Source: Candidatus Methanosuratincola sp.
GTDB lineage: Archaea > Thermoproteota > Methanomethylicia > Methanomethylicales > Methanomethylicaceae
Direction of reading: 5' to 3'
DNA: 64,000 nt
NCBI GenBank assembly: GCA_014361455.1
Contig: JACIVP010000001.1
Coordinates: 186,001-250,000 of the forward strand
In this document: positions 1 to 64,000 of the stretch, in pieces
How positions within the stretch are numbered: position 1 is the stretch's first letter
How the letters are laid out: the number at the start of each line of letters is the position of its first letter
Translations under genes and position numbers: made by a program
Notes under the pieces: generated by a model
Told to the model about the DNA's origin: nothing
Seen by the model: only the letters and a program-made list of their open reading frames with translations
Databases searched by the model: none

Positions 1-705
1 CTTGAGGCAAAGTTCGAGGATCTGCGTGCGGAGAGGGATGCTCTGGTTGAAAAGATCAGGAAGCTCGGATCCAGGATAGAGGATCTTGAAGAAGAAGTGA
101 GGCTCGCGCGTCTAGAGTACAGGCAGCCGAGGCCATTGGAGGCCTACGAGCTCGAGCGGAGGATAAGGTCTCTCCTTGACGAGATCACTAGGATCAGGGC
201 AGAGGCCAGTCTCCTCAAGTCCGAGCGACAGGCGCTGAAGTCCACCATATCTGCGATCGCAGAGGGGCGCTGCATCCCGATCAGGAGATCCCGGAGGCTC
301 ACCGAAGCCTCCTCCCGTCCGCCAATGGTGGTCGATGGAAGGTTGGTGATCTACCTGGAATCGGTGGCTGCAATCGACAATGAGGGCGAGGCCGCGCTCA
401 GGGGCCTAGGTAACGTGATCCTGATCCTCGACAGACCCCCTGGGGCAGAGGTGCAGTCCAGGTTGTGGGAGGTCGGCGTCCCATTCATCGTGAGGGGGAA
501 CGGAGACGGATCCTTGGTCGACGATACTCTTGTGGTCGAGAAGGAGTCCCTAGGGAGGATGATCCAAGCCGCACATTCCGCGATGGAAGATGGCATGAAG
601 GATCGCCCGGAGAGGATCAGGGCGCTCTTCGAGGAGTACCGTAAAGAGCGGCAGAAAGAGACCCTCAGAAGAGGGTCACTCTCTTCTCAAGAATTGCCCT
701 TGTGA
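1..705 (+). CDS. DUF460-family protein, C-terminal part (5' truncated)
   Basis: The reading frame is already open at base 1, so the N-terminus lies outside the window. The visible part starts as a charged heptad-type coiled coil (about the first 80 residues, rich in E, R, L and K), followed by a small alpha/beta domain with the stretch VILILDRPPGAEVQ and an ILxVDD-like region. A coiled coil before a small C-terminal domain resembles the end of archaeal DUF460/COG2433 proteins, whose function is unknown. The gene runs 41 bp into the 3' end of the convergent S-adenosylmethionine synthetase gene. The family assignment rests on architecture and is only moderately sure. Confidence 0.65.
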   Translation, partial: LEAKFEDLRAERDALVEKIRKLGSRIEDLEEEVRLARLEYRQPRPLEAYELERRIRSLLDEITRIRAEASLLKSERQALKSTISAIAEGRCIPIRRSRRLTEASSRPPMVVDGRLVIYLESVAAIDNEGEAALRGLGNVILILDRPPGAEVQSRLWEVGVPFIVRGNGDGSLVDDTLVVEKESLGRMIQAAHSAMEDGMKDRPERIRALFEEYRKERQKETLRRGSLSSQELPL

Positions 706-1873
706 CCTCGTCGATAGACTCAAGCGAGGAATCCACAATGCCCTTTATCTCGGTCTGCAGATGGCTTGTCATGATTTCCCCCTTTCCCATCACGAGCTGG
801 ACATTGGCCATGTGGGGGTCGTCGATCGCCCTTCCGATCTGGCTCACGATCTTGACATAGGCCTCTTCTACCCCCTTCAATACAGCGACCTTTTCAGCTA
901 TCCTGTTGGCGAGTACGTTGTAGATCTTCCCCACGTGGCTCACAGGGTTCTTGCCTGCGGCCGCCTCAAGCGACATCGGCCTCTGCGGGGTGATGAGCCC
1001 GTTTGTCCTGTTGCCGCGCCCAGTCTCGCCGTCGTCGCCCATCTCTGCGCTCGTCCCAGTCACTGTGAGGTAAACAACCCCCTTCTCTGGTCTGTCGGCG
1101 TTGTTCAGGAAGACCTCTACAGGGGCATCCGATTTCTTCGCTATGAAATCCTTGACTGCGGACTTCAGTTCCTCCTTGACCGATAAATAATGCTGCAAGT
1201 CAGGCACATATTTCGAGACCGTGGCCACCGCAATGGTGATCTTGACTTCCTTGCCATTCCTCAGCCCCATCACCTTCACGTCCTCGCCGACCTCGGGGAA
1301 CCTCTTCTTTATGTATGGACCGTTGATGAACCTCTCTGTTTCGAAGACAAGCCTTTCAAGCATGTCGAACGGCGCGTATCCGACCCCAAAGGAGGTGTCG
1401 TTTGAACAGACCTTCCCTTCCTTTGTGTTGTAGTTGCAGACTAGGTCTATTGATCCCTTGCCTACCCTGTGATCTATTATGACGTGCTCTTTCACGTCTA
1501 GGTTGGGGAGATTGCCCCTGATCCAGTTCTTAGCTGACTGGAGGGCGATCCTCCCTACTGGTATGTACTCTACACCCCCGTTGGTGTTGACTTCATTAAT
1601 CGCCCTGCCAGACATGACAATGTATATGGGAGTGATCACTTCCCCCCCGCCGAACCTCGGATTGGACTGCCCCCCGACAAGCAGGAGCTTGTCCACATTG
1701 TGGTGGAGGATCGTGCCGAACTTTTTCTGGTATTCTTTGCATAGCTCGAGGCTGAACTCCTCGGAAAGGCTGTCTGCAATATAGTCCGGGTGCCCAAGTC
1801 CTTTCCTCTCGACGAACTCGACACTTTGAGATTCGACTGGCTGCTGCTGGAGCGTCTCAATGATGATATTCAT
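665..1873 (-). CDS. mat: Archaeal S-adenosylmethionine synthetase (methionine adenosyltransferase)
   Basis: Makes S-adenosylmethionine from methionine and ATP. The protein has the archaeal-type organisation, distinct from bacterial MetK: an N-terminal [13 protein letters not shown] segment, [21 protein letters not shown], a central DHRVGKGS loop and a C-terminal segment with [11 protein letters not shown] and [10 protein letters not shown]. The length of about 402 residues is normal for the family. The open frame extends 11 codons further upstream, but the ATG at 1873 gives the expected MNIIIETL start. It converges with and overlaps the DUF460 gene. Identity is secure. Confidence 0.95.
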
Positions 1874-2110
1874 TGAATTCAAGCAAGCCCCTCCAACAAT
1901 GCACATTTAACGTTAGCATATTTTACTTCCTAATATTGCTTTCTAGATGCACCTGCTGTATCTGAATTGAGACGATGAGCTTTTTCAACTAAAATGGCTG
2001 CGCCCCCCTCATCCTTCACGGTAGAGATGGAAGCCGAAAACAAAGGTATTTGGGTATGCTGTTTTCTGGTCTGTCTTTTTCCTTGCGAGCGCGGGTCAGG
2101 TGAAACCTTT

Positions 2111-2175
2111 GCTGGTAGAAATACCCGCAAGCGTTATCGTTGAAGCAGGAAGCCCTTAAGGGTAGGGTAGTTCAC
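2111..2175 (+). mobile_element. Solo 3' end of a TnpB (IS200/IS605-type) element
   Basis: Read on the plus strand this 65-bp segment encodes the typical TnpB C-terminal tail ending EAGSP, followed by a short CCCTTAAGGG hairpin and a GTAGTTCAC terminus, the usual right end of archaeal IS200/IS605-type elements. It differs at four positions from 25883-25947. No transposase body remains upstream. The rest of the 1907-2232 interval holds no convincing gene. The neighbouring CBS-RAM gene on the minus strand stops 58 bp to the right. Confidence 0.6.
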
Positions 2176-2232
2176 GTATAGCATTACCCACTATTTTAGT
2201 TCGAATGAATAAAAAAAGAAGATGGGATCTCC

Positions 2233-3258
2233 TCAGGCGACGGGGATACATGTCACGGTATCGATTACGCCCTTGATTTTTCGGATAGACGCCATGAGCG
2301 AGGTGCCTAGATCGGCACGTGAAGCAGCAATTACTTCTACGTAGATGTCATATGGTCCGACGATGGCTTCAGCCCGAGTAACATCAGGCAAGCTCCTGAG
2401 CTGCGCGAGAACCGCATCCTCTTCACCTGTTACTGTCTTTACCAGCACATGTGCTCTCAGGAAGGTTGTAGGGGTCGCTACGACAAAGCTAGAGAGATCT
2501 GTACTGCTGATTAAACCGAGGGGACGATATTCACTGTCAACAACTGGGAGGTGGTGGACTAGGTTGGCCCGCATCAGTTTGGATACTTCAATAATGCGCA
2601 TATCTGGTGTGGCTACAATAGGTGCATATGACGCGTAGTCGCGCGCCTTGGCCGTACTTGGATCGACATCAGTGCTAATGGCTGCAATTATGTCTTTTGT
2701 TGTGAGAAAGCTCTGGATCCTTCCATCCTGAACTTCGAGTAAGGAACCTATATTGAGGGCGGCCATGCGTTGGGCAACCTCCCTAAGCGTCTCACGCTCG
2801 GTATATGTGACGATGTTGCGGCGAGTGAGACTAGAGATTGGCATATTAAGATAGCTAGGAACAAGGGTTGGCAATAAGTAAGCGACTTCACGGACACCCT
2901 CGATCCCAACAGCACGCCCCTCTTCATCCACGATTACTAAATCTCGCACTCCACGGCCAATTAGGAGTGAAGCTGCTTCACGCAGATCCGTCAGAACATC
3001 TGCTTGGATGGGGCGCTTGGTGTAGTTGCGCGCAGATCGGTTCAATCCATCAGTACCTTCGGCGACAGCTCGTATGACATCGTGTTCCTCAATGTAAGCC
3101 ACGGGCCTATGATCGTCATCTAGTTGGACAAGGCACGAGGCGCCTTCATCATGCATCTTTTTGATGACATCTTTGATGCTGGATTGGGGTTCAAGTGGAA
3201 CGACCCGCCGCATAACTAGGCTTTGTAGTGGAACTCGAGCTGTGACGACTACGGCCAT
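2233..3258 (-). CDS. Four-CBS-domain protein fused to a C-terminal Lrp/AsnC-type RAM domain
   Basis: Predicted cytosolic ligand-sensing protein of 341 residues. Residues about 10-260 form four CBS motifs in two Bateman modules, which usually bind adenine nucleotides; repeating signatures are DxHRPVAYIEEHDV, DEEGRAVGIEGV and DSEYRPLGLISSTD. Residues about 267-341 look like the effector-binding RAM (ACT-like) domain of Lrp/AsnC proteins (GPYDIYVEVIAAS, then an IRKIKGVIDTVT end). There is no DNA-binding domain. Codon use is AT-richer than in neighbouring housekeeping genes. It is divergent from the ACT-domain gene across a very AT-rich spacer. The ligand is unknown. Confidence 0.8.
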   Translation of the reverse strand: MAVVVTARVPLQSLVMRRVVPLEPQSSIKDVIKKMHDEGASCLVQLDDDHRPVAYIEEHDVIRAVAEGTDGLNRSARNYTKRPIQADVLTDLREAASLLIGRGVRDLVIVDEEGRAVGIEGVREVAYLLPTLVPSYLNMPISSLTRRNIVTYTERETLREVAQRMAALNIGSLLEVQDGRIQSFLTTKDIIAAISTDVDPSTAKARDYASYAPIVATPDMRIIEVSKLMRANLVHHLPVVDSEYRPLGLISSTDLSSFVVATPTTFLRAHVLVKTVTGEEDAVLAQLRSLPDVTRAEAIVGPYDIYVEVIAASRADLGTSLMASIRKIKGVIDTVTCIPVA

Positions 3259-3471
3259 AACATATCGCCACCATATAGTATGATGTATGACATTATATAA
3301 AATTTTCTGATTATAAGTGATATTTATTATGGATAAACATGATTTATGACTAATGTAGTCATTTTTTCATGGCCATGCATATTTCAGTGTGAATAACTGT
3401 ATTTGATATAATATTGTGTTATGATATGGGGAAAAAAAGTCATAAATATGATGTAAGCGATAATTAAGGCG
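3259..3471. promoter_or_regulatory. AT-rich divergent promoter region
   Basis: This 213-bp spacer separates the CBS-RAM gene (leftward) from the ACT gene (rightward) and is strikingly AT-rich. A TATA-like ATTATATAAAAT at about 3291-3303 lies upstream of the leftward gene. CATAAATATG at about 3440-3450 lies some 25 bp before the ATG at 3472, suggesting a leaderless rightward transcript. No protein-coding potential is seen. Confidence 0.5.
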
Positions 3472-4158
3472 ATGGCTGGTTTTGAGGCGTTGAAACTTTC
3501 CGTTCCTGATGCAGTACGGACAATAATTACTAGGAACCATCATCTATACGCATGCCTTAAGATGAAGGTTCTTAACTATACCGCGGTGGCGCAAAACATT
3601 CAGAAAGAGGTTGAAACGATGGTTGGTGAACCAGTAAAGCTGAATACTATCGTTGCGTCAATTACGAGGTTTTCTGACACGCTTGAAAAAGATGTAATCG
3701 CCCAGCCTCTGGATGTTTTGAAGAACGCAAGGCTCAACCTTATTACTGGTGTTTCTGACATTACTGTCGCATGTTCACAAGATCAGCAGCCTAAACTGAT
3801 TAAGAAGATTTTAGAACTTGCTTCAAAAACCCCTTCTGTTAGCATTCACCAACTTCCAAGCCACATAAAAGTGATAGGTGATACAAACTACCTTGGAATG
3901 ATGATTAACGAGCTAAATGGAGAAGGCGACGCACAGCGAAGAGACGGCTATGCGAGCCTTCACGTCAAGATATCTCCTGAAGCTGAGCACAGAATGGGAG
4001 TAGCAGCCTTCATTGCAGAGCGCCTTTACAGAATTGGCATAAATGTTGTAGAAGGTTTCTTCTCACACGAAGATATAGTTCTAATCCTTAGAGAGAGTGA
4101 TGCATCTAGGGCCTTCGAAATGTTGAGGAATGAAATAAATAATGTCTCTGAAGAGTAA
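3472..4158 (+). CDS. ACT-domain protein of unknown function
   Basis: A 228-residue cytosolic protein. The first about 75 residues are helical and resemble a small helix-turn-helix-like region. Two beta-alpha-beta units with ACT-like character follow, around residues 85-150 (LNLITGVSDITVACS, VSIHQLPSHIKVIGD) and 160-222 (YASLHVKISPEAEHRMGVAAFIAERLYRIGINVVEGFFS). ACT domains bind small effectors such as amino acids. The gene is AT-richer than the rest of the window and sits in the patch that holds the recombinase remnant, so it may be acquired. It probably starts at the ATG near its own TATA box. Its specific role cannot be stated. Confidence 0.7.
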   Translation: MAGFEALKLSVPDAVRTIITRNHHLYACLKMKVLNYTAVAQNIQKEVETMVGEPVKLNTIVASITRFSDTLEKDVIAQPLDVLKNARLNLITGVSDITVACSQDQQPKLIKKILELASKTPSVSIHQLPSHIKVIGDTNYLGMMINELNGEGDAQRRDGYASLHVKISPEAEHRMGVAAFIAERLYRIGINVVEGFFSHEDIVLILRESDASRAFEMLRNEINNVSEE

Positions 4159-4225
4159 CTACAGTTGTTCTTAATCCTTGACCGTGTTGTGGTCATGAAT
4201 AGGCATGTAGATCGTGGAGGCCTTG

Positions 4226-4390
4226 TTACGTTGAGGATTTATGATATTCCAGGATTTGTTGCTCGAGTCCAACCGATGTGCTGTTAGATAGTTCTATCCT
4301 GCCGATCTGCGCCGCATACAGCACTTGGTCTGTAAGTTCAAATGCGCGCACCACAGCCCTGTGATGAAAAATGACGTATTGACTGCACAT
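4226..4390 (-). CDS. Possible small protein, 54 residues
   Basis: A short open frame with an ATG start, beginning MCSQYVIFHHR and ending LEYHKSST. The sequence is of balanced, soluble, mostly helical composition with no recognised motif. It lies between the ACT gene and the recombinase remnant, in otherwise non-coding or decayed DNA, so it may be a fragment of an old integrated element. The only evidence is the open frame and its plausible composition. Confidence 0.25.
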   Translation of the reverse strand: MCSQYVIFHHRAVVRAFELTDQVLYAAQIGRIELSNSTSVGLEQQILEYHKSST

Positions 4391-4494
4391 TGACCTACAA
4401 ACGTGCTGGCAGATACACCCTCGTCGTGTTTGCGAGGTGCATAGTCCACAGCAAAAAGCGCCAGGAGAGTGTAATTATAAGGGCCAAATCGAAA

Positions 4495-4993
4495 GTGATG
4501 CTCGCGGGTATCCCTTCCGCAGGTCTCGATGCCAATTTCTCATACTTGCTCCCAGAAGACAATGGCATTCACGACTAGAGCGATTATTTGGGGGTCTTTC
4601 CGTTCGACCTCCCGACCGCTTACCTGCTCTGGAAGAACGCGCTCAGGAAGGCTGGCCTGGAGGATAAGGACGGGTCAACCGAGGGGCTCATACTCCACCC
4701 GCGCACGATCCGGAAGTTCTTCAGGTCAAGGATGGAGATGATTATCCCTGTGTACATCGTGGAAGCACTGATGGTGCATGAGGGTTACCTCATGGAGTGC
4801 TACAGAAAGCACACCTAGAATGACCTGGTGGCGTTCTACAAGGACGAGCACGCGGTCACGGTTTACGGGAACGGGAAGGACTTAGCGAAAGTGAAGACAG
4901 AGATGGAAGGAGCTCAGCGACAGGCTCTAATACCTGGTGGGTAAGAACATGGAGCTCGAGGCCAGGCTGGAAAAACTGGCCACCGAGGTATGA
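4495..4993 (+). pseudogene. Decayed tyrosine recombinase (archaeal integrase), C-terminal half
   Basis: In one frame one can read the catalytic half of an archaeal XerC/SSV-type integrase: a PFDLPTAYLLWKNALRKAGL helix, HPRTIRKFFRSR (the H-x-x-R box), VEALMVHEGYL (usually ALMGHEGYL) and a candidate catalytic tyrosine in CYRKHT. In-frame stops occur at about 4576 and 4816. A shift to another frame is needed to read the C-terminal coiled tail (LVGKNMELEARLEKLATEV) that ends at 4993. No intact N-terminal core-binding domain is visible. It is a dead gene, probably left by an integrated plasmid or virus; no attachment site was identified. Confidence 0.7.
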
Positions 4994-5041
4994 TCAAATA
5001 ACAGTTGGATGTTCATTAGTAAAAATAATTTTAGCCTTCCA

Positions 5042-5566
5042 TTACCAGGGGAGGTCGGCTTGTTGATGGATCATGCTCTTTATTATCCTCATCAATTCTT
5101 CTGGGCGCTTTGTCGAGAAGACAAACTCGTCGTACTTTGTACCTCTTACGCTCAGTACCAATCTGGGTGCCCTCGTGACATTGTACACAAGCCTGTTCTT
5201 CCCGTTGTGTCTGCCGCCTCTCACCCCGAAGCCTCCGTATTTGAGAGCTGATGCCGTATCTAAGTAGCAATCCTCAACTTGCCCCCAGTTGAATGATGTT
5301 TTGATCCTGCCAAATCCCACCGTTATGCCTGTACTAGTGACCTTTATCGAGAGCCTGCTAAAATTGAGGGTAACCACAACACCTATCAGAATGACCACCA
5401 GAAGTATCAGAAATGACAATGGATCAGCATTTGGATCGCTGACAAAGGCAAAGAATGAGATTCCGGCTGCAAATATTAGTACTGACGAGATTACTAGGAT
5501 TAGAAATCCCCATGTAATGGTCTCTTCGTAGAGTGTTGCTGATGACATTGTCATTTTCGCCGTCAA
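5042..5566 (-). CDS. Membrane protein with two N-terminal TM helices and a PH-like domain
   Basis: The 174-residue product has two hydrophobic helices at about 20-42 and 50-68. A soluble beta-rich domain follows (LSIKVTSTGITVGFGRIKTSF, then RAPRLVLSVRGTKYDEFVFSTKRPEELMRII). This layout is that of small bacterial-PH-like membrane proteins of unknown function. Met6 is an alternative start. It lies 36 bp downstream of the Lsm gene on the same strand and could be co-transcribed with it. No substrate or partner can be inferred. Confidence 0.6.
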   Translation of the reverse strand: MTAKMTMSSATLYEETITWGFLILVISSVLIFAAGISFFAFVSDPNADPLSFLILLVVILIGVVVTLNFSRLSIKVTSTGITVGFGRIKTSFNWGQVEDCYLDTASALKYGGFGVRGGRHNGKNRLVYNVTRAPRLVLSVRGTKYDEFVFSTKRPEELMRIIKSMIHQQADLPW

Positions 5567-5602
5567 AGAGTCCCGTTTGGCCTCTTTAGTTTACCACATT
5601 TC

Positions 5603-5839
5603 CTACTGTGGCCTGGAGGTCTTTATATAAAGGATGTTGTTGCCTCTCACAAGGATCTTGCCATATTTGGCTATTGGCTCACTAGAGTCGTCAGATGCCT
5701 CGATCGCGTCACTCATAATTAGGTTCATTGTCGGGTCGTACTTCTCAAGTGTTCCTACATATTCGTGTCCGTCCTTGAGCTTTACGAGTATCTGGTTGTG
5801 GAGTGATTTGTTGAGCAGCCTTATCGGTTCGCTTGGCAT
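5603..5839 (-). CDS. lsm: Lsm/Sm-like archaeal RNA-binding protein
   Basis: A 78-residue Sm-fold protein; archaeal Lsm proteins form heptameric rings that bind U-rich RNA. The Sm1 motif is visible as ILVKLKDGHEYVGTLEKYDPTMNLIMSDA and Sm2 as GKILVRGNNILYI. The open frame continues 24 codons upstream, but the ATG at 5839 gives the usual short N-terminus (MPSEPIRLLNKSL). A TATA-like TTATAAA lies just upstream on the minus strand (about 5878-5884). Identity is secure. Confidence 0.92.
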   Translation of the reverse strand: MPSEPIRLLNKSLHNQILVKLKDGHEYVGTLEKYDPTMNLIMSDAIEASDDSSEPIAKYGKILVRGNNILYIKTSRPQ

Positions 5840-5937
5840 TTTAATGATACACCATCCTAACGGTGGAGGGGATTCATTATAAAAACCTTTCCAGTTTATA
5901 ACACAGCCCATAAGAAAACTATCCGCTCAGGCGACAG

Positions 5938-6320
5938 ATGAATTGCGGCAAAGTCTTAAATCCGCAACAAGACAATAAGAATACGGACGCCTACGATGTA
6001 GGCATACCGCTTTCGTTTGTACCCAAACAAAACAGTGCAGCAGAGACTATTCGAAATCCTCAGCTCGTTCTGCTTCATACAACTATTGCCTTGAACAATG
6101 TACGCGATATCAACATCCTGCCCGAGCAGGAATAGAGGCATGCTTGCAGAGATCAGATCCTCTGCCCTTGCCGTGCGGGAGCCCCCTCAGCCGTAGAAGC
6201 AAAATCCTCATTTGGGGAAGTGTCAAAGCCCCCAATAGATTACGAAATAGTAGCAAAAGCCCATGCTCTTGACATGGGGTGAATTGCTGCCACAAACTAA
6301 GCTGTTTATTCGGCATTTAA
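5938..6320 (+). mobile_element. Possible second TnpB 3' remnant
   Basis: A degraded stretch between the Lsm gene and the clearer TnpB relic. Around 6100-6230 a frame reads VRDINIL, a stop, then a Cys-containing tail with the segment APSAVEAKSS. This resembles the NAAxNIL motif and C-terminal tail of some archaeal TnpB proteins, heavily mutated. No functional open frame is present. This is a tentative reading. Confidence 0.3.
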
Positions 6321-6324
6321 GGCT

Positions 6325-6779
6325 ATGTTTAAGGCGTTCCGCTAAAGGCTCTACCCCACGAAGTCGCAGCAGGCTAAGATCAACGCCACGCCGGAAGCCC
6401 TGCGTTTGGTCTATAACGATACGCTGGCTTTCCATATGAAGAGCTGGGGAAAGGAAAATGGGAAGGGTGGGCGTTTCTTTATTTTAAACCAATAAGATCC
6501 TAACACAGTGTAAGAAACAGCGTCCAGAACTTAACGGGCATACAGCCAAGTGCTGTAGGTTCTAAAGTGGTATTGGTAGACCCGAATGGCGTTTCACAGG
6601 TGTGTAAGTTGCGGACATAGCAAAGAAAGAATTGGATGAAAGAGTGCACCACTGCAGGTGCGGCTTTGCAATTGACAGCGACCTGAACGCTGCGGTAAAC
6701 ATCCTGGGACTGGGGCTACAGTCTCTCGGTCTGAGAAAGACCATAGAAGCCCATGCCATTCAGTCGTGGGAGCAGTCAC
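6325..6779 (+). pseudogene. tnpB: Internally deleted, decayed TnpB gene with right end
   Basis: The N-terminal TnpB start is readable (MFKAFR, stop, RLYPTKSQQAKINATPEALRLVYNDTLAFH). After about 60 codons the sequence jumps, through stops and frame changes, to the C-terminal part. That part has a frameshifted zinc finger (a CxxCGH-type first half and HHCRCGF) and the RuvC motif DSDLNAAVNIL. The central catalytic region is missing. The right end carries a GCCCATG...CGTGGG hairpin and an AGTCAC terminus. That terminus contains the stop codon of the convergent methyltransferase gene. The element cannot encode an active nuclease. Confidence 0.75.
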
Positions 6780-7297
6780 AGTTCTTTGTACCCGATCATA
6801 AAAACATCCTTCATGGTCTCCGAATCATGGACTGCTAGCTTTAGACCTTCTACCTTAGGTGGAGAAATTCCTGCTTTCCTGAGATAACTGATTGCCATTA
6901 TACCGTCCTTCTTCAAGATTCTTTTCAGCTCTTTAAAAGCCATCTTGGGGTCATCAGCCAGCTGGATCACACTTACAGAGAAGACCACATCGGCTGAGCT
7001 GTCCATGAATGGCATCCTCTCGACATCCCCAAGGACTAGGTCTGCCTGCACCCCCTTCCTCTTAGCCTGGAGGAGCATGCCGATCGAGCTGTCGAGCCCG
7101 ACCAGCCAGCCATTCACTATCCCGGAGGCGACCTCGAGCAGGAGCCCCGTCCCGCATCCCGCGTCTATGATCGTATCGCCATCTCTGATCCTGACCCTGT
7201 TTAGGATGAACCCTATCTTGACCTGTTGCTCCTCCCTGTACCTCATGTCGTATATCCCTGCAGTTATGTTGTACTCCTCTGCTATCTTTGACTTCAA
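6776..7297 (-). CDS. Class I SAM-dependent methyltransferase
   Basis: A 173-residue Rossmann-fold methyltransferase. Motif I is IIDAGCGTGLLLEVA (residues about 43-57), the acidic loop is VGLDSSIGML, and motif III/IV is LVLGDVERMPFMDSSADVVFS. The protein is short, about the minimal core for the UbiE-like group, with a brief C-terminal extension. Its stop codon lies inside the terminal bases of the TnpB relic, so the C-terminus may have been cut or replaced by that insertion. It lies 96 bp downstream of the MoaD-like gene on the same strand. The substrate is unknown. Confidence 0.8.
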   Translation of the reverse strand: MKSKIAEEYNITAGIYDMRYREEQQVKIGFILNRVRIRDGDTIIDAGCGTGLLLEVASGIVNGWLVGLDSSIGMLLQAKRKGVQADLVLGDVERMPFMDSSADVVFSVSVIQLADDPKMAFKELKRILKKDGIMAISYLRKAGISPPKVEGLKLAVHDSETMKDVFMIGYKEL

Positions 7298-7393
7298 TGC
7301 GGTCCCCAGGTTAAAATCAAAGATCGGCTTGCTTTAAATTATTGCCATTCACCGGAGTCTCGGATATTTTGCATTCTCATAGGCGTATCGACC

Positions 7394-7684
7394 CTAGCCA
7401 CCTGCCACTGGGGGGAAGAATGAGACAACATCGCCCTCTTTCAGCTCGGTGTAGAGTCCGCTGATCCCCCTGATGTCCCTGCCGTTCACGAGGACCTTGA
7501 CCAGATCCTTCAACCTGCCCCCCTCGACGATATGCCTCATGAACCCCCCGCCAGAGAGCGCGTCTATCTCAGCTACAAGGTCGAGCACGGTTCTTCCGGG
7601 GAAGTCGACCTCCTTCACTGGACAGCCCACCTTCTCCCTGAGATCAGCGAAGAACTCAGCCTTAACCCTCATGAATGCCACCAC
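7394..7684 (-). CDS. MoaD/ThiS-like ubiquitin-fold sulfur carrier
   Basis: A small beta-grasp protein of about 92-96 residues ending in the diglycine PVAGG that is adenylated and thiocarboxylated in this family. The middle reads VKVLVNGRDIRGISGLYTELKEGDVVSFFPPVAGG, typical of MoaD-type proteins. The start may be the GTG at 7684 or the ATG at 7672. It is divergently placed next to the aldehyde oxidoreductase gene; such MoaD homologues accompany AOR genes and would supply dithiolene sulfur for the tungsten pterin cofactor. That role is inferred from family and context. Confidence 0.82.
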   Translation of the reverse strand: MVAFMRVKAEFFADLREKVGCPVKEVDFPGRTVLDLVAEIDALSGGGFMRHIVEGGRLKDLVKVLVNGRDIRGISGLYTELKEGDVVSFFPPVAGG

Positions 7685-7739
7685 GAGGAGCTCGCTATTT
7701 CTTTATTTATTTCTTTGCGTTTTGCAAGCTCAATCACCA

Positions 7740-7797
7740 ACAGGAAAGATATAAATGTGCCATCCAATCCTTTCCTTAACCGTCAGGAGGATCACCA
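7740..7797 (+). promoter_or_regulatory. Promoter and ribosome site of the aldehyde oxidoreductase gene
   Basis: A TATA-like AAAGATATAAATG at about 7744-7756 is followed by AGGAGG at about 7785-7790, seven bases before a TTG codon. The strong ribosome site selects the TTG at 7798 as start rather than the ATG four codons later, giving the N-terminus MGGYMNRILRVDL, as is usual in this family. Confidence 0.55.
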
Positions 7798-10290
7798 TTG
7801 GGCGGCTATATGAACAGGATACTCCGCGTCGACCTCGCGTCTGGGGCGATCTCCTCAGAGGATCTTGATATGGACACTGCCGCGCATTTCATAGGCGGGA
7901 GGGGCTATGGCGCGAAGGTGCTCTACGACGAGCTGAAGCCTGGGACAGACCCTCTCGGACCGGACAACAAGCTCATTTTCATGACAGGCCCGCTTACTGG
8001 GACGGCTGCGCCCACCTCAGGGAGGTTTTCGGTCTCAACAAGGTCGCCAGCCACAGGGACCGTCTTCGACGCAAACAGCGGTGGGTACTTCGGCGTCGAG
8101 CTGAAGCGGGCCGGATATGACGGCATCATATTTGAGGGGCGAAGCAGCAAGCCCGTCTACCTATCAATAATCAACGGCGAGGCGCGTCTCAACGACGCGT
8201 CCGCCCTCTGGGGCCTCGACACCACGCAGACCGAGGATAGGATAAAGCAGATCGTCGGGGATCAGTTCGCCAGGGTTGCATGCATTGGCCCTGCGGGGGA
8301 GCGACTTGTTAAGATTGCAGCGATAATGAACGAGAAGCACAGGACCGCGGCCAGGGGTGGCGTGGGTGCAGTAATGGGATCGAAGAGACTCAAGGCAATC
8401 GTCGTCAGGGGCAGAGCAGAGATACCACTCGCAAACCACTACGCGTTCATGAGGGAGGTCAAGAGGACGATCCAGGTGCTGAAGGGTCACCCGATAACCG
8501 GGGATGGCCTCGCCAGGTACGGAACATCCATACTCGTCCACATAATAAACAAGGCGGGGGTCTTTCCAGTGAGGAACTACAGCGTGGGCGTATTTGAGGA
8601 GGCCGAGAAGGTTAGCGGGGAATATATGTCTAAGACAATTCTCCGCGGCAAGAAGGGGTGCTTCGCCTGCCCGATCATGTGCGGGAGGATCACCCAGCCG
8701 AGGCTCCCGAGCGGCGAAACGATCGCAACCGAGGGGCCGGAGTACGAGAGCGTCTGGGCCCTCGGCCCAAACTGCGGGATAAGCGACTTGAATGCGATAG
8801 CGATCGCGAACGACCTCTGCAACAAGCTTGGCGTCGACACCATCTCGATGGGCCAGGCAGTGGGGTTTCTCATGGCATGCGCCGAGAATGGGAAGGTCAA
8901 ACCCTCCGATATGGGGCTGGACGCAAAATTCGGGAGTACCGAGGCGCTCCTCAAGCTGATCAGGATGACTGCCTACCGCGAGGGGATCGGGGATCTGCTC
9001 GCCGAGGGCACCAGGAACGCTGCCCGGAAGCTTGACGCTGAGGACTTTGCGATCCACGTGAAGGGGCTCGAGCTACCTGCATACGACCCGCGCGGGGTTA
9101 AGGGTATGGCCCTCTCCTACGCGACCTCGAACAGGGGCGGGTGCCACCTTAGGGCTTTCATGATAATCCCGGAGATCCTTAGCCTGCCGAAGTACCTGAA
9201 CCCGAACTCATACGATGACAAGGCCGCGCTGACCAAAGTGATGCAGGATGTCTTTGCGGTCCTCGACTCCCTCGTCCTCTGCAAGTACACGACGATGGCG
9301 CTCTTCAGCACCTTCGCATTCGAGCCTGACTTCTACGCCAGGCTCCTAACATGCGCGACTGGGTTCTATGTGGACAGGGAGGAGTTCTACAGGATAGGGG
9401 AGCGCATCTACAACCTAGAGCGGCTCTTCAATGTGAGGGAAGGCTTCAGCAGGAAGGACGACGCCCTGCCTAGGCGGTTCACCGAGGTCCCAATGCCTGA
9501 CGGTCCGGCCAAGGGCGAGACAGTCGACATGGATAGGTTATTAAATGAGTACTATGCAGTGAGAGGCTGGGACTACAACGGGGTCCCGTCCAGCAAGAAG
9601 GTGTTGCAGTTGAGTCTGAAGCCAGTCTACGAAGGCCCTCAGCTCCAGGTAGCTATCGACGAGCGCTACCTGAAGGACGCGATGCCGATAGCGGAGAAGG
9701 CATACCGCGGGGGTGCGGATATAATCGAGGCAGGCACCCCGCTGATAAAATCGGAGGGTATGGACGCCGTGCGGACGCTCAGGAAAGCATGCCCGAACGC
9801 CACGATTCTAGCAGATCTCAAGACGTTCGATACTGGTTGGCTGGAGACTGAGCTCGCGGTCGAGGCAGGGGCCGACATAGTGACTGTGATGGGTGCCACA
9901 GACGACTATACGATCTCGGACGCGGTCGGGGCCGCCAGGAAGTACAATGTGAAGGTGATGGTCGACTTAATGAACCTGAAGGATCCGATCTCCAGGGCCA
10001 TCGAGGTCGAGAAGCTTGGCGTGGACATGGTCTGCATGCATGTTGGCATAAGCGCCCAGTCGAGGGAGCGCGAGGTGGACCAGAAGATTGCCCTTGTCAG
10101 GAGCCTAACTGGGAACCTGAAGATCCCGGTCTCTGTCGCCGGGGGGATAAAGCTCGAGGTCGTGCCGCAGATGGTCAGGGCAGGCGCTCGCGTGCTCGTA
10201 GTCGGGGGGGCGATAACAAAGTCGGCCAACCCTGAAGAGGCAACAAAGCGCTTCGTTGAATCGATCAGATCCACTTGGGAAACGATGTAG
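7798..10290 (+). CDS. Aldehyde:ferredoxin oxidoreductase fused to a 3-hexulose-6-phosphate synthase-like domain
   Basis: An 830-residue two-domain enzyme. Residues 1 to about 605 are a full tungsten-pterin AOR. The cluster ligands Cys288, Cys291 and Cys295 (CFACPIMC) and Cys495 (LVLCKY) are present, and the N-terminus (GGRGYGAKVLYDE, TGPLTGT, SGRFSVSTRSP) is typical. After a linker of about ten residues, residues 617-830 form a TIM-barrel domain of the hexulose-phosphate synthase / KGPDC group with IEAGTPLIKSEG (Glu644), ADLKTFDTG (Asp673, Lys675, Asp678), VMVDLMN, HVGIS and VVGGAITK. No stop or frameshift lies at the joint. AOR enzymes oxidise aldehydes to acids with ferredoxin; HPS releases or fixes formaldehyde. 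Coupling the two through formaldehyde is inference. A MoaD-like gene is divergent next door. Confidence 0.9.
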   Translation: MGGYMNRILRVDLASGAISSEDLDMDTAAHFIGGRGYGAKVLYDELKPGTDPLGPDNKLIFMTGPLTGTAAPTSGRFSVSTRSPATGTVFDANSGGYFGVELKRAGYDGIIFEGRSSKPVYLSIINGEARLNDASALWGLDTTQTEDRIKQIVGDQFARVACIGPAGERLVKIAAIMNEKHRTAARGGVGAVMGSKRLKAIVVRGRAEIPLANHYAFMREVKRTIQVLKGHPITGDGLARYGTSILVHIINKAGVFPVRNYSVGVFEEAEKVSGEYMSKTILRGKKGCFACPIMCGRITQPRLPSGETIATEGPEYESVWALGPNCGISDLNAIAIANDLCNKLGVDTISMGQAVGFLMACAENGKVKPSDMGLDAKFGSTEALLKLIRMTAYREGIGDLLAEGTRNAARKLDAEDFAIHVKGLELPAYDPRGVKGMALSYATSNRGGCHLRAFMIIPEILSLPKYLNPNSYDDKAALTKVMQDVFAVLDSLVLCKYTTMALFSTFAFEPDFYARLLTCATGFYVDREEFYRIGERIYNLERLFNVREGFSRKDDALPRRFTEVPMPDGPAKGETVDMDRLLNEYYAVRGWDYNGVPSSKKVLQLSLKPVYEGPQLQVAIDERYLKDAMPIAEKAYRGGADIIEAGTPLIKSEGMDAVRTLRKACPNATILADLKTFDTGWLETELAVEAGADIVTVMGATDDYTISDAVGAARKYNVKVMVDLMNLKDPISRAIEVEKLGVDMVCMHVGISAQSREREVDQKIALVRSLTGNLKIPVSVAGGIKLEVVPQMVRAGARVLVVGGAITKSANPEEATKRFVESIRSTWETM

Positions 10291-10299
10291 GCTGACAAC

Positions 10300-10372
10300 C
10301 GCTTTCTCTTGTTTCTTTCGCTGTTCCTCTATTCTATCTTTCTATCTGTCTCTGCCTGTCCCATCCTGGGCA
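10300..10372 (+). terminator. Pyrimidine-rich 3' tract after the AOR gene
   Basis: The 70 bp after the AOR stop are almost all C and T with several runs of T (TTTCTCTTGTTTCTTTC). Archaeal transcription commonly ends at U-rich tracts, so this probably terminates the AOR message. The same kind of tract follows several other genes in the window. Confidence 0.45.
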
Positions 10373-10394
10373 AGTCTCTATCCTTGCGCCCTGG

Positions 10395-10961
10395 TCATGC
10401 CTGGGACCCATGGATGCTACTCTTGAGCTCATCCCTGAGGGTTCTGCCGTGGCTGTCCATCGTCACGAAGCAGGGGCCTAGGTTCTTCACCTCGAGAGCC
10501 CAGACCGCCTCCGGGTCACCAAGTTCCTTCCAGTAGACTGCTCTTATGCCGACGACCGCTTTGGCTGCAAGGGCCCCCGCCCCACCGGGGTATTCGGTGT
10601 AGACCGCATGGTACTTCGAGAGCGCACCTAGGGTCCCTGCCCCCATCCCACCTTTTCCGATAATGCACTTTGCCCCCGTACCCGCAATGATCTCCCCTTC
10701 GACCTTCTCCATCCTCATGCTCGTAGTCGGTCCCGCCGAGATGACCTTGGTTCCCTGGACGAGCGGTCCGCAATGGTATATGATGCCCCCGCGGAGGTCA
10801 AAAGGGAGATCCCCCCCAGATCTCAGTATCGCCAGCGCCTTCAGGTGTGCCTGGTCCCTCATCGTGAAGATCTCGCCCGTGATGTACAGTGCGTCTCCGA
10901 CTTGGAGCTGGTCGATCTCGCTCTCGCCAATCCTACCGCTTAGCATGTACGTCTTTCCCAA
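10395..10961 (-). CDS. Class I fumarate hydratase, beta subunit
   Basis: The second subunit (188 residues) of the heteromeric, iron-sulfur-dependent fumarase that interconverts fumarate and malate. Family segments visible are GDALYITGEIFTMRDQAH, GIIYHCGPLV, SAGPTTSMRME, IIGKGGMG, YPGGAGALAAKAV and LEVKNLGPCFVTMDSHG. It starts at TTG 10961, one base after the stop of the alpha subunit, with GGGGAG upstream; the pair is clearly translationally linked. Related L(+)-tartrate dehydratases cannot be ruled out, but fumarase is the usual archaeal function. Confidence 0.9.
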   Translation of the reverse strand: MGKTYMLSGRIGESEIDQLQVGDALYITGEIFTMRDQAHLKALAILRSGGDLPFDLRGGIIYHCGPLVQGTKVISAGPTTSMRMEKVEGEIIAGTGAKCIIGKGGMGAGTLGALSKYHAVYTEYPGGAGALAAKAVVGIRAVYWKELGDPEAVWALEVKNLGPCFVTMDSHGRTLRDELKSSIHGSQA

Positions 10962-10962
10962 G

Positions 10963-11811
10963 TCAGTCTCCCCTCAATATCGCCCCATCCTTCATAACCT
11001 CAAAGGAGATCCTCCTGAGCGCCCAGCACTGAATGCTGACCGCAACGGGGAGGCTGGCGGTGTGGCAGTCTGCCACTTCCATCCTGACACCAAGCGCCGT
11101 GTTCTTGCCGCCGAAACCCATTGGTCCGATGCCGAGTGCGTTGATCTCTCTGAGCAGCTCTGCCTCGAGCAGCCCTGTAAAAACGTCCTCTGATGGCTTG
11201 TCCAGCCTCCTCATCAGGGCCTTCTTGCTCAAGATCGCGGCTTCGTCAAGGCTCCCACCGACTCCGATCCCCACAACGATCGGCGGACAGGGCTTCGCCC
11301 CTGCCTTTCTCACAGTCTGGACTACAAACTCCTTTACCCCCTCGACCGGCCGGTCAGGGTCGAGCATAGTAACGGCGCTCACATTCTCCGATCCTGCTCC
11401 CTTGGCAAGAATCCCTGCCCTGACCGCCCCGTCGGGGCTCGGCTCGAAGTGTATGATCGGGTTGCCCCTGCCTAGGTTGTTGCCAGTGTTTCTCCTCGAG
11501 AACGGATCGACTATATTAGCCCTGAGCGGCACTCTCTCCGTTGCCATCGCAATGCCTTCCATGATTGTATTGCGGATCTTCGAGCACATGCCGTTGGCAC
11601 TAACAAAGAAGACTAAGCTGCCCGTGTCCTGGCACATGGGGATCCCGTTCTCTCTGGCATACCTTATGTTCTCCAGTATTGCCTCTAGGACCTGCCTGCT
11701 GATGCTCCCCTCTTCCTCCTCTTCCCGGCACCTCTCTAGGGCGGACTCGACATCGCGGGGGATCTGGCACTCTATTATCCTGATCAGGTCGGCGATGTTT
11801 TCAGGCTTCAT
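10963..11811 (-). CDS. Class I fumarate hydratase, alpha subunit
   Basis: The iron-sulfur subunit (282 residues) of the two-subunit fumarase. It carries the MCQDTG motif with the first cluster cysteine, further cysteines in KPCPPIVVGIGVGG and SIQCWALRR, and the GRGNPIIHFEPS and GPMGFGGKNTALGV segments. In archaea this enzyme serves a partial reductive or oxidative citric-acid branch. Transcription is leftward from an ATG at 11811. The rightward unknown gene begins 56 bp away, so the short spacer carries both promoters. Confidence 0.92.
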   Translation of the reverse strand: MKPENIADLIRIIECQIPRDVESALERCREEEEEGSISRQVLEAILENIRYARENGIPMCQDTGSLVFFVSANGMCSKIRNTIMEGIAMATERVPLRANIVDPFSRRNTGNNLGRGNPIIHFEPSPDGAVRAGILAKGAGSENVSAVTMLDPDRPVEGVKEFVVQTVRKAGAKPCPPIVVGIGVGGSLDEAAILSKKALMRRLDKPSEDVFTGLLEAELLREINALGIGPMGFGGKNTALGVRMEVADCHTASLPVAVSIQCWALRRISFEVMKDGAILRGD

Positions 11812-11843
11812 CTTCTAACATCGAAGATTTCATAAGTGCTCAG

Positions 11844-11867
11844 GTTATAAAAAACCATGTGGTCTGA
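11844..11867 (+). promoter_or_regulatory. TATA box giving a near-leaderless transcript
   Basis: GTTATAAAAAA at about 11844-11854 lies roughly 20-25 bp before the TTG at 11868. That spacing puts the transcription start at or very near the start codon. Confidence 0.45.
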
Positions 11868-12359
11868 TTGTCCACGTATGACATGCTCCACAAGTTCGAG
11901 ACTGAGGTCTCCCAGATAGTAAGGTACGTCTACTTCAGGAGCCTCCCCCGGGCCGAGCAGGACCTTTCGGTCCTGAAGAACAGGCTGAACGGGACAGGCG
12001 AGATAGGCAGGGGCTTCTACGACGCCGTGAGGGGGATCTACAACTGCGCGAGGGAGAAGGACCCTGCATCCCTCTACGTGAAGCTCTACAAGAAGGGGTC
12101 TGCGCAGGAGATTAACGCCCTCTCGGAGAAGTTCAGGAACGAGGCCTACAGGCCGACGATCGACGACTACGAGCGGGGCTTCCTGATAGCCTGGGAGATA
12201 GCCGCAAAGACACTCGCTTTCCTGAAGGAGAACTACCCTGAGTACCCGCTCAAGGACGAGCCGCAGGAAAAGAGAAGGCAGCAGGAGAGCAGTGACGATG
12301 CATTCGAGGTGGCCCCGCGGAAGAAGCCTAGGGCACGGGGAGAGGGTAGAGCAGGTTGA
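11868..12359 (+). CDS. Conserved-looking hypothetical protein, 163 residues
   Basis: A soluble, largely helical protein starting at TTG (MSTYDMLHKFETEVSQ). The core of about 125 residues has the look of a four-helix domain (HKFETEVSQIVRYVYF, FYDAVRGIYNCARE, FLIAWEIAAKTLAFL). A highly charged, disordered tail rich in E, Q, R and K follows to the end (PRKKPRARGEGRAG). The start is supported by the TATA box just upstream. It overlaps the 3' end of the convergent EMC6-like gene by 32 bp. I do not recognise the family. Confidence 0.65.
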   Translation: MSTYDMLHKFETEVSQIVRYVYFRSLPRAEQDLSVLKNRLNGTGEIGRGFYDAVRGIYNCAREKDPASLYVKLYKKGSAQEINALSEKFRNEAYRPTIDDYERGFLIAWEIAAKTLAFLKENYPEYPLKDEPQEKRRQQESSDDAFEVAPRKKPRARGEGRAG

Positions 12360-12642
12360 TCGAGATCACCCATACTGTAAACCAGAGCAGGAAGTAGGAG
12401 AATATGCCTGTCATGTAGTACTTCTTCTTGTCCGGGATCTCCTTGAAGGGTCCCATGTTCTTCAGAAATACGTACGAAGCAAGGAAAATCACGACCCCAA
12501 CAAGGATTCCTAGCCCCCCCCTTATGTTCAGACCCCCAGTAATTATCCCACCGATAACTGCAAATATTACCCTGATATAATACATCCTTCTGTAAAGCGC
12601 CTCTGGCTTGGGGGCTGAGCGCCTTGAAGTCTGGACTGACAT
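12328..12642 (-). CDS. Small three-TM membrane protein, EMC6/Rab5ip-like
   Basis: A 104-residue protein with a charged N-terminus and three hydrophobic helices (about 24-40, 43-62 and 76-98). Size, helix spacing and the glycine-rich first helix (VIFAVIGGIITGGLNIRGGLG) resemble archaeal EMC6/Rab5-interacting-protein homologues, which are related to the Oxa1/EMC membrane insertion machinery. The ATG at 12642 places the first 19 bp inside the divergent NEMF gene; Met20 is an alternative start without overlap. The family call is moderate. Confidence 0.5.
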   Translation of the reverse strand: MSVQTSRRSAPKPEALYRRMYYIRVIFAVIGGIITGGLNIRGGLGILVGVVIFLASYVFLKNMGPFKEIPDKKKYYMTGIFSYFLLWFTVWVISINLLYPLPVP

Positions 12643-14570
12643 CTCTTGATATCCTCGCTATTGTAAGAGAACTTAACTCCACCTTAATAAGTGCTCGCGT
12701 GGACAACATTTACCAGGTCGAAGGCTCCCTGCTGGTCTTACGTACGCATTCTCCCTCGGGCACCCATGACTTGGTCTTCGACCCGCAGCGGAGGCTAAAC
12801 CTTACGCGGTTCAGATATGCTATTCCGGAGAGACCTACCCCGACTGCGTTGAACCTCCGACGATATCTCTCCGGCGCTAAGATACTCCGCTTCGAGCAGC
12901 TCGACTTCGACAGGATCATCCTCATGCCCTTCGAGAGGGGGGGTGAGCCGTACACCGCGTACTTCGAGATCTTTGGTGACGGCAATCTGCTCATCACTGA
13001 CGGAGGAGGGGTGATCAGGTTTGCCCTCCACCAGAAGGAGATGAAGGACCGCGTGCTTAGGGTAGGCGTCCCCTACGTGCCGCCCCCGAAGCGGGGCCTG
13101 GACGTGACCTCCTGCCAGGTCCCGATGGACGATCTGAAGGCATCGAAGCACCCGGTCTCGATGGTCATCACACGCGCCTTCAACCTCCCGCCCGAGCTTG
13201 TCGAGGAGGGGCTAGTAAGGTCTAAGATACCTGTTGACCGCCCCTCAGAAACGATCACCGGCGCTGAAGTTGAAGCCTTCATGAGATCCGTCCTCTCCAT
13301 GCTCGAGGAGGTCCGATCGGGGCAGCTAAAGCCGTGCATAATCGAGCGGGATGGGAAAGGCGTCACCGTGGTGCCCGTGGAATTCACATCGATCGCTGGC
13401 GATCGGAAGCACTTCCAGACATTCAATGAGGCAGTTGATGTTTACTTCGGTGGGGCTGTCTTGGAACAGGCTGCCGACAGGCGGCGGGCCAGGGTGGAAG
13501 AGGGGATAAGAACCCTTGAGGCGATCAGATCACGGCAGCTTGACCACATACTCGAGCTCGAGAAGAGGCATGCCGAGTCCCTGGAGAAAGGGAAGCTGAT
13601 CATGTCGCGCCTCGGTGCCTTTCAGGCCATAATCCAGAATGTGATCAGGGAGCGGCGATCTGGGAAGGACTGGGCTTCGATCCACTCAAGTGACGGGAAC
13701 ATAAAGGAGATAGATGGCGCAAGGGGCGTCCTGGTCTACTCCTTGGGGGGGAAGACTGTCGAGATTGACTTCAAGGTCTCCGCGGCGGAGAACGCAGAAC
13801 GATACTTCTCTGAATCCAAGGAGGCCTCCCGGAAGCTCGAGGGCCTTAAGAAGGCACTCGAGGAGACCGAAAGGAAGATCGATGAAGCCAGAATGGGCCT
13901 CCTGTCCATACCGGTGCCGACAGTCCTGAGGGTGATGGGCAAGGAGTGGTACGAGAAGTTCCGGTGGACGTACTCTTCAGACGGATTCTTGATGATTGGG
14001 GGGAAGGACGCGACCCAGAACGAAGTATTGGTGAAGAAGCACCTGGAGCCGATGGACATCTTCGTCCATGCAGACCTCCCTGGCGGGTCTGTCGTGGTGG
14101 TCAAGTCCGGAGCGAAGGGGATACCAGAAAGGACGAAAGCTGAGGCCGTTGCTTTCGCCGTGGCTTATTCCAGGGCATGGAAGGCCGCTGTGGGCGTTGC
14201 TGACGGGTACTGGGTATACCCTGACCAGGTCACCAAGGCACCCCCTTCAGGGGAGTATCTCGGGAAGGGGGCATTCATGATATACGGGGAGAGGCACTAT
14301 GTGAGGAACGTCCCGCTCGAGGTCCAGATCGGGGTCATTATCTCCGGAGACCAATACAAAGTGGTCGCCGGCGTGGGTGACTTTGTCCGATCAAGGACCG
14401 ATCTCTATGTCACCCTCAAGCCTGGGGATCTGGATGGAAAACGGCTCGTCATGGCGATAAAGGAACGGCTGGCAAGGCAGGCAGGTCGTGATTTGAAGGA
14501 AAAGGTCGCCGCCGTTCCCGATGCCGACGTACTGAATGTACTGCCCACTGGCGGATGCACCCTGATCTGA
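12624..14570 (+). CDS. rqcH: NEMF/Rqc2 (RqcH) ribosome-associated quality-control protein
   Basis: A 648-residue NFACT protein that binds obstructed large ribosomal subunits carrying peptidyl-tRNA. The NFACT-N domain starts TSLDILAIVRELNSTLISARVDNIYQ; helix-hairpin and long coiled-coil segments occupy about 285-330 and 390-420; the NFACT-R domain follows with EKFRWTYSSDGFLMIGGKDATQNEVLVKKHL and DIFVHADLPGGSVVVVK. The TTG at 12624 is the only start that keeps the conserved N-terminus. The start overlaps the divergent EMC6-like gene, and both deal with nascent chains. Identity is secure. Confidence 0.93.
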   Translation: MKSGLTSLDILAIVRELNSTLISARVDNIYQVEGSLLVLRTHSPSGTHDLVFDPQRRLNLTRFRYAIPERPTPTALNLRRYLSGAKILRFEQLDFDRIILMPFERGGEPYTAYFEIFGDGNLLITDGGGVIRFALHQKEMKDRVLRVGVPYVPPPKRGLDVTSCQVPMDDLKASKHPVSMVITRAFNLPPELVEEGLVRSKIPVDRPSETITGAEVEAFMRSVLSMLEEVRSGQLKPCIIERDGKGVTVVPVEFTSIAGDRKHFQTFNEAVDVYFGGAVLEQAADRRRARVEEGIRTLEAIRSRQLDHILELEKRHAESLEKGKLIMSRLGAFQAIIQNVIRERRSGKDWASIHSSDGNIKEIDGARGVLVYSLGGKTVEIDFKVSAAENAERYFSESKEASRKLEGLKKALEETERKIDEARMGLLSIPVPTVLRVMGKEWYEKFRWTYSSDGFLMIGGKDATQNEVLVKKHLEPMDIFVHADLPGGSVVVVKSGAKGIPERTKAEAVAFAVAYSRAWKAAVGVADGYWVYPDQVTKAPPSGEYLGKGAFMIYGERHYVRNVPLEVQIGVIISGDQYKVVAGVGDFVRSRTDLYVTLKPGDLDGKRLVMAIKERLARQAGRDLKEKVAAVPDADVLNVLPTGGCTLI

Positions 14571-14660
14571 CAAAGATCTGCCATTTCGGGTCTTGGATGC
14601 CGCTTCTACTATACCATAAAATAAATATTAGAAAATATAAAGATTAGACCGTGGCTATAA

Positions 14661-15215
14661 ATGGTTGGCATCCGAGCTCGAGTTCTGGTCGCTGATGTAA
14701 TGACAAGAGACCTCGTGACGCTCTCTGAGACCTCGACTGCAAAAGAAGTTGCGATAGCAATGAGCGGCAAGTCGATCGGATCTGTCGTGATCACTAAGGA
14801 TGGGCACCCTTCTGGCATAATCACTGAGAAGGATCTGGTGGAGCGAGTGATCGCCCGGGGAAGAGACCCTGAGAGGACCCTTGCGAGGGATATAATGTCC
14901 TCGCCGGTGTCGGTCATAGACCCTAAGATTGATGTGATGGAGGCAGCTAGGAAGATGGCAAAGCTCGGTGTGAGGCGCCTCGTCGCTATAGACAAAGGCA
15001 AGATGGTGGGCATCGTGACCTCAAGGGACATACTCTCCACGGCTCCGGAGCTGGTGGAGGTGCTCACCGAGGTTGCCAAGAACAGGATAATGCCTTCCAA
15101 GAAGGGCGAGAGCCTTGCTGGTTTCTGCGACAGTTGCGAGGAGTGGTCTGAGAGCCTTGAGGAAGTGAACGGATCCTTCCTCTGCGAGGTCTGCAGGTCC
15201 GAGATGGAACCCTGA
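14661..15215 (+). CDS. CBS-domain pair protein with C-terminal zinc-ribbon-like motif
   Basis: The 184-residue protein has one Bateman module: CBS1 (ADVMTRDLVTLSETSTAKEVAIAMS ... GIITEKDLVERVI) and CBS2 (IMSSPVSVIDPKIDVMEAARKM ... GIVTSRDIL). A C-terminal extension carries two CxxC pairs (FCDSCEEW and LCEVCRS) that probably bind zinc. CBS pairs usually sense adenine nucleotides. An AAAATATAAAG box about 25 bp upstream suggests a leaderless message. It heads a row of three CBS genes on the same strand. Confidence 0.88.
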   Translation: MVGIRARVLVADVMTRDLVTLSETSTAKEVAIAMSGKSIGSVVITKDGHPSGIITEKDLVERVIARGRDPERTLARDIMSSPVSVIDPKIDVMEAARKMAKLGVRRLVAIDKGKMVGIVTSRDILSTAPELVEVLTEVAKNRIMPSKKGESLAGFCDSCEEWSESLEEVNGSFLCEVCRSEMEP

Positions 15216-15312
15216 TCGCCGTCCTGTCCTACATATGCGTGCCTGGACGGATCGTTTATAGGAGGCTCAGGAGATTGGATGCCATCATAGCCGCTGGTGG
15301 AGGTATCGAAAT

Positions 15313-16155
15313 ATGAAAGTCCGTGAATTAATGAAGACGCCTGTTGTGACAGTCTCGAAGAAGGACACGGTTGCAAGGGCAAGGAACCTGATGATGAGGG
15401 AAATGGTCAGCAGGATCGTTGTTGTCGAGGGGGATGCACCGATAGGAATGCTGACCAAGAGAGACCTCGTGAGGGACTTGGCGAGCTACAAGATGCGCAA
15501 CAGGGAACTCGACTCGATAATGGTTCTTGAAGTCATGAGGGTCCCGGTCAAGATGATCCAAGAGGGCGCCTCTGTGGAGGAAGCCGCCAAAATAATGGTT
15601 GGCTCAAACATAAGGGGCCTTCCGGTGGTCGACTCGAGCGGAGGGCTAGTCGGCATAATCACTAAGACTGACCTGACCGCATATTACCGCCAGTCATATG
15701 GCGGCAGGCATGCTGTAGATGAGATAGCAAGGAAGATGAGCGAAACCCCAGTCGTGAAGAAGACGCATTCATTCTACCGCGTTGTGGATGCGATGGAGGA
15801 GTATTCCGTCGACAGAGTGATAGTTGAAGATGGGGGGAAGCCAATCGGAATCATAACCGAGACCGATCTCTCATTCCTAAGGCCGTACAGGGGATCCGAG
15901 CCTTTCATAAAGGGGATTACAATGAAGTCCGAGGAGCCGTGGCCGACGAGGCTATACCAGCTGCCAACGGCGGAGTCACTGATGACCGTGGATCCGGTTG
16001 TAGTCGAGGCCACTGAGGATGCAGCCGAGGCTGCGAGGATCCTCCTCGAGAACGGGATTGGCGGGATGCCCGTGGTCAACAAAGAACATAAGCTGGTCGG
16101 GATGCTTACAAAATTTGACTTTGTCAAGGCGATAGCAAGGGAGGGATCTGTATGA
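15313..16155 (+). CDS. Four-CBS-domain protein
   Basis: 280 residues made almost wholly of two Bateman modules, with four repeats of the type VMRVPVKMIQEGASVEEAAKIM and GGLVGIITKTDL. No enzymatic or DNA-binding domain is attached, so it is presumably a nucleotide-sensing regulatory partner. Its stop overlaps the start of the next CBS gene (ATGA), showing translational coupling, and it lies about 100 bp downstream of the CBS/zinc-ribbon gene. The target is unknown. Confidence 0.9.
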   Translation: MKVRELMKTPVVTVSKKDTVARARNLMMREMVSRIVVVEGDAPIGMLTKRDLVRDLASYKMRNRELDSIMVLEVMRVPVKMIQEGASVEEAAKIMVGSNIRGLPVVDSSGGLVGIITKTDLTAYYRQSYGGRHAVDEIARKMSETPVVKKTHSFYRVVDAMEEYSVDRVIVEDGGKPIGIITETDLSFLRPYRGSEPFIKGITMKSEEPWPTRLYQLPTAESLMTVDPVVVEATEDAAEAARILLENGIGGMPVVNKEHKLVGMLTKFDFVKAIAREGSV

Positions 16156-16955
16156 AACTGACCGATATGGCCACTAAGGATGCGCCCGCTCTAAACAAGA
16201 ACCGCCCCCTGCTGGACGCCCTGGACCTGATGGAAAAGCAAGGGCTGGAGAGCATATGTGTATCGGACGACGGGAAGATAGTCGGGGTGCTCTCATGCGC
16301 CGACATTCTGACAAAGATCGGTACCCAGCGGCTGAGGGCGGTCTCTCCGGGTTCTCTCTACATCTCTGGGTTCATGAGCAACTTCCAGGCTGTCGTCTCC
16401 AACGACACGCCGGTGAGGAAGGCAGCCAAGCTTATGCTTGAGCTGAACGCCGACCTTCTGCCCATGTTCTACGGGGACATGTTCTTGGGGGTCGTCTACA
16501 GGTCAAACATGGCGAAAGTAGTCCAGGAGAGGACTGAGGCTGTATCGCAGCTGGTGCGGAGAAAATTCCCGTCCGTGAGGTCCAGCGACCGGGTAATACA
16601 TGCGAGGAAGCTCATCTTGGAGAGCGGCTCTCACCTGATCCCCGTTATGAACGATGACGGGAGGTACCTCGGTGCCGTGACTAGGGGGGATCTGCTCAAG
16701 GCGCTGATCGACTTCCATATGTATGTCCCGGAGAAGTACCAGAAGGCAAGGATAAGGCAGCTCTCGATCTCGAATGTGATGAGGGCGGACTATCCGTCGA
16801 TTGGCGAGGGGGCAACTCTGGGCGAGGCGACAAGGAAGATCCTGGAGAATCGTTGCCCCGGGGTCGTCGTCGTGAACGGTCTCGTGCCGGTCGGGATACT
16901 CTCCACAGACGAGATCCTGACTTTCATCGTCAGCACGTTCCCAGAGGAGCAATAG
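16152..16955 (+). CDS. Four-CBS-domain protein, second of a coupled pair
   Basis: 267 residues with four more divergent CBS repeats (TDMATKDAPALNKNRPLLDALDLME, FMSNFQAVVSNDTPVRKAAKLM, RSSDRVIHARKLILESG, VMRADYPSIGEGATLGEATRKI). It overlaps the preceding CBS gene by four bases and is followed two bases later by the Mut7-C gene, so all three are very likely one operon. The two proteins may form a heteromer; that is inference from coupling. Confidence 0.88.
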   Translation: MKLTDMATKDAPALNKNRPLLDALDLMEKQGLESICVSDDGKIVGVLSCADILTKIGTQRLRAVSPGSLYISGFMSNFQAVVSNDTPVRKAAKLMLELNADLLPMFYGDMFLGVVYRSNMAKVVQERTEAVSQLVRRKFPSVRSSDRVIHARKLILESGSHLIPVMNDDGRYLGAVTRGDLLKALIDFHMYVPEKYQKARIRQLSISNVMRADYPSIGEGATLGEATRKILENRCPGVVVVNGLVPVGILSTDEILTFIVSTFPEEQ

Positions 16956-16957
16956 GG

Positions 16958-17395
16958 ATGCGGTTCGTCGCCGATGCGATGCTCGGAAAGCTTGCGAGAT
17001 GGCTGAGGATCATCGGCTACGACACCGAATACCTGCCATCGGCTGGAGACGACGATTTGATATCTGCCGCAGAGGAGGGGGGGCGCCTCATCCTGACTAG
17101 GGACGGGGAGCTCTTCAAGCGGGCCGTGAGGCGGGGTGTCCCAGTCATCCTCATTAAATCCACGGCAATCCGTGAGGAGCTCGCGGAGATCGCCCAGACC
17201 CTGGGCTTGAGGCTATCTGACCAGACCAGGTGTCCCCTCTGCAACGAGGTTCTGGTCGGTGGGGGGGATGGGTCGCCCGCCCCAGTCCACGTGAAGGGGC
17301 AAGTCTGGAGGTGCCCCCGATGCGGAAAGTTTTATTGGCACGGCACCCACTGGTTGAAGATAAGCGAAACGCTGGAATCTTCAGGCTTAAGGTGA
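16958..17395 (+). CDS. Mut7-C RNase-domain protein (DUF82) with zinc ribbon
   Basis: A 145-residue protein of the Mut7-C/PIN-like family. The N-terminus is diagnostic (MRFVADAMLGKLARWLRIIGYDTEYL), with acidic residues of a PIN-type nuclease centre (Asp in FVADAML, DDDLI, LTRDGEL). The C-terminal zinc ribbon has CPLC and CPRC pairs and ends in FYWHGTHW. Archaeal members are predicted RNases. The ATG at 16958 follows the CBS gene stop by two bases, ruling out the longer open frame upstream. Confidence 0.87.
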   Translation: MRFVADAMLGKLARWLRIIGYDTEYLPSAGDDDLISAAEEGGRLILTRDGELFKRAVRRGVPVILIKSTAIREELAEIAQTLGLRLSDQTRCPLCNEVLVGGGDGSPAPVHVKGQVWRCPRCGKFYWHGTHWLKISETLESSGLR

Positions 17396-17400
17396 TCCGA

Positions 17401-18009
17401 TTGTACTCGCTTGATGACGGAAAATATCTGGTCAGGCTTGCAAGGCACGCGGTTGAAGAGTACCTTGCTACTGGCAAGAAGATAATGCCCATTGACGTTC
17501 CTGACCCAAAGCTCCTCGAGAAGTCAGGCGTTTTCGTAACGCTGGAGAAGGTAACCCCAAGAGGACGATCTCTCAGGGGGTGCATCGGATACCCCCTCCC
17601 GCATCTCCCCCTCGCTGAGGCTACGGTCGACTCTGCGCTCAGCGCCGCATTCAACGACCCCAGGTTCCCGCCCGTCGAGCGCAAGGAGCTCGACACGATA
17701 GTATTCGAAGTCAGCATACTTACCCCCCCTGTCCTTGTGAATGCTGAGAGTCCGAAGGACCTCCCATCCCAGATAAAGGTTGGCAGGGACGGGCTGATCG
17801 TAGAGAGCGGGTACTACAGCGGCCTCCTCCTCCCTCAGGTGCCTGTGGAGTACGGGTGGGACGAGGAGACCTTCCTTTCCGAATGCTGCATGAAGGCAGG
17901 CCTCCCGCCGGACGCCTGGCTCTCAAGGAAAACCACGTTGTACAGGTTCACCGCCGAGATATTTGCGGAGTCTTCGCCCAGAGGCGAAGTGGTTCAGAAA
18001 TCCCTGTAG
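17401..18009 (+). CDS. AMMECR1-domain protein
   Basis: About 202 residues of the AMMECR1 family, found in archaea and eukaryotes, function unresolved. The signature LRGCIGYP is intact (RSLRGCIGYPLPHLPL), with the family's N-terminal SLDDGKYLVRLARHAVEEYL and the segments DPRFPPV and VSILTPP. The frame is open much further upstream, over Mut7-C, but GGTGATCC, a near-perfect anti-16S match, sits just before the TTG at 17401; GTG 17392 is an alternative. It continues the CBS-Mut7-C operon. Eleven bases separate it from the glycosyltransferase. Confidence 0.88.
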   Translation: MYSLDDGKYLVRLARHAVEEYLATGKKIMPIDVPDPKLLEKSGVFVTLEKVTPRGRSLRGCIGYPLPHLPLAEATVDSALSAAFNDPRFPPVERKELDTIVFEVSILTPPVLVNAESPKDLPSQIKVGRDGLIVESGYYSGLLLPQVPVEYGWDEETFLSECCMKAGLPPDAWLSRKTTLYRFTAEIFAESSPRGEVVQKSL

Positions 18010-18020
18010 GGCGCCTGTTC

Positions 18021-19214
18021 ATGCGGGTGTACTTTGCTCCTTGCGGCATTGCGCTCGGGCATGCCGGCAGATGCATCCCTATCGCAAGGGCGCTCAGGTC
18101 CAAGGGCGACATGGTCTTCTTTTCGACCTATGGAGAGGCGGTGCAGTTCGTGACGAAGGCGTCCTTCCCCGTGGGCGAGGTTCCGCCCATCAGTGTTTTC
18201 GAGAAGGAAAACGGGGAATTCGACTTGCGCAGGACGCTCTCGATAGGACCGAAGAACCTGTACTCCTTCGCTCTGCAGGTCGGCGCCGAGCTCTCGCTCA
18301 TAGAGCACTTCAAGCCAGATGTGGTGGTCTCAGACAGCCGCCTCTCCACTGTCCTTGCCGCAAGGATGAGGAGGATAGTCTCGGTTCTGATGCTACACCA
18401 GCTAAGGATCATGATACCGCATAAGAGACCAATAACACAGAAATCGAAGCTTATGATGAAGAGAACTCTGGAGCGCTTGGGTCTAGAGGTATTTGGCAGC
18501 CTGTGGAAGATGAGCAAACTGATCGTGGTTCCGGACTTCCCCCCGCCATACACCATTGCAAAGACCAACGTTGTGCCATCGAACCAATACTTGAAGAAGA
18601 TAAGGCTGGTCGGGCCGGTTATACCGAAGTACCCAGGAGAGCTGCCCGAACAGGATGAGCTGAAGCGCTCGCTTGGCTTCGACGACCGCCCGCTCATATT
18701 CGCTGCTATAAGCGGCACAAAGGCCGAGAAGATGATGATCACTAAGGAGCTTGCAGAAATCTTCCGGGACTTCCCGGGCGGGTACAACATCGTGCTTTCG
18801 AGAGGGCTGTCAGATCTCCCGCACTCCGAGATCACCATCAACGGCGGGCGCCTTCGTATATACAACTGGGTCGACGACCGCTACAAGTACTTGAAGGCAT
18901 GCGACCTTCTGGTCACTAGGGGAGGGCACAATACGGTTGGGGAAGCCATCTATTACGGCAAGCCAATGGTGGTCATACCCACCATCGCCCACTCCGAGCA
19001 TCAGGGCATCGCAGAGTCCGTCGAGAGGATGATGATCGGTAAGAAGATCCAGCAATACGCCCTCAGCAGGGAGACGCTCTTCCAGGCTGTGGACGAGATC
19101 ATGCGTTCAGACTTCTACTCGCGGAACATTAGTGCTGCGCAGCGGTTCGCAAAGAACTTCAATGCCGTCGAATCCATTGCCAAGATCACGCGGGAAGTCG
19201 CTGGGAAGCTCTAA
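18021..19214 (+). CDS. Glycosyltransferase, MurG/UGT-like (GT-B fold)
   Basis: A 397-residue GT-B enzyme. The N-terminal domain begins RVYFAPCGIALGHAGRCIPIARALRSKGD, the usual acceptor-side start; the C-terminal donor domain carries the signature CDLLVTRGGHNTVGEAIYYGKPMVVIPTIAHSEHQG, typical of nucleotide-sugar binding in COG1819/MurG relatives. It could act on lipid or protein glycans; the acceptor is not inferable. The ATG at 18021 follows the AMMECR1 gene by 11 bp, so it ends the same operon. Confidence 0.85.
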   Translation: MRVYFAPCGIALGHAGRCIPIARALRSKGDMVFFSTYGEAVQFVTKASFPVGEVPPISVFEKENGEFDLRRTLSIGPKNLYSFALQVGAELSLIEHFKPDVVVSDSRLSTVLAARMRRIVSVLMLHQLRIMIPHKRPITQKSKLMMKRTLERLGLEVFGSLWKMSKLIVVPDFPPPYTIAKTNVVPSNQYLKKIRLVGPVIPKYPGELPEQDELKRSLGFDDRPLIFAAISGTKAEKMMITKELAEIFRDFPGGYNIVLSRGLSDLPHSEITINGGRLRIYNWVDDRYKYLKACDLLVTRGGHNTVGEAIYYGKPMVVIPTIAHSEHQGIAESVERMMIGKKIQQYALSRETLFQAVDEIMRSDFYSRNISAAQRFAKNFNAVESIAKITREVAGKL

Positions 19215-19321
19215 GCTGTTAAGATCGGCTCTGGCATTACCCTGCTGTATGCACAGCCAGCAACACTGGACATACTGCATTCGTAGCACAATTCTGGGAA
19301 AAATGAACAAAAAAGGAAAAA

Positions 19322-19555
19322 TTAGATGGAAATGAGGGTCGCGCTCCGGAGCAACCCCTCGATCCGCCTTATCTCCTCGACCCTCTTGCTGAGCTCTTTG
19401 ACGTCATGGGTCTGTATCTTAATGATTATGTCATACTCGCCGAAGACGACTGTACCTTCTATGACGCCTTTCACCGCTAGGCACTTCTCGAGGACTTCTC
19501 TCTCTTTGCCGATCTGGCAGACCCCCAAAACATAGGCTGTGAAAACCAAAATCAT
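19322..19555 (-). CDS. Stand-alone RAM domain protein (Lrp/AsnC effector-binding domain)
   Basis: 77 residues consisting only of the Lrp/AsnC ligand-binding fold: TAYVLGVCQIGKEREVLEKCLAVKGV, then EGTVVFGEYDIIIKIQT and a helix VKELSKRVEEIRRIEGLLRS. It has no helix-turn-helix. Such SMR/RAM proteins bind amino acids and can modulate partners. It stands alone on the minus strand between the glycosyltransferase and the transglutaminase; a T-rich and TATA-like region lies upstream (about 19560-19600). Confidence 0.85.
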   Translation of the reverse strand: MILVFTAYVLGVCQIGKEREVLEKCLAVKGVIEGTVVFGEYDIIIKIQTHDVKELSKRVEEIRRIEGLLRSATLISI

Positions 19556-19639
19556 ACCTCCATTATAGTTTTCATTATATTTTTTATCTTTTATAAAGAT
19601 TGGGTATTGATCCTAGTTCTATCAACAATGCTTATTTGA

Positions 19640-20821
19640 ATGGGTGCCAATCCGGTATCTATGGGACCTATCCCGATCCTGATCGCCCTCCTGCTTGCGC
19701 AAGGCACAGGATCTGTTTACTCTTACAACTTGTCGATCACCTTGGTTAACGGAGCATCGGCGCTCGACTGTGCGGACCAGTACAGCCCCTGTTATGCGCT
19801 CCTCAACCAGAATGTCTTCAAGGACTGCCCAGGGCAGACCGCGATCATCGAGTCAGTCATTTTCAATGGGACAAGCGCACATTGGGAGACCTACTACGAC
19901 CTTGATGGGAATCCTCTGATCAGGATCACGGGCGAGGGCGCGATCGAACCGTATCAGAACGCTACCGTCACGATCAACTTCCGGATCACAATTGACCGGA
20001 GCACGCCCGAGATCGATCCCGAACGTGCCGGGGAGATCTTTGACATCCCACGCGAACTCAGGGATGAATACCCGCTCGCCGGCATATGGGACCTCTCCAG
20101 CCTGGAGGATCCGGACGAGTTGTTCGAGGTAGCCGAGTCCATCCGTGCCGGGGAGGAAAATGTACTGCTGATTCTCCAAAGGCTTATAGTCTGGTTCGAG
20201 GAGAACATGGTCTACTCGTACAACAATACGACCCCGCAGACCGTCTGGGAGACCTACTCTAGGCTCAGCGGCGACTGTGACGACCAGGCAAACCTCTTCG
20301 TCATGTTCTGCAGGATCTACGGCATACCTGCCTACACCGCGATCGGCCCCATCTACATACCGGGACAGGTGCAGTCCAGCTCTGATCAAAACCTGCAGTT
20401 CCACACCGCGAATACTGGGTGGCATGGCTGGGCAATGGTCTATGTGCCGAGCCTCGGAGGAGGCGGCGCCTGGTTGCCTGTCGATCTTACATACTTCGGT
20501 GGAGACTACCTTTCCAACGGGCACATTATGAGTGAAAGCTGGGAGCGGCACATCACTGGCGCCGCTTTCTACCGGAATGATGCCGCCGTCTTGATCGAGT
20601 ACATAAATCACGACCACATATCCGAGTATAGCCAGATGAGGGATGCGATAATAGGATCGGACTGCCTCTGGGTGGAGTGCCATGCGATGTCGCCGGTTGC
20701 TGGGCCCATTGGGGCACCCGACGCCTATGCCATGCTCGTAATCATGCTCACCATCGCCGCGGCGGTCGCTCTCTCCATCTGGGCAGTGCAAAGGAGACGG
20801 AAAAAACACCCATCCCTGTGA
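19640..20821 (+). CDS. Secreted, membrane-anchored transglutaminase-like protein
   Basis: 393 residues. An N-terminal signal peptide (PIPILIALLLAQGTGSVYSY) and a C-terminal TM anchor (about 362-384) followed by RRRKK place the domain outside the cell. The transglutaminase-like core has the catalytic triad Cys213 (SGDCDDQANLF), His262 (GWHGWAMVYV) and Asp282 (LPVDLTYF). Archaeal members are usually papain-like peptidases or peptide-bond hydrolases of unknown substrate. No operon partner is obvious; the flavin reductase starts 45 bp later. Confidence 0.85.
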   Translation: MGANPVSMGPIPILIALLLAQGTGSVYSYNLSITLVNGASALDCADQYSPCYALLNQNVFKDCPGQTAIIESVIFNGTSAHWETYYDLDGNPLIRITGEGAIEPYQNATVTINFRITIDRSTPEIDPERAGEIFDIPRELRDEYPLAGIWDLSSLEDPDELFEVAESIRAGEENVLLILQRLIVWFEENMVYSYNNTTPQTVWETYSRLSGDCDDQANLFVMFCRIYGIPAYTAIGPIYIPGQVQSSSDQNLQFHTANTGWHGWAMVYVPSLGGGGAWLPVDLTYFGGDYLSNGHIMSESWERHITGAAFYRNDAAVLIEYINHDHISEYSQMRDAIIGSDCLWVECHAMSPVAGPIGAPDAYAMLVIMLTIAAAVALSIWAVQRRRKKHPSL

Positions 20822-20866
20822 GATGCGCCGAAAGCCTTTTTTGCTGTTCAGCGATAAGTTTAATCT

Positions 20867-21406
20867 ATGGACAGTGATGCTGCCAAGACGCGGAAGTGGG
20901 GCTTCTGCGAGTTCTACCCCCGCCTCCTATCCCCGAGGGTAGCCGTGCTCGTTGTGGCGCTTAAGGAAGACGGTGCCCCAAACGTCATGGTTGCGGCTTG
21001 GCACACACCTGTTTCAGTGAAGCCCCCTATCGTAGCGGTGTGCATCTCCCCTGGCAGATATACCCACTCGCTTATCCTCAAGACCAGGGAGTTCACGCTG
21101 AATATACCTCCCCCCTCCATGAAGGAGGCTGTCGAGGTTGCAGGCTCCATGTCCGGGAAGGACTTTGACAAGTCCTCGCTCTTCAAGTTCTCACCGGCCG
21201 TGAAGGTAAAGCCCCCCATCATTGCCGACGCGATCGGCAGCATCGAGTGCGAGCTGAGCCAGGTGATCGATGTGGGAGACCATTCGATCGTATTTGGGAA
21301 TATCGTCGACTGCTGGGCGAGGGGGTTTGGCGAGGTCTGGAGGCGCGAGTCCCCGCTGCTGCACCTCGGCTCCAACTTCTATACCGTGATGAAAGAGGTC
21401 TTCTGA
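20867..21406 (+). CDS. Flavin reductase-like domain protein (flavoredoxin family)
   Basis: A 179-residue FMN-binding split-barrel protein. The N-terminus YPRLLSPRVAVLVVALKEDGAPNVMVAAWHTPVS is the family's FMN-binding start, followed by ISPGRYTHSLILKTREFTLNIP and an ECELSQVIDVGDHSIVFGNIVD strand pair. Members reduce flavins or act as flavoredoxins in anaerobes. A TTTAAT-like box lies directly before the ATG, consistent with a leaderless start. The electron partner is not known. Confidence 0.87.
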   Translation: MDSDAAKTRKWGFCEFYPRLLSPRVAVLVVALKEDGAPNVMVAAWHTPVSVKPPIVAVCISPGRYTHSLILKTREFTLNIPPPSMKEAVEVAGSMSGKDFDKSSLFKFSPAVKVKPPIIADAIGSIECELSQVIDVGDHSIVFGNIVDCWARGFGEVWRRESPLLHLGSNFYTVMKEVF

Positions 21407-21493
21407 GACAGCGTGATTCCAGATTCACCCTCAAACTATAATTATCTGTGCATGCGATTGTTGTTTGTATAGTCTACTGAAGGTGATTCAAAC

Positions 21494-22195
21494 TTGTCGG
21501 ATAGGGAGACAGAGGAACTTGCAGAGCTAAAGCGCTTCCTGGAGGAGCATGTCTCCAGGCTGGAGAGAGAGCTGGCGCTCTGCAGGATCAATCTCAAACT
21601 GATTGACGAGGCGCTTGCGAAGGTGAGCTTCAGGCCGGCGAGCAGGCTCGTGGAGGCGGGCCCGAGGGAAGGGCAGCCGGTTCAGGTACAGCCTGCGGCC
21701 GCGCCGAGGCTATCCCCAGTGCAGGATATTCAGTCAGCCCCGCCCTATGCGCCAGCTACAGCTGCTGCAACGCCCCCGTCTGGAGAGGTTGCGGTCAAGC
21801 CACAGCCGACCAGCGCGCCTGGGCAGGAAACCGGGGAAGAGGAGCAGCAGTTCCCGATCAAGTCCAAGACCAGTGATGATCTCGGAACGATATTCGTGGG
21901 CAGGTCGTGGGTCAGGATAGTGCCTGCACCGAACTTGCACCTGAACGTGAGGACTCCACCGTTCCAGACATTCTTCGTAGACAGGGTGCTAGGCGAGATG
22001 CGGAGGAAGGACGAGATGGCTGTCGATGCCGGGTCTAAGGACCCCATGTCTATTATAGAGCACAGCCTCATCCTCGACGGCGAGATAATAAGGGAGATCC
22101 GGATCAACAATCTGGACGACGACTCTCGGCTCCGGGAGATCAGGAGCTCGATCAGGTGGACCTTTGAGAGGATGCTCGAGAAGACCAAGGGCTGA
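21494..22195 (+). CDS. Unknown protein: coiled coil, Pro/Ala linker and conserved C-terminal domain
   Basis: 233 residues. Residues about 5-45 form a coiled coil (ELAELKRFLEEHVSRLERELALCRINLKLI). Residues about 60-115 are a disordered Pro/Ala/Gln-rich linker. Residues 130-233 are a folded domain (TIFVGRSWVRIVPAP, FVDRVLGEMRRKDEM, IIEHSLILDGEIIREIRI, IRSSIRWTFERML). The start is a TTG six bases after AAGGTGATT, a good ribosome site. I do not recognise the C-terminal domain; the architecture suggests a scaffold or adaptor. Confidence 0.7.
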   Translation: MSDRETEELAELKRFLEEHVSRLERELALCRINLKLIDEALAKVSFRPASRLVEAGPREGQPVQVQPAAAPRLSPVQDIQSAPPYAPATAAATPPSGEVAVKPQPTSAPGQETGEEEQQFPIKSKTSDDLGTIFVGRSWVRIVPAPNLHLNVRTPPFQTFFVDRVLGEMRRKDEMAVDAGSKDPMSIIEHSLILDGEIIREIRINNLDDDSRLREIRSSIRWTFERMLEKTKG

Positions 22196-22264
22196 CCTTT
22201 CAGCCATTCTCATCAAGCTGCTGCATTCTTTATCAGCATGCCAGATCGCCTTATTTCGGTTCGA

Positions 22265-22930
22265 CTAGCTTCTCTTGGCTATCTCGATGATCTCGGGCAG
22301 GCGTCTCACGACGTAGTCGGGGCTGTAGGCTCTGAGCTCCTCCTCTGATCTGACACCAGTAGTTATCGCTGCCACCCTAACCCCGAGCTCCTTTGCCGGT
22401 CTGATGTCCATCTCACTGTCTCCGACGACCAGAGTCTCGCTGACGGGCACGCCAAGGAGCTCGAGCACCCTCCTGAGGTGGCATGGATCCGGCTTCGGGA
22501 TCTCGACTTGGTCCCTAGAGACGACTGCGTCGAAATATCCGTCCAGCCCGAGCCTCTCCAGCGAAACCTTCACTGCCTTCGAGTTGTTATAGGTGAATAT
22601 TGCAAGCTTCATCCCCATCCCCTTTAGCGTGGAGACTGTCTCCCTCGCGCCAGGCAATAGATTGGTCGTCCTCGCGGCATCGACCTCGTACTCCACTGCC
22701 ATCCCCTCCGCTGCCCTCAACATCCCGAGGATCCGTTCCTTTCCCATGCCCATCCCGGAGAAGTGGCGTTCAACCTCATCCTTGATCTTCGAGAAGGGTA
22801 GGGACGGGCTCAGGACGCCCTTCGGAAACCCCGTTTCCTCGAAGTATCTTATTATCTCTGCCTTGATCTTCCTGCTGTCGATGTTGAAATTGACCAGGAC
22901 GCCGTCCATATCGAAGACCACTGCCCTCAT
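22265..22930 (-). CDS. HAD-superfamily hydrolase (phosphoglycolate phosphatase-like)
   Basis: 221 residues with all HAD motifs: DMDGVL (motif I), TYNNSK (motif II), KPDPCHL (motif III lysine) and VGDSEMDIRPAKELG (motif IV). A helical cap lies at about residues 15-80. This is the layout of small-molecule phosphatases such as phosphoglycolate phosphatase. The ATG at 22930 gives the proper N-terminus MRAVVFDMDG; the upstream extension of the frame overlaps the promoter zone shared with the divergent DNA ligase gene. The substrate is uncertain. Confidence 0.88.
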   Translation of the reverse strand: MRAVVFDMDGVLVNFNIDSRKIKAEIIRYFEETGFPKGVLSPSLPFSKIKDEVERHFSGMGMGKERILGMLRAAEGMAVEYEVDAARTTNLLPGARETVSTLKGMGMKLAIFTYNNSKAVKVSLERLGLDGYFDAVVSRDQVEIPKPDPCHLRRVLELLGVPVSETLVVGDSEMDIRPAKELGVRVAAITTGVRSEEELRAYSPDYVVRRLPEIIEIAKRS

Positions 22931-23021
22931 CCTTTTCGCCCACCCGGTGCCGATCAATCGATCGAATAAATACATAAGGATTTGCGGCTTATTAATTACT
23001 GATCTTGGCAGGTTGTGGTTC

Positions 23022-24839
23022 ATGATGTCCTTGCCATACAGCGAACTGGTTGATGTCTACGACAAGCTCAGCTCCACGACAAGGCGCTTGGAGATGACCG
23101 AGATTCTGGTGGGATTCTTCAAGCGCTGCCCGAGCGACGTGATCGACAAGGCAGTCTACCTCACGCAGGGGAGGCTCTACCCTGACTTCGTTCCGCTCGA
23201 GCTGGGCATGGCAGACCGCCTGATAATCCGAAGCATATCGCAGGCAGTCGCTGCGCCTGAGTCGGAGGTCGCTGCGCTCTACAAGAAGCTTGGCGACCTG
23301 GGTAATGTTGCCGAGTACCTCCTCTCAAGGGGGCGGAAGCAGGTCACGCTTCACTTCTTCTCTGGTCCTCCCTCCAGAGCGGAGATCACCGTCGATCAGG
23401 TCTACAGCGTACTGGATCGAATTGCCCGGTCCCAGGGGGAAGGGTCCCAGCAGGAGAAGCTGCGCCTGCTATCCGACCTCCTCAGGGACGCCTCCCCGAG
23501 GGAGGCCCTCTACATCATTAGAACGGTCTCGGGCGTGATGCGCCTGGGCATCGCTGACATGACCATTATTGATGCCCTCTCGATAGCGTTCACAGGATCC
23601 AAGGAGGCTAGGGAGACCATCGAGCGGGCTTATAACCTCACCAGCGACCTTGGGACAATTGCCAAGGCACTTGCAACGGGCGGGCTGGCTGCCCTGGGCC
23701 AGACCAGGCCTACGCCCGGAAGGCCGGTAAGGCCGATGCTCGCCGAGCGCCTCTCCACCCCAGAGGAGATCCTGGAGAAGATGGGGGGGAAGTGTGCCGT
23801 CGAGTACAAGTACGACGGGGAGCGGGTCCAGATACACCGCGGAGAAGACGGCAAGGTGAACCTCTTCTCGCGGCGGCTCGAGAACATAAACGGGCACTAC
23901 CCTGATGTCGCAAAGCTCGCGTCGGGAGGCATCTCCTCCCGGAGCTTCATCGTCGAGGGGGAGATCATCGCGGTGGACCAGACGACAGGCGAGATGCTTC
24001 CGTTCCAGGAGCTGATGCACCGCAGGAGGAAGTATGGCGTCGAGGAGGCAATGCAGGCATACCCTGCCGCTCTGAGGCTCTTCGATGTCCTCTATGTGGA
24101 CGGCAAGGACATGACCCTCGAGCCGTACCCAGTGAGGCGCGAGGCGCTGAGGTGCATCACAATGGAGGCTGAGACGATCTCGCTGGCGACCCAGCGGGTG
24201 GTGGGCAATCCCAGATCGCTGGAGGAGTTCTTCGAGGAGGCGATCAGCGAGGGGTGCGAGGGCCTGGTCGCGAAGTCCATGGGCGCCTCTTCGGTCTACA
24301 AGGCAGGCGCGAGGGGCTGGCTCTGGATAAAGTACAAGCGGGACTACAAAAGCGAGATGCAGGACTCTGTGGATCTGGTTGCAGTCGGGGCCTATTGGGG
24401 AACAGGGAGGAGAGCTGGCAACATCGGGACGCTCCTGCTCGCAGCCTACGACCCCGAAGAGGACATGTTCAGGACGGTCTGCAAGTGCAGCACCGGCTTC
24501 AGCGACGAGGAGATAAGGAACATGCACTCCGTCTTCGAGAGGAGCATAATAGGCCACAGGCATGCCAGGGTGGACTCGAAGCTGACCCCTGACATCTGGC
24601 TCACGCCCTCCAAGGTCCTCGAGATAAGGGGCGCCGAGATAACGCTATCCCCGATCCACACATGCGGCATGGGCGCTATCAGGGAGGGAGCTGGGTTTGC
24701 GATCAGATTCCCAAGGTTCACCGGAAAGTGGAGGGACGAAAAGCGCCCCGAGGACGCAACAACCGTCCAAGAGATCGTGGAGATGTACCGGCGCCAGCTG
24801 AAGAGGGTCGATGAGCCCGTACGCAGCAAGAATGCATAA
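23022..24839 (+). CDS. lig: ATP-dependent DNA ligase
   Basis: A 605-residue archaeal DNA ligase I-type enzyme that seals nicks in replication and repair. The N-terminal DNA-binding domain (about 1-230) is followed by the adenylation domain with nucleophile Lys263 (VEYKYDGERVQIH), motif III (FDVLYVDG), motif IV (EGLVAKS) and motif V (WLWIKYKRDY), then the OB domain ending with PRFTGKWRDEKRPEDATTVQEIVEMY. The open frame extends about 140 codons upstream, but family length favours ATG 23022 (MMSLPYSEL). It is divergent from the HAD phosphatase. Confidence 0.95.
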   Translation: MMSLPYSELVDVYDKLSSTTRRLEMTEILVGFFKRCPSDVIDKAVYLTQGRLYPDFVPLELGMADRLIIRSISQAVAAPESEVAALYKKLGDLGNVAEYLLSRGRKQVTLHFFSGPPSRAEITVDQVYSVLDRIARSQGEGSQQEKLRLLSDLLRDASPREALYIIRTVSGVMRLGIADMTIIDALSIAFTGSKEARETIERAYNLTSDLGTIAKALATGGLAALGQTRPTPGRPVRPMLAERLSTPEEILEKMGGKCAVEYKYDGERVQIHRGEDGKVNLFSRRLENINGHYPDVAKLASGGISSRSFIVEGEIIAVDQTTGEMLPFQELMHRRRKYGVEEAMQAYPAALRLFDVLYVDGKDMTLEPYPVRREALRCITMEAETISLATQRVVGNPRSLEEFFEEAISEGCEGLVAKSMGASSVYKAGARGWLWIKYKRDYKSEMQDSVDLVAVGAYWGTGRRAGNIGTLLLAAYDPEEDMFRTVCKCSTGFSDEEIRNMHSVFERSIIGHRHARVDSKLTPDIWLTPSKVLEIRGAEITLSPIHTCGMGAIREGAGFAIRFPRFTGKWRDEKRPEDATTVQEIVEMYRRQLKRVDEPVRSKNA

Positions 24840-24940
24840 GTTAATATACATGGTAAGTTTTCATTCGAACAGGGATAGCCGAAGGAACTGAATTTTTCAG
24901 CTTCTTCTGTGCACCCTAAAGAAGGAAAGGAGGGAAGCAT

Positions 24941-25192
24941 GTGGGATACTACCGTGAAGGCGCACGGAGATTCGGAGGTCCGAGACGCGGTCCAGCCAAC
25001 TTAGGCCCCAAGCCAGTAGAAGAGGGCAAGGAGTACGAAGTTGACATCAAGGAAGTCAGCAGGCGCGGCGAAGGAATCGCACGCATCGAGGGCTTTGTAG
25101 TGTTCGTCCCGAACACCAAGGCAGGCGACCATGTCAAGATCAAGATCTCGAAGATCTCAAACCGTTTCGCAACCGCTGAAGTTGTACAGTAA
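24941..25192 (+). CDS. TRAM-domain RNA-binding protein
   Basis: 83 residues: a basic, Gly/Arg-rich N-terminus (YREGARRFGGPRRGPANLG) and a complete TRAM beta-barrel (YEVDIKEVSRRGEGIARIEGFVVFVPNTKAGDHVKIKISKISNRFATAEVV). Archaeal stand-alone TRAM proteins are small RNA-binding proteins, some acting as RNA chaperones. It starts at GTG 24941, behind AAAGGAGG; an out-of-frame ATG overlaps it. A T-rich terminator follows. Confidence 0.92.
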   Translation: MGYYREGARRFGGPRRGPANLGPKPVEEGKEYEVDIKEVSRRGEGIARIEGFVVFVPNTKAGDHVKIKISKISNRFATAEVVQ

Positions 25193-25212
25193 GAAGATTG
25201 CAATTAAGGAGG

Positions 25213-25240
25213 CAATCATTTTCTCTTTTTTGTCTCTAGT
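25213..25240 (+). terminator. T-rich terminator after the TRAM gene
   Basis: The sequence TCATTTTCTCTTTTTTGTCTCTAG begins about 20 bp after the TRAM stop. Runs of T like this end archaeal transcripts. No strong hairpin precedes it. Confidence 0.5.
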
Positions 25241-25600
25241 TCTATGCGTTTAGCAATAAGACCCGCCTGCTTGTAGGGCGGATGAATCAAAGCTTAATGC
25301 ATTCAGCCTTCCTTAGATTAAGGCGGTTGCCAACCAATCATCCGGGAGTTCTCCAGCATACCTTTCTTTGGAGAGAGGCTGGGATGCAACCGCTGTGCGG
25401 CACAGCCCTTGCGTGAGCTGCAACTCTTCCCTTCCGTTCCGCCGGGCTCCTGTGGAAGGCGGTTTGAGCAGCTGCAGCATAATGCGCAACCCTCAGAAGC
25501 CCCCATGAATAGCACCGCTCTGATGGCTGAACAAACGTACGTATATGTGTACAAAGGGAACTTGGAAGCCACCTAAATCATTGGAGGGTGTCACCGCCCC
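25241..25600. other. Unassigned intergenic DNA with inverted repeats
   Basis: No convincing gene is seen. The segment holds short self-complementary stretches: CCGCC...GGCGG near 25264-25282, CTGTGCGGCACAG near 25392-25406 and GAGCAGCTGCAGC near 25467-25480. This could be an uncharacterised structured RNA or decayed mobile DNA. I could not match it to SRP RNA, RNase P RNA or tRNA by eye. Confidence 0.25.
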
Positions 25601-25682
25601 ATTTCTGCTATATGCTCAATGCAAACCCTTGGGGGTCTGGGCTGCCCTGATCTAGTTTTAACTGTGTCGGCGAAGTCCCCAC

Positions 25683-25947
25683 GTGAACGGTGTGGATATA
25701 AGAAAGCCGAAAAGTATTATAAAATATTCAGGTATGATTATGAGTACGGGTCAAGTCAGCCTTGGCGTGCTGAAGGGGAATGGTCGGAAAGAAAGACAGA
25801 CAGGCTCCGGTTCAGGGGCAAATGGTAAGTCGCTGAATTTTAATCAGTCAGGACCCTTTGAGCCTGCCGAGACGAAGCCTCTGCTGGTAGAAATACCCGC
25901 AAGCCTAATCGTTGAAGCAGGAAGCCCTTCAGGGCAGGGTAGTTCAC
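25683..25947 (+). mobile_element. TnpB C-terminal remnant with right end
   Basis: The last 65 bp (25883-25947) match 2111-2175 with four differences. They encode the TnpB tail PLLVEIPASLIVEAGSP, followed by the CCCTTCAGGG hairpin and GTAGTTCAC terminus. The open frame continues about 65 codons upstream (GKSLNFNQSGPFEPAETK just before the tail) but lacks zinc-finger or RuvC motifs, so only the tail of the element survives. The pgi gene begins about 25 bp to the right. Confidence 0.6.
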
Positions 25948-25972
25948 TTCAGTATGGGAATTCTATCTCTAG

Positions 25973-26743
25973 GTGATGCATTTGCACGTGATGCACTATC
26001 CATTTGGAAAGCTTGAGGTGGACGAGGATCTGATCCTGAGTCTTAACGGCGTTGCGCTCAATGGCGAGCCCAGGCTCCTCCGGGATATTATGTCAGTGCT
26101 GAGGAACAGGGGGTTCGTCAACGACCAGAACTCTGGAATGGTGCTGTACAGGATGTACCGGTCCGTAGCCGTCGATCCCGCACACGTAGGCGCGTTCAGA
26201 ATGCACTCGGTCCGCTTCGACCTGACCGTCATGGCCTCCTGCCTGCTCGACAGGGAGCCTAACAAGACGCTCGGGCACATCCACCAAGAGGCTAAGCCAG
26301 GCCTCTCTTACCCGGAGCTGTATCAGGTCCTGCATGGACATGCCAGCTACCTCCTGCAGAGGTTCGAAGGCAGGACCGGGAGGGTGTCTGAATTCCTCGT
26401 CGTCGACGCGGGTCCAGGGGACGCAGTCCTAATACCCCCAAACTACGGGCATGTTACCGTCAATGTGGGGGGGGTGCCGCTGGTCATGGCAAATCTGGTC
26501 TCGACCCGCTTCTCCTCAAACTATGAGCCCTACATGAAGCTCAGGGGCGCAGCCTATTACCTGCTCGAAGGAGGCATCTTTGAGCCAAACCCGAATTACT
26601 CGGACCTCCCACAGCCTGCCAGGTCTGGGGAGAAGTACCCTGTCTCGAAGGACATATACACTGACTTTCTCTGCTGTCCAAAGAGCTACTCCTTCCTGAA
26701 CGATCCAACGAGGATTGGCTTCCGGTACTGCGAGAGGCGGTGA
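25973..26743 (+). CDS. pgi: Cupin-type glucose-6-phosphate isomerase
   Basis: Interconverts glucose-6-phosphate and fructose-6-phosphate; the archaeal cupin enzyme is unrelated to the classical PGI. The metal site is visible as LGHIHQEAKPGLSYPELYQVLHGHASYLLQ (HxH, Glu, then His) in the double-stranded beta-helix, and VLIPPNYGHVTVN is the second cupin motif. 256 residues is slightly longer than the usual 190-200 because of both ends. The start may be GTG 25973, ATG 25976 or ATG 25991. It leads a sugar-phosphate cluster with pgk, gap, usp and pgm. Confidence 0.88.
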   Translation: MMHLHVMHYPFGKLEVDEDLILSLNGVALNGEPRLLRDIMSVLRNRGFVNDQNSGMVLYRMYRSVAVDPAHVGAFRMHSVRFDLTVMASCLLDREPNKTLGHIHQEAKPGLSYPELYQVLHGHASYLLQRFEGRTGRVSEFLVVDAGPGDAVLIPPNYGHVTVNVGGVPLVMANLVSTRFSSNYEPYMKLRGAAYYLLEGGIFEPNPNYSDLPQPARSGEKYPVSKDIYTDFLCCPKSYSFLNDPTRIGFRYCERR

Positions 26744-26774
26744 ACCTGAGCCCGGTCATGGCTTTGGGTACCTT

Positions 26775-26818
26775 AAATCTTTTAAATGCTAGCCTATTAT
26801 TTGGATTCAGTGAGCGCT
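26775..26818 (+). promoter_or_regulatory. Promoter of the pgk operon
   Basis: CTTTTAAATGC at about 26777-26787 is a good archaeal TATA box. It lies roughly 25-35 bp before GTG 26810 and ATG 26819, the two plausible start codons of pgk, which argues against the longer frame from 26786. Confidence 0.45.
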
Positions 26819-28066
26819 ATGCGAGGACATTCCCTCCCGTTCTACACCATGGACGACTTCAATTTTGATGGAAAAAAAGTCCTTCTGAGGGTGGACATAA
26901 ACTCTCCGATCGACCCGAAGACAGGCAAGATCCTAGATGACACGCGGATAAGGAGCCACGCCCAGACTGTGAAGGAGCTGATCGGGCTCGGGGCATCAGT
27001 CGCGATCCTCGCGCACCAGGGGAGGCCTGGCGACAACGACTTCACGACGCTCAGGGATCACTCGGAACTCCTCTCGAAGCACCTTGGGATGGATGTCAAC
27101 TACATCGAGGACATCTTTGGGCCCTATGCGAGATCCCAGATCTCATCGATGAAGCCAGGGGACATACTGCTGCTTGAGAACACGAGGTTCTACTCCGAGG
27201 AGAATTTAGAGAAGGTTCCAGAGGTCCAGGCAAAGACTTTCCTCGTGAAGATCCTCAGCCCGCTCTTCTCCCTATACGTCAATGACGCCTTCGCGACCGC
27301 TCACCGTTCCCACCCGTCTTTGGTAGGTTTTCCGATGGTCATGCCGTCCGCCGGGGGCAGGCTCCTCCAGACTGAGGTTGAGATACTGAGCAGCCTCTTT
27401 GAGCCGTCATCGAAGCCCTGCATATTCGTGCTCGGCGGAGGCAAGGTCTCCGACTCGGTTCAGCTGATGGAAACCCTCCTCTCCAAGGGGCTTGCCGACA
27501 AGATCCTCCTGACTGGGCTGGTATCGCACCTGTTTCTCATCGCAAGGGGGAGCAACGTAGGAAAAGCAACCACCAAGATCATGGAGGGCAAGGGACTGTT
27601 CTCCCTCCTTCCCCGTGCCGAGTCCCTGATTAAGAAGTACGGCGAAACGATAATGACCCCAATAGACGTCGCCTTCCTCAAGGAGGGCAGGCGCGTCGAG
27701 GCTGCCCTTGATGGCATCCCTGACAATTCGCCCATCTACGACATAGGGGAATCCACAGTATCGAAATACTCTGAGCTGCTTAAGAACGCAAAGACGGTAA
27801 TAATGAGGGGGCCGGCTGGGTATATTGAGGATCCCAGGTTCACCAGGGGATCAGAGGGACTGCTCAAGGCTCTTGTGAGCAGCAGGGCAGTCTCACTTCT
27901 GGGCGGCGGGCACCTCAGGGCGATCTCGGAGAGGCTTAACATCGCAGACAAGATAGGCTATTTCAGCACCGGCGGCGGCGCCTTCATCATGTTCCTATCC
28001 GGAGAGAAGCTTCCTGCATTGGAAGTCTTAATAGCCTCCAAGCAGAAGTTTAACTCAGAACGGTGA
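26819..28066 (+). CDS. pgk: Phosphoglycerate kinase
   Basis: Reversible transfer of phosphate between 1,3-bisphosphoglycerate and ADP, in glycolysis or gluconeogenesis. Family motifs are plain: VLLRVDINSPIDPKTGKILDDTRI (substrate loop), ILAHQGRPGD, LLENTRFYSEEN, NDAFATAHRSHPSLVGFP, VLGGGKVSDS and the C-terminal nucleotide loop FSTGGGAFIMFLSG. About 415 residues from ATG 26819, normal for archaeal PGK. It is followed 12 bp later by gap, so the two consecutive pathway steps are co-transcribed. Confidence 0.95.
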   Translation: MRGHSLPFYTMDDFNFDGKKVLLRVDINSPIDPKTGKILDDTRIRSHAQTVKELIGLGASVAILAHQGRPGDNDFTTLRDHSELLSKHLGMDVNYIEDIFGPYARSQISSMKPGDILLLENTRFYSEENLEKVPEVQAKTFLVKILSPLFSLYVNDAFATAHRSHPSLVGFPMVMPSAGGRLLQTEVEILSSLFEPSSKPCIFVLGGGKVSDSVQLMETLLSKGLADKILLTGLVSHLFLIARGSNVGKATTKIMEGKGLFSLLPRAESLIKKYGETIMTPIDVAFLKEGRRVEAALDGIPDNSPIYDIGESTVSKYSELLKNAKTVIMRGPAGYIEDPRFTRGSEGLLKALVSSRAVSLLGGGHLRAISERLNIADKIGYFSTGGGAFIMFLSGEKLPALEVLIASKQKFNSER

Positions 28067-28078
28067 TTTGGGGGTATC

Positions 28079-29104
28079 ATGATGAAAGTGAGGGTAGGCA
28101 TAAACGGATACGGGACAATTGGCAAGAGGGTAGCGGACGCTGTCCTGATGCAGCGGGACATGATCCTGGCCGGGGTCACAAAGACGAAGCCGAACTTCGA
28201 GGCTAGGGTAGCCAAGCAGAAGGGGATCAGGGTCTATGCCGCATCCGCAGACAGGCTGCAGGCATTCAGCGACGCTGGCATGGAGGTCCACGGCACGCTC
28301 GAGGACCTGCTTAGGGAGGTGGACATAATCGTCGACTGCACACCGGGAAAGGTCGGGGCGACCTACAAGCCCCTCTACGAGAAGTACAAGGTCAAGGCTA
28401 TATTCCAAGGAGGGGAGAAGCACGATGTTGCCGGCTTCTCATTCAATGCAGTTTGCAACTACGACGGCGCGCTTGGCAGAGACCTGGTAAGGGTGGTCTC
28501 TTGCAACACCACTGGTCTCTGCAGATCCCTCTACGCGGTGGACAAGGCATTCGGGATCAGGAAGGCAAGGGCGGTCCTGATCAGGAGGGGGGCTGACCCA
28601 TCTGAGGACAAGAAGGGACCGATAAACAGCATCCTTCCTGACCCTGTGGGCATCCCGTCACACCATGGCCCGGACATCCAGAAGGTCCTGCCAAACATAG
28701 ACATCACCACCTCAGCCTTCGCCGTCCCGACCACGCTGATGCACATCCACTGGCTGAACCTTGATCTCCAGAAGGACGCCACCGAGTCGGAGATCGTCTC
28801 TATCCTCTCCAAGTACGCTCGGATAAAGGTGGTGCCTGCTTCCGAGGGGATCGACTCAACAGCCCAGGTTATCGAGTATGCAAGGGACCTTGGAAGGCGC
28901 AGGTACGACATGCCCGAGCTCGTTATCTTCAAGGAGTCAATCAAGTCCTTCGGCAGGGAGATCTATCTGACCCAGGCTGTCCACCAGGAGTCGATAGTCG
29001 TTCCAGAGAACATCGATGCAATAAGGGCAATGACCAACCTCTGCAACACCGCTGAGGAGTCGATGAGGATGACGGATGAGAGCCTAGGGCTGGGGGGAAC
29101 CTGA
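28079..29104 (+). CDS. gap: Archaeal type II glyceraldehyde-3-phosphate dehydrogenase (phosphorylating)
   Basis: 341 residues of the archaeal GAPDH branch, which uses NAD(P)+ and phosphate and works mainly in gluconeogenesis. The Rossmann start is VRVGINGYGTIGKRVADAV, and the catalytic cysteine is in the diagnostic SCNTTGLCRSL. DCTPGKVGATYKPLYEKYKVKAIFQGGEKHDV and VPTTLMHIHWLNL are family-specific. Two tandem ATGs can start it. It sits between pgk and the UspA gene with short spacers, as part of the sugar-phosphate operon. Confidence 0.95.
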   Translation: MMKVRVGINGYGTIGKRVADAVLMQRDMILAGVTKTKPNFEARVAKQKGIRVYAASADRLQAFSDAGMEVHGTLEDLLREVDIIVDCTPGKVGATYKPLYEKYKVKAIFQGGEKHDVAGFSFNAVCNYDGALGRDLVRVVSCNTTGLCRSLYAVDKAFGIRKARAVLIRRGADPSEDKKGPINSILPDPVGIPSHHGPDIQKVLPNIDITTSAFAVPTTLMHIHWLNLDLQKDATESEIVSILSKYARIKVVPASEGIDSTAQVIEYARDLGRRRYDMPELVIFKESIKSFGREIYLTQAVHQESIVVPENIDAIRAMTNLCNTAEESMRMTDESLGLGGT

Positions 29105-29108
29105 GGCA

Positions 29109-29531
29109 TTGTTCAAGAAGATCCTGATACCGATAGACGGGTCGCCAGCCTCCCTGAGGGCGCTCGATCTGGCGATAGAATTCTCCATGAAGGACGGGTC
29201 AAAGCTGACCCTCATCCACGTGGTCAGCCCGACGCCCGTCTGCAACAAGCCCACGATTATTGATGAGATGAAGAGCATGGGCAACTCGGTGCTCGACGCG
29301 GCTGCAGCGAAGTGCGATGCCTTTGGGATTTCCGCCAAGAAAGTCCTGAGGGTCACAGAGAGCAACCAGACCTCAACCGCCTACGAGATCTTCAGAGAGG
29401 CGGTGGACGGAAACTATGACTGCGTGATCATCGGATCCAGGGGATACTCAGGAGGGATGGGGATCCTGATGGGGAGCGTCGCTATCTCGGCAGCGCTTAG
29501 CCTGCCCTGCACCACGATAATCGTCAGGTAA
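29109..29531 (+). CDS. Universal stress protein (UspA family)
   Basis: 140 residues with the Usp fold start (KKILIPIDGSPASLRALDLAIEFS) and the ATP-binding G-x2-G-x9-GS pattern (IGSRGYSGGMGILMGSVAISA). It probably binds ATP. It starts at TTG four bases after gap and lies seven bases before the phosphohexomutase gene, so it is embedded in the sugar operon. Its role there is not evident. Confidence 0.88.
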   Translation: MFKKILIPIDGSPASLRALDLAIEFSMKDGSKLTLIHVVSPTPVCNKPTIIDEMKSMGNSVLDAAAAKCDAFGISAKKVLRVTESNQTSTAYEIFREAVDGNYDCVIIGSRGYSGGMGILMGSVAISAALSLPCTTIIVR

Positions 29532-29537
29532 CAGCCA

Positions 29538-30965
29538 ATGCTGGGTGGATGGGGTGCGGCAAGCTTGCAGGGTGGGATAGCCTTCGGCACTGATGGGTGG
29601 CGGTCCAGGCTCGACAGCGACTTCACCGTCGAGAACGTGAAGCGGGTGGCAAGCGCAATAGCGGATTACCTGCTCGAGTCTGGTCAGACTAGGAGGGGGG
29701 TTTTCATAGGGTATGACGGCAGGTCCTGCTCGAAGGAATTTGCCGAGGCATGCGCGCTGGTGCTCGCATCCAGGGGAATAGAGTCTTACCTCCCACCCGG
29801 GCCGGTACCGACTCCGGTAGCCGCCTTCTCTGCGGTCAGATACTCGCTCGCCGGTTCGATAATGATAACAGCATCGCACAACCCGCCGGAGTACAATGGC
29901 ATAAAGTTCATACCTGAGTACGGGGGCCCTGCAATGCCCGAGGTGACAGGCGGGATAGAGCGCCATATCCCTCCCGCGTCCCCCAACGTTAATGAACAAG
30001 CCGACAGGAGTCTGATCTTCGAGCTAGACCCGTTCGGGGACTACCTCAGGCACCTCTACGGGCTGGTCAATGGGGATCTCTCCGGTCTGCGTATAGTCTT
30101 GGATCCGATGCACGGGGCAACCTCCGGGTTTGCGAGCAGGATCTTCACCGATATGGGGGCGGACGTAGAGGCGGTCAGGGACGTGATCGATCCGAACTTT
30201 GGCGGGGTGATCCCAGATCCGACTCCGGAGAACCTCTCCGGACTGAGATCGAGGGTCATGGCATCTGGTTCCGACCTGGGGATCGCCTTCGACGGTGATG
30301 GGGACCGGCTCGCCGCCGTCACCAGCGACGGGACGTTCCTGGCAGTAAACCAACTCCTCCCCATTGTGTACCTCCACCTGATGGAGAGGAGATCGGTGAT
30401 CGGGGACGCGGCCAGGACGGTCGCAACAAGCCACCTGGTGGACCTGGTTGCCAGCGACCACGGGCAGAGGGCGATCGAGGTCCCAGTGGGTTTCAAGTAT
30501 ATTGGCGTGCTGCTAAGGGAGCGCGCAGTGGTGATCGGGGGGGAGGAAAGCGGCGGGATGAGCTTCTCGAACCACATACCTGAGAAGGACGGCATGGCAT
30601 CCGCAGCCCTCCTGATGGAGGCGGTCAAGTCGTCCGGGGAGGGGCTTGGAGGTCTCAACGAGAACCTGGTCTCCAGGTACGGCCGCCTCTTCTCAGGCAG
30701 GCTTGACCTGCGGGCTTCATTCGAAGGCGATATCGTCCGCCTTGTCGGAGTGGCAGTGGCATCCAGGGGCGAGATCCTGGGGAGAAAGGTAGTCGATGTG
30801 AACAAGAGGGATGGGATCAAGATCGTCCTTGAAGAAGGCTCCTGGATGCTCTTCAGGAAGTCCGGAACGGAGAACGTGGTGAGGGTCTACGCCGAGTCGA
30901 GGGATGCAGCCTTCACAAACGCCCTGCTCTCGTACGGGAAGACCATGGTGCTCGGTTTCATATGA
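29538..30965 (+). CDS. Phosphoglucomutase/phosphomannomutase family enzyme
   Basis: 475 residues of the alpha-D-phosphohexomutase family. The four conserved sites are intact: phosphoserine loop ITASHNPPEYNGIKF (Ser113), metal site AFDGDGDR, sugar-binding GGEESGG and phosphate-binding FRKSGTENVVRVY. It interconverts hexose or hexosamine 1- and 6-phosphates; glucose, mannose or glucosamine specificity cannot be read from the sequence. It closes the pgi-pgk-gap-usp cluster, linking it to nucleotide-sugar supply. Confidence 0.92.
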   Translation: MLGGWGAASLQGGIAFGTDGWRSRLDSDFTVENVKRVASAIADYLLESGQTRRGVFIGYDGRSCSKEFAEACALVLASRGIESYLPPGPVPTPVAAFSAVRYSLAGSIMITASHNPPEYNGIKFIPEYGGPAMPEVTGGIERHIPPASPNVNEQADRSLIFELDPFGDYLRHLYGLVNGDLSGLRIVLDPMHGATSGFASRIFTDMGADVEAVRDVIDPNFGGVIPDPTPENLSGLRSRVMASGSDLGIAFDGDGDRLAAVTSDGTFLAVNQLLPIVYLHLMERRSVIGDAARTVATSHLVDLVASDHGQRAIEVPVGFKYIGVLLRERAVVIGGEESGGMSFSNHIPEKDGMASAALLMEAVKSSGEGLGGLNENLVSRYGRLFSGRLDLRASFEGDIVRLVGVAVASRGEILGRKVVDVNKRDGIKIVLEEGSWMLFRKSGTENVVRVYAESRDAAFTNALLSYGKTMVLGFI

Positions 30966-30969
30966 AACG

Positions 30970-31015
30970 AAACTTTTAAAATTGCATCTTGGTTAGCACC
31001 GCTTGGTGCTCATTG
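30970..31015 (+). promoter_or_regulatory. Promoter with inverted repeat before the ABC importer
   Basis: TTTTAAAATT at about 30973-30983 is a TATA box. A perfect inverted repeat AGCACC-GCTT-GGTGCT (30995-31010) sits about where transcription should begin, just before the ATG at 31016. Its position suggests a repressor site, as expected for a metal- or cofactor-regulated importer; the regulator is not known. Confidence 0.5.
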
Positions 31016-32056
31016 ATGAAAACCTCTCTACTCTCCGTTGTAGTAATTGCGGTGATCGCCGTCGCCTCGGTCGGTATGCTGATTGCAGGGGGGTACTTGG
31101 ACGGAGGCTCCGCCGTCAATATAGTCGACATGTCGGGCAGGACCGTCCACCTGAACCACACCGTAAACAGGGTCGTGATCCTCGAATCATACTGGACCGA
31201 GATCGCCTGCGCCCTGGGCGCAGAGGACAAGATCGTCGGAATCGGTAGCTACGTCACCCCCTCGGTCTTCGTTCCAGACTCCGTCAAGAGCAAGGATGTC
31301 GTGGGCAACATCTTCTCTGGCGTGAACATAGAGACCGTCCTTGCGCTCGATCCTGACCTGGTGATAATGGACTACGGCTACGGGAAGGCAGCAGAGACCG
31401 TCCAGGCCCTCGAAGGTGCCGGGATACCCGTCATCACCTTATACGCGAAGAGCTTCGACGACATCATAAACGCCACCATGATCATTGGGCAGGCCCTCGG
31501 GGCGTCTGAAAGTGCCCAGTCTCTAGCCGGATACATGAGCAGCCTCCACTCGCAGCTACTATCGAACGCGAGCAGTATACCCACTGAGGAGAGGCCGCGC
31601 GTGCTCATCTGCAACCTCGACGTCTGGAAGGAAGGGCAGATATACGCCTACTCGAACACGAGCTGGGGGAATGTGGTCGTTGACGTTGGTGGCATCAACG
31701 TAGCCCATGAGCGCTTCGGTGGCATGCAGTGGGTGAAAGTGAACGTGGAGCAGGTGCTCCTGTGGGATCCAGACATCATTGTGATAATCGGTCGGACCCA
31801 GCCCATCCTCTCTTCGCAGATGGATTCGATGGACGACCCAATCTGGCACAGCCTCCGGGCCGTGAAGGAGGGGAGAGTATACCCGGTGCTGAGTGGGTCC
31901 TATGACCGAGAAAGCTACCTGGACTGGACCCCAAGGATGGTTGTCGGTGAGCTCCAGCTGGCATCATGCATACATCCTGCGCACTTCGCCTCCCTCAACT
32001 GGACCTCTGCCTGGGACTGGCTCATAAGCAACTACTACGGGTACCTGCAAGGCTAA
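31016..32056 (+). CDS. ABC importer substrate-binding protein (iron-siderophore/cobalamin type)
   Basis: About 346 residues. An N-terminal hydrophobic segment (LLSVVVIAVIAVASVGMLIAGGY) anchors or exports it; no lipobox cysteine is visible. The mature part is the two-lobed BtuF/FepB-type fold: VNRVVILESYWTEIACALGAEDKIVGIG, LALDPDLVIMDYGYG, a long linking helix, and VLLWDPDIIVIIG. The next genes encode the matching FecCD permease and ATPase. Substrate (Fe-chelate, cobalamin, haem or similar) cannot be decided. Confidence 0.88.
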   Translation: MKTSLLSVVVIAVIAVASVGMLIAGGYLDGGSAVNIVDMSGRTVHLNHTVNRVVILESYWTEIACALGAEDKIVGIGSYVTPSVFVPDSVKSKDVVGNIFSGVNIETVLALDPDLVIMDYGYGKAAETVQALEGAGIPVITLYAKSFDDIINATMIIGQALGASESAQSLAGYMSSLHSQLLSNASSIPTEERPRVLICNLDVWKEGQIYAYSNTSWGNVVVDVGGINVAHERFGGMQWVKVNVEQVLLWDPDIIVIIGRTQPILSSQMDSMDDPIWHSLRAVKEGRVYPVLSGSYDRESYLDWTPRMVVGELQLASCIHPAHFASLNWTSAWDWLISNYYGYLQG

Positions 32057-32091
32057 GCCCCTCCCCTCCCTTTTTTAATCCGGTGGTTCCC

Positions 32092-33111
32092 ATGCCAAAA
32101 AGAAAGCTCCTCCTCTCCCTACTCATTCTGCTGCCTTTCCCGATACTCATAGCTTCTCTCTTCATTGGTACGTACCCCATCGATCCATTAACTGTCTTGA
32201 GCATGATCGCCAAGCGCATTTCTGACCCCTACGGCGCTTCTCCCTGGCCAGAAGTCTACGATACTATCGTCTTCAACGTCCGGCTCCCAAGGGTTCTCCT
32301 CGCACTCGTCGGGGGGCTAGCACTTTCGGTATCGGGGGCATCTCTCCAGGGGGTCTTCAGGAACCCTCTCGTCGACTCGTACATACTGGGCGTTTCAGCT
32401 GGCGCCGGGCTGGGGGCTGCCCTCGGGATAGCCTATCTTTCCGACGTGCCAGGCTCGGTCCAAGCCCTCTCGTTCACGATGGGTTTCATAGCATTCTTCA
32501 CGACCTACACCGTGGCGAAGAGCAAGGGGGAGACCCCTACAATATCCCTTGTCCTAGCAGGGGTGATCGTGACCGCACTCTTCTCGGCGCTCCTCTCGAT
32601 AATAAAGTTCTTCACTGAGGCTGAGAAGCTCGCCGGGGTTGTCTACTGGATGATGGGCAGCCTCGCCGTGACCGGATGGGGGCCGCTCAGCCAGGCTGCC
32701 CCCTTGGTGCTTCTTGGGTTCGCGGTGATCTTCCTGATGCGCTGGAGGATAAATGTCCTCTCGCTCGGCGACGAGGAGGCGAAGGCACTGGGGGTCAATG
32801 TGGAGAGGGACAGGTTCATCGTCCTGCTTGCCTCGACGTTGATGGTCTCCGCGTTCGTCTCGGTCGCCGGCATAATCGGTTGGATAGGCCTCGTCGTCCC
32901 CCACACCGTCAGGATGCTGCTGGCGACTCCAGACAATAGGGTGGTCATTCCTGTGTCGGCAAGCCTCGGGGCGGTCTTCCTGATGGTTGCGGACGACCTT
33001 GCCCGGTCCGTAGTTTCTTTCGAGCTCCCGGTGGGAGTGATCACGACCTTGGTCGGCGCCCCCTTCTTCCTCTACCTGCTCAAGATGAGGGGAGGATCCG
33101 CATGGAAGTAG
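32092..33111 (+). CDS. ABC importer permease, FecCD family
   Basis: 339 residues with about ten TM helices, the FecCD/BtuC layout. Family segments include RLPRVLLALVGGLALSVSGASLQGVFRNPLVDSYILGVSAGAGLGAA and WIGLVVPHTVRMLLATPDNR near the C-terminus, which contacts the ATPase. The ATG at 32092 follows a pyrimidine-rich spacer; upstream in-frame codons belong to the binding-protein gene region. The last 10 bp overlap the ATPase gene. Confidence 0.93.
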   Translation: MPKRKLLLSLLILLPFPILIASLFIGTYPIDPLTVLSMIAKRISDPYGASPWPEVYDTIVFNVRLPRVLLALVGGLALSVSGASLQGVFRNPLVDSYILGVSAGAGLGAALGIAYLSDVPGSVQALSFTMGFIAFFTTYTVAKSKGETPTISLVLAGVIVTALFSALLSIIKFFTEAEKLAGVVYWMMGSLAVTGWGPLSQAAPLVLLGFAVIFLMRWRINVLSLGDEEAKALGVNVERDRFIVLLASTLMVSAFVSVAGIIGWIGLVVPHTVRMLLATPDNRVVIPVSASLGAVFLMVADDLARSVVSFELPVGVITTLVGAPFFLYLLKMRGGSAWK

Positions 33112-33869
33112 TCCGCATCTCTAGGCTTGAATTCTCCTACGGGGAGTTGTTCTCGGTCAGGGCAGACTCGCTCGCCGTCGAGGAGGGCGAGGTCCTCACG
33201 CTCCTCGGGCCGAACGGGTCTGGCAAGACCACCCTGCTGAAGTGCATCAACGCCCTCCTGAAAGCCTCAGGGGCGATATCCATCTGCGGCAGGGACATCC
33301 GTAGCTACACCAGGAACGAGCTCTCTAGGGCGATCGGCTATGTCCCACAGGCGCACGCCCCCTCCTTCCCTTTCACCGTTTTCGACGTGGTCCTGATGGG
33401 GAGGGTCTCGTACCTCAACATCTTCCAACAGCCCTCGAAGGCGGACTATATGAAAGCAGAGGAGGCGCTCTCGACGGTCGGGATATCTTCGATGCGCGAC
33501 CGGGTATACACAAACATCAGCGGGGGCGAGCGGCAGCTCGTGCTGATAGCGAGGGCGATAGCCCAGGAGCCCAGGCTCCTCCTCCTCGACGAGCCGACCG
33601 CGCATCTCGACTTCAGGAACCAGATCACCACGCTGGAGACTGTGAAGCGGCTCTCGAGGGAGCGGAGGATCGGCGTAGTGATGAGCCTCCACGATCCGAA
33701 CCACGCGCTCCTCTACTCTGATCAGATCGCCTTGATGAAGGGAGGCAAGATACTCCACAAGGGGCCTCCAGGGGAAGTCGTGAACGAGGAGACGATCGAG
33801 GAGGTCTACGGGCTACCCGTAGAGATGATCGGTCATTCAGGCAGGAAGTTCATCCTCCCTAAGGTCTGA
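33102..33869 (+). CDS. ABC importer ATPase, FecE/BtuD type
   Basis: 255 residues: Walker A LLGPNGSGKTTLLKC, Q-loop GYVPQAHAPSFPFTVFDVVLMGR, signature NISGGERQLVLIARAIA, Walker B LLLLDEPTAHLD and switch His in SLHDPNHAL. It energises the permease encoded directly upstream. The YVPQ and FxVxDVVxMGR pattern is the iron/cobalamin subgroup. Last gene of the three-gene operon. Confidence 0.95.
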   Translation: MEVVRISRLEFSYGELFSVRADSLAVEEGEVLTLLGPNGSGKTTLLKCINALLKASGAISICGRDIRSYTRNELSRAIGYVPQAHAPSFPFTVFDVVLMGRVSYLNIFQQPSKADYMKAEEALSTVGISSMRDRVYTNISGGERQLVLIARAIAQEPRLLLLDEPTAHLDFRNQITTLETVKRLSRERRIGVVMSLHDPNHALLYSDQIALMKGGKILHKGPPGEVVNEETIEEVYGLPVEMIGHSGRKFILPKV

Positions 33870-33888
33870 GCAGCTGAATTCTTGCAAA

Positions 33889-33992
33889 TCCTTTCTTTTC
33901 TCCTCACCCACCCTCCTTCTCTCTCTCTTTCTCCCTCTTTCTCTTCCTCCCCCTCCCCTCTTTTTCTCCTTCCTTCTCCCATCCTTCTCAAT
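33889..33992 (+). terminator. 100-bp polypyrimidine tract after the ABC operon
   Basis: About 100 bp almost exclusively of C and T (CCTTCTCTCTCTCTTTCTCCCTC and similar). It is the longest such tract in the window and lies just after the importer operon on its coding strand. It probably acts in termination or RNA 3'-end formation. The rest of the spacer to 34111 is AT-rich and probably holds the promoter of the next pair. Confidence 0.45.
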
Positions 33993-34111
33993 ACCCTTCT
34001 CAATTCCGAATGTAAGTCTAAGGCTGTTCTTGCAAATTCGATATTTTGAATATTCTATGATATCCAAAAAAAGATAAGCCACCAGAAGATAAAATCAATT
34101 ACGTTCTCTGT

Positions 34112-34759
34112 ATGAACAAATTACACAGTGTGGATGATCACATGGTCGATGAGAGGAGGAAGACTTTCGTAGCCCGCGAGGACCTGCTCAGGGCACTCGC
34201 CGAGATCGCAAAGGAGAACGGCAAGAGCCTGTACGAGACCGTGAACGAGATCTTCGAATCCGCAATCCTGTTCAACAAGGCGGACGTGAAGATGGATGCG
34301 ATACTCGAAGACTACGAGAAAATAAAGTCCGCCAAGGAGGCAGGGTACATCCTCTGCCTCGAGAACCTTTGGTCAGAGATCAACGAGATCGCCTACAGGG
34401 CTTCTCCTGCAGAGGCAATTGCGTCTTGGAGGAATGCTGGCATCTGGTTAGCTAAGAGGCATGTTGCGGGCCACCCCGTTGGCTATCTCGATTCAATAAA
34501 GGATGAGCTCGCATGCTCGCTGTGGAACGCCTCCGAGCTCTCAATGAAATGGGATGCGCAGGGGGGGGAGATTGAGATAAACGTCCTCGCACCCCGCTTC
34601 TCAAGGAGTCAGTCCGAGCTTTTGGCGTCCTTCTTGGAGGGCATGCTCTCCGCACTCGGGCTCAGCCTGAATGGCAAGGAGTTTGGCAGCGGCTTTGTCA
34701 GGGTATTGGGAGCGCGGCAGAAGGCTCAAATCGAGGGGGAGTCTCTTGAGAAGTCCTAA
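34112..34759 (+). CDS. Putative ribbon-helix-helix regulator, paralogue 1
   Basis: 215 residues. The segment at about 15-52 (RKTFVAREDLLRALAEIAKENGKSLYETVNEIFESAI) has the strand-helix-helix pattern of RHH DNA-binding proteins. The remainder (about 60-200) is an alpha/beta domain that aligns by eye with the next gene's product (MDAILEDYEKIKSAKEAG, WRNAGIWLAKRHVAG, ASFLEGMLSALGLSL). The function is not recognised. The two genes overlap, precede the S-layer gene on the same strand, and may control it. That is inference. Confidence 0.6.
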   Translation: MNKLHSVDDHMVDERRKTFVAREDLLRALAEIAKENGKSLYETVNEIFESAILFNKADVKMDAILEDYEKIKSAKEAGYILCLENLWSEINEIAYRASPAEAIASWRNAGIWLAKRHVAGHPVGYLDSIKDELACSLWNASELSMKWDAQGGEIEINVLAPRFSRSQSELLASFLEGMLSALGLSLNGKEFGSGFVRVLGARQKAQIEGESLEKS

Positions 34760-35318
34760 GTCGGGCAAGAAGTTAGTTTACATCTCGGAGGACCTGCTGA
34801 ACAATATATCCGAGATCTCTAAGAAGAAGGGCGAGTCTATCACGAAGTACATCGAGGACCTCCTTGAGCAGGCGGTGCGGATAGACCGCCTTGGGTTCCG
34901 ATCCGAGGATCTGGCCGACATCCTGGAAGTGATACATGTCCAGCGCACGCTCGGGGGAACATTCGTTCCCCTCGATGTCCTTAACTCTGCCATTGACACG
35001 GGCTCAAACGGTCTTAGCGAAAAGTGGTATGAGAGTGGCAGGCTCTACGGCAGGTACCTCAAGGCAAGGTTCAATGATCCCGTGAATGTGCTCAAGCTCC
35101 TGCTCCGCGTGATGAGGTGGGACCTGAACGAGGTCGATGCCGTGCAGGAGTGCCACTCCGTCGCTATAAGATGCGTCTCCACGAGCCTCACGAAAGCTGG
35201 GGCCGCTTCCCTATCAAAGTTCATCGAGGGGGCGATGCACGGGATGGGCTACCGGACGGAGTGTGAAGAATCGATGAAGGGCATAGTGATATGCTCATTC
35301 AGGGCGGAGGACGCTTGA
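34746..35318 (+). CDS. Putative ribbon-helix-helix regulator, paralogue 2
   Basis: 190 residues from a TTG that follows GGGGGAG; the open frame extends upstream but that part lies within paralogue 1. N-terminal strand-helix-helix (KLVYISEDLLNNISEISKKKGESITKYIEDLLEQAV), then the same C-terminal domain as its neighbour (LADILEVIHVQRTLGG, WYESGRLYGRYLKARFNDPVNVLK, LSKFIEGAMHGMGY). The 14-bp overlap with paralogue 1 implies coupled translation and a likely heterodimer. It ends 130 bp before the S-layer gene. Confidence 0.6.
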   Translation: MRSPKSGKKLVYISEDLLNNISEISKKKGESITKYIEDLLEQAVRIDRLGFRSEDLADILEVIHVQRTLGGTFVPLDVLNSAIDTGSNGLSEKWYESGRLYGRYLKARFNDPVNVLKLLLRVMRWDLNEVDAVQECHSVAIRCVSTSLTKAGAASLSKFIEGAMHGMGYRTECEESMKGIVICSFRAEDA

Positions 35319-35372
35319 ATTTGTGCATATTTTGTTAATCAGTTAATGTTTTATGTACATAACTAGATATAT

Positions 35373-35448
35373 ACTCTTAAGAGTTCACATAAGCTATATA
35401 TGTTGACGCAAGGATACTCTCTTCTACGAAAAATAAGGTGAATAAGAA
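35373..35448 (+). promoter_or_regulatory. S-layer gene promoter with palindromic site
   Basis: A perfect 12-bp palindrome ACTCTTAAGAGT (35373-35384) lies directly upstream of a TATA box CTATATATG (about 35394-35402). AAGGTGA at about 35436-35442 is a good ribosome site before the ATG at 35449. The palindrome placed before the TATA/BRE region fits an activator or repressor site; the adjacent RHH pair are candidate binders. Confidence 0.5.
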
Positions 35449-37587
35449 ATGGACATAAAGAAGATTTTTAGTGTACCCATAGTGGCAATCCTATTGCTTC
35501 CGGCGCTCTTCGCTGCATTCCCGCTCGTGTCTGCGACCATCACAGAGAGGCCTGTCATCTATTATAATGGCACAACCGCGGATCCATTGCTTGTTCCGGC
35601 TGGCAGCAACATAAGCATTTGGACCGGCAACATGACGATTACAGGCGCGCAGGTCTGGCTGTGGCTCTCCGCCTCGGGCAGCGCTGACGCAAACCAGGAC
35701 AACGGAGACAGGTGGTACGCGGGCCCGTTCTACATGGGCGATGTCTTGAACGCAACTCCAACGCCCTACACGATAACTCCTCCTGCGCCCTTCAACCAAG
35801 AGGGCAGGAACTACACCTACACCGTGGGTGGCAACTGGATAAACGGGACAATCCCGTTAATGGTCCAGGGCGAAGTTGACTACTGGGTTAAGATCACCGA
35901 CGTGAACCCAGTGACCACCCCGACGGTACCCTCGTCAGACGTGGGCGTCTCGACCAGCAGGATCAATTTCGAGGGCGGCTTCTTAATGACTCCGGTCTCG
36001 GGCGCGCCTGACACCCCTGTCACGGTCTCGGGCTCCGCACTCCCGATCGATATGACCTACAACATCACCCAGAACGGCGAGTTCGTTGCGAACGTCTCCG
36101 TTGCGACATACAACGAGTCCGGCTGGCTATGGACCGGCTTTACCTACACATTCCCAGTGCTTGATCTGAAAAACAAGCTTTCGTCAGGTACTCCCCCACA
36201 ATCAGCCAACGTAACAATTAAGGTCGTAGACGAGGCGAACAGCACAATGTTTACTGGCAACTTCACAGAGTACTATAGAGAGGTCTATGTGGACAACGAT
36301 GCCTGGGGTCTCAGTGGAAACGCCTCGAGTTTGGCCTTACACGGTGGTAATTACAGTTGCACACAGTCACAGAACATAACATTCTCGACTGGAGGGCAGT
36401 ACAACATCTCTCTCTGGTGGTTCCCATACAACGGCCAGGCTAACATTTACCTGAACAGCATACTCGTTGCCTCGGGCATAGCCCTCAACGAGAGCGGCGC
36501 TGTCGGTAACTACACTATAACCATACCTGAGATGCCTTCTGGTAGCTACACATTCAGGGTGATCGACAACAACAATGTCGAGTACAACTTTACGGTCTGC
36601 GTTGTCCAGGTTCCGACAATCGACTTCACTCCTGACGAGGGCGGATGCGGCGACGAAGTGACACTTACCTTCACCAATATGGCTGACTGGATCGGCGAGT
36701 ACGTGACGGTCTGGTTTAACAATACTGCGACTAATTCCACAATGCTCGCCAACCTCACTGTGCCGAGCTCGAGCTTTAACATCACCGTGACTGTACCACA
36801 CTCTGCTGGAGGAGCGCGCTACGTATTCCTCGGAAACATTAATGGAACACCACTTACCTATGGTCCATCGAACAAAACGATTAACACCACATTCCTAGTG
36901 ACCCCGAAGGTCTGGGTTGACCCAGCCTCGTTCAGCAACGACGGCTTGACATTCTGGGTATACGGCTGTGGCTTCAATGTTACGCAGTTCTACTTTGTCA
37001 ATGTCGACAACCAGCTCATGAGCGGACTAGTAAAATCGAACGCTAGCGGCGATGTCGCATGCCAGCTCGTGAAGGCAGGCTTCAGGCCAGGCATGCACGC
37101 TGTTTCGTTCTACTCGAATGACACCTTATATACGGACAATGTGACAATCTACGCCTATGCAACATTCACGGTAGCCGCCACCGGTGACCTCGTGATTGGA
37201 GACCTAATGGACTACATGAACTCCTCGTTCTCGAGCTTAAACGCAAAGCTCGTGGCAATCGAAGATGACATCGCAACCGTGCAGACAACCCTCGGCACAA
37301 TGCAGACGAGCATCAACAACCTCGACGCCAAGGTGGTAGCACTCCAAGGCGACATGGCCACCGTCCAGACGATCCTCGGAACAATCAACGGTACAGTGAC
37401 CGCGATCAACGGCAACGTTGCGACCGTGAAGACCGACGTCGGTACGATCAAGGCCGAAATCTCCTCGATGGAGGGCTTCCTGCCTGTCGACATGACCCCG
37501 GTCTGGATCGCAGTCGTGCTGGCACTGATTGCAGCAATTGCTTCCATATACGGCATATTCGTCATCAGGAGCAAGATCGCGGCTTAA
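35449..37587 (+). CDS. S-layer-like surface glycoprotein
   Basis: 712 residues. A signal peptide (IFSVPIVAILLLPALFAAFPLVSA) is followed by Ig-like beta-rich domains with very many N-x-S/T glycosylation sites. Near the C-terminus a heptad coiled coil (about 585-675, repeats of the type LNAKLVAIEDDIATVQTTLGTM) leads to a single TM helix (about 685-707) and a short basic tail. Low lysine and high Thr/Asn/Ser content, the stalk-plus-anchor layout, and a strong promoter are those of archaeal S-layer proteins. A major cell-surface role is likely but not proven; a T-rich terminator follows. Confidence 0.8.
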   Translation: MDIKKIFSVPIVAILLLPALFAAFPLVSATITERPVIYYNGTTADPLLVPAGSNISIWTGNMTITGAQVWLWLSASGSADANQDNGDRWYAGPFYMGDVLNATPTPYTITPPAPFNQEGRNYTYTVGGNWINGTIPLMVQGEVDYWVKITDVNPVTTPTVPSSDVGVSTSRINFEGGFLMTPVSGAPDTPVTVSGSALPIDMTYNITQNGEFVANVSVATYNESGWLWTGFTYTFPVLDLKNKLSSGTPPQSANVTIKVVDEANSTMFTGNFTEYYREVYVDNDAWGLSGNASSLALHGGNYSCTQSQNITFSTGGQYNISLWWFPYNGQANIYLNSILVASGIALNESGAVGNYTITIPEMPSGSYTFRVIDNNNVEYNFTVCVVQVPTIDFTPDEGGCGDEVTLTFTNMADWIGEYVTVWFNNTATNSTMLANLTVPSSSFNITVTVPHSAGGARYVFLGNINGTPLTYGPSNKTINTTFLVTPKVWVDPASFSNDGLTFWVYGCGFNVTQFYFVNVDNQLMSGLVKSNASGDVACQLVKAGFRPGMHAVSFYSNDTLYTDNVTIYAYATFTVAATGDLVIGDLMDYMNSSFSSLNAKLVAIEDDIATVQTTLGTMQTSINNLDAKVVALQGDMATVQTILGTINGTVTAINGNVATVKTDVGTIKAEISSMEGFLPVDMTPVWIAVVLALIAAIASIYGIFVIRSKIAA

Positions 37588-37598
37588 GCCGCGCATAA

Positions 37599-37618
37599 TT
37601 TTTTTCTTTTTTTAGTTT
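37599..37618 (+). terminator. T-rich terminator after the S-layer gene
   Basis: AATTTTTTTCTTTTTTTAG begins about 12 bp after the stop codon. It is the cleanest poly-T archaeal terminator in the window. Nothing else is seen in the remaining spacer up to 37848. Confidence 0.6.
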
Positions 37619-37848
37619 ATTGAGAATTTCGAAAACCCCGCTTCTTTGGAGATATTTACCAGAATAGGGTCTTTCTTTCCATCAATTCAGACAAACGCAA
37701 TGGCGAGCCATGATTTGAAAACGCCTGGTCGGAAAGGTGTCCTTTCCCTTTTGTAGGATGATAATGCTCAGACGATTGAAAAATTCCATGATTTGTAAGG
37801 AACATCGGTGCATCCTGGCCTAACCAGAAATAATCAAGGCCGAATATC

Positions 37849-38724
37849 CTATGACTTTCCGTCTAGGAAATTGGTCAGCTCTTCAATTGTCGGAAGACCT
37901 TTTCTCGCGCCCTTTTTTTGGATTTTGAGGGCCGCAGAACCGCACCCCCATCTCAGCGCCTCGTTTAGATCATGCCCCATCAAGACCGATGAAACGAAGC
38001 CCGCGTTGAACGCGTCCCCGGCACCAGTCGTGTCCAGCACTTCAACTCTGAAAGCTTGGCAGTACACTTCGCCGCCCTTCGAGTATAATGTGGCACCCCT
38101 TTCCCCCTGCTTCACTACTATCGCCTTCAGCCTCCTTAGAAGTCCACTCATCGAACTGCTTCCTTTCAATACCGCTTCAAGTTCTGCCTCGTTAAGCATC
38201 AGGTAGTCCACCCCATCCAGATCATCGGGCGAGTAGCCTCCTGCAGCGCCCCCTGGGTCGAAGGAGAGGGATGCCATGCCCTTGCGCCCAACCACCTCCC
38301 GGAGGGCTTCCCTAGGGACATTCGAGAGATGGATATGCCTGGGCCTGCCGATGTTGCACTGGCGTATCGCCTCCACGAGCATCCCGTTCGCCCCCCGCCA
38401 TGCAATCATGGTCCTGGACCCCCCCTCGACTATAATGCCGACCGCACCTGTCCCGATCTCGCACTCAAGGATCTCCTCTGTCCCAACGCCATTGCGCTTC
38501 AACTCCTCCACAGCCATCCTGCCGAAGACATCTCTGCCTACACAACCGACGATTCCACAGGAGACCCCAAGCCTCGAAAGGCCCACTGCAAAGTTGGCAG
38601 CAGATCCCCCGTGAGAAGCCATAAATCCATCTGCCGCTGTCTCCGAATCCCTTGCCGGGTATTCCCTTGTATAAAAAGTGAGGTCTATGTTTATGTTCCC
38701 TATAGCAATGACATCCCTTTCCAA
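37849..38724 (-). CDS. PfkB-family carbohydrate/nucleoside kinase
   Basis: 291 residues of the ribokinase fold. The N-terminal signature is visible as GNINIDLTFYTREYPARDSETAADGFMASHGGSAANFAVGLSRLG, and the C-terminal catalytic one as DTTGAGDAFNAGFVSSVL with the base Asp. It phosphorylates a sugar or nucleoside with ATP or ADP; the substrate (for example ribose, inosine/cytidine, or a sugar acid) is not readable. Transcribed leftward from tandem TATA boxes, alone. Confidence 0.88.
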   Translation of the reverse strand: MERDVIAIGNINIDLTFYTREYPARDSETAADGFMASHGGSAANFAVGLSRLGVSCGIVGCVGRDVFGRMAVEELKRNGVGTEEILECEIGTGAVGIIVEGGSRTMIAWRGANGMLVEAIRQCNIGRPRHIHLSNVPREALREVVGRKGMASLSFDPGGAAGGYSPDDLDGVDYLMLNEAELEAVLKGSSSMSGLLRRLKAIVVKQGERGATLYSKGGEVYCQAFRVEVLDTTGAGDAFNAGFVSSVLMGHDLNEALRWGCGSAALKIQKKGARKGLPTIEELTNFLDGKS

Positions 38725-38749
38725 TTTAAAACCCCATACAGTATCCGGC

Positions 38750-38790
38750 GAATCGGCTATAAACCCCTTCGGCTATAAACCACTATCGGT
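38750..38790 (-). promoter_or_regulatory. Tandem TATA boxes upstream of the PfkB gene
   Basis: The sequence CGGCTATAAACC occurs twice 16 bp apart (about 38753 and 38769), so on the minus strand there are two GGTTTATAGCCG boxes. The nearer one is about 30-35 bp from the kinase ATG at 38724, right for a short-leader transcript; the second may be a duplicated promoter. Confidence 0.4.
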
Positions 38791-38944
38791 CCGCAGCCTT
38801 TGCACGAGCCGTATGTTATTGTGATATGGAAATGATGGGTCTGCGCTGTGGAATCGCTGAAAGAAGATGTACATGGCTTGCACAAGCAATTACACGATCA
38901 ATCTCGGCGTGTGCCCAGCTTACATGAAGCCCCCCTCGATGATC

Positions 38945-39628
38945 TCAGAGTATGACCCTTGCATCCAATATCCTGCACCCCTTCTCGTATGCGACCACAG
39001 GGTTCAGGTCAAGCTCCCTGATCTCCTCAAGCTCAGTCACCATATTGGACACTCTGAGGAGCGCTTCTACAATGCTGCCGACATCTGACGGTCTCCTTCC
39101 CCTGACTCCCTTCAGAAGCGGGTATGCTTTCAGCTCAGCGACCATCTCCTCTGCATCCTGCCTCTCTATTGGGGCGACCCTGAAAGAGACGTCCTTGAAG
39201 ACCTCGACGAAGATGCCGCCGAGACCGAACATCAGGACAGGGCCGAACTGGGGGTCGCGCTTTGCACCTATTATCGTCTCCACGCCTGGCGGCGCCATCT
39301 TCTCCAAGAGTATGCCCTCGAAGCTGAAGCCCTTCTCCTCCGCAACCCTTTCCATCCTCTCAAACACCTCTTTCAGGGAACCCTCTTCGACGTTTAGGGC
39401 TACACCACCGACATCCGACTTGTGAATTACATCCGGTGACACGATTTTCATAACAACTGGATATCCGAGGGCGGTTCCGGCTGCCTGCGCCTCATCTCTA
39501 GTCTTTACTACCCTCCACTCGGCGACCGGCAGACCATATAACCTGCAAAGCTCTTTCGCCTCCGGCTCAAGGAGCCACCCTCTCTCCATACCTCTGGCGA
39601 GTATTTCCTTGGACATGGCTACCATCAA
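38945..39628 (-). CDS. acdB: ADP-forming acetyl/acyl-CoA synthetase, beta subunit
   Basis: 227 residues of the ATP-grasp subunit of archaeal acyl-CoA synthetase (ADP-forming), which converts acyl-CoA, ADP and phosphate to acid, CoA and ATP. The segments GYPVVMKIVSPDVIHKSDVGGVALNV, ILLEKMAPPGVETIIGAKRDPQFGPVLMFGLGGIFVE and LDLNPVVAYEKG are characteristic. The first codon could be TTG 39628, ATG 39625 or ATG 39616. No alpha subunit gene lies in the window. Together with Ior and Por it implies substrate-level ATP from amino and 2-oxo acids. Confidence 0.93.
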   Translation of the reverse strand: MMVAMSKEILARGMERGWLLEPEAKELCRLYGLPVAEWRVVKTRDEAQAAGTALGYPVVMKIVSPDVIHKSDVGGVALNVEEGSLKEVFERMERVAEEKGFSFEGILLEKMAPPGVETIIGAKRDPQFGPVLMFGLGGIFVEVFKDVSFRVAPIERQDAEEMVAELKAYPLLKGVRGRRPSDVGSIVEALLRVSNMVTELEEIRELDLNPVVAYEKGCRILDARVIL

Positions 39629-39686
39629 CTATGGATGAGGAGGGGTGCGTTAAAAATGCTTCTTCTCCCCACTGAACATTGCATCA

Positions 39687-39896
39687 ATGTGCCTTCCTGA
39701 TGCTACCCATACAACAATTGTCTATTCTATATTTTCTATAGGGAAATGTTGTGATGCCGCAGTGGCCCACGTTATAGCAAAAATTCCCGACACTTCTCTT
39801 GGTAATGAAGCCATTGCTAGATGGACTGAGTCCAATGTGAAGGTCGTAGCCTCTCCTATGCACCCAAGTTTTACGGTGACTACAGCAAATTCGTGA
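39687..39896 (+). CDS. Uncertain short open frame in a 600-bp gene-poor stretch
   Basis: 69 codons from ATG, middle part IGKCCDAAVAHVIAKIPDTSLGNEAIARWTESNVKVV. The composition looks protein-like, but no family is recognised and no ribosome site stands out. Open frames also exist on the opposite strand. It may be a gene fragment. Low confidence. Confidence 0.25.
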   Translation: MCLPDATHTTIVYSIFSIGKCCDAAVAHVIAKIPDTSLGNEAIARWTESNVKVVASPMHPSFTVTTANS

Positions 39897-39939
39897 TGGG
39901 GGGGCGGCATCGTGGGCCCAAAGATTATCCCGGAACTCC

Positions 39940-40053
39940 ATGCCATACTTTATTTATTCAAAGAACCGCAGGGCGGAAGAAATAGCCGCGAACACAGTGG
40001 TCTTGGGTGTTCTCGCTGGCTGGGGGTGTTGCCTCTCCCTGAGGTTGGGCTGA
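39940..40053 (+). CDS. Possible 37-residue membrane-like small protein
   Basis: Starts at ATG, basic N-terminus (YFIYSKNRRAEEIAANT) followed by one hydrophobic stretch (VVLGVLAGWGCCLSL). Its stop overlaps a seven-codon open frame that carries GGAGGAGATAAAGGAGG, which in turn overlaps the next small frame. No family is recognised. Confidence 0.25.
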   Translation: MPYFIYSKNRRAEEIAANTVVLGVLAGWGCCLSLRLG

Positions 40054-40072
40054 TGGAGGAGATAAAGGAGGT

Positions 40073-40156
40073 TTGAAAAAGAGGTTCGGCTCTTGGCCCG
40101 GAGCGAACTGCAGCAAGTGCGGCCAGTACAGGATATGCCGGCGGGGAAAGAGCTGA
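40073..40156 (+). CDS. Possible 27-residue cysteine-containing small protein
   Basis: Starts at TTG directly after AAAGGAGG (spacing is very short), sequence beginning KKRFGSWPG and containing CSKCGQYRIC, a CxxC...C pattern that could bind a metal, and a basic end. It lies about 80 bp before the ior genes. Whether it is made is unknown. Confidence 0.25.
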   Translation: MKKRFGSWPGANCSKCGQYRICRRGKS

Positions 40157-40197
40157 CGCCTGAAAGTGGTCTATTAACAGACGCCCGCCGGAAGCCC

Positions 40198-40235
40198 AAA
40201 CCTTTTAAGGATGGGCGCATGTCACCTATTGTTTT
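40198..40235 (+). promoter_or_regulatory. Promoter of the iorAB operon
   Basis: ACCTTTTAAGG at about 40199-40209 is a TATA box some 27-35 bp before the GTG at 40236. This predicts a leaderless or nearly leaderless message and supports the GTG start. Confidence 0.45.
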
Positions 40236-42179
40236 GTGGCGCAGGTGCAGATGATGCCTAATGTTGTAGCCAAGGATTCGCCTGGGGCGAGGCACCTCCT
40301 CCTCGGCAACGAGGCAGTTGCAAGGGGGGCAATCGAGCACAATGTTGAGATAGCCGCCGCCTATCCGGGAACACCTTCATCGGAGATCGTGGAGACATTG
40401 GCAGAGGTTGCCGATGATGTTGGTATGCATGTCCAGTGGTCCACGAACGAGAAAGTAGCCTTTGAGGTCGCCATAGGCGGGGCCATCTGCGGCAAGCGGA
40501 GCCTAGCCTCGATGAAGCACATCGGGGCGAACTGGATAATGGACCCATTGATGCACGCCGTCTACCACGGCTTCGATGCCGGGCTGATTTTAATATCTGC
40601 GGACGACCCGTCTGGTCACAGCTCAGCGAATGAGCAGGACAACCGGTATATGGCACTGCTGGCAGAGATCCCTGCGATCGAGCCATCCGACTTCCAGGAG
40701 GCCAAGGACTATGTCGGTCACGCCCTTACGGTCTCTGAGGAGATCCGTCTCCCCGTCATGCTGAGGCTCGTGACTAGGATCTGCCACTCGAGGGGAGATT
40801 GCATTTTTGGTGAGATTCACCGCGAGAAGAGGCAGCCCAAATTCTCGGATGACTACTATAGGGACTTTGTCCTCGGGGAAGGGATCGTCGGCCCCAAGGT
40901 CATTCCGAAGATGCACAGGACACAGCACGAGAAGCTGAAGCGGGTCGAGGGTGTTGCAGCTAGGCTGGGCCTCTTCAATTCCGAGAAGCCGGAGCGCCCG
41001 ATCGGTGACCTAGGGGTGATCGCATCCTCAGCCCCCGTCGGGTACGTCCTGGATTCCCTTACTGGCAGGGGGATAAGGGATAAGGTGGGCTTCCTCAAAC
41101 TTGGTTTATCGAACCCATTCCCGGAAGAGACTGTCTCGGACTTCATCTCGGGCTTCGATAAAATCCTAGTCGTCGAGGAGGGAGAGCCATTCATAGAACG
41201 CCACCTGGACGCGTTGGTAAAGCGTGTCAACCCTGCACTCAAGATCTTCGGGAAGCTTTCCTCTCACCTGCCGCGGGAGGGTGAACTGAACTTCTCCCTC
41301 GTAGACGATGCCTTGGCTGTGCTGCTGGGGCTCGAGAGGCGCTCGCCCCCTGCCGAGAAGCTGAGGCTCACAGAAGCCGCCTCGGCTCTTCTCACCCCGA
41401 GGACGCTTACGATGTGCGCAGGCTGCCCCCACAGGGCGGCATACTACGCTGCAAAGAAGGCAACAAGGAATGTTGCAAATGCCAGGTACATCGCCATAGG
41501 GGACATAGGTTGCTACACGCTGGGTATGTACCCGCCACTTCGTTTCATGCAGGATGTCTTCTGCATGGGCAGCTCCATAGGGATAGCCAACGGGATCGCA
41601 AAGGCGGGGATCGCAGATCCTGTGATAGCAACGATAGGGGACTCCACCTTCTATCATGCTGGGATCCCTGCGCTGATCAATGCGACATTCAACCAGGCAA
41701 ATGTAAAGGTGATGGTCTTGGACAACGAGGTCACCGCAATGACCGGGTACCAGCCCCACCCTGGCTGCGGCCAGACCGCGACATTGAAGCCAACCAAGAA
41801 TGTGATGATAGAGAACCTGTGCGGTGCCTGCGGGATCGACTTCGTCAGGATAGTCGACCCTTACGACTTCAATTCCAGCGTCAAGGCGATGGAAGATGCT
41901 ATAAAATTTAACGGTCCTGCTGTGGTGATATTCCGGCGACTCTGCGCCCAGGAGTACCTGAGGAAGGCGAGGAGGCAGGGCATCCGGATCTCTAAGTACA
42001 GGGTCGACCCGGAGAAGTGCATCGGATGCAGGACCTGTGTCGCTGCATTCGGGTGCCCCGCGATCGGTTTCGATCGGGAGAAGAAGAAATCGTTCGTGGT
42101 GACCCTCGACTGCGCGGGCTGTGGCGTCTGCACAGCGGTCTGCCCGCAGGGTGCTTTTGTACTGGAGGAGGGGTCTTAA
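40236..42179 (+). CDS. iorA: Indolepyruvate:ferredoxin oxidoreductase, alpha subunit
   Basis: 647 residues. Oxidises aryl 2-oxo acids from aromatic amino acids to acyl-CoA with ferredoxin. N-terminal pyrimidine domain (LLGNEAVARGAIEHNVEIAAAYPGTPSSEIVE); central TPP domain (TMCAGCPHRAAYYA, IGDIGCYTLGMYPPL, GDSTFYHAGIPALINATFNQANVKVMVLDN); C-terminal two-cluster ferredoxin (CIGCRTCVAAFGCPAIGF, the IorA-type spacing, and CAGCGVCTAVCPQGA). Its stop overlaps the iorB ATG (TAATG), so the subunits are translated together. Confidence 0.95.
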   Translation: MAQVQMMPNVVAKDSPGARHLLLGNEAVARGAIEHNVEIAAAYPGTPSSEIVETLAEVADDVGMHVQWSTNEKVAFEVAIGGAICGKRSLASMKHIGANWIMDPLMHAVYHGFDAGLILISADDPSGHSSANEQDNRYMALLAEIPAIEPSDFQEAKDYVGHALTVSEEIRLPVMLRLVTRICHSRGDCIFGEIHREKRQPKFSDDYYRDFVLGEGIVGPKVIPKMHRTQHEKLKRVEGVAARLGLFNSEKPERPIGDLGVIASSAPVGYVLDSLTGRGIRDKVGFLKLGLSNPFPEETVSDFISGFDKILVVEEGEPFIERHLDALVKRVNPALKIFGKLSSHLPREGELNFSLVDDALAVLLGLERRSPPAEKLRLTEAASALLTPRTLTMCAGCPHRAAYYAAKKATRNVANARYIAIGDIGCYTLGMYPPLRFMQDVFCMGSSIGIANGIAKAGIADPVIATIGDSTFYHAGIPALINATFNQANVKVMVLDNEVTAMTGYQPHPGCGQTATLKPTKNVMIENLCGACGIDFVRIVDPYDFNSSVKAMEDAIKFNGPAVVIFRRLCAQEYLRKARRQGIRISKYRVDPEKCIGCRTCVAAFGCPAIGFDREKKKSFVVTLDCAGCGVCTAVCPQGAFVLEEGS

Positions 42180-42793
42180 TGGGAATCAAGTCTTTGGAGA
42201 TAGTGATCTCCGGAGTTGGGGGGCAAGGGAACGTCAGGGGTGCCCAGATGCTGGGGGCTGCAGCCGTGAAGGCTGGCTTCATGGTAAGGGTTTCTGATGT
42301 CTTCGGGATCGCCCAAAGAGGAGGTCCGGTACTGAGCCATGTCCGCATAGGCGAGGTCTACGGGACAATGGTGAGTGCCCACTCTGCGGACGTGGTGGTG
42401 GGGCTTGAGCCCATGGAGGCTCTCAGGGCAGTGTCTGCTTTTCTCAAACCTGGTGGCACCGTTGCGATGAGCACAAGGCCAATCTACCCTGTTGAGGTGA
42501 ACACGGGGAAGGCAGCCTACCCTAAGATGGAAGCGATCCTGGAGGCGATAAGGGTGGCAACGTCTAGGATAATCACACTCGATGCGACCGAGGTAGCCCA
42601 AAGCGCAGGCATTCCAATGGCAGCCAACGTGGTGATGCTAGGGGTCATTGCGGGAACCGGGATCTTGCCGTTCAGCGCTGACTATCTCAGGGAAGCCGTC
42701 AGGGAATACATACCTAGGTCAATCGAAGAGAACATGGTTGCGTTCGAAAGCGGCCTCAAAATAGGCGAGTCTTATATGAACCCCAGGACGTAA
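42179..42793 (+). CDS. iorB: Indolepyruvate:ferredoxin oxidoreductase, beta subunit
   Basis: 204 residues, the gamma-type domain of the 2-oxoacid oxidoreductase family: IVISGVGGQGNVRGAQMLGAAAVKAGF, FGIAQRGGPVLSHVRIGE, LEPMEALRAVSAFLKPGG. It binds CoA-related parts of the catalytic complex with IorA. The ATG at 42179 shares its A with the iorA stop. Second gene of the two-gene operon; a secreted protease gene follows on the same strand. Confidence 0.94.
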   Translation: MGIKSLEIVISGVGGQGNVRGAQMLGAAAVKAGFMVRVSDVFGIAQRGGPVLSHVRIGEVYGTMVSAHSADVVVGLEPMEALRAVSAFLKPGGTVAMSTRPIYPVEVNTGKAAYPKMEAILEAIRVATSRIITLDATEVAQSAGIPMAANVVMLGVIAGTGILPFSADYLREAVREYIPRSIEENMVAFESGLKIGESYMNPRT

Positions 42794-42825
42794 CGTCTTT
42801 TAGCACAAATGCAATAATTTCAGCT

Positions 42826-45510
42826 GTGGTCGTATTGATCAGAAAAATCTTTTTGGTCATCATCCTGCTCTTTTCCTTTCTTGAAATTTCGAGTTCCGCA
42901 CCCATGTATCCCGCACAAATCGTCGCATCTCAGCCTATCTGTACCAATCCCTCCGGAACCATTGGCAGTTTTGCAGCTGAAAGTGGAGCAGTTTATTTTT
43001 ACCACAATGTTACCTTGGAAGAGGTTCAGTCAATGAGACAGATCCTCGGCACCAAAGACCCCGACAACGACTATAACATAATCATGTGCGGACACGGCAC
43101 AGGCGTCTCCCCTCCTGACGAAGAATGGTGGGCTGTACTTGTCGGCTCGGTGATGATGGACTCCGTTTCAGTAAGCACTCCGATGGCATCTTCGAGGAGG
43201 TGTGAACTCGATCCCTACTTCCCTGCAGTCGGGGATCAGGGCATCCAAGGATCATGCACGGCTTGGGCGAGCGTTTATTACGCGAACACCTACTTGCAGG
43301 CAAGAGTGCATGGGTGGACCGACGTCAAGGCAAACCCTGCCCATGTGATGAGCCCGGCCTGGGCATACAATAAGGTCAACGGCGGTTTAGACGGTGGGTC
43401 TTGGTGTTACAAGAACATGCTGCTGGTTTCTGAGATTGGCTCTGCAAGCATGCATGCGATGCCCTACAACCAGTACGACTACTTAAGTTGGGGAGGGGGA
43501 GAAGCCTGGCGTGAGGCTCCGCTCTACAGGGCTGGGGGCGTAGGGTCGGTAAGTCCCGACAACATTGAGGTGATAAAATCACTGCTCAACGACGGCTACT
43601 TGGTCACGTTCTATATTGACTCTTCCTGCGCCTGTTACTCTTCCTCTGATTTGATACTTTCATATGATGAATATAACGGAGCCGCCCCATGTCACGCAAA
43701 CGTGATTGTGGGCTACGACGACAGCATTACTGACACTGACGCGGGCGACTCTGGTGCATTCCGCGTGGCAAACTCGTGGGGTGCGGGCTTCAAAGACGGG
43801 GGGTTCTACTGGATCACGTACGACACAATGAGCAAGATAAGAAGTAACTCGCCAGTTGCAAACTACTACCTCCCGAGGGATTATGGACGCCCATACGAGC
43901 CCCTGGTGCTTGGAACTTGGACCCTTGACCCTGTAGGCACCCTCGATGGCGCTGAGGTAACCGTCGGGATTGGCAGTCCTGAATCACCCCTCGCCACCAC
44001 GCGCCCATCGGAGTACTGGAGTGCAGGCAAACACTCTAAGATACCGAACTTCATGTGTATAGACCTGACCGAGTTCAAGGGTCACATCGATGCCGGCGCG
44101 GACGAATTCTTCTTGGCTATGGGGCGCGGTTCTTCAGCCGCTATGATTACATCTTTCAGCATTGAAATCTACTCCGCCTATTCTGATCCTCCAATAGAGA
44201 CTTATTCGTCCGACGAGGTGCCCGCCTGGACTCCTGCCACCGTTGCCATAAGCGACAGGCCGTCTGTGCTTTTCAGCTGGTCTCCCTATGCGCCACTCAC
44301 ATTCGAGCCCGTGCAGTTCACCGATAACTCCTCCTCAAAAGGCGGTACAATCGTCAGCTGGTACTGGTCTTTCGGCGACGGGGTGCAATCTGGTTTGAGG
44401 AGTCCCGTGCACTCCTACTCCTTACATGGCGAGTTCATAGTATCTCTGACGGTAACAGACAACAATGGTCTTTCATTCACAAGGTCGCAGACGATAACTG
44501 TACAGAACCGCATCCCCTCCGTTGAAATCCTTTCGACAATCGGCGGGGGGTATTACAGCGGAGTACTGGAGCTGGTAGCGAATGCATCTGACCTTGACGA
44601 TGGCATAAGAAAAGTTGACTTTTTCTACTGCGTTGATGACCAGTCATATTTCATCGGGAGCAATAGCAGCGGATCAGCCACTGCCCTCTGGAGGTTTTCA
44701 TGGAATACTTCTCCATTGACCATCTCTGATGTCCAGATATGCGCAGTTGCCTTTGATGGTTATGACTACAGCCCGCAAAGCTATCTCCCCTCCACCATAA
44801 ACTTGGATAACGCGCCGCCCTGCATTCCAGCCATTAGAAGCCCAAGGTCAGCTCTTCGCACCGATGCGGAGGCAATCTTCTCATGGTACCCTGCAGTTGA
44901 TGCGGGGAGCGGCGTAGCAAAGTACCTAATCGAAATATGTGGATCACCTGACTTCCGATCCAATGATCTTCAGCTCATGGAGTCGCAGGAAGTTTCTTGC
45001 AAGGGTGCTCTAGCTCCAGGTCTGTGGTACTGGCGTGTCAGGGCGATTGACAGAGCTGGAAACATGGGTGAGTGGTCTGAGACGAGATACCTGATCGCAG
45101 ATTCCTTCCTCGTGAACGAGAGCGGGTTCAGTCTCTCAAGAGCTGACATCGGCTCCTCACAGTCCGTCTGGTTCAAAATCGTATACCAGTACGACGGCTC
45201 TCCAGTTCTCGGTGCGGTTGTGGATATAAACGGTCAGCGTGCGGTTGAAATTGGAGGGGGGAAGTATGCGGCTGCCGTAAGCACTCTGGTGCCCTACTCA
45301 GTTGTGAGCACAAGTGTGGGAGTCCCATATTTCGATACCGTGGCTGTGGAAGAGGGCGTCTTCTTTGTCGGGAACACTGTGGTATACGGGGTCCTTCTCA
45401 TATCCTGCGTTATAGCAGTCTTGTACATCTACAGGCATAAGGGTAAAAATGCATATACTACAGGGGAAACGAAGTTCTTGTTGTCTCGACCGGATTATGC
45501 CTTGCCTTGA
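42826..45510 (+). CDS. Secreted papain-like (C1) cysteine peptidase with PKD and Ig-like domains
   Basis: 894 residues. Signal peptide near the N-terminus (IFLVIILLFSFLEISSS). Catalytic domain: Cys144 (QGSCTAWASVYYANTYL), His290 (APCHANVIVGYDD) and Asn316 (RVANSWGAGFKDGGFYWITYD). It is followed by a PKD domain (about 485-565; WYWSFGDGVQSG, HSYSLHGEFIVSLTVTDNNG), further fibronectin-like domains, and a C-terminal TM helix (about 852-870) with a basic tail. It is surface-anchored and probably degrades protein outside the cell, fitting the peptide-fermenting enzymes nearby. GTG 42826 or TTG 42835 starts it. Confidence 0.88.
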   Translation: MVVLIRKIFLVIILLFSFLEISSSAPMYPAQIVASQPICTNPSGTIGSFAAESGAVYFYHNVTLEEVQSMRQILGTKDPDNDYNIIMCGHGTGVSPPDEEWWAVLVGSVMMDSVSVSTPMASSRRCELDPYFPAVGDQGIQGSCTAWASVYYANTYLQARVHGWTDVKANPAHVMSPAWAYNKVNGGLDGGSWCYKNMLLVSEIGSASMHAMPYNQYDYLSWGGGEAWREAPLYRAGGVGSVSPDNIEVIKSLLNDGYLVTFYIDSSCACYSSSDLILSYDEYNGAAPCHANVIVGYDDSITDTDAGDSGAFRVANSWGAGFKDGGFYWITYDTMSKIRSNSPVANYYLPRDYGRPYEPLVLGTWTLDPVGTLDGAEVTVGIGSPESPLATTRPSEYWSAGKHSKIPNFMCIDLTEFKGHIDAGADEFFLAMGRGSSAAMITSFSIEIYSAYSDPPIETYSSDEVPAWTPATVAISDRPSVLFSWSPYAPLTFEPVQFTDNSSSKGGTIVSWYWSFGDGVQSGLRSPVHSYSLHGEFIVSLTVTDNNGLSFTRSQTITVQNRIPSVEILSTIGGGYYSGVLELVANASDLDDGIRKVDFFYCVDDQSYFIGSNSSGSATALWRFSWNTSPLTISDVQICAVAFDGYDYSPQSYLPSTINLDNAPPCIPAIRSPRSALRTDAEAIFSWYPAVDAGSGVAKYLIEICGSPDFRSNDLQLMESQEVSCKGALAPGLWYWRVRAIDRAGNMGEWSETRYLIADSFLVNESGFSLSRADIGSSQSVWFKIVYQYDGSPVLGAVVDINGQRAVEIGGGKYAAAVSTLVPYSVVSTSVGVPYFDTVAVEEGVFFVGNTVVYGVLLISCVIAVLYIYRHKGKNAYTTGETKFLLSRPDYALP

Positions 45511-45529
45511 CAACCAGTCGCTTAGCCCT

Positions 45530-45584
45530 CCATTGTACCGCACTTTCTTATTCTTCTTGGTCTTCCAGGAGTATCTTTTCCAGT
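45530..45584. terminator. Pyrimidine-rich tract between the protease and gatB
   Basis: About 50 bp of mostly C and T on the plus strand (CTTTCTTATTCTTCTTGG, then CTTTTCCAGTTTACCTTTTCC) lies just after the protease gene and before the convergent gatB stop. It probably terminates the protease message. Confidence 0.35.
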
Positions 45585-47033
45585 TTACCTTTTCCTCATG
45601 CTTTCCAGTCTCTCTCTTATCGAGAGATTGACCAGCTCTGGGTCGCCTTTCCCTCTAGTCTTGCGCATCACCTGGCCCACAAGGAAGTGTGCTGCCTTCT
45701 CGTCGTTGACCGCGTCGGAGACTGCCTTGGGGTTTTCTGCAAACACCTCTTCCACGACCCTCTCGATCGCCTCCCTGTCTGCGATCTTGAGCAGATCATT
45801 CTCCCTCACGACCTCCTCCGCAGCCCTGCCTGTTGTGACTAGCGTCGGGAGTATGATCTTCCCGATCTTCCCGCTTATCGCCCCATCCCTGATCATTCTG
45901 AGCATCCCCGCAAACGCGGCCGGCGTAATCTTTGCCTCGTCTATCTCTAGCCCCTTGTCGTGGAGGACGCCGAGAAGGTCGCTCATGATCCAGTTGCTGA
46001 CCGTCTTCGGTTCGCCGTGAAGCCTGGCCGCCTCCTCGAAGAAGTCGGCAAGCCTCTTCTCCGCAGTGAGTACCTGTGCGTCGTACTGGGGAAGCCCGTA
46101 CCCTCTCGCAAACCTCTCCGCGCGGGCGTCCGGCAGCTCAGGCATCCTAGCCCGGATGGTATCAACATACCCTTCATTCAGCTGTATCGGTGGTATGTCC
46201 GGCTCGGGGAAGTACCTATAGTCATGCTCCTCCTCCTTCTCCCTCAGCGAGATTGTAACCTTCCTGATCTCGTCCCAGTGCCTGGTCTCCCGCCTGACCC
46301 TCTCGCCCTTCTGCAGCAGGCTCCTCTGCCTCGAGAGCTCGAAGTTAAGCGCCCTCTCGACCTCCTTAAAGGAGGAGATGTTCTTTATCTCCACCCTCGT
46401 GCCGCCCCTAATCGAGACGTTCGCGTCACACCTCATCGCCCCCTCCAGGCTACCGTCGAATGCCCCGATATGCTCCAGGATCGACCTGAGCTTCTGTAGG
46501 AAGAGCCTCGCCTCCCTTGGGGAGGACATGTCTGGCTCTGTCACGATTTCCAGTAGTGCCATACCCGCCCTGTTGTAGTCCACGAGCGTATATGGCGAGA
46601 GGTCGATCGGCCCGATGTGGACGAGCTTGGCCGGATCCTCCTCGAGCTGTATCCTTGTGATCCTTACCCGCTTCCTTCCGCTGCCGATATTGATGTCTAT
46701 AAAGCCCCCCTTGCAGATGGTCTTTGAACCCTTCGTCTCGTACATTGAGATCTGGAAGTTCTTGCCCATATCCACGTAGTAGTAGTTCTTCCTGTAGAAT
46801 GAGGTCTTCTCGCTTACCGTGCTGTTCAGGGCAAGCCCGGTCATTACTGCGAGCTCGACCGCCTTTTCATTCGGCCTCGGAAGCGCCCCCGGGTGGCCAA
46901 GGCAGACCTCGCATGCATTCGTATTAGGTGCTTTCCCCCTGTAGTCAGTGCTACAGCCGCAGAAGAGCTTGGTCTTGAGCCTGTTCAGCTGGCAGTGGAC
47001 CTCGATTCCTATCACAACTCCGTCTCCAGACAT
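45585..47033 (-). CDS. gatB: Asp-tRNA(Asn)/Glu-tRNA(Gln) amidotransferase subunit B
   Basis: 482 residues. With GatA and GatC it converts misacylated Glu-tRNA(Gln) and/or Asp-tRNA(Asn). The N-terminus GIEVHCQLNRLKTKLFCGCS and ACEVCLGHPGALPRPNEKAV, the metal and substrate loop CDANVSIRGGTRVEIKNISS, and EEEHDYRYFPEPDIPP are typical; the C-terminal YqeY-like tail domain is complete. The gene is last in gatC-gatA-gatB. Archaea use GatCAB mainly for Asn-tRNA, with GatDE for Gln. Confidence 0.95.
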   Translation of the reverse strand: MSGDGVVIGIEVHCQLNRLKTKLFCGCSTDYRGKAPNTNACEVCLGHPGALPRPNEKAVELAVMTGLALNSTVSEKTSFYRKNYYYVDMGKNFQISMYETKGSKTICKGGFIDINIGSGRKRVRITRIQLEEDPAKLVHIGPIDLSPYTLVDYNRAGMALLEIVTEPDMSSPREARLFLQKLRSILEHIGAFDGSLEGAMRCDANVSIRGGTRVEIKNISSFKEVERALNFELSRQRSLLQKGERVRRETRHWDEIRKVTISLREKEEEHDYRYFPEPDIPPIQLNEGYVDTIRARMPELPDARAERFARGYGLPQYDAQVLTAEKRLADFFEEAARLHGEPKTVSNWIMSDLLGVLHDKGLEIDEAKITPAAFAGMLRMIRDGAISGKIGKIILPTLVTTGRAAEEVVRENDLLKIADREAIERVVEEVFAENPKAVSDAVNDEKAAHFLVGQVMRKTRGKGDPELVNLSIRERLESMRKR

Positions 47034-47051
47034 CTCTTCTCACCTATCAAT

Positions 47052-48494
47052 TCAAACCGGGGGTCTGAGGTCAAGCCCAAGTGCCTCCTCGATCCTCCTC
47101 GCGGCAGTAATTACCATCCCCTCTCCCAGAGGCGGGCCCATTATTTGGAGCCCGATTGGGAGCCCACCGGCGAAGCCACACGGGACCGATATGGCGGGTA
47201 TTCCTGCAAGGTTCGCTGAGACGGTGTCGATGTCACTCATGTACATCTCGAGCGGATCCTCGAGCTTCTCGCCTATTCTGAAGGCAGGAGTTGGCATCGT
47301 CGGGCCGACCAGCAGATCATAGTCCTTGAAAAGGCGCTCAAAGCCCCTCCTTATCAGTGTCCTTGCCTTTAGCGCTTTCAGGTAGTACTCCTCATAGTAT
47401 CCAGAGGAGAGTGCGAAGGTTCCCAGTATTATCCTCCTCTTCACCTCACTGCCAAAGTTCGCCCCCCTAGTCCTCGAGAACGACTCCTCCCAGTTCAGCC
47501 CTTCGTCCTCCTCCCTGGTTCCATACCTTATCCCATCGAAGCGTGCAAGGTTCGAGCTTGCCTCTGACATGGCTATTATATAGTATGCGGGGAGTGCGTA
47601 CTTGAGAGACGGCAGCGACGCTTCCTCCCAATGAGCCCCCCACTCCTCAAGGGCATGTATCCCGTTCCAGACTCCCCTCTCGACCATGCTGTTTGTACCC
47701 TCTCCGAAGAACTCTCTAGGTACCCCTATCCTTAGTCCCTTGACATCCTTGTCAAGGTATGGGAGGTAGTCCTTCCCACGCCTTGGAATCGTGGTGCAGT
47801 CCTTCGGGTCTTGCCCGCTTATCACGCTGAGCATCATTGCGCAGTCCCTGACGTCCCTCGCCATCGGACCGATCTGCTCTAGGCTGTTTGCGTACGCCAC
47901 CAGCCCGTACCTGCTCACCAGCCCATACGTAGCCTTCATGGCTACTATCCCGCAGAAGCTCGCAGGGCACCTCACTGATCCCCCTGTGTCTGACCCGAGT
48001 GCTGCCAAAGCGAGCCTCGCCGAGACCGCGACCGCGGACCCGCCTGACGACCCTCCAGGCACCCTGGACTTGTCCCATGGGTTGCGGCATATGAAGAAAC
48101 CAGAGTTCTCGGTCGACGAACCCATTGCGAATTCGTCCATGTTCGTCTTACCTGCGATCTCCCCCCCCTCTTTCTTTATCCTAGAGACCACCGTCGCGTC
48201 GTAGGGCGGCAGGTACTCCCTGAGGATCTTCGAAGCGCATGTCGTCCTGATCCCCTTTGTGCATATGCAATCCTTGATTGCGATAGGGGCCCCTTCTAGG
48301 ACCCCGCCATCTTCGACTCTGCCACTGCCCCCCGTCCCCTGGCTCACAGTGATGTAGGCTCCGTACTCGGGGTTCAGCCTCCTTATCCTGTCAAGGTAGG
48401 CCTCGAAGAGCCCCTCTTTCTCGACCTCCCCGCTCTTGATTGCGCCTACTGCCTCGAAGAGCGTCATATCCAGCAATCTTGTCATTCTTGGCAC
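47052..48494 (-). CDS. gatA: Asp-tRNA(Asn)/Glu-tRNA(Gln) amidotransferase subunit A
   Basis: 480 residues, the amidase subunit that releases ammonia from glutamine or asparagine. The amidase signature is present: AIKDCICTKGIRTTCASKIL (catalytic Lys), VPGGSSGGSAVAVSARLALAALGSDTGGSVRCPASFCG (both catalytic serines). The C-terminus ISVPCGFAGGLPIGLQIMGPPLGEG is standard. It sits between gatC (4 bp) and gatB (18 bp), clearly one operon. Confidence 0.95.
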   Translation of the reverse strand: MPRMTRLLDMTLFEAVGAIKSGEVEKEGLFEAYLDRIRRLNPEYGAYITVSQGTGGSGRVEDGGVLEGAPIAIKDCICTKGIRTTCASKILREYLPPYDATVVSRIKKEGGEIAGKTNMDEFAMGSSTENSGFFICRNPWDKSRVPGGSSGGSAVAVSARLALAALGSDTGGSVRCPASFCGIVAMKATYGLVSRYGLVAYANSLEQIGPMARDVRDCAMMLSVISGQDPKDCTTIPRRGKDYLPYLDKDVKGLRIGVPREFFGEGTNSMVERGVWNGIHALEEWGAHWEEASLPSLKYALPAYYIIAMSEASSNLARFDGIRYGTREEDEGLNWEESFSRTRGANFGSEVKRRIILGTFALSSGYYEEYYLKALKARTLIRRGFERLFKDYDLLVGPTMPTPAFRIGEKLEDPLEMYMSDIDTVSANLAGIPAISVPCGFAGGLPIGLQIMGPPLGEGMVITAARRIEEALGLDLRPPV

Positions 48495-48498
48495 TCGC

Positions 48499-48795
48499 CT
48501 AGACTATCTTGGGAGCAACTATGAAACCATCCTTGACCTTTGCCGCCGTTGAGAGTGCTTCCTCTCTCTTCAGGCATTCCTCCTCTTGGTCTTTCCTGAA
48601 GGCATTCGCAAGGTCTAGGACATGGAAAGTTGGCTCGGCTGCGTTCACCTCCGGATTGTCGAGCGCGTTCGCGAACTCGAGTATCCTGTTCAACTGGTCC
48701 GTGAACTTCTCGATCTCTTCAGGTCTCAGCGCGATCTTCGAGAGCCACGCTAGCCTCTCCGTCCTTTCCTTCGAGACGGTCTTTATGCTCTCCAT
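48499..48795 (-). CDS. gatC: Asp-tRNA(Asn)/Glu-tRNA(Gln) amidotransferase subunit C
   Basis: 98 residues, the small belt subunit that wraps around GatA and GatB. The pattern LAWLSKIALRPEEIEKFTDQLNRILEFANALDNPEVNAAEPTFH is diagnostic. First gene of the gatCAB operon; the ATG is preceded by a spacer with an AATAAAAAT-type box about 25-35 bp upstream on the minus strand. Confidence 0.93.
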   Translation of the reverse strand: MESIKTVSKERTERLAWLSKIALRPEEIEKFTDQLNRILEFANALDNPEVNAAEPTFHVLDLANAFRKDQEEECLKREEALSTAAKVKDGFIVAPKIV

Positions 48796-48989
48796 TCCTG
48801 CTCACTTCCGAATAATACCCTTTTGGGTGTAATAAAAATACTGATCTTTGAGGGAAGACTCAACGCCTCCCAGCTGAGACGCAAATTATCGGCTTGGCGT
48901 GGCTACTTGGCGATGAAAATTTAGCCCAAATCAAAGCAATAAAGTTCGAAATGAAAATTGGAATAGAATATGTTTAATGAGGCGACAGA

Positions 48990-49072
48990 AGATAAATGAA
49001 AGAAGAGGACTGAAAAAGAGGGGCGCAGAAAAAGGAAAAGGAATGAAAAAGGAAAAGGAAAAAGGATGATGC
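48990..49072 (-). terminator. Polypyrimidine tract (coding strand) after hsp20
   Basis: On the minus strand the bases following the Hsp20 stop are nearly all T and C (CCTTTTTCCTTTTCCTTTTTCATTCCTTTTCC). It fits the pyrimidine-rich 3' tracts after other genes here. The remainder of the 48796-49077 spacer holds the gat promoter and nothing else recognisable. Confidence 0.45.
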
Positions 49073-49077
49073 GGGGC

Positions 49078-49521
49078 TCACTCGATCTTAATCGACTGCT
49101 TCTTGACCTTCTCCAGCTTGGGCATCCTGACCTCGAGGACGCCGTTGTTGAAGTTGGCCTTCGCCTTTGAGCTGTCGACTCCGCAGGGCAGTTCAATGAG
49201 CCTGTAGAAGTTCATTGACCTCCTCTCCCTCTTCCTGAACCCCTCCTTCTCAACGGCGACCTCTTCCTTTTGGGTGGTCTTTATTTCCAGACTATTGTCT
49301 GCCAGGTTGAGCTCAATGTTCTCCTTCGATACACCGGGGAGCTCCGCGGTAACGATCACCTCGTCCGCCGTCTCATTGATGTCAACGAACGGCTCTCTGA
49401 AGCCAGGCTCCCTAACTACTGGCAGCCTTTTATACATCTCCTCAGTCATGTTGCCCATGAGCTTTTCCATTTCCCGCATCATCCTCCGGAAATCATCAAA
49501 TATGTCGATCCCGTAAGACAT
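49078..49521 (-). CDS. hsp20: Small heat-shock protein, Hsp20/alpha-crystallin family
   Basis: 147 residues. The alpha-crystallin domain spans about 45-140 (PFVDINETADEVIVTAELPGVSKENIELNLADNSLEIKTTQ, FYRLIELPCGVDSSKAKANFNNGVLEVRMPK) and ends with the C-terminal oligomerisation tail KKQSIKIE. An ATP-independent holdase. It is divergent from cdc48; the 81-bp spacer is AT-rich and contains TATA-like boxes for both directions, so the two protein-quality genes share a promoter region. Confidence 0.93.
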   Translation of the reverse strand: MSYGIDIFDDFRRMMREMEKLMGNMTEEMYKRLPVVREPGFREPFVDINETADEVIVTAELPGVSKENIELNLADNSLEIKTTQKEEVAVEKEGFRKRERRSMNFYRLIELPCGVDSSKAKANFNNGVLEVRMPKLEKVKKQSIKIE

Positions 49522-49602
49522 CCTCCACCACCTCGGAATAGTAATATATCGCAGTAAAATATATATCTTTCTGTAATATAGATATGTGGCAGGTGTATCA
49601 AG

Positions 49603-50181
49603 ATGACTGAAAGAGAATCGCTAGAACTAGAAGTTGCCGAGGCGCGGACTAGAGACGTAGGTCGCGCTTTGGCTAGGCTGAACCGCCAGACGATGAGCAG
49701 GCTCGGCCTAAGGCCTGGCGACTTTATCGAGGTTGAAGGGAAGCGGCGGACCGTCGCCATCGCGTGGCCCGCGTACACTGAGGACGAGGATCACGACATA
49801 ATCAGGATAGACGGGGTAATCCGGCACAACGCAGGAACATCGATAGGCGAGACCGTCAGGATCTCGAAGGTCGATCTGAAGCCGATCTCCAAGCTGGTCC
49901 TCGCGCCGACCGAGCCGATAAGGTTCAGCTCGGACTTTGGCGTCTACGTCAGGCAGATCCTTGAGGACAAGCCGCTGAGCAAGGGCGACACAGTAATGAT
50001 ACCGATCTTGGGCGAGGCACTTAGGCTCATCATCACATCGATCCAGCCAGACCAGTCCGGGTACGTCACCGAAGACTCGGAGGTAGCAGTGAAGGAGGAG
50101 CCTGTGAAGGAGATGGACACCTCCAGACCGAAAGTCTCTTATGAGGATATCGGGGGGCTCGAGGACGCAAGGAGAAAATAA
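49603..50181 (+). CDS. cdc48: Cdc48/VAT AAA+ ATPase, N-terminal part before a frameshift
   Basis: 192 codons encoding the N-domain of archaeal VAT: double-psi barrel ([60 protein letters not shown]) and beta-clam ([20 protein letters not shown]), then the start of D1 ([15 protein letters not shown]). Reading ends at TAA 50179-50181 within AGAAAATAA. One extra A, or a -1 slip on AAAA, restores [11 protein letters not shown] in the next frame. Either a sequencing or assembly error, a mutation, or programmed frameshifting explains this. It belongs with the following entry. Confidence 0.88.
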
Positions 50182-50186
50182 GGGAG

Positions 50187-51761
50187 ATGATCGAGCTGCC
50201 TATGCGCCATCCAGAGCTCTTCAAGCACCTGGGCATAGAGCCGCCAAAGGGCATACTGATGTACGGACCGCCTGGGACAGGCAAGACGCTGCTCGCGAAG
50301 GCGGTCGCGAACGAGTCTGGCGCGAACTTCATCGCGATAAACGGCCCAGAGATCATGAGCAAGTTCTACGGCGAGTCGGAGCAGAAGCTCAGGGAGATCT
50401 TCGAGGAGGCCGAAAAGAATGCCCCGAGCATCATATTCATAGACGAGCTCGACTCAATCGCTCCAAAGAGGGAGGAGGTGACCGGCGAAGTCGAGAGGCG
50501 GGTCGTCGCCCAGCTGCTGGCACTGATGGACGGTCTGAAGAGCAGGGGCCAGGTGGTGGTCATAGCTGCAACCAACCGGCCTGACGCGATAGACCCTGCC
50601 CTGAGGAGACCCGGCAGGTTCGACCGCGAGCTGGCTATCTCGATGCCTGACAAAAAGGGGAGGCAGGACATACTCCAAGTCCATGTCAGAGGCATGCCGC
50701 TCAGCGAGGATGTCAAGATAGACGAGATCGCTGGCATGACCCACGGCTACAGCGGTGCGGACCTTGCATCACTCACACGCGAGGCTGCGATGCGGGCGCT
50801 CAGGAGGTTCCTGCCCAAGCTCGACCTTCAGAAGCAGACCATACCCACCTCAATACTGAAGTCCCTAAAGGTATCCAAGGATGACTTTCTCAATGCGATG
50901 AAAGACATAACTCCGTCGGCGCTCCGCGAGGTCTTCGTTGAGGTCCCCGAGGTCCACTGGGATGACGTGGGCGGTCTCGATGATGTGAAGAGGCAGCTCC
51001 GGGAGATGGTGGAGTGGCCACTCAAACATCCTGAGCTCTTTGAGCAGATGGGCATAGAGCCGCCAAAGGGCATACTGATGTACGGACCGCCTGGGACAGG
51101 CAAGACGCTGCTCGCGAAGGCGGTCGCGAACGAGTCTGGCGCGAACTTCATCAGCGTCAAGGGTCCTGAGGTTCTGAGCAAGTGGGTCGGCGAGTCCGAG
51201 AAGGCGATCAGGGAGATCTTCAAGAAGGCTAGACAGGCTGCGCCGTGCATAATCTTCTTCGACGAGCTAGACTCGATCGCACCGATTCGTGGTGGCCACA
51301 CCGACTCTGGGGTGACCGAGAGGATGGTTAACCAGATCCTCTCAGAGATGGACGGTCTGGTCTCGCTGAAGAATGTCGTGGTCTTAGGCGCGACGAACAG
51401 GCTAGAGCTGATCGACCAGGCGCTCCTAAGGCCGGGGCGGTTCGACAGATCTGTCTACATACCGATACCAGATAAGGCTGCCAGGGAGGAGATCTTCAGG
51501 GTCCACACGAAGAGGATGCCCTTGGACGAGGGAGTCGACCTCAAAGCGCTGGCTGAGAGGACCGAAGGCTACACCGGAGCGGACATCGCCGCCATATGCC
51601 GCGAGGCAGCCCTCAATGCCCTGAGAGAGGACATGAAGCCCAAGAAAGTCCAGATGAAGCACTTCGAGGCAGCCATCAAGGCAGTTCATCCGAGCGTGTC
51701 CAAGGAGGATCTGATGAAGTACGAGGATTCGAAAAAGATGCCTGGGAAGATGTTCCTCTAA
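50187..51761 (+). CDS. cdc48: Cdc48/VAT AAA+ ATPase, D1 and D2 domains after the frameshift
   Basis: The 524 codons downstream hold both ATPase rings of the protein-unfolding segregase. D1: Walker [14 protein letters not shown], Walker [13 protein letters not shown], arginine-finger region [13 protein letters not shown]2: identical Walker A, Walker [27 protein letters not shown]. Joined with the N-terminal part the protein is about 720 residues, normal for VAT. It could not work alone as a full protein without the N-domain. A 103-bp stretch around Walker A is base-identical in D1 and D2. Confidence 0.92.
50231..50333 (+). repeat. 103-bp direct repeat, copy 1 (D1 Walker A region of cdc48)
   Basis: Identical base for base to 51050-51152, synonymous sites included. 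It covers the codons for [19 protein letters not shown] through ANESGANFI. The flanks differ sharply at both ends, as expected after a gene-conversion tract. Confidence 0.85.
51050..51152 (+). repeat. 103-bp direct repeat, copy 2 (D2 Walker A region of cdc48)
   Basis: Second copy of the cdc48 internal repeat, 819 bp downstream of copy 1 and in the same reading frame. The following codons diverge ([12 protein letters not shown] here against [12 protein letters not shown] in D1). Confidence 0.85.
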
Positions 51762-51794
51762 TGGAGGGAGAGATCCCTCAATTTTTTTCTTTCC

Positions 51795-53372
51795 CTAGTT
51801 CCTACTCGGGGCTGCCCCTGAATGTTCGTTGTCCTTTATCCGCTTGCTGTAGATCCTATTCAGGCTCTCCATCAGCGCATTCGCAGATGCCATGACGATG
51901 TCGCCCCCGACAGCGAGTCCCATCGCCGTCCTTCCGTCCTTGTCCTCTGTCATCACTTCGACGGTGCAGAGCGAGTCTGTTCCCCCTGAGATCGCCTCGA
52001 GCTTATAGTTCAGAAGCCTTATCTCCTCTCCAAGCGCAGACTGTATCGCCTTAGAGAGCGCATCTACCGGGCCTGTGCCTATGCCCGCCGCAACGCGCTT
52101 CTGGCTGTTATGTGTCAGCTGGACAGAAGCCGTCGGCGTTATCTTATTACCCGTGACGACGAGTATCTCGTCGAGCCTTACGTGCCTCTCGCCCTCTGGG
52201 ACGCTCCCGAGGACCTCGTCGACGACCGCGTTGACGTCATCCTCGATTATCTTCTTCTTGTGAATTGCGAGCGCCCTGACCTTTTCCACAACTGCCGCTA
52301 TCTGCTCGTCAGTGAGGCTGTACTTCTCCTTGACGAAGTTGGCCACACCATGCTTGCCAGTGTGCTTGCCCATCACTATCCTTCTCTTCTGCCCGACCAT
52401 CTCCGGCGTGAGCGGCTCGTAGCTCTCTGCCTTCGCGAGCACCCCATGGACGTGGATCCCTGCCTCATGGGCAAAGGCGTTATTCCCGACGATCGGGAAG
52501 TTCGGTGGCAGGATGATCATGCTTGCCCTCTCGACTACCCTGGACGTCTCCTTGAGGAGGTTGAGCCTTATCCCTGTCCTGACCCCGTACATCGCGTGGA
52601 GCGCGGTGACCGACTGCTCGAGACTCGCGTTCCCCGCCCTCTCGCCCAGCCCATTCACGGTGACGTGTATCTGGGACGCGCCGGCTTTCACGCCTGCCAG
52701 AGTGTTTGCAGTAGCCAGCCCAAAGTCGTTGTGGCAGTGCATCGATATTGGCATCTTCAGTGCAGCCCTGAGCCTGCTTATGAGTTCAAACATCGCCTCT
52801 GGCTCCATCACTCCAACCGTGTCGGGGACATTGTGCAGATCAGCACCGTGCTCCTCGACTGATTTGTAAAACCTTATCAGCCTCTCTATGGGTGTCCTTG
52901 TGGCGTCCTCGCAGGAGAACTCGCACTCGAGACCGTGGGCCTTGATATAGTCCGTGGCCACCAGCGCCTGCTCAAGCGCTTTCTCTTCATCCATCCTTAG
53001 CTTGTACTTGAGGTGGACGTCCGACGTGGCTATGAAGATGTGGACCCGATCCACCTCGCTGTGTATGCAGGCATCTATGTCCTTTGTCACACACCTCGCA
53101 AGCCCGCATATCTTGGCTCTCAGCCTCTCCCTCTTGATAGTCTTGACCGTGTTGCTCTCTTCCTCTGAGTTGACTGGGAAACCTGCCTCGATGACGTCCA
53201 CCCCAAGCTCGTCCAGCCTCCTTGCAATCTCTATCTTTTCCTCTAGGGTGAAGCAAACCCCTGGCGTCTGCTCGCCGTCCCTGAGCGTGGTGTCAAGGAC
53301 ATAGACCCTCTCCGGGAAGTTTGATCTTGCCTTAACGGGCTCGATGAAGTCGCTGACGAAGACACCTTCCAA
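51795..53372 (-). CDS. 2-Isopropylmalate synthase / (R)-citramalate synthase family
   Basis: 525 residues. Condenses acetyl-CoA with 2-oxoisovalerate or pyruvate, entering leucine or isoleucine synthesis. The catalytic TIM barrel starts VLDTTLRDGEQTPGVCFTLEEKIEIA, with HCHNDFGLATANTLAGVKAG and NGLGERAGNASLE; the metal His pair is in HCHND. The C-terminal regulatory LeuA dimer domain occupies about 395-510 (VRLDEILVVTGNKITPTASV ... GGDIVMASANALMESLNRIY). Archaeal LeuA and CimA are too alike to separate by eye. Convergent with cdc48. Confidence 0.9.
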   Translation of the reverse strand: MEGVFVSDFIEPVKARSNFPERVYVLDTTLRDGEQTPGVCFTLEEKIEIARRLDELGVDVIEAGFPVNSEEESNTVKTIKRERLRAKICGLARCVTKDIDACIHSEVDRVHIFIATSDVHLKYKLRMDEEKALEQALVATDYIKAHGLECEFSCEDATRTPIERLIRFYKSVEEHGADLHNVPDTVGVMEPEAMFELISRLRAALKMPISMHCHNDFGLATANTLAGVKAGASQIHVTVNGLGERAGNASLEQSVTALHAMYGVRTGIRLNLLKETSRVVERASMIILPPNFPIVGNNAFAHEAGIHVHGVLAKAESYEPLTPEMVGQKRRIVMGKHTGKHGVANFVKEKYSLTDEQIAAVVEKVRALAIHKKKIIEDDVNAVVDEVLGSVPEGERHVRLDEILVVTGNKITPTASVQLTHNSQKRVAAGIGTGPVDALSKAIQSALGEEIRLLNYKLEAISGGTDSLCTVEVMTEDKDGRTAMGLAVGGDIVMASANALMESLNRIYSKRIKDNEHSGAAPSRN

Positions 53373-53521
53373 ACTCTACACCATGAGAGATTAGATCTGC
53401 CCCTTATTTAAAGCATAACAATCTTCCAGCCTGGCGGCTCCACATTCTGCAAATGGAGTGATCTTCCAGAAGCATGGGTAAGGATTTAAGATCCATGGAG
53501 ATATTATAGACTGGTGGAAAC

Positions 53522-53899
53522 ATGACCAAGAACCTGAAGGAAAAGTTTGACAAGAAGATGGGTTTTACTCCTGCAATTATGCACATTGCTGCTGAGATAG
53601 ACCCGAAGATGGCCGAGTTCTATGATTTCTGCGATTCTACAGTCCAGGAAGACGGGGCCCTTCCCTCGAAGTTCAAGATGCTTCTCATAATGGCGATGGG
53701 TGCGCAGCGCCACTGCAAGGAGTGCGTTGTATCAGCGATGAGGGGCGCGCACAACAAGGGAGCGACCGACGCTGAGATCATTGAGGCAATACGCGTGGTG
53801 GCGGTTGCCGGTGGCGCGCCTGCAATCACCGCGTGCAAGGACGCCCTCCAGATGCTGAAGGACAAATCATTCGAGAAGATAGGCTGCGGGACCAAGTAA
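53522..53899 (+). CDS. Carboxymuconolactone decarboxylase / AhpD-like protein
   Basis: 125 residues of the AhpD-like fold. The redox motif is HCKECVVSAMRGAHNKGATDAEIIEAI, with the CxxC pair and downstream His of peroxidase-linked members, so a thiol-based redox or peroxide-defence role is more likely than decarboxylation. A GGTGG ribosome site and a GATATTATAGA TATA-like box precede the ATG. A single-gene unit with its own pyrimidine-rich 3' tract. Confidence 0.87.
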   Translation: MTKNLKEKFDKKMGFTPAIMHIAAEIDPKMAEFYDFCDSTVQEDGALPSKFKMLLIMAMGAQRHCKECVVSAMRGAHNKGATDAEIIEAIRVVAVAGGAPAITACKDALQMLKDKSFEKIGCGTK

Positions 53900-53904
53900 T
53901 CTAT

Positions 53905-53962
53905 TCCCATCTCTCTTTTCCGTTTCCCTTCCCTTCCTTCTATTCCTTTTTTAAGCTTTTTA
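53905..53962 (+). terminator. Pyrimidine-rich terminator after the AhpD-like gene
   Basis: CCATCTCTCTTTTCCGTTTCCCTTCCCTTCC followed by CTTTTTTAAGCTTTTT begins a few bases after the stop. AAGCTT between two T runs could add a short stem. It lies in the convergent spacer with the TBP gene. Confidence 0.5.
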
Positions 53963-53998
53963 GCAAGGACCACTTTTTTAGGATCTATCAGTCAAATC

Positions 53999-54565
53999 CT
54001 ACTCGTAGAGCACGCCTAGGTCCTTCAGTTTTTGGTATATCTTGTCTACCGCGATCCTGACTTCGTCCTCCTGCTTCGCCCCCGTGCACACCATCTTCCC
54101 CGACGAGAAGATCAGGAGAACGACCTTTGGGGTGTCCATCCTGTAGATGAGCCCAGGGAACTGCTCGGGCTCATACATCACATTCTCGAGCAGGAATGCT
54201 GCCTTCTCAAGGTTCACTTCCGCATTCAGGTTAGCTGAGGCAACGATGTTCTGGATCTGTATCTCGGGTGTTCCTATTATAACGATGTTCCTGTCCTTCA
54301 GATTTTTTATTATCTTCTTTACTGCGTTGTGCACTTCCTTCTCAGACTTCGCCCCCGTGCACACCATCTTCCCCGACGAGAAGATCAAGGTAGCGGTCCT
54401 TGGTTTTGAGATCCTGTAAACAAGCCCGGGAAACTGCTCTGGGTTATACTCAACCCCTGGTACGTTCCCAGAGATCGCATCTAGGTCAATGTTCTGGTTC
54501 ATTGTAACCGAGGCCACAACATTCTCTATCCTGAAGGATGGCTTGACCATTATCTTGCCCACCAA
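53999..54565 (-). CDS. tbp: TATA-box-binding protein
   Basis: 188 residues, the general archaeal transcription factor that binds TATA boxes and recruits TFB. Two direct saddle repeats are visible, each with EQFPGLVYR or EQFPGLIYR and [18 protein letters not shown]. The start may be ATG 54565 or Met6 at 54550 ([15 protein letters not shown]). The two repeats share a 41-bp identical DNA segment (54074-54114 and 54347-54387). Identity is certain. Confidence 0.97.
54074..54114 (-). repeat. 41-bp direct repeat inside tbp, C-terminal copy
   Basis: Identical at every base to 54347-54387, encoding the [12 protein letters not shown] loop of the second TBP repeat. Identity at synonymous sites points to recent exchange between the halves of the gene. 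Confidence 0.8.
54347..54387 (-). repeat. 41-bp direct repeat inside tbp, N-terminal copy
   Basis: Partner of the C-terminal copy, 273 bp away and in the same frame, encoding the [12 protein letters not shown] loop of the first TBP repeat. Codons on either side differ. Confidence 0.8.
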
Positions 54566-54664
54566 ACAAAATAACTAGATTTAAAGTTTTTGAATCTGGT
54601 TTATAAAGCTTTTTTATTTCTAAAAAAGTACAGCAGAAGGTTCTTGGTTTGACTCTGTCCGAGG

Positions 54665-54697
54665 GAAGCCCTCAGCCTTCAGGATAGGGCAGTTCAC
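54665..54697 (+). mobile_element. Possible solo TnpB right end
   Basis: GAAGCCCT, a 12-14 bp loop, AGGGC and a CAGTTCAC end resemble the right ends at 2111-2175 and 25883-25947. Just upstream the plus strand reads a tail ending SEGSP, like EAGSP of TnpB. The convergent signal peptidase gene ends inside it. Short, so moderate to low confidence. Confidence 0.4.
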
Positions 54698-55295
54698 CGG
54701 TGGAAGGGTCGCTTCCAGATGTTCCTTCCGGCTTCGCAGGCTCTTTATCCTTTGAGGGCAGGGCTATTAGGACTATGATTATCAGCAGCACAATCGAGAC
54801 TATCCAGGTGTTCTTGAACAGGAACGGGTAGCCGAGGTATGGGACCGAGAAGACGACCTTGCCCACGATTCTGTCCTCGGGAACCCAGCTCAGAGGGTTA
54901 GACGGGCTCTGATCTGGGTATGAATTCGCATCCCCCTTGGTCAGGAAGTAGTAAGTCCCGCCCACCTGCGTCTTGTCGATCACCCTGTGAGAGATCGGGA
55001 GCGGATCGTACGTCGTGAATATGAAATAGTCCGTGATCTCCGTGCCCTGCTGGATGTATACGACTATGTCGCCGACGGGGGGCGGTCCAGCGACGATCTC
55101 TGATGGATCCACTGCCCGCACAAAGATCAGTGAACCAGTAGGGATGTTCGGCTCCATGCTGCCTGACTGGACTGCCGCGACTGGGATGTTGGTCCCGGAA
55201 ACTGTCCTTACAGTGTAGACTGCGCCTACGAAGGCTACAAAAAATAAAAGGACGGTTATCAGCGCAGTCCTGTAGTTAAACCCCATCTTGATCAC
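54672..55295 (-). CDS. Signal peptidase I, archaeal Sec11 type
   Basis: 207 residues. N-terminal TM helix (about 10-30), catalytic Ser in VQSGSMEPNIPTGSLIFV, His (rather than Lys) in PISHRVI, and LTKGDANSYPDQ with the acidic residue, as in archaeal Sec11-like enzymes. A second TM helix lies at about 163-183, followed by a Lys/Pro-rich tail. The last residues (GELPYPEG) are encoded within a TnpB-like right end. The GTG start overlaps the porB stop (GTGA), so it is expressed with the Por operon. Confidence 0.9.
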   Translation of the reverse strand: MIKMGFNYRTALITVLLFFVAFVGAVYTVRTVSGTNIPVAAVQSGSMEPNIPTGSLIFVRAVDPSEIVAGPPPVGDIVVYIQQGTEITDYFIFTTYDPLPISHRVIDKTQVGGTYYFLTKGDANSYPDQSPSNPLSWVPEDRIVGKVVFSVPYLGYPFLFKNTWIVSIVLLIIIVLIALPSKDKEPAKPEGTSGSDPSTGELPYPEG

Positions 55296-56218
55296 TGCTG
55301 CTCTTTTAGTGGGCCCAAACCGAACTTCTTCGAGAGCATGTCTGCCTTCTTCTGTATCTTCTTTATGGTCTCCTCGTCGAGGTGCCTGAACCTCCCCTGT
55401 GCCTTGAGGTACCTTGTGACCGGATCCCTCCTGGGTACCTGCACCGTCAGTTTTGTCTCCCCATTGGAGACTTCATAGAGCGGCCAAAGGCCTGTCTGCA
55501 CCGCAAGCTTGCCCAGCCCAATACTGTCGCTTGTATCTGTCTTCCATCCAGTAGGACACGGCGCGAGCACGTGGATCAGCGCTGGCCCATCGACATCCAG
55601 CCCCTTCCTGACCTTGTTCATCAGATCAAACGGGTAAGACGGGCAGGCAGTCGCTGCATATGGAATCCCATGCGCAACAGCGATGCCTACGAGATCTTTC
55701 TTGTCCGTCCTCTGACCTATAGACCGCCTTCCTGGAGGCGAAGTCGTCGTCGCCGCCCCGAACGGGGTAGCCGAGCTGCGCTGTATCCCTGTGTTCATGT
55801 AAGCCTCATTGTCGTAGCATACGTACAGAATGTCATCCCCCCTCTCGAGCGCGCCGCTTAGAGCCTGAAGCCCGATGTCGAACGTCCCGCCGTCGCCTCC
55901 TATCACAATCACGCCTGCATTCTCGTCCGTCTTGCCCTTCCTCTGGAGGGTCTTCATGGAATTCGAGATCCCTGCGGCCACGGCTGCGGCATTCTCGAAT
56001 GCGACATGGACCCATGGGACTCTCCAGGCGCTCTGAGGGAAATAGGTGGTCGAGACCTCGAGGCAGCCCGTCGGGGTGACGACGACCACGTCACTCCCTG
56101 AAGCTTTAAGTATCTGCCTTACTGCCGTGCCTGCTGCGCACCCTGCGCACAGCCTGTGCCCTGGTGCCAGCAGCTCTTCCTTTGGAACATTCTTGACTGA
56201 TTTGAATATCTTACTCAT
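55292..56218 (-). CDS. porB: Pyruvate:ferredoxin oxidoreductase, beta subunit
   Basis: 308 residues, the TPP-binding subunit. Cluster cysteines in HRLCAGCAAGTAVRQ and a later Cys in TPTGCLEVSTTYFP; TPP motif GGDGGTFDIGLQALSGALERGDDILYVCYDNEAYMNTG. It ends the porG-porD-porA-porB order on the minus strand, overlapping porA by four bases. Oxidises pyruvate (or a related 2-oxoacid) to acetyl-CoA with reduced ferredoxin, or the reverse in biosynthesis. Confidence 0.95.
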   Translation of the reverse strand: MSKIFKSVKNVPKEELLAPGHRLCAGCAAGTAVRQILKASGSDVVVVTPTGCLEVSTTYFPQSAWRVPWVHVAFENAAAVAAGISNSMKTLQRKGKTDENAGVIVIGGDGGTFDIGLQALSGALERGDDILYVCYDNEAYMNTGIQRSSATPFGAATTTSPPGRRSIGQRTDKKDLVGIAVAHGIPYAATACPSYPFDLMNKVRKGLDVDGPALIHVLAPCPTGWKTDTSDSIGLGKLAVQTGLWPLYEVSNGETKLTVQVPRRDPVTRYLKAQGRFRHLDEETIKKIQKKADMLSKKFGLGPLKEQQ

Positions 56219-57381
56219 TCTCTCAACCCCACATAGATGCAGCGCCCTGCGCCCTCTCTTGCAGCTTTTTCGGTTGCGCTGTACATCAGCCTGAAGTCGT
56301 CCTCCCTCATGTCCCTGCCCCCGAGCCCAGCAACGAATCCTTGGATGGCCGGCCTCTCTGGCATACCGTAGAGCGCAGTGGCTATTTCGGTGTAGAGCGG
56401 ATTTCCGGATCCCCCTGGGGTTGTAGCCCTGTCCACGACGCCTACCGCCTTGACGCCGTCCAGAGCCTCCCTGAGCTCTTGTGCCGGGAAGGGTCTGAAT
56501 ACCCTGAGTGAGACAACGCCGACCTTCCTCCCCTTGCCGCGGAGATCGTTCGCGATCTCCTTGGCTGATCCGAAGATAGATCCCATGAGTATCAGTGCAG
56601 CCTCGGCATCCTCCATGCCATATGCCTCGATTTCCCTGTAGTTCTTGCCGAACCTCCTGTTGAAGTCGTTCTCGATCTCCTTTACCTTGTGCCTGCTCCT
56701 CTCGATCGCATCGATTGCTTGGTACTTCATCTCGTAGTAGTACTCGGGTGGACCGACGACACCAACTGCATGGGCATTCTTTATCGAGACCCTGTTCTCG
56801 AGGGGTCTCGAAGGTATGAACTTCCTGACATCTTCTTCGTCTGGCAGCTCGACCGGTTCGTACATATGACTCACTATGTAGCCGTCCAGGTTCACCATTA
56901 CGGGGAGGCGGGTCTCCTCGGCGATCTTGAAAGCCTCGATAGTATCATCGAAAGATTCTTGCGCGGATCTCGCCCACAGCTGTATCCAGCCCGAGTCCCT
57001 CTGCGCCATCGCGTCAGAGTGGTCGTTCCAGATATTCAGCGGCGCCGAGAGCGCCCTGTTTACATTCGCCATAACGATGGGTGTCCTGAGCGCCGATGCC
57101 ATGAACAGTATCTCGTGCATGAGCGCAAGTCCCTGCGAGGATGTCGCAGTGAAGACTCTCGCGCCTGTCAAAGAGGCCCCGATGCATGCGCTTATTGCGG
57201 AGTGCTCCGACTCCACATTCATATAGCTCGCATCCAGCTCCCCGTTAGCAACGAATTCTGAGAGCTTCTCGACGATCGTAGTCTGTGGCGTGATTGGGTA
57301 TGCTGCAATCATGTCGACATCCGCCATCTTGACGGCATATGCAACAGCGTAGTTGCCGCTGATCCCGACCTTCTTGTTCAT
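56215..57381 (-). CDS. porA: Pyruvate:ferredoxin oxidoreductase, alpha subunit
   Basis: 388 residues from ATG 57381. Pyrimidine-binding domain start GNYAVAYAVKMADVDMIAAYPITPQTTIVEKL, followed by VESEHSAISACIGASLTGARVFTATSSQGLALMHE and the APLNIWNDHSDAMAQRDSGW substrate loop characteristic of pyruvate rather than 2-oxoglutarate enzymes. C-terminal domain IIa with VVSLRVFRPFPAQEL. Start overlaps the porD stop (TGATG); the longer frame upstream is porD in another frame. Confidence 0.95.
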   Translation of the reverse strand: MNKKVGISGNYAVAYAVKMADVDMIAAYPITPQTTIVEKLSEFVANGELDASYMNVESEHSAISACIGASLTGARVFTATSSQGLALMHEILFMASALRTPIVMANVNRALSAPLNIWNDHSDAMAQRDSGWIQLWARSAQESFDDTIEAFKIAEETRLPVMVNLDGYIVSHMYEPVELPDEEDVRKFIPSRPLENRVSIKNAHAVGVVGPPEYYYEMKYQAIDAIERSRHKVKEIENDFNRRFGKNYREIEAYGMEDAEAALILMGSIFGSAKEIANDLRGKGRKVGVVSLRVFRPFPAQELREALDGVKAVGVVDRATTPGGSGNPLYTEIATALYGMPERPAIQGFVAGLGGRDMREDDFRLMYSATEKAAREGAGRCIYVGLRE

Positions 57382-57677
57382 CAATGCCCCTCCTTTACCA
57401 TCGTTATTGCCTTGGGCGCACACTCTTTCGCGCAAATCCCGCATCCTTTGCAGTATGAAAGGTTTACATGATAGTTCCCATCCACATCTATCTCGATGGC
57501 AGAGTCTGGGCAGTAGAGAAAGCACAGCCCACACTTTGTGCATTTATTCTGGTCTATCAATGGGCTGGACGTCCTCCAGGCTGTTACATCGAAGTTCACC
57601 GAGCTGCCCGGCTCAGTTATCGTGCCCCCCTCCGGGATCTCCCTCCATCCTTTGAGCGTCGTTCTCACGCACTTCAT
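57381..57677 (-). CDS. porD: Pyruvate:ferredoxin oxidoreductase, delta subunit (ferredoxin-like)
   Basis: 98 residues carrying two [4Fe-4S] motifs: CTKCGLCFLYCPD and CKGCGICAKECAPKAI. It passes electrons from the catalytic subunits to ferredoxin. Overlaps porG at its start (ATGA) and porA at its end, so all four subunits are translationally coupled. The N-terminal GSSVNFDVTAWRTSSP segment is typical of PorD. Confidence 0.95.
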   Translation of the reverse strand: MKCVRTTLKGWREIPEGGTITEPGSSVNFDVTAWRTSSPLIDQNKCTKCGLCFLYCPDSAIEIDVDGNYHVNLSYCKGCGICAKECAPKAITMVKEGH

Positions 57678-58243
57678 TCTCTCTCCCCCGTCTCAAAAAG
57701 TGCAGTCTCCTTGAATGCGCTCCTCACTGCACTGATGTTCTTTTCGGCATACTGCCCGAACCTCTGCTTCATTACCTCCTCAAGGGTTTCGAGCCTCACA
57801 ACGCCGGTTGCCCTGACTAGCGCCCCTAGGATCGACGTGTTTGTTATCGGCGTCCCGAGCTCCCTCAAGGCAATCTCAGTAGCGTCGATTGTGGCAAACT
57901 TCCCCGCGTTCTTGAACATATACAAGAAGTCTTCCGCTTTCTGGTTGGTGTTCAGCACTACGGTGCCCCCTTTCTTGAGACCATCTCCCACTCCTTCCAT
58001 TGTGCAGAGGTTCTTGTCGAGTATGACTATGATGTCAGGCTCATAGATCTGGCACCTGGTTAGGATCTCGCTGTCGCTTATCCTTGTGAACGCCAGGACG
58101 GGCGCCCCCCTCCTCTCCGGACCGAAGGCTGCGAATGCCTGCGCATACTTCCCTTCGTTTATCACGCCGGTTGCAAGGATCTCAGCGGCTGTGACTGCTC
58201 CCTGCCCTCCCCTCCCGTGCCACCTGATCTCAAGCATTCTCAA
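57674..58243 (-). CDS. porG: Pyruvate:ferredoxin oxidoreductase, gamma subunit
   Basis: 189 residues, first gene of the Por operon. Family start EIRWHGRGGQGAVTAAEILATGVINEGKYAQAFAAFGPERRGAPVLAFTRIS, then ILDKNLCTMEGVGDGLKKGGTVVLNTN. The first codon may be the TTG at 58243 or the ATG two codons later. An AT-rich spacer of about 145 bp separates it from the divergent unknown gene and should hold both promoters. Confidence 0.95.
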   Translation of the reverse strand: MRMLEIRWHGRGGQGAVTAAEILATGVINEGKYAQAFAAFGPERRGAPVLAFTRISDSEILTRCQIYEPDIIVILDKNLCTMEGVGDGLKKGGTVVLNTNQKAEDFLYMFKNAGKFATIDATEIALRELGTPITNTSILGALVRATGVVRLETLEEVMKQRFGQYAEKNISAVRSAFKETALFETGERE

Positions 58244-58388
58244 AGCACTCCCAATATGGATAGTTAGTCAGTACCGTAGCATTATTTTTAACAGTTTTGG
58301 TATTTTCTTTTCCATCTATAACTGCCGTTTTTGCGGTTCTCTTCGTAAAGGATACCCTTAAAATACAGCAGATCCGATACCTACGTCG

Positions 58389-58826
58389 GTGAGCTCAGTG
58401 GGCGAGGATTTGGCCTCTAAACTCGGAGAGATCAGGGTCTTCTTGGATCAGGGCAAGCCATTCGAGGTCGGGTTCGAGGGTGGCAGCGTGCGCGTTTCAG
58501 AAGTTAAGGGGGTGGTCAAGATATCCCTGTCCAAGGAAGAGAAAAAGGGCATCAGAATGGGGAAGCCTGCAAGGAAGATCCCATCTGACCAGAAAGAATT
58601 CGTGATGAATTCTGCCGGCATCTTGGTCCCTGAAAAAGTTCCATTCAAAGTGACATTCGGGCCCAAGGAGACGACATTTAGGTTCGACCTTGACCGATAC
58701 GTACACATCTACCCTGACAGGTGCGCTGTCGTCGGATTCAGGAGCCTAGATGACCACCCGATCTCGCTTATCAAGGAGCTGGTTTCTGGTTTCCGGAACC
58801 TCAAGATTTATGCGCCAAAGGGATGA
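58389..58826 (+). CDS. Hypothetical protein, 145 residues
   Basis: A soluble alpha/beta protein. Visible segments: an N-terminal helix (GEDLASKLGEIRVFLDQG), a beta-rich middle (FEVGFEGGSVRVSEVKGVVKISLSKEE), a basic loop (RMGKPARKIPSD) and a strand-rich end (VPFKVTFGPKETTFRFDLDRYVHIYPDRCAVVGFRS). No cofactor or nuclease motif is evident and no family is recognised. It overlaps the next small membrane protein gene by four bases, suggesting the two act together. Confidence 0.65.
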   Translation: MSSVGEDLASKLGEIRVFLDQGKPFEVGFEGGSVRVSEVKGVVKISLSKEEKKGIRMGKPARKIPSDQKEFVMNSAGILVPEKVPFKVTFGPKETTFRFDLDRYVHIYPDRCAVVGFRSLDDHPISLIKELVSGFRNLKIYAPKG

Positions 58827-59098
58827 TCGCTATGAAAATTCAAAACATCCTGTACCTCGTCGGGCTAATCCTGGCATTCATCCCTGGTTTTTCCTATACC
58901 TTGCTCCTGAGATACGGCGCAGGTTATCAGTCCTTAGTGCCGCAGATCCTGAGCATCATGATATTTTGCATCGGAGTTGCTGTGATACTCTTCACGGAAA
59001 GGGAGAGGGGCAGCGAGAAAGTAGTGCCTAAAACATACACCAAGCAGTCCGAAAGAGCGCCACAAGAAGCGAAAGGGAGAGGGGCAGCGAGAAAGTAG
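58823..59098 (+). CDS. Small two-TM membrane protein with repeat-generated tail
   Basis: 91 residues: two hydrophobic helices (about 10-28 and 39-56) and a charged cytoplasmic tail (ERERGSEKVVPKTYTKQSERAPQEAKGRGAARK). The tail is encoded by a 74-bp tandem repeat; because 74 is not a multiple of three, the second copy is read in a new frame and supplies the stop. The tail is therefore probably a recent, non-conserved addition. Function unknown. Confidence 0.6.
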   Translation: MIAMKIQNILYLVGLILAFIPGFSYTLLLRYGAGYQSLVPQILSIMIFCIGVAVILFTERERGSEKVVPKTYTKQSERAPQEAKGRGAARK

Positions 59099-59186
59099 TG
59101 CCTAAAACATACACCAAGCAGTCCGAAAGAGCGCCACAAGAAGCGAAAGGGAGAGGGGCAGCGAGAAAGTAGTGCCTAAAACATAC
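58997..59186 (+). repeat. 74-bp tandem repeat, about 2.5 copies
   Basis: Unit starts GAAAGGGAGAGGGGCAGCG; copies begin at about 58997, 59071 and 59145, the third being partial. The copies appear identical, implying recent expansion or an assembly artefact. It spans the 3' end of the small membrane protein gene and the spacer before the carbonic anhydrase gene. Confidence 0.85.
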
Positions 59187-59190
59187 GCCG

Positions 59191-59709
59191 CTAGGGCGCG
59201 CCGACCCTGTGTTTCTTGACTAACTCATGGTACGCTGCGGCCGTCTCTCTGATTCTCTCCTTGTCCCTCTCCTCCGTGCTCCTCACATTCTTGGCAGGCA
59301 GCCCCATCATGACGCTGCATGAAGGGACGGTCTTCCCTTCGGGGATTAGAGCCCCTGCCCCTATCACGCAGTCGTCGCCTATCTCCGCGCCAGTCAGTAT
59401 GATCGCCCCCATCCCAACGAGCGTGTTGTTTCCGATCCTGCAGCCGTGTATGATGCAGCCATGCCCGATCACTGTCCCCTTTCCGACATTAGTTGGGTAC
59501 CCCTTGTCCGTGTGTATAACCGTGCCGTCTTGTATGCTTGCGCCGTTCTTTACTATGATGCGCTCTATGTCGCCTCGAAGAACAGCGCATGGCCATATGT
59601 TTGCCTCATCCTCGATTATGACGTCCCCAGTCACAACAGCGTCCTCGTGGACAAATGCCTTGGGGTAGATTTGCGGCCTGATGCCATTGAGCTCTCTTAT
59701 CATGCCCAT
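59191..59709 (-). CDS. Gamma-class carbonic anhydrase family protein
   Basis: 172 residues of left-handed beta-helix hexapeptide repeats (VVTGDVIIEDEANIWPCAVLRGDIERIIVKNGASIQDGTVIHTD). The three metal-binding His are present in VIHTD, IGHGCIIHG. This is the Cam/CamH-type group; it may hydrate CO2 or be an acyltransferase-like paralogue. The gene directly abuts the DUF2124 gene stop (no spacer), so the two are co-expressed. Confidence 0.88.
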   Translation of the reverse strand: MGMIRELNGIRPQIYPKAFVHEDAVVTGDVIIEDEANIWPCAVLRGDIERIIVKNGASIQDGTVIHTDKGYPTNVGKGTVIGHGCIIHGCRIGNNTLVGMGAIILTGAEIGDDCVIGAGALIPEGKTVPSCSVMMGLPAKNVRSTEERDKERIRETAAAYHELVKKHRVGAP

Positions 59710-60258
59710 CTACTCCATCGTCACCACAAGGTCGGTGTCTATCAAATACCTGAAGGAGAAAGTCCCTGTCCAGTCTGGGCTTCTGAGCGATCCTTGGAAG
59801 CACACTGCGATCGTGTTCTTTGCACCAGGCAGCCTGTCGAATGCCGCTTTCATGATCTGTGGTGCAACGCCATACTTTGGCATCGCAATCCCGCCTAAGA
59901 GGACAACTATGTTGTACCCTCCGCCGCTCTTGAACTCCCCGAGCTGGTAGCCGTATCCTTCATCCTTCACAATCTCCCTGACCCTGTCGGTCTCGGACAG
60001 AGGCATAAAATACGGCGTTATCGGAAAATCCCTTATGCTGTAACATAAGAACTCTGCAAAGGGCAGACAAGTGAAGGGCGAACCCACGAACAGGACATTG
60101 CCATCTTTGCCGATGCCCTCGACTGCAGCGCGGAAGCACCTGCTGAGACCTGAGAGACCCTTGGCCTCAAACTTCCCACTCAATAAAAAAACACCCCAAA
60201 ATCTCCTTAAGAATACTGGTCTCAAAGTCATATAAATCATAAATGGTTCTTCTGCCAT
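59710..60258 (-). CDS. DUF2124-family protein
   Basis: Up to 182 residues; the true start is unclear because the first about 25 residues (before GKFEAKGLSGLSRCFRAAVE) may not be translated. Family segments are VLFVGSPFTCLPFAEFLCYSIRDF, YGYQLGEFKSGGGYNIVVLLGGIAMPKYGVAP and a C-terminal LIDTDLVV. DUF2124 proteins occur mainly in methanogenic lineages and have no assigned function. Operon partner of the gamma carbonic anhydrase. Confidence 0.8.
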   Translation of the reverse strand: MAEEPFMIYMTLRPVFLRRFWGVFLLSGKFEAKGLSGLSRCFRAAVEGIGKDGNVLFVGSPFTCLPFAEFLCYSIRDFPITPYFMPLSETDRVREIVKDEGYGYQLGEFKSGGGYNIVVLLGGIAMPKYGVAPQIMKAAFDRLPGAKNTIAVCFQGSLRSPDWTGTFSFRYLIDTDLVVTME

Positions 60259-60357
60259 CTGAGGGAGGCATCTCTTCTACCGTTTATCGAACATACCTGT
60301 CCGGATGGATTGCAGAAACCGAAATAGTATTATTGTATAATATTGATATTATTTATC

Positions 60358-60990
60358 ATGTCCGACACCTACAACGCATTTGTCCGGTCGCTGTCCAAGC
60401 CTTCGCAGCCCAAGGGTCCCTCTGCCGCATACACCCCTGTCCACGTGATCAAGGCATTGCTGGTCATTGAATCCTCAAAATCGGTCGGCAGGGTGATGCT
60501 GTCGAGGACTCTGGGGATAGGTGAGGGATCAGTCAGGACGATAATTAAGCGTCTCCAGCAGCAATCTCTCATAAGCGTTGACAGCATTGGTGGCTGTGCG
60601 CTCACTCAAGAGGGCAGGAATGTACTCAGCCAGATAAAGAAGGGGATGATCGCATCTGGTCAGATGGATCTCAGCGGGATGGGCATCGCATATCCCGCAT
60701 TCGCAGTCCAGGTCAGGCTTGATGTGAAGCCCTCGATACTGAAGCTCAGGGATGTTGCGATAAGATGGGGCGCCGAGGGTGCGATCGTCTTCAGCGCCTC
60801 CGGCAGAAGGATCGTTGTGCCGTCCATAACAGACGACCTCTCGCAGACCAGCCCCTTGACCTATTACGAACTGGTGAACAGGTTCAGGCTCGAAGACGAG
60901 GATCACGTGGTCGCTGCTTTCGCCCCTGACTTCGCTTCGGCCGAAACGAGCGCCCTTGCTGTCTTCCTGTACCTCAAGGGTATACAATGA
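60358..60990 (+). CDS. DUF4443-type transcriptional regulator with winged helix
   Basis: About 210 residues. N-terminal winged HTH at about 20-90 (VIKALLVIESSKSVGRVMLSRTLGIGEGSVRTIIKRLQQQSLISVDSIGGCALTQEGR). The C-terminal alpha/beta domain (about 100-205: VQVRLDVKPSILKLRDVAIRWGAEGAIVFSASGRRIVVPS) fits DUF4443, presumed effector-binding. ATG 60358 with a TATTGTATAATATTG box upstream. It lies next to the ABC importer genes in the same direction and may regulate them. Confidence 0.75.
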   Translation: MSDTYNAFVRSLSKPSQPKGPSAAYTPVHVIKALLVIESSKSVGRVMLSRTLGIGEGSVRTIIKRLQQQSLISVDSIGGCALTQEGRNVLSQIKKGMIASGQMDLSGMGIAYPAFAVQVRLDVKPSILKLRDVAIRWGAEGAIVFSASGRRIVVPSITDDLSQTSPLTYYELVNRFRLEDEDHVVAAFAPDFASAETSALAVFLYLKGIQ

Positions 60991-61063
60991 AGTTTTATTT
61001 ATTGCCCAATTGTACACAAAAAGCATATATTAGACTTAAAATAGGTTGTTTTGGGAGCATAAT

Positions 61064-62032
61064 ATGCCGAATAAAATCCTTATTATATCTATAATTGCCC
61101 TTATTGTGGTTGTTGGGGGTCTGTACGCTTCTGGCATAATCTTCCCGTCCGAGGTCGAGACCATAAGGGTCGGTTACCTGACTGGGGATCTTCACCACCT
61201 CCCGCTCTTCGTCGCGATAAATCAGAGCTACTTTGAAGAATACGGTATGAAGATAGAGCCGAAGGAGTATGCGAACGGTCCGACTCTGATGCAAGAGTTC
61301 TTGGCTGGCGAGCTCGACTTTGCGTATGTCGGTGCCCCTCCCGCGATGTCTGCCAGGGCAAATGCTCTCTCTGATCCGACGTACCACCTGCCCGTAGTCA
61401 TCGCATCAGCGAACCTCGAGGGTTCTGCCCTGGTCGTTGATGCAGACATAAAGACTCCTGAAGATCTCAACGGCAAGGTGATCGGCACCCCGGGGACTGG
61501 CACAATACAGGATATAATGCTCAGTATTTTCCTCACGAATCACAACATAAACCTTACAAAAAACCCGACGACAATCTCCTACCTGCCCCTCGAATTCAGC
61601 AAGGGGACGATCGACGGCTTCATAGGCTGGGAGCCTGCGCCCTCCATAGCTGCCGTCCAATCAGGCGCTCAAGTGCTGCTCACATCGCACGAGCTATTCC
61701 CTAACCACCAGTGCTGCGTGCTCGTGGTCTCGAACAAGTATCTCGATGCACACCCGGACATTGTCCAGAAGTTCGTTGATGTCCACAAAATGGCGAACCA
61801 GTACATAAACGACAACCCCGAGTTCGCCAAGCAGATTGCAATGGGCAAGACTGGTTATTCATCCGAAATCATAGATCTCGCCCTCTCTCACATAGTCTAT
61901 GATTCGACCCCTGATCCCGAGAGCATGACGCACTTTCTGCACTCGATGATCGACCTAGGCGTTGTCACCACACTCACGCACGATGAGGTCGTCTCATTCA
62001 TAAACGCATTTATAGACACGCGCTTCATCTAA
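61064..62032 (+). CDS. ABC importer substrate-binding protein, NMT1/SsuA-like
   Basis: About 322 residues. N-terminal membrane anchor (ILIISIIALIVVVGGLYASG). The periplasmic-binding fold type II of the NMT1/TauA group is recognisable (IRVGYLTGDLHHLPLFVAINQSYFEEYGMKIE, MQEFLAGELDFAYVGAPPAMSARANA, DLNGKVIGTPGTGTIQDIMLS, GFIGWEPAPSIAAV). Ligands in this group include sulfonates, nitrate, bicarbonate and thiamine precursors; none can be chosen. Start at ATG 61064. Confidence 0.88.
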   Translation: MPNKILIISIIALIVVVGGLYASGIIFPSEVETIRVGYLTGDLHHLPLFVAINQSYFEEYGMKIEPKEYANGPTLMQEFLAGELDFAYVGAPPAMSARANALSDPTYHLPVVIASANLEGSALVVDADIKTPEDLNGKVIGTPGTGTIQDIMLSIFLTNHNINLTKNPTTISYLPLEFSKGTIDGFIGWEPAPSIAAVQSGAQVLLTSHELFPNHQCCVLVVSNKYLDAHPDIVQKFVDVHKMANQYINDNPEFAKQIAMGKTGYSSEIIDLALSHIVYDSTPDPESMTHFLHSMIDLGVVTTLTHDEVVSFINAFIDTRFI

Positions 62033-62047
62033 TAACGAGTGATTTTG

Positions 62048-62830
62048 ATGGAGCGCCACGATCGTGTCAAGGGGCTACTGCTGGGGGTTCTCTCCCTGGC
62101 AGTCTTCTTTTTCATCTGGCAGCTGGTTGCCTGGTCTCTCAGTTCTCCGTTCCTTCCGGGACCTTATGAAGTACTGCAGGCATTTGGTAGGATCTCCATG
62201 GCAGGAGATATCGACGGGTACACCCTCTACTCCCACTCGCTTATGAGCATCTACAGGGTGCTGTTGGGCTTTGTCTTCGCTGCGGTGACGGCGATCCCGC
62301 TTGGAGTCTTCATGGGCCTGAAGCCCTCTGTCAACAGCATATCTGCTCCGATCGTCGAGCCAATAAGGTTCATACCGCCCATCGCATGGATCCCCCTGTC
62401 CATAATCCTCCTCAGCGGCTTGTGGAGGTATATCTTCCTGATCTGGATAGGTGCTTTCTTCCCAATACTCCTCAACACAATCGCAGGTGTCAAGCGCACA
62501 TCCCCGGTCCTCGTGGACATGGCAAAGACATTTGGTGCAGACAGCCGTACGATCACGTCTAGGATAGTCCTCCCCAGCGCGCTTCCCGAGGTGATGAGTG
62601 GCCTCAGGGTGGGTCTTGGCGTAGGATGGATGTGTATAGTAGCAGCAGAGATGATGGGCGGAGACCCTGTCGGTCTGGGAAGGCTAATAATAAAGTACGG
62701 GAACCTCCTGCAGATAGATGTGGTGATAGTTGGGATGATAACTATCGGGATAATTGGACTTCTCCTGAACTACGGTATCCTGATCGCTGAGAAGCGCCTG
62801 TTCAGGTGGAGAGTCGAAGTTGAGGCATAG
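62048..62830 (+). CDS. ABC importer permease, SsuC/TauC-like
   Basis: About 260 residues with five to six TM helices and the EAA-type loop contacting the ATPase (DMAKTFGADSRTITSRIVLPSALPEVMSGLRVGLGVGWMCIVAAEMMGG). Start GTG 62039 or ATG 62048; the GAGTGAT before the ATG looks like a ribosome site. It lies between the binding protein and ATPase genes with minimal spacers. Confidence 0.92.
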   Translation: MERHDRVKGLLLGVLSLAVFFFIWQLVAWSLSSPFLPGPYEVLQAFGRISMAGDIDGYTLYSHSLMSIYRVLLGFVFAAVTAIPLGVFMGLKPSVNSISAPIVEPIRFIPPIAWIPLSIILLSGLWRYIFLIWIGAFFPILLNTIAGVKRTSPVLVDMAKTFGADSRTITSRIVLPSALPEVMSGLRVGLGVGWMCIVAAEMMGGDPVGLGRLIIKYGNLLQIDVVIVGMITIGIIGLLLNYGILIAEKRLFRWRVEVEA

Positions 62831-63598
62831 GTGGTGGCATTGGTAGCCGCTATTGAGCTTGATTCGGTCGGGAAATTCTTCGAGTCAGGGAAGGAAAAGA
62901 TAGAGGTCATCAAAGACATAACCCTCAGCATAGATGAAGGAAGGTTCATTTGCGTGGTCGGTCCGTCGGGGTGCGGAAAGACGACCCTGCTGCGGCTGAT
63001 GTGCGGGCTCCTCCATCCGACGAGCGGCAGGGTACTCGTCAAGGGCAAACCCCCAGATCCAAAGAAGAATCGCTTCGGCGTGATCTTCCAAGAGGACTCG
63101 CTGCTGCCGTGGAAGAGCGTGCTCGAGAACGTGAAATTCGGCTTGGAAATAACCCGCAACAATGGGGACGTAGATTCTAGGGCTAAAGAGTTCATCGCCA
63201 TGGTCGGCCTCAGGGGGTTCGAGGACTATTATCCCCACCAGATCTCGGGCGGGATGAAGAAGCGCGTCGCGATCGCTAGGGCAATGGCAGTAGACCCTGA
63301 GATCATACTCATGGACGAGCCATTCGCAGACCTTGATGCGCAGACCATGCAGATCCTCCAGAAGGAGCTGCTGGGCGTCTGGTCAAAACTGAATAAGACA
63401 GTAATATTCATAACACACAACGTGGACGAGGCTGTATTCTTGGGGCAGGACATCGTAGTCCTCACAAAGCGCCCTGCTAGGGTTAAGGCCTTGATAAACG
63501 TTAATCTCGAATACCCTAGGGCAAGGCTCAGCCCACCCTTTATATCGTACAGAGAGAAGATCCTCAACTACCTTCAAGAGGAGATAACTGCACTCTAG
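62831..63598 (+). CDS. ABC importer ATPase, SsuB/TauB-like
   Basis: 255 residues: Walker A VVGPSGCGKTTLLRLMCGL, Q-loop VIFQEDSLLPWKSVLENVKFGLE, signature QISGGMKKRVAIARAMA, Walker B IILMDEPFADLD, switch His in ITHNVDEAVFLG. SLLPW in the Q-loop is usual in the nitrate/sulfonate/taurine group. Starts at GTG directly after the permease stop. Third gene of the importer operon. Confidence 0.95.
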   Translation: MVALVAAIELDSVGKFFESGKEKIEVIKDITLSIDEGRFICVVGPSGCGKTTLLRLMCGLLHPTSGRVLVKGKPPDPKKNRFGVIFQEDSLLPWKSVLENVKFGLEITRNNGDVDSRAKEFIAMVGLRGFEDYYPHQISGGMKKRVAIARAMAVDPEIILMDEPFADLDAQTMQILQKELLGVWSKLNKTVIFITHNVDEAVFLGQDIVVLTKRPARVKALINVNLEYPRARLSPPFISYREKILNYLQEEITAL

Positions 63599-63608
63599 GG
63601 TGCTAAGC

Positions 63609-64000
63609 ATGGAAACGGAAGGATCCGATCTCTACGACGCTCTTATGTCCGCGGCAATGGAATCGAATGAGAAATTTGCAGAGACGCTCAAGGCAATCAT
63701 GAAAAGGAAAGGCATTACGATCAGGGATCTCAGTATAGGCTCGGGCGTCCCGGTCAGTACAATAAATAAGATGCTCTCTGAAGAGAGAGACATCCGGCTG
63801 TCTACCTTTCGGGAGGTAATAAGGTACCTTGTGTCGAAAACCGTGGAGGGCGAGGGAGACATAACTGTTGGGGTGATCGCGGCCCGCCCCTCTCTCAACG
63901 CGTTCTCAAAGCGCCAGCTTTATGTCAAGGGGAAGAAAGTTATCGTGAATGAATACTCTGCAAACAACCTGGAGGATGCGATCATCAGTGCCATAAGGGC
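63609..64000 (+). CDS. HTH transcriptional regulator (3' end outside window)
   Basis: 131 codons are visible. Residues about 35-80 form a Cro/C1-type helix-turn-helix (KRKGITIRDLSIGSGVPVSTINKMLSEERDIRLSTFREVIRYL). A second domain begins about residue 85 (GDITVGVIAARPSLNAF, YVKGKKVIVNEYSANNLEDAIISAIRA), reminiscent of archaeal COG1395-type regulators. It starts 10 bp after the ABC ATPase gene and is likely in that operon. Confidence 0.75.
   Translation, partial: METEGSDLYDALMSAAMESNEKFAETLKAIMKRKGITIRDLSIGSGVPVSTINKMLSEERDIRLSTFREVIRYLVSKTVEGEGDITVGVIAARPSLNAFSKRQLYVKGKKVIVNEYSANNLEDAIISAIR

Follow-up and report, generated by a model that had tools for sequence, protein, structure and literature searches.

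Why should an archaeon carry an aldehyde:ferredoxin oxidoreductase (AOR) and a 3-hexulose-6-phosphate synthase (HPS) in one polypeptide? The question is raised by a gene in a 64,000-nucleotide stretch of Candidatus Methanosuratincola DNA (referred to here as the window), which comes from a 1.52-Mb draft genome. In archaea that lack a full pentose phosphate pathway, ribose is made by reversal of the RuMP pathway, with the release of one formaldehyde per pentose, and lineages that use H4MPT trap formaldehyde by means of Fae, which is often fused to HPS. We propose, with a probability of about 0.7, that the AOR-HPS fusion is a bifunctional enzyme of ribose-5-phosphate synthesis, in which reverse RuMP releases formaldehyde that is then oxidized to formate.

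The first-pass annotation had described an AOR joined in frame to HPS by a short linker, and this description holds. An uninterrupted single frame of 830 codons comprises a PfAOR-type half (residues 1-607) and an HPS half (residues 614-826), the former recognized by Pfam and the latter by Pfam and NCBIfam domain models (Table 1). Among orthologues of the fusion, the start codon is either TTG or ATG at an unchanged position, motifs resembling AGGAGG lie upstream of several copies, and linker length is nearly constant in the alignment. Based on a search of related genomes, the same open frame recurs in about 30 archaeal genomes, with protein identity as low as 44%, and separate genes with a stop at the junction, which the annotation had named as contrary evidence, were seen in none of them. 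Because the open frame recurs across genomes of both the order and the phylum, the fusion is not the product of chance or of an assembly error. The identical open frame in about 30 genomes rules out an assembly or frame artifact, and the junction, which is without a stop or a frame change in every copy, rules out two genes joined by read-through or by a programmed frameshift. Named relatives at 93% protein identity include Ca. Methanosuratincola MAGs (Methanomethylicota). By comparison with Ca. Methanosuratincola subterraneus, pS was 0.48 in the AOR half and 0.54 in the HPS half, with pN at 0.038 and 0.035, respectively; that is, synonymous change greatly exceeds nonsynonymous change in both halves.

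Table 1. Positions of the fusion gene, its parts and two related operons (window coordinates, unless a contig handle is given)
Feature	Position	Strand	Remarks
AOR-HPS fusion gene	7798..10290	+	830 aa; TTG start; stop within range; start position common to orthologues
AGGAGG, probable Shine-Dalgarno motif	7785..7790	+	7 bases ahead of TTG; predicted from sequence
AFOR_N, residues 7-205	7816..8412	+	Pfam PF02730, 277 bits (cut-off 29.8)
AFOR_C domains 2 and 3, residues 222-607	8461..9618	+	Pfam PF01314, 481 bits (cut-off 27)
Loop after fourth cluster cysteine, residues 496-509	9283..9324	+	K496, A501, F503 and E509 typical of the fused clade
Linker, about residues 608-613	9619..9636	+	Gap between Pfam domains; about 6 residues
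3-Hexulose-6-phosphate synthase domain, residues 614-826	9637..10275	+	TIGR03128; alignment to 9lj9, 3ajx and 1xbx; invariance; D621, E644, D673, K675, D678, D723, H748, I751, A781
hps-pflB-pflA operon, G005	L116:2153-5824		PFL and activase over NCBIfam cut-offs
hps-pflB-pflA operon, G006	L109:7860-11549		PFL and activase over NCBIfam cut-offs

In the N-terminal half, both AFOR domains are complete, and the cluster ligands and the catalytic Glu/His pair of the AOR family are present. Mapping onto 1aor positions C288, C291, C295 and C495 as the [4Fe-4S] ligands in a CxxCxxxC...C pattern, with the cysteines exactly where they had been annotated, and identifies E317 and H450 as the equivalents of the catalytic PfAOR residues Glu313 and His448. 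These six residues are invariant in 23 of 23 aligned fusions, down to 44% identity. Judged by its sequence, the AOR half is a tungsten aldehyde:ferredoxin oxidoreductase of the PfAOR type. It shares 47% identity with both 1aor (PfAOR) and 9mqx, versus 36% with 1b25 (PfFOR), so that its nearest relationship is not to PfFOR. PfAOR accepts formaldehyde among its substrates. Since the AOR half is closer to PfAOR, an enzyme of broad specificity, than to PfFOR, its family position would allow formaldehyde as a substrate without implying it, and the sequence does not establish formaldehyde use.

The C-terminal half was annotated as an HPS/KGPDC-type barrel with Glu644, Asp673, Lys675 and Asp678 as catalytic residues. 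These positions proved correct, and the active site is of the HPS rather than the KGPDC type. The OMPdecase/HUMPS Pfam match spans residues 614-819, and the NCBIfam model TIGR03128 (RuMP_HxlA) scores 210.7 bits, above its curated cut-off of 200. The DxKxxD motif corresponds to D673, K675 and D678, and in KGPDC numbering E644 is Glu33 and H748 is His136. Positions 112, 139 and 169, which are exchanged in the KGPDC mutant 1xbx, are occupied by the HPS-type residues D723, I751 and A781 instead of Glu112, Arg139 and Thr169; work by Gerlt is said to have found that exchanges at these three positions of KGPDC favor HPS activity. E644, D673, K675, D678, H748, D723, I751 and A781 are invariant in an alignment of 23 fusions, down to 44% identity, and a loss of HPS catalytic residues, which would have spoken against the annotation, is thus not seen. 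At the level of an equivalog match, the HPS half is a predicted 3-hexulose-6-phosphate synthase. That it might be KGPDC or another enzyme of the HUMPS family is suggested by the shared suprafamily, by weak matches to KGPDC models and by the divergent copy in genome G001, which reaches just 104 bits with TIGR03128. Against this, the protein of the window exceeds the TIGR03128 cut-off and falls far short of those of the KGPDC models (108 vs 250 and 96 vs 294 bits), and PHI is encoded in 20 of the 23 genomes of the order. On the basis of the model scores and the HPS-type residues, we rejected KGPDC identity as very improbable.

An AlphaFold2 monomer model of the fusion (pLDDT 86.3, pTM 0.88) superposes on 1aor with a TM-score of 0.94 and on 3ajx with one of 0.90, both normalized by target length. 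Its low-confidence segments within the AOR half are residues 422-429 and 445-464, the latter containing H450.

Our sample of the home order comprised 23 genomes, in which gene absences were scored by six-frame family searches of the draft assemblies. A full open-frame fusion is present in 16 of these, a further genome (G012) has it as two pieces at contig ends, and G001, from another family of the order, has a divergent fusion at 44-46% identity, bringing the fusion-bearing genomes to 18 of 23. It also occurs in 11 more genomes of the phylum and in one named uncultured archaeon; a Bathyarchaeota MAG is likewise among the named carriers. Matches on the plasmids that we searched were to AOR only, with no fusion. 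In phylogenetic trees, the fused AOR domains group together as a single clade (SH-aLRT 90), as do the fused HPS domains (98) with the exception of the long-branched G001 copy; an HPS fragment at a contig end (L084) nests within the fused HPS clade. The HPS half of the G001 fusion (L104:247-2730), despite its 104 bits and its long branch, retains the catalytic residues. Since K496, A501, F503 and E509 are shared between G001 and the fused clade, its AOR half is probably of common origin with that clade. Its HPS half may either have strongly diverged or have been replaced.

The gene content of the order is consistent with pentose synthesis by reverse RuMP. The fusion is the sole HPS found in the home genome, and it is usually the sole HPS across the order. 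PHI over its cut-off and RpiA are each present in 20 of 23 genomes, the transketolase N-subunit in 14 and transaldolase in a single one. The separate genes that the annotation had proposed to look for in the home genome thus resolve as follows: no other hps, a phi gene on contig C90, one transketolase N-subunit and no transaldolase, with RpiA encoded on contig C134. HPS, PHI and RpiA accordingly coexist there with an incomplete nonoxidative pentose phosphate pathway, in agreement with the suggestion that HPS operates in reverse to supply pentose. The accompanying statement that such archaea lack a pentose phosphate pathway stands as to transaldolase, but not as to the transketolase N-subunit, which is present. 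No transketolase N-subunit was found in G001, G004, G020, G021 and G022, each at least 90% complete, leaving HPS-PHI as the obvious source of pentose in these five genomes.

Six-frame family searches detected Fae in 0 of 23 genomes of the order and MCH likewise in 0 of 23, so an H4MPT outlet for formaldehyde is not seen and formaldehyde needs a different outlet. PurP (DUF1246), through which purine synthesis in archaea makes use of formate, is encoded in every one of the 23 genomes. Nearly every genome of the order has two adjacent PurP copies (for example, G000:C57:79615-81026). Outside the order, four fused genomes (G114, G131, G137 and G205) carry a standalone Fae beside the fusion, and seven have MCH. 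The fusion is therefore not a strict substitute for Fae, and we rejected such a role across the phylum.

We infer that the HPS half works in the cleavage direction, that the AOR half acts on formaldehyde and that the resulting formate is put to use. PHI would convert fructose-6-phosphate to 3-hexulose-6-phosphate, which the HPS half would cleave to ribulose-5-phosphate and formaldehyde. The tungsten AOR half would immediately oxidize this formaldehyde to formate with reduction of ferredoxin, and in doing so would clear a toxic product, keep formaldehyde low and pull an unfavorable cleavage. RpiA would convert ribulose-5-phosphate to ribose-5-phosphate, for onward use in PRPP and purines, and the formate could be used by PurP in formate-dependent purine synthesis. 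The fusion would thereby fill the role of Fae-HPS, an oxidoreductase taking the position of Fae. Physical channeling of formaldehyde between the two sites is a further and more tentative suggestion, to which we give somewhat better than one chance in three. We consider unlikely, at a little under one in three, the most extended version, in which formaldehyde stays inside the protein until it is oxidized to formate, one polypeptide yields both ribose-phosphate and the C1 unit of purines without H4MPT, and loss of the fusion is offset by hps together with pyruvate formate-lyase (PFL).

Two other accounts have to be weighed against ribose-5-phosphate synthesis with oxidation of formaldehyde. The enzyme could run forward and add formaldehyde to ribulose-5-phosphate; this formaldehyde might also come from formate, reduced by the AOR half at the expense of low-potential ferredoxin, and the purpose might be detoxification, C1 assimilation or the conversion of salvaged pentose to hexose. 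Condensation is the favored direction of HPS, and AOR enzymes can reduce acids if the aldehyde is removed. In addition, HPS is reversible (PMC5241800), and nucleotide salvage via RbcL has been reported for Methanomethylicia (PMC9723716). However, transaldolase occurs in 1 and the transketolase N-subunit in 14 of the 23 genomes, so that most genomes of the order seem unable to run RuMP as a forward cycle, and a separate source of pentose would still be required. As most of the genomes could not regenerate the acceptor ribulose-5-phosphate, we give the forward direction about one chance in seven.

The halves could instead use unrelated substrates. In that case, the AOR half would oxidize some other aldehyde, such as glyceraldehyde, acetaldehyde or a sugar aldehyde, and fusion would serve mainly to set expression or assembly. 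The nearest solved relatives of the AOR half are indeed AORs of broad specificity, and the loop after the fourth cysteine, which is unlike that of other AORs, could signal a different substrate. This account is difficult to reconcile with a partner that itself releases or uses an aldehyde, with about 30 genomes in which a split copy was not seen, and with an order that is devoid of Fae and MCH; we regard it as improbable, at around one in eight.

The genomes G005 and G006, both of genus g4, provide a further observation on what may happen when the fusion is lost. The fusion was not detected in these drafts, which are 89% and 95% complete, respectively. In both, hps lies directly 5' of a gene for PFL, followed by the activase gene; the PFL proteins score 1153 and 1150 bits with TIGR01255 (cut-off 994), and the activase is over the cut-off of TIGR02493. 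PFL of the TIGR01255 kind is present in 0 of the 18 fusion-bearing genomes, and G005 and G006 alone in the order have it. The HPS of these genomes is far from fused HPS in the tree, which rules out an origin as a split-off half of the fusion, and the operon would be a foreign one that supplies HPS and formate. In G006, which retains another AOR, the operon hps is a few genes away from the position that the fusion has in relatives. It is suggestive that both presumed products of the fusion, pentose and formate, would be resupplied by hps-pflB-pflA after its loss. The replacement probably happened once, within one genus, and so falls short of proof. Separately, a contig of G009 (contig 38, L137:1-4864) carries an AOR beside a glycyl-radical enzyme with a broken frame and an activase that has additional cysteine clusters. 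This would be either a separate kind of glycyl-radical cluster linked to AOR or a contamination of the assembly, and the PFL-like gene of the contig, frame-broken and of different appearance, was excluded as a PFL replacement.

Comparison of gene neighborhoods revealed no conserved operon partner of the fusion and no operon linking it to PHI, RpiA or PurP. Its neighbors are housekeeping genes, among them those for SAM synthetase, CTP synthase, fumarase and NFACT, and the fumarase and NFACT genes follow the G001 fusion just as they follow the fusion in the home family. Genes for a two-subunit fumarase adjoin the fusion on the minus strand of the window (10395-11811), with synteny across the order. 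A CTP synthase gene adjoins the fusion in two other families (L096, L097, L098, L099, L103, L106 and L107) and lies about 4-6 kb from it in the home order (L111, L113, L114 and L115). We interpret the proximity of CTP synthase and the fusion as an old linkage to a gene of nucleotide synthesis.

The first-pass annotation knew of no described fusion of this kind, and we likewise found no description of AOR-HPS in the open-license full-text literature. On the basis of genomes, AOR was suggested to oxidize RuMP formaldehyde to formate in Culexarchaeia (PMC9723716) and to oxidize formaldehyde in Brockarchaeota (PMC8065059), in both cases without a fusion. The idea that AOR oxidizes RuMP formaldehyde is thus already published. 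As to how lineages without Fae or H4MPT might dispose of formaldehyde, the fusion offers a concrete and testable candidate outlet for Methanomethylicia and some relatives. It would connect nucleotide synthesis with a tungsten enzyme, and it provides a defined anabolic partner for proteins of the AOR family, whose usual assignment is to fermentation or detoxification. In these methane-linked archaea, the ribose of nucleotides is probably made without the usual machinery for handling formaldehyde.

Among known AORs, the fusion resembles 1aor, the electron-bifurcating 9mqx and the clostridial 9g7j in fold, cluster cysteines and the Glu/His pair of the active site, at 44-47% identity and with TM-scores of 0.93-0.94 (by target length), and differs from P. 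furiosus AOR and the bacterial AORs in its C-terminal HPS and in the loop residues K496, A501, F503 and E509. With P. furiosus formaldehyde:ferredoxin oxidoreductase it has superfamily and fold in common, although within the family the AOR half sits closer to AOR than to FOR. Among solved structures, the HPS half is most closely related to that of the HPS-PHI protein RuMP_HxlAB (9lj9), with 45% identity and an rmsd of 1.2 over 215 columns, whereas here PHI is a separate gene and the fused partner would act on formaldehyde instead of a sugar. The HPS-MenG/RraA-like fusion (PRK07028), the HPS part of which ranks first among NCBIfam matches to the HPS half, is also an HPS fusion, but its HPS is N-terminal and its partner has no known role in handling formaldehyde. 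An HPS-RraA/MenG-like fusion of about 433 residues is encoded in G205 (L066:835-2136), with frames of similar length in G131, G217, G090 and G223; AOR-HPS is also present in these genomes, which include members of other families. An analogy is offered by Fae-HPS (NF009833/PRK13307) of methanogens and other H4MPT-using archaea, in which HPS is likewise C-terminal to an enzyme that takes formaldehyde. That fusion was argued to capture formaldehyde released by HPS at once during ribulose-5-phosphate synthesis (PMC5241800). The protein described here is not of that family, as its N-terminal part is AFOR, in a home genome without Fae; unlike Fae, which condenses formaldehyde with H4MPT, its partner is a tungsten redox enzyme with formate as the predicted product.
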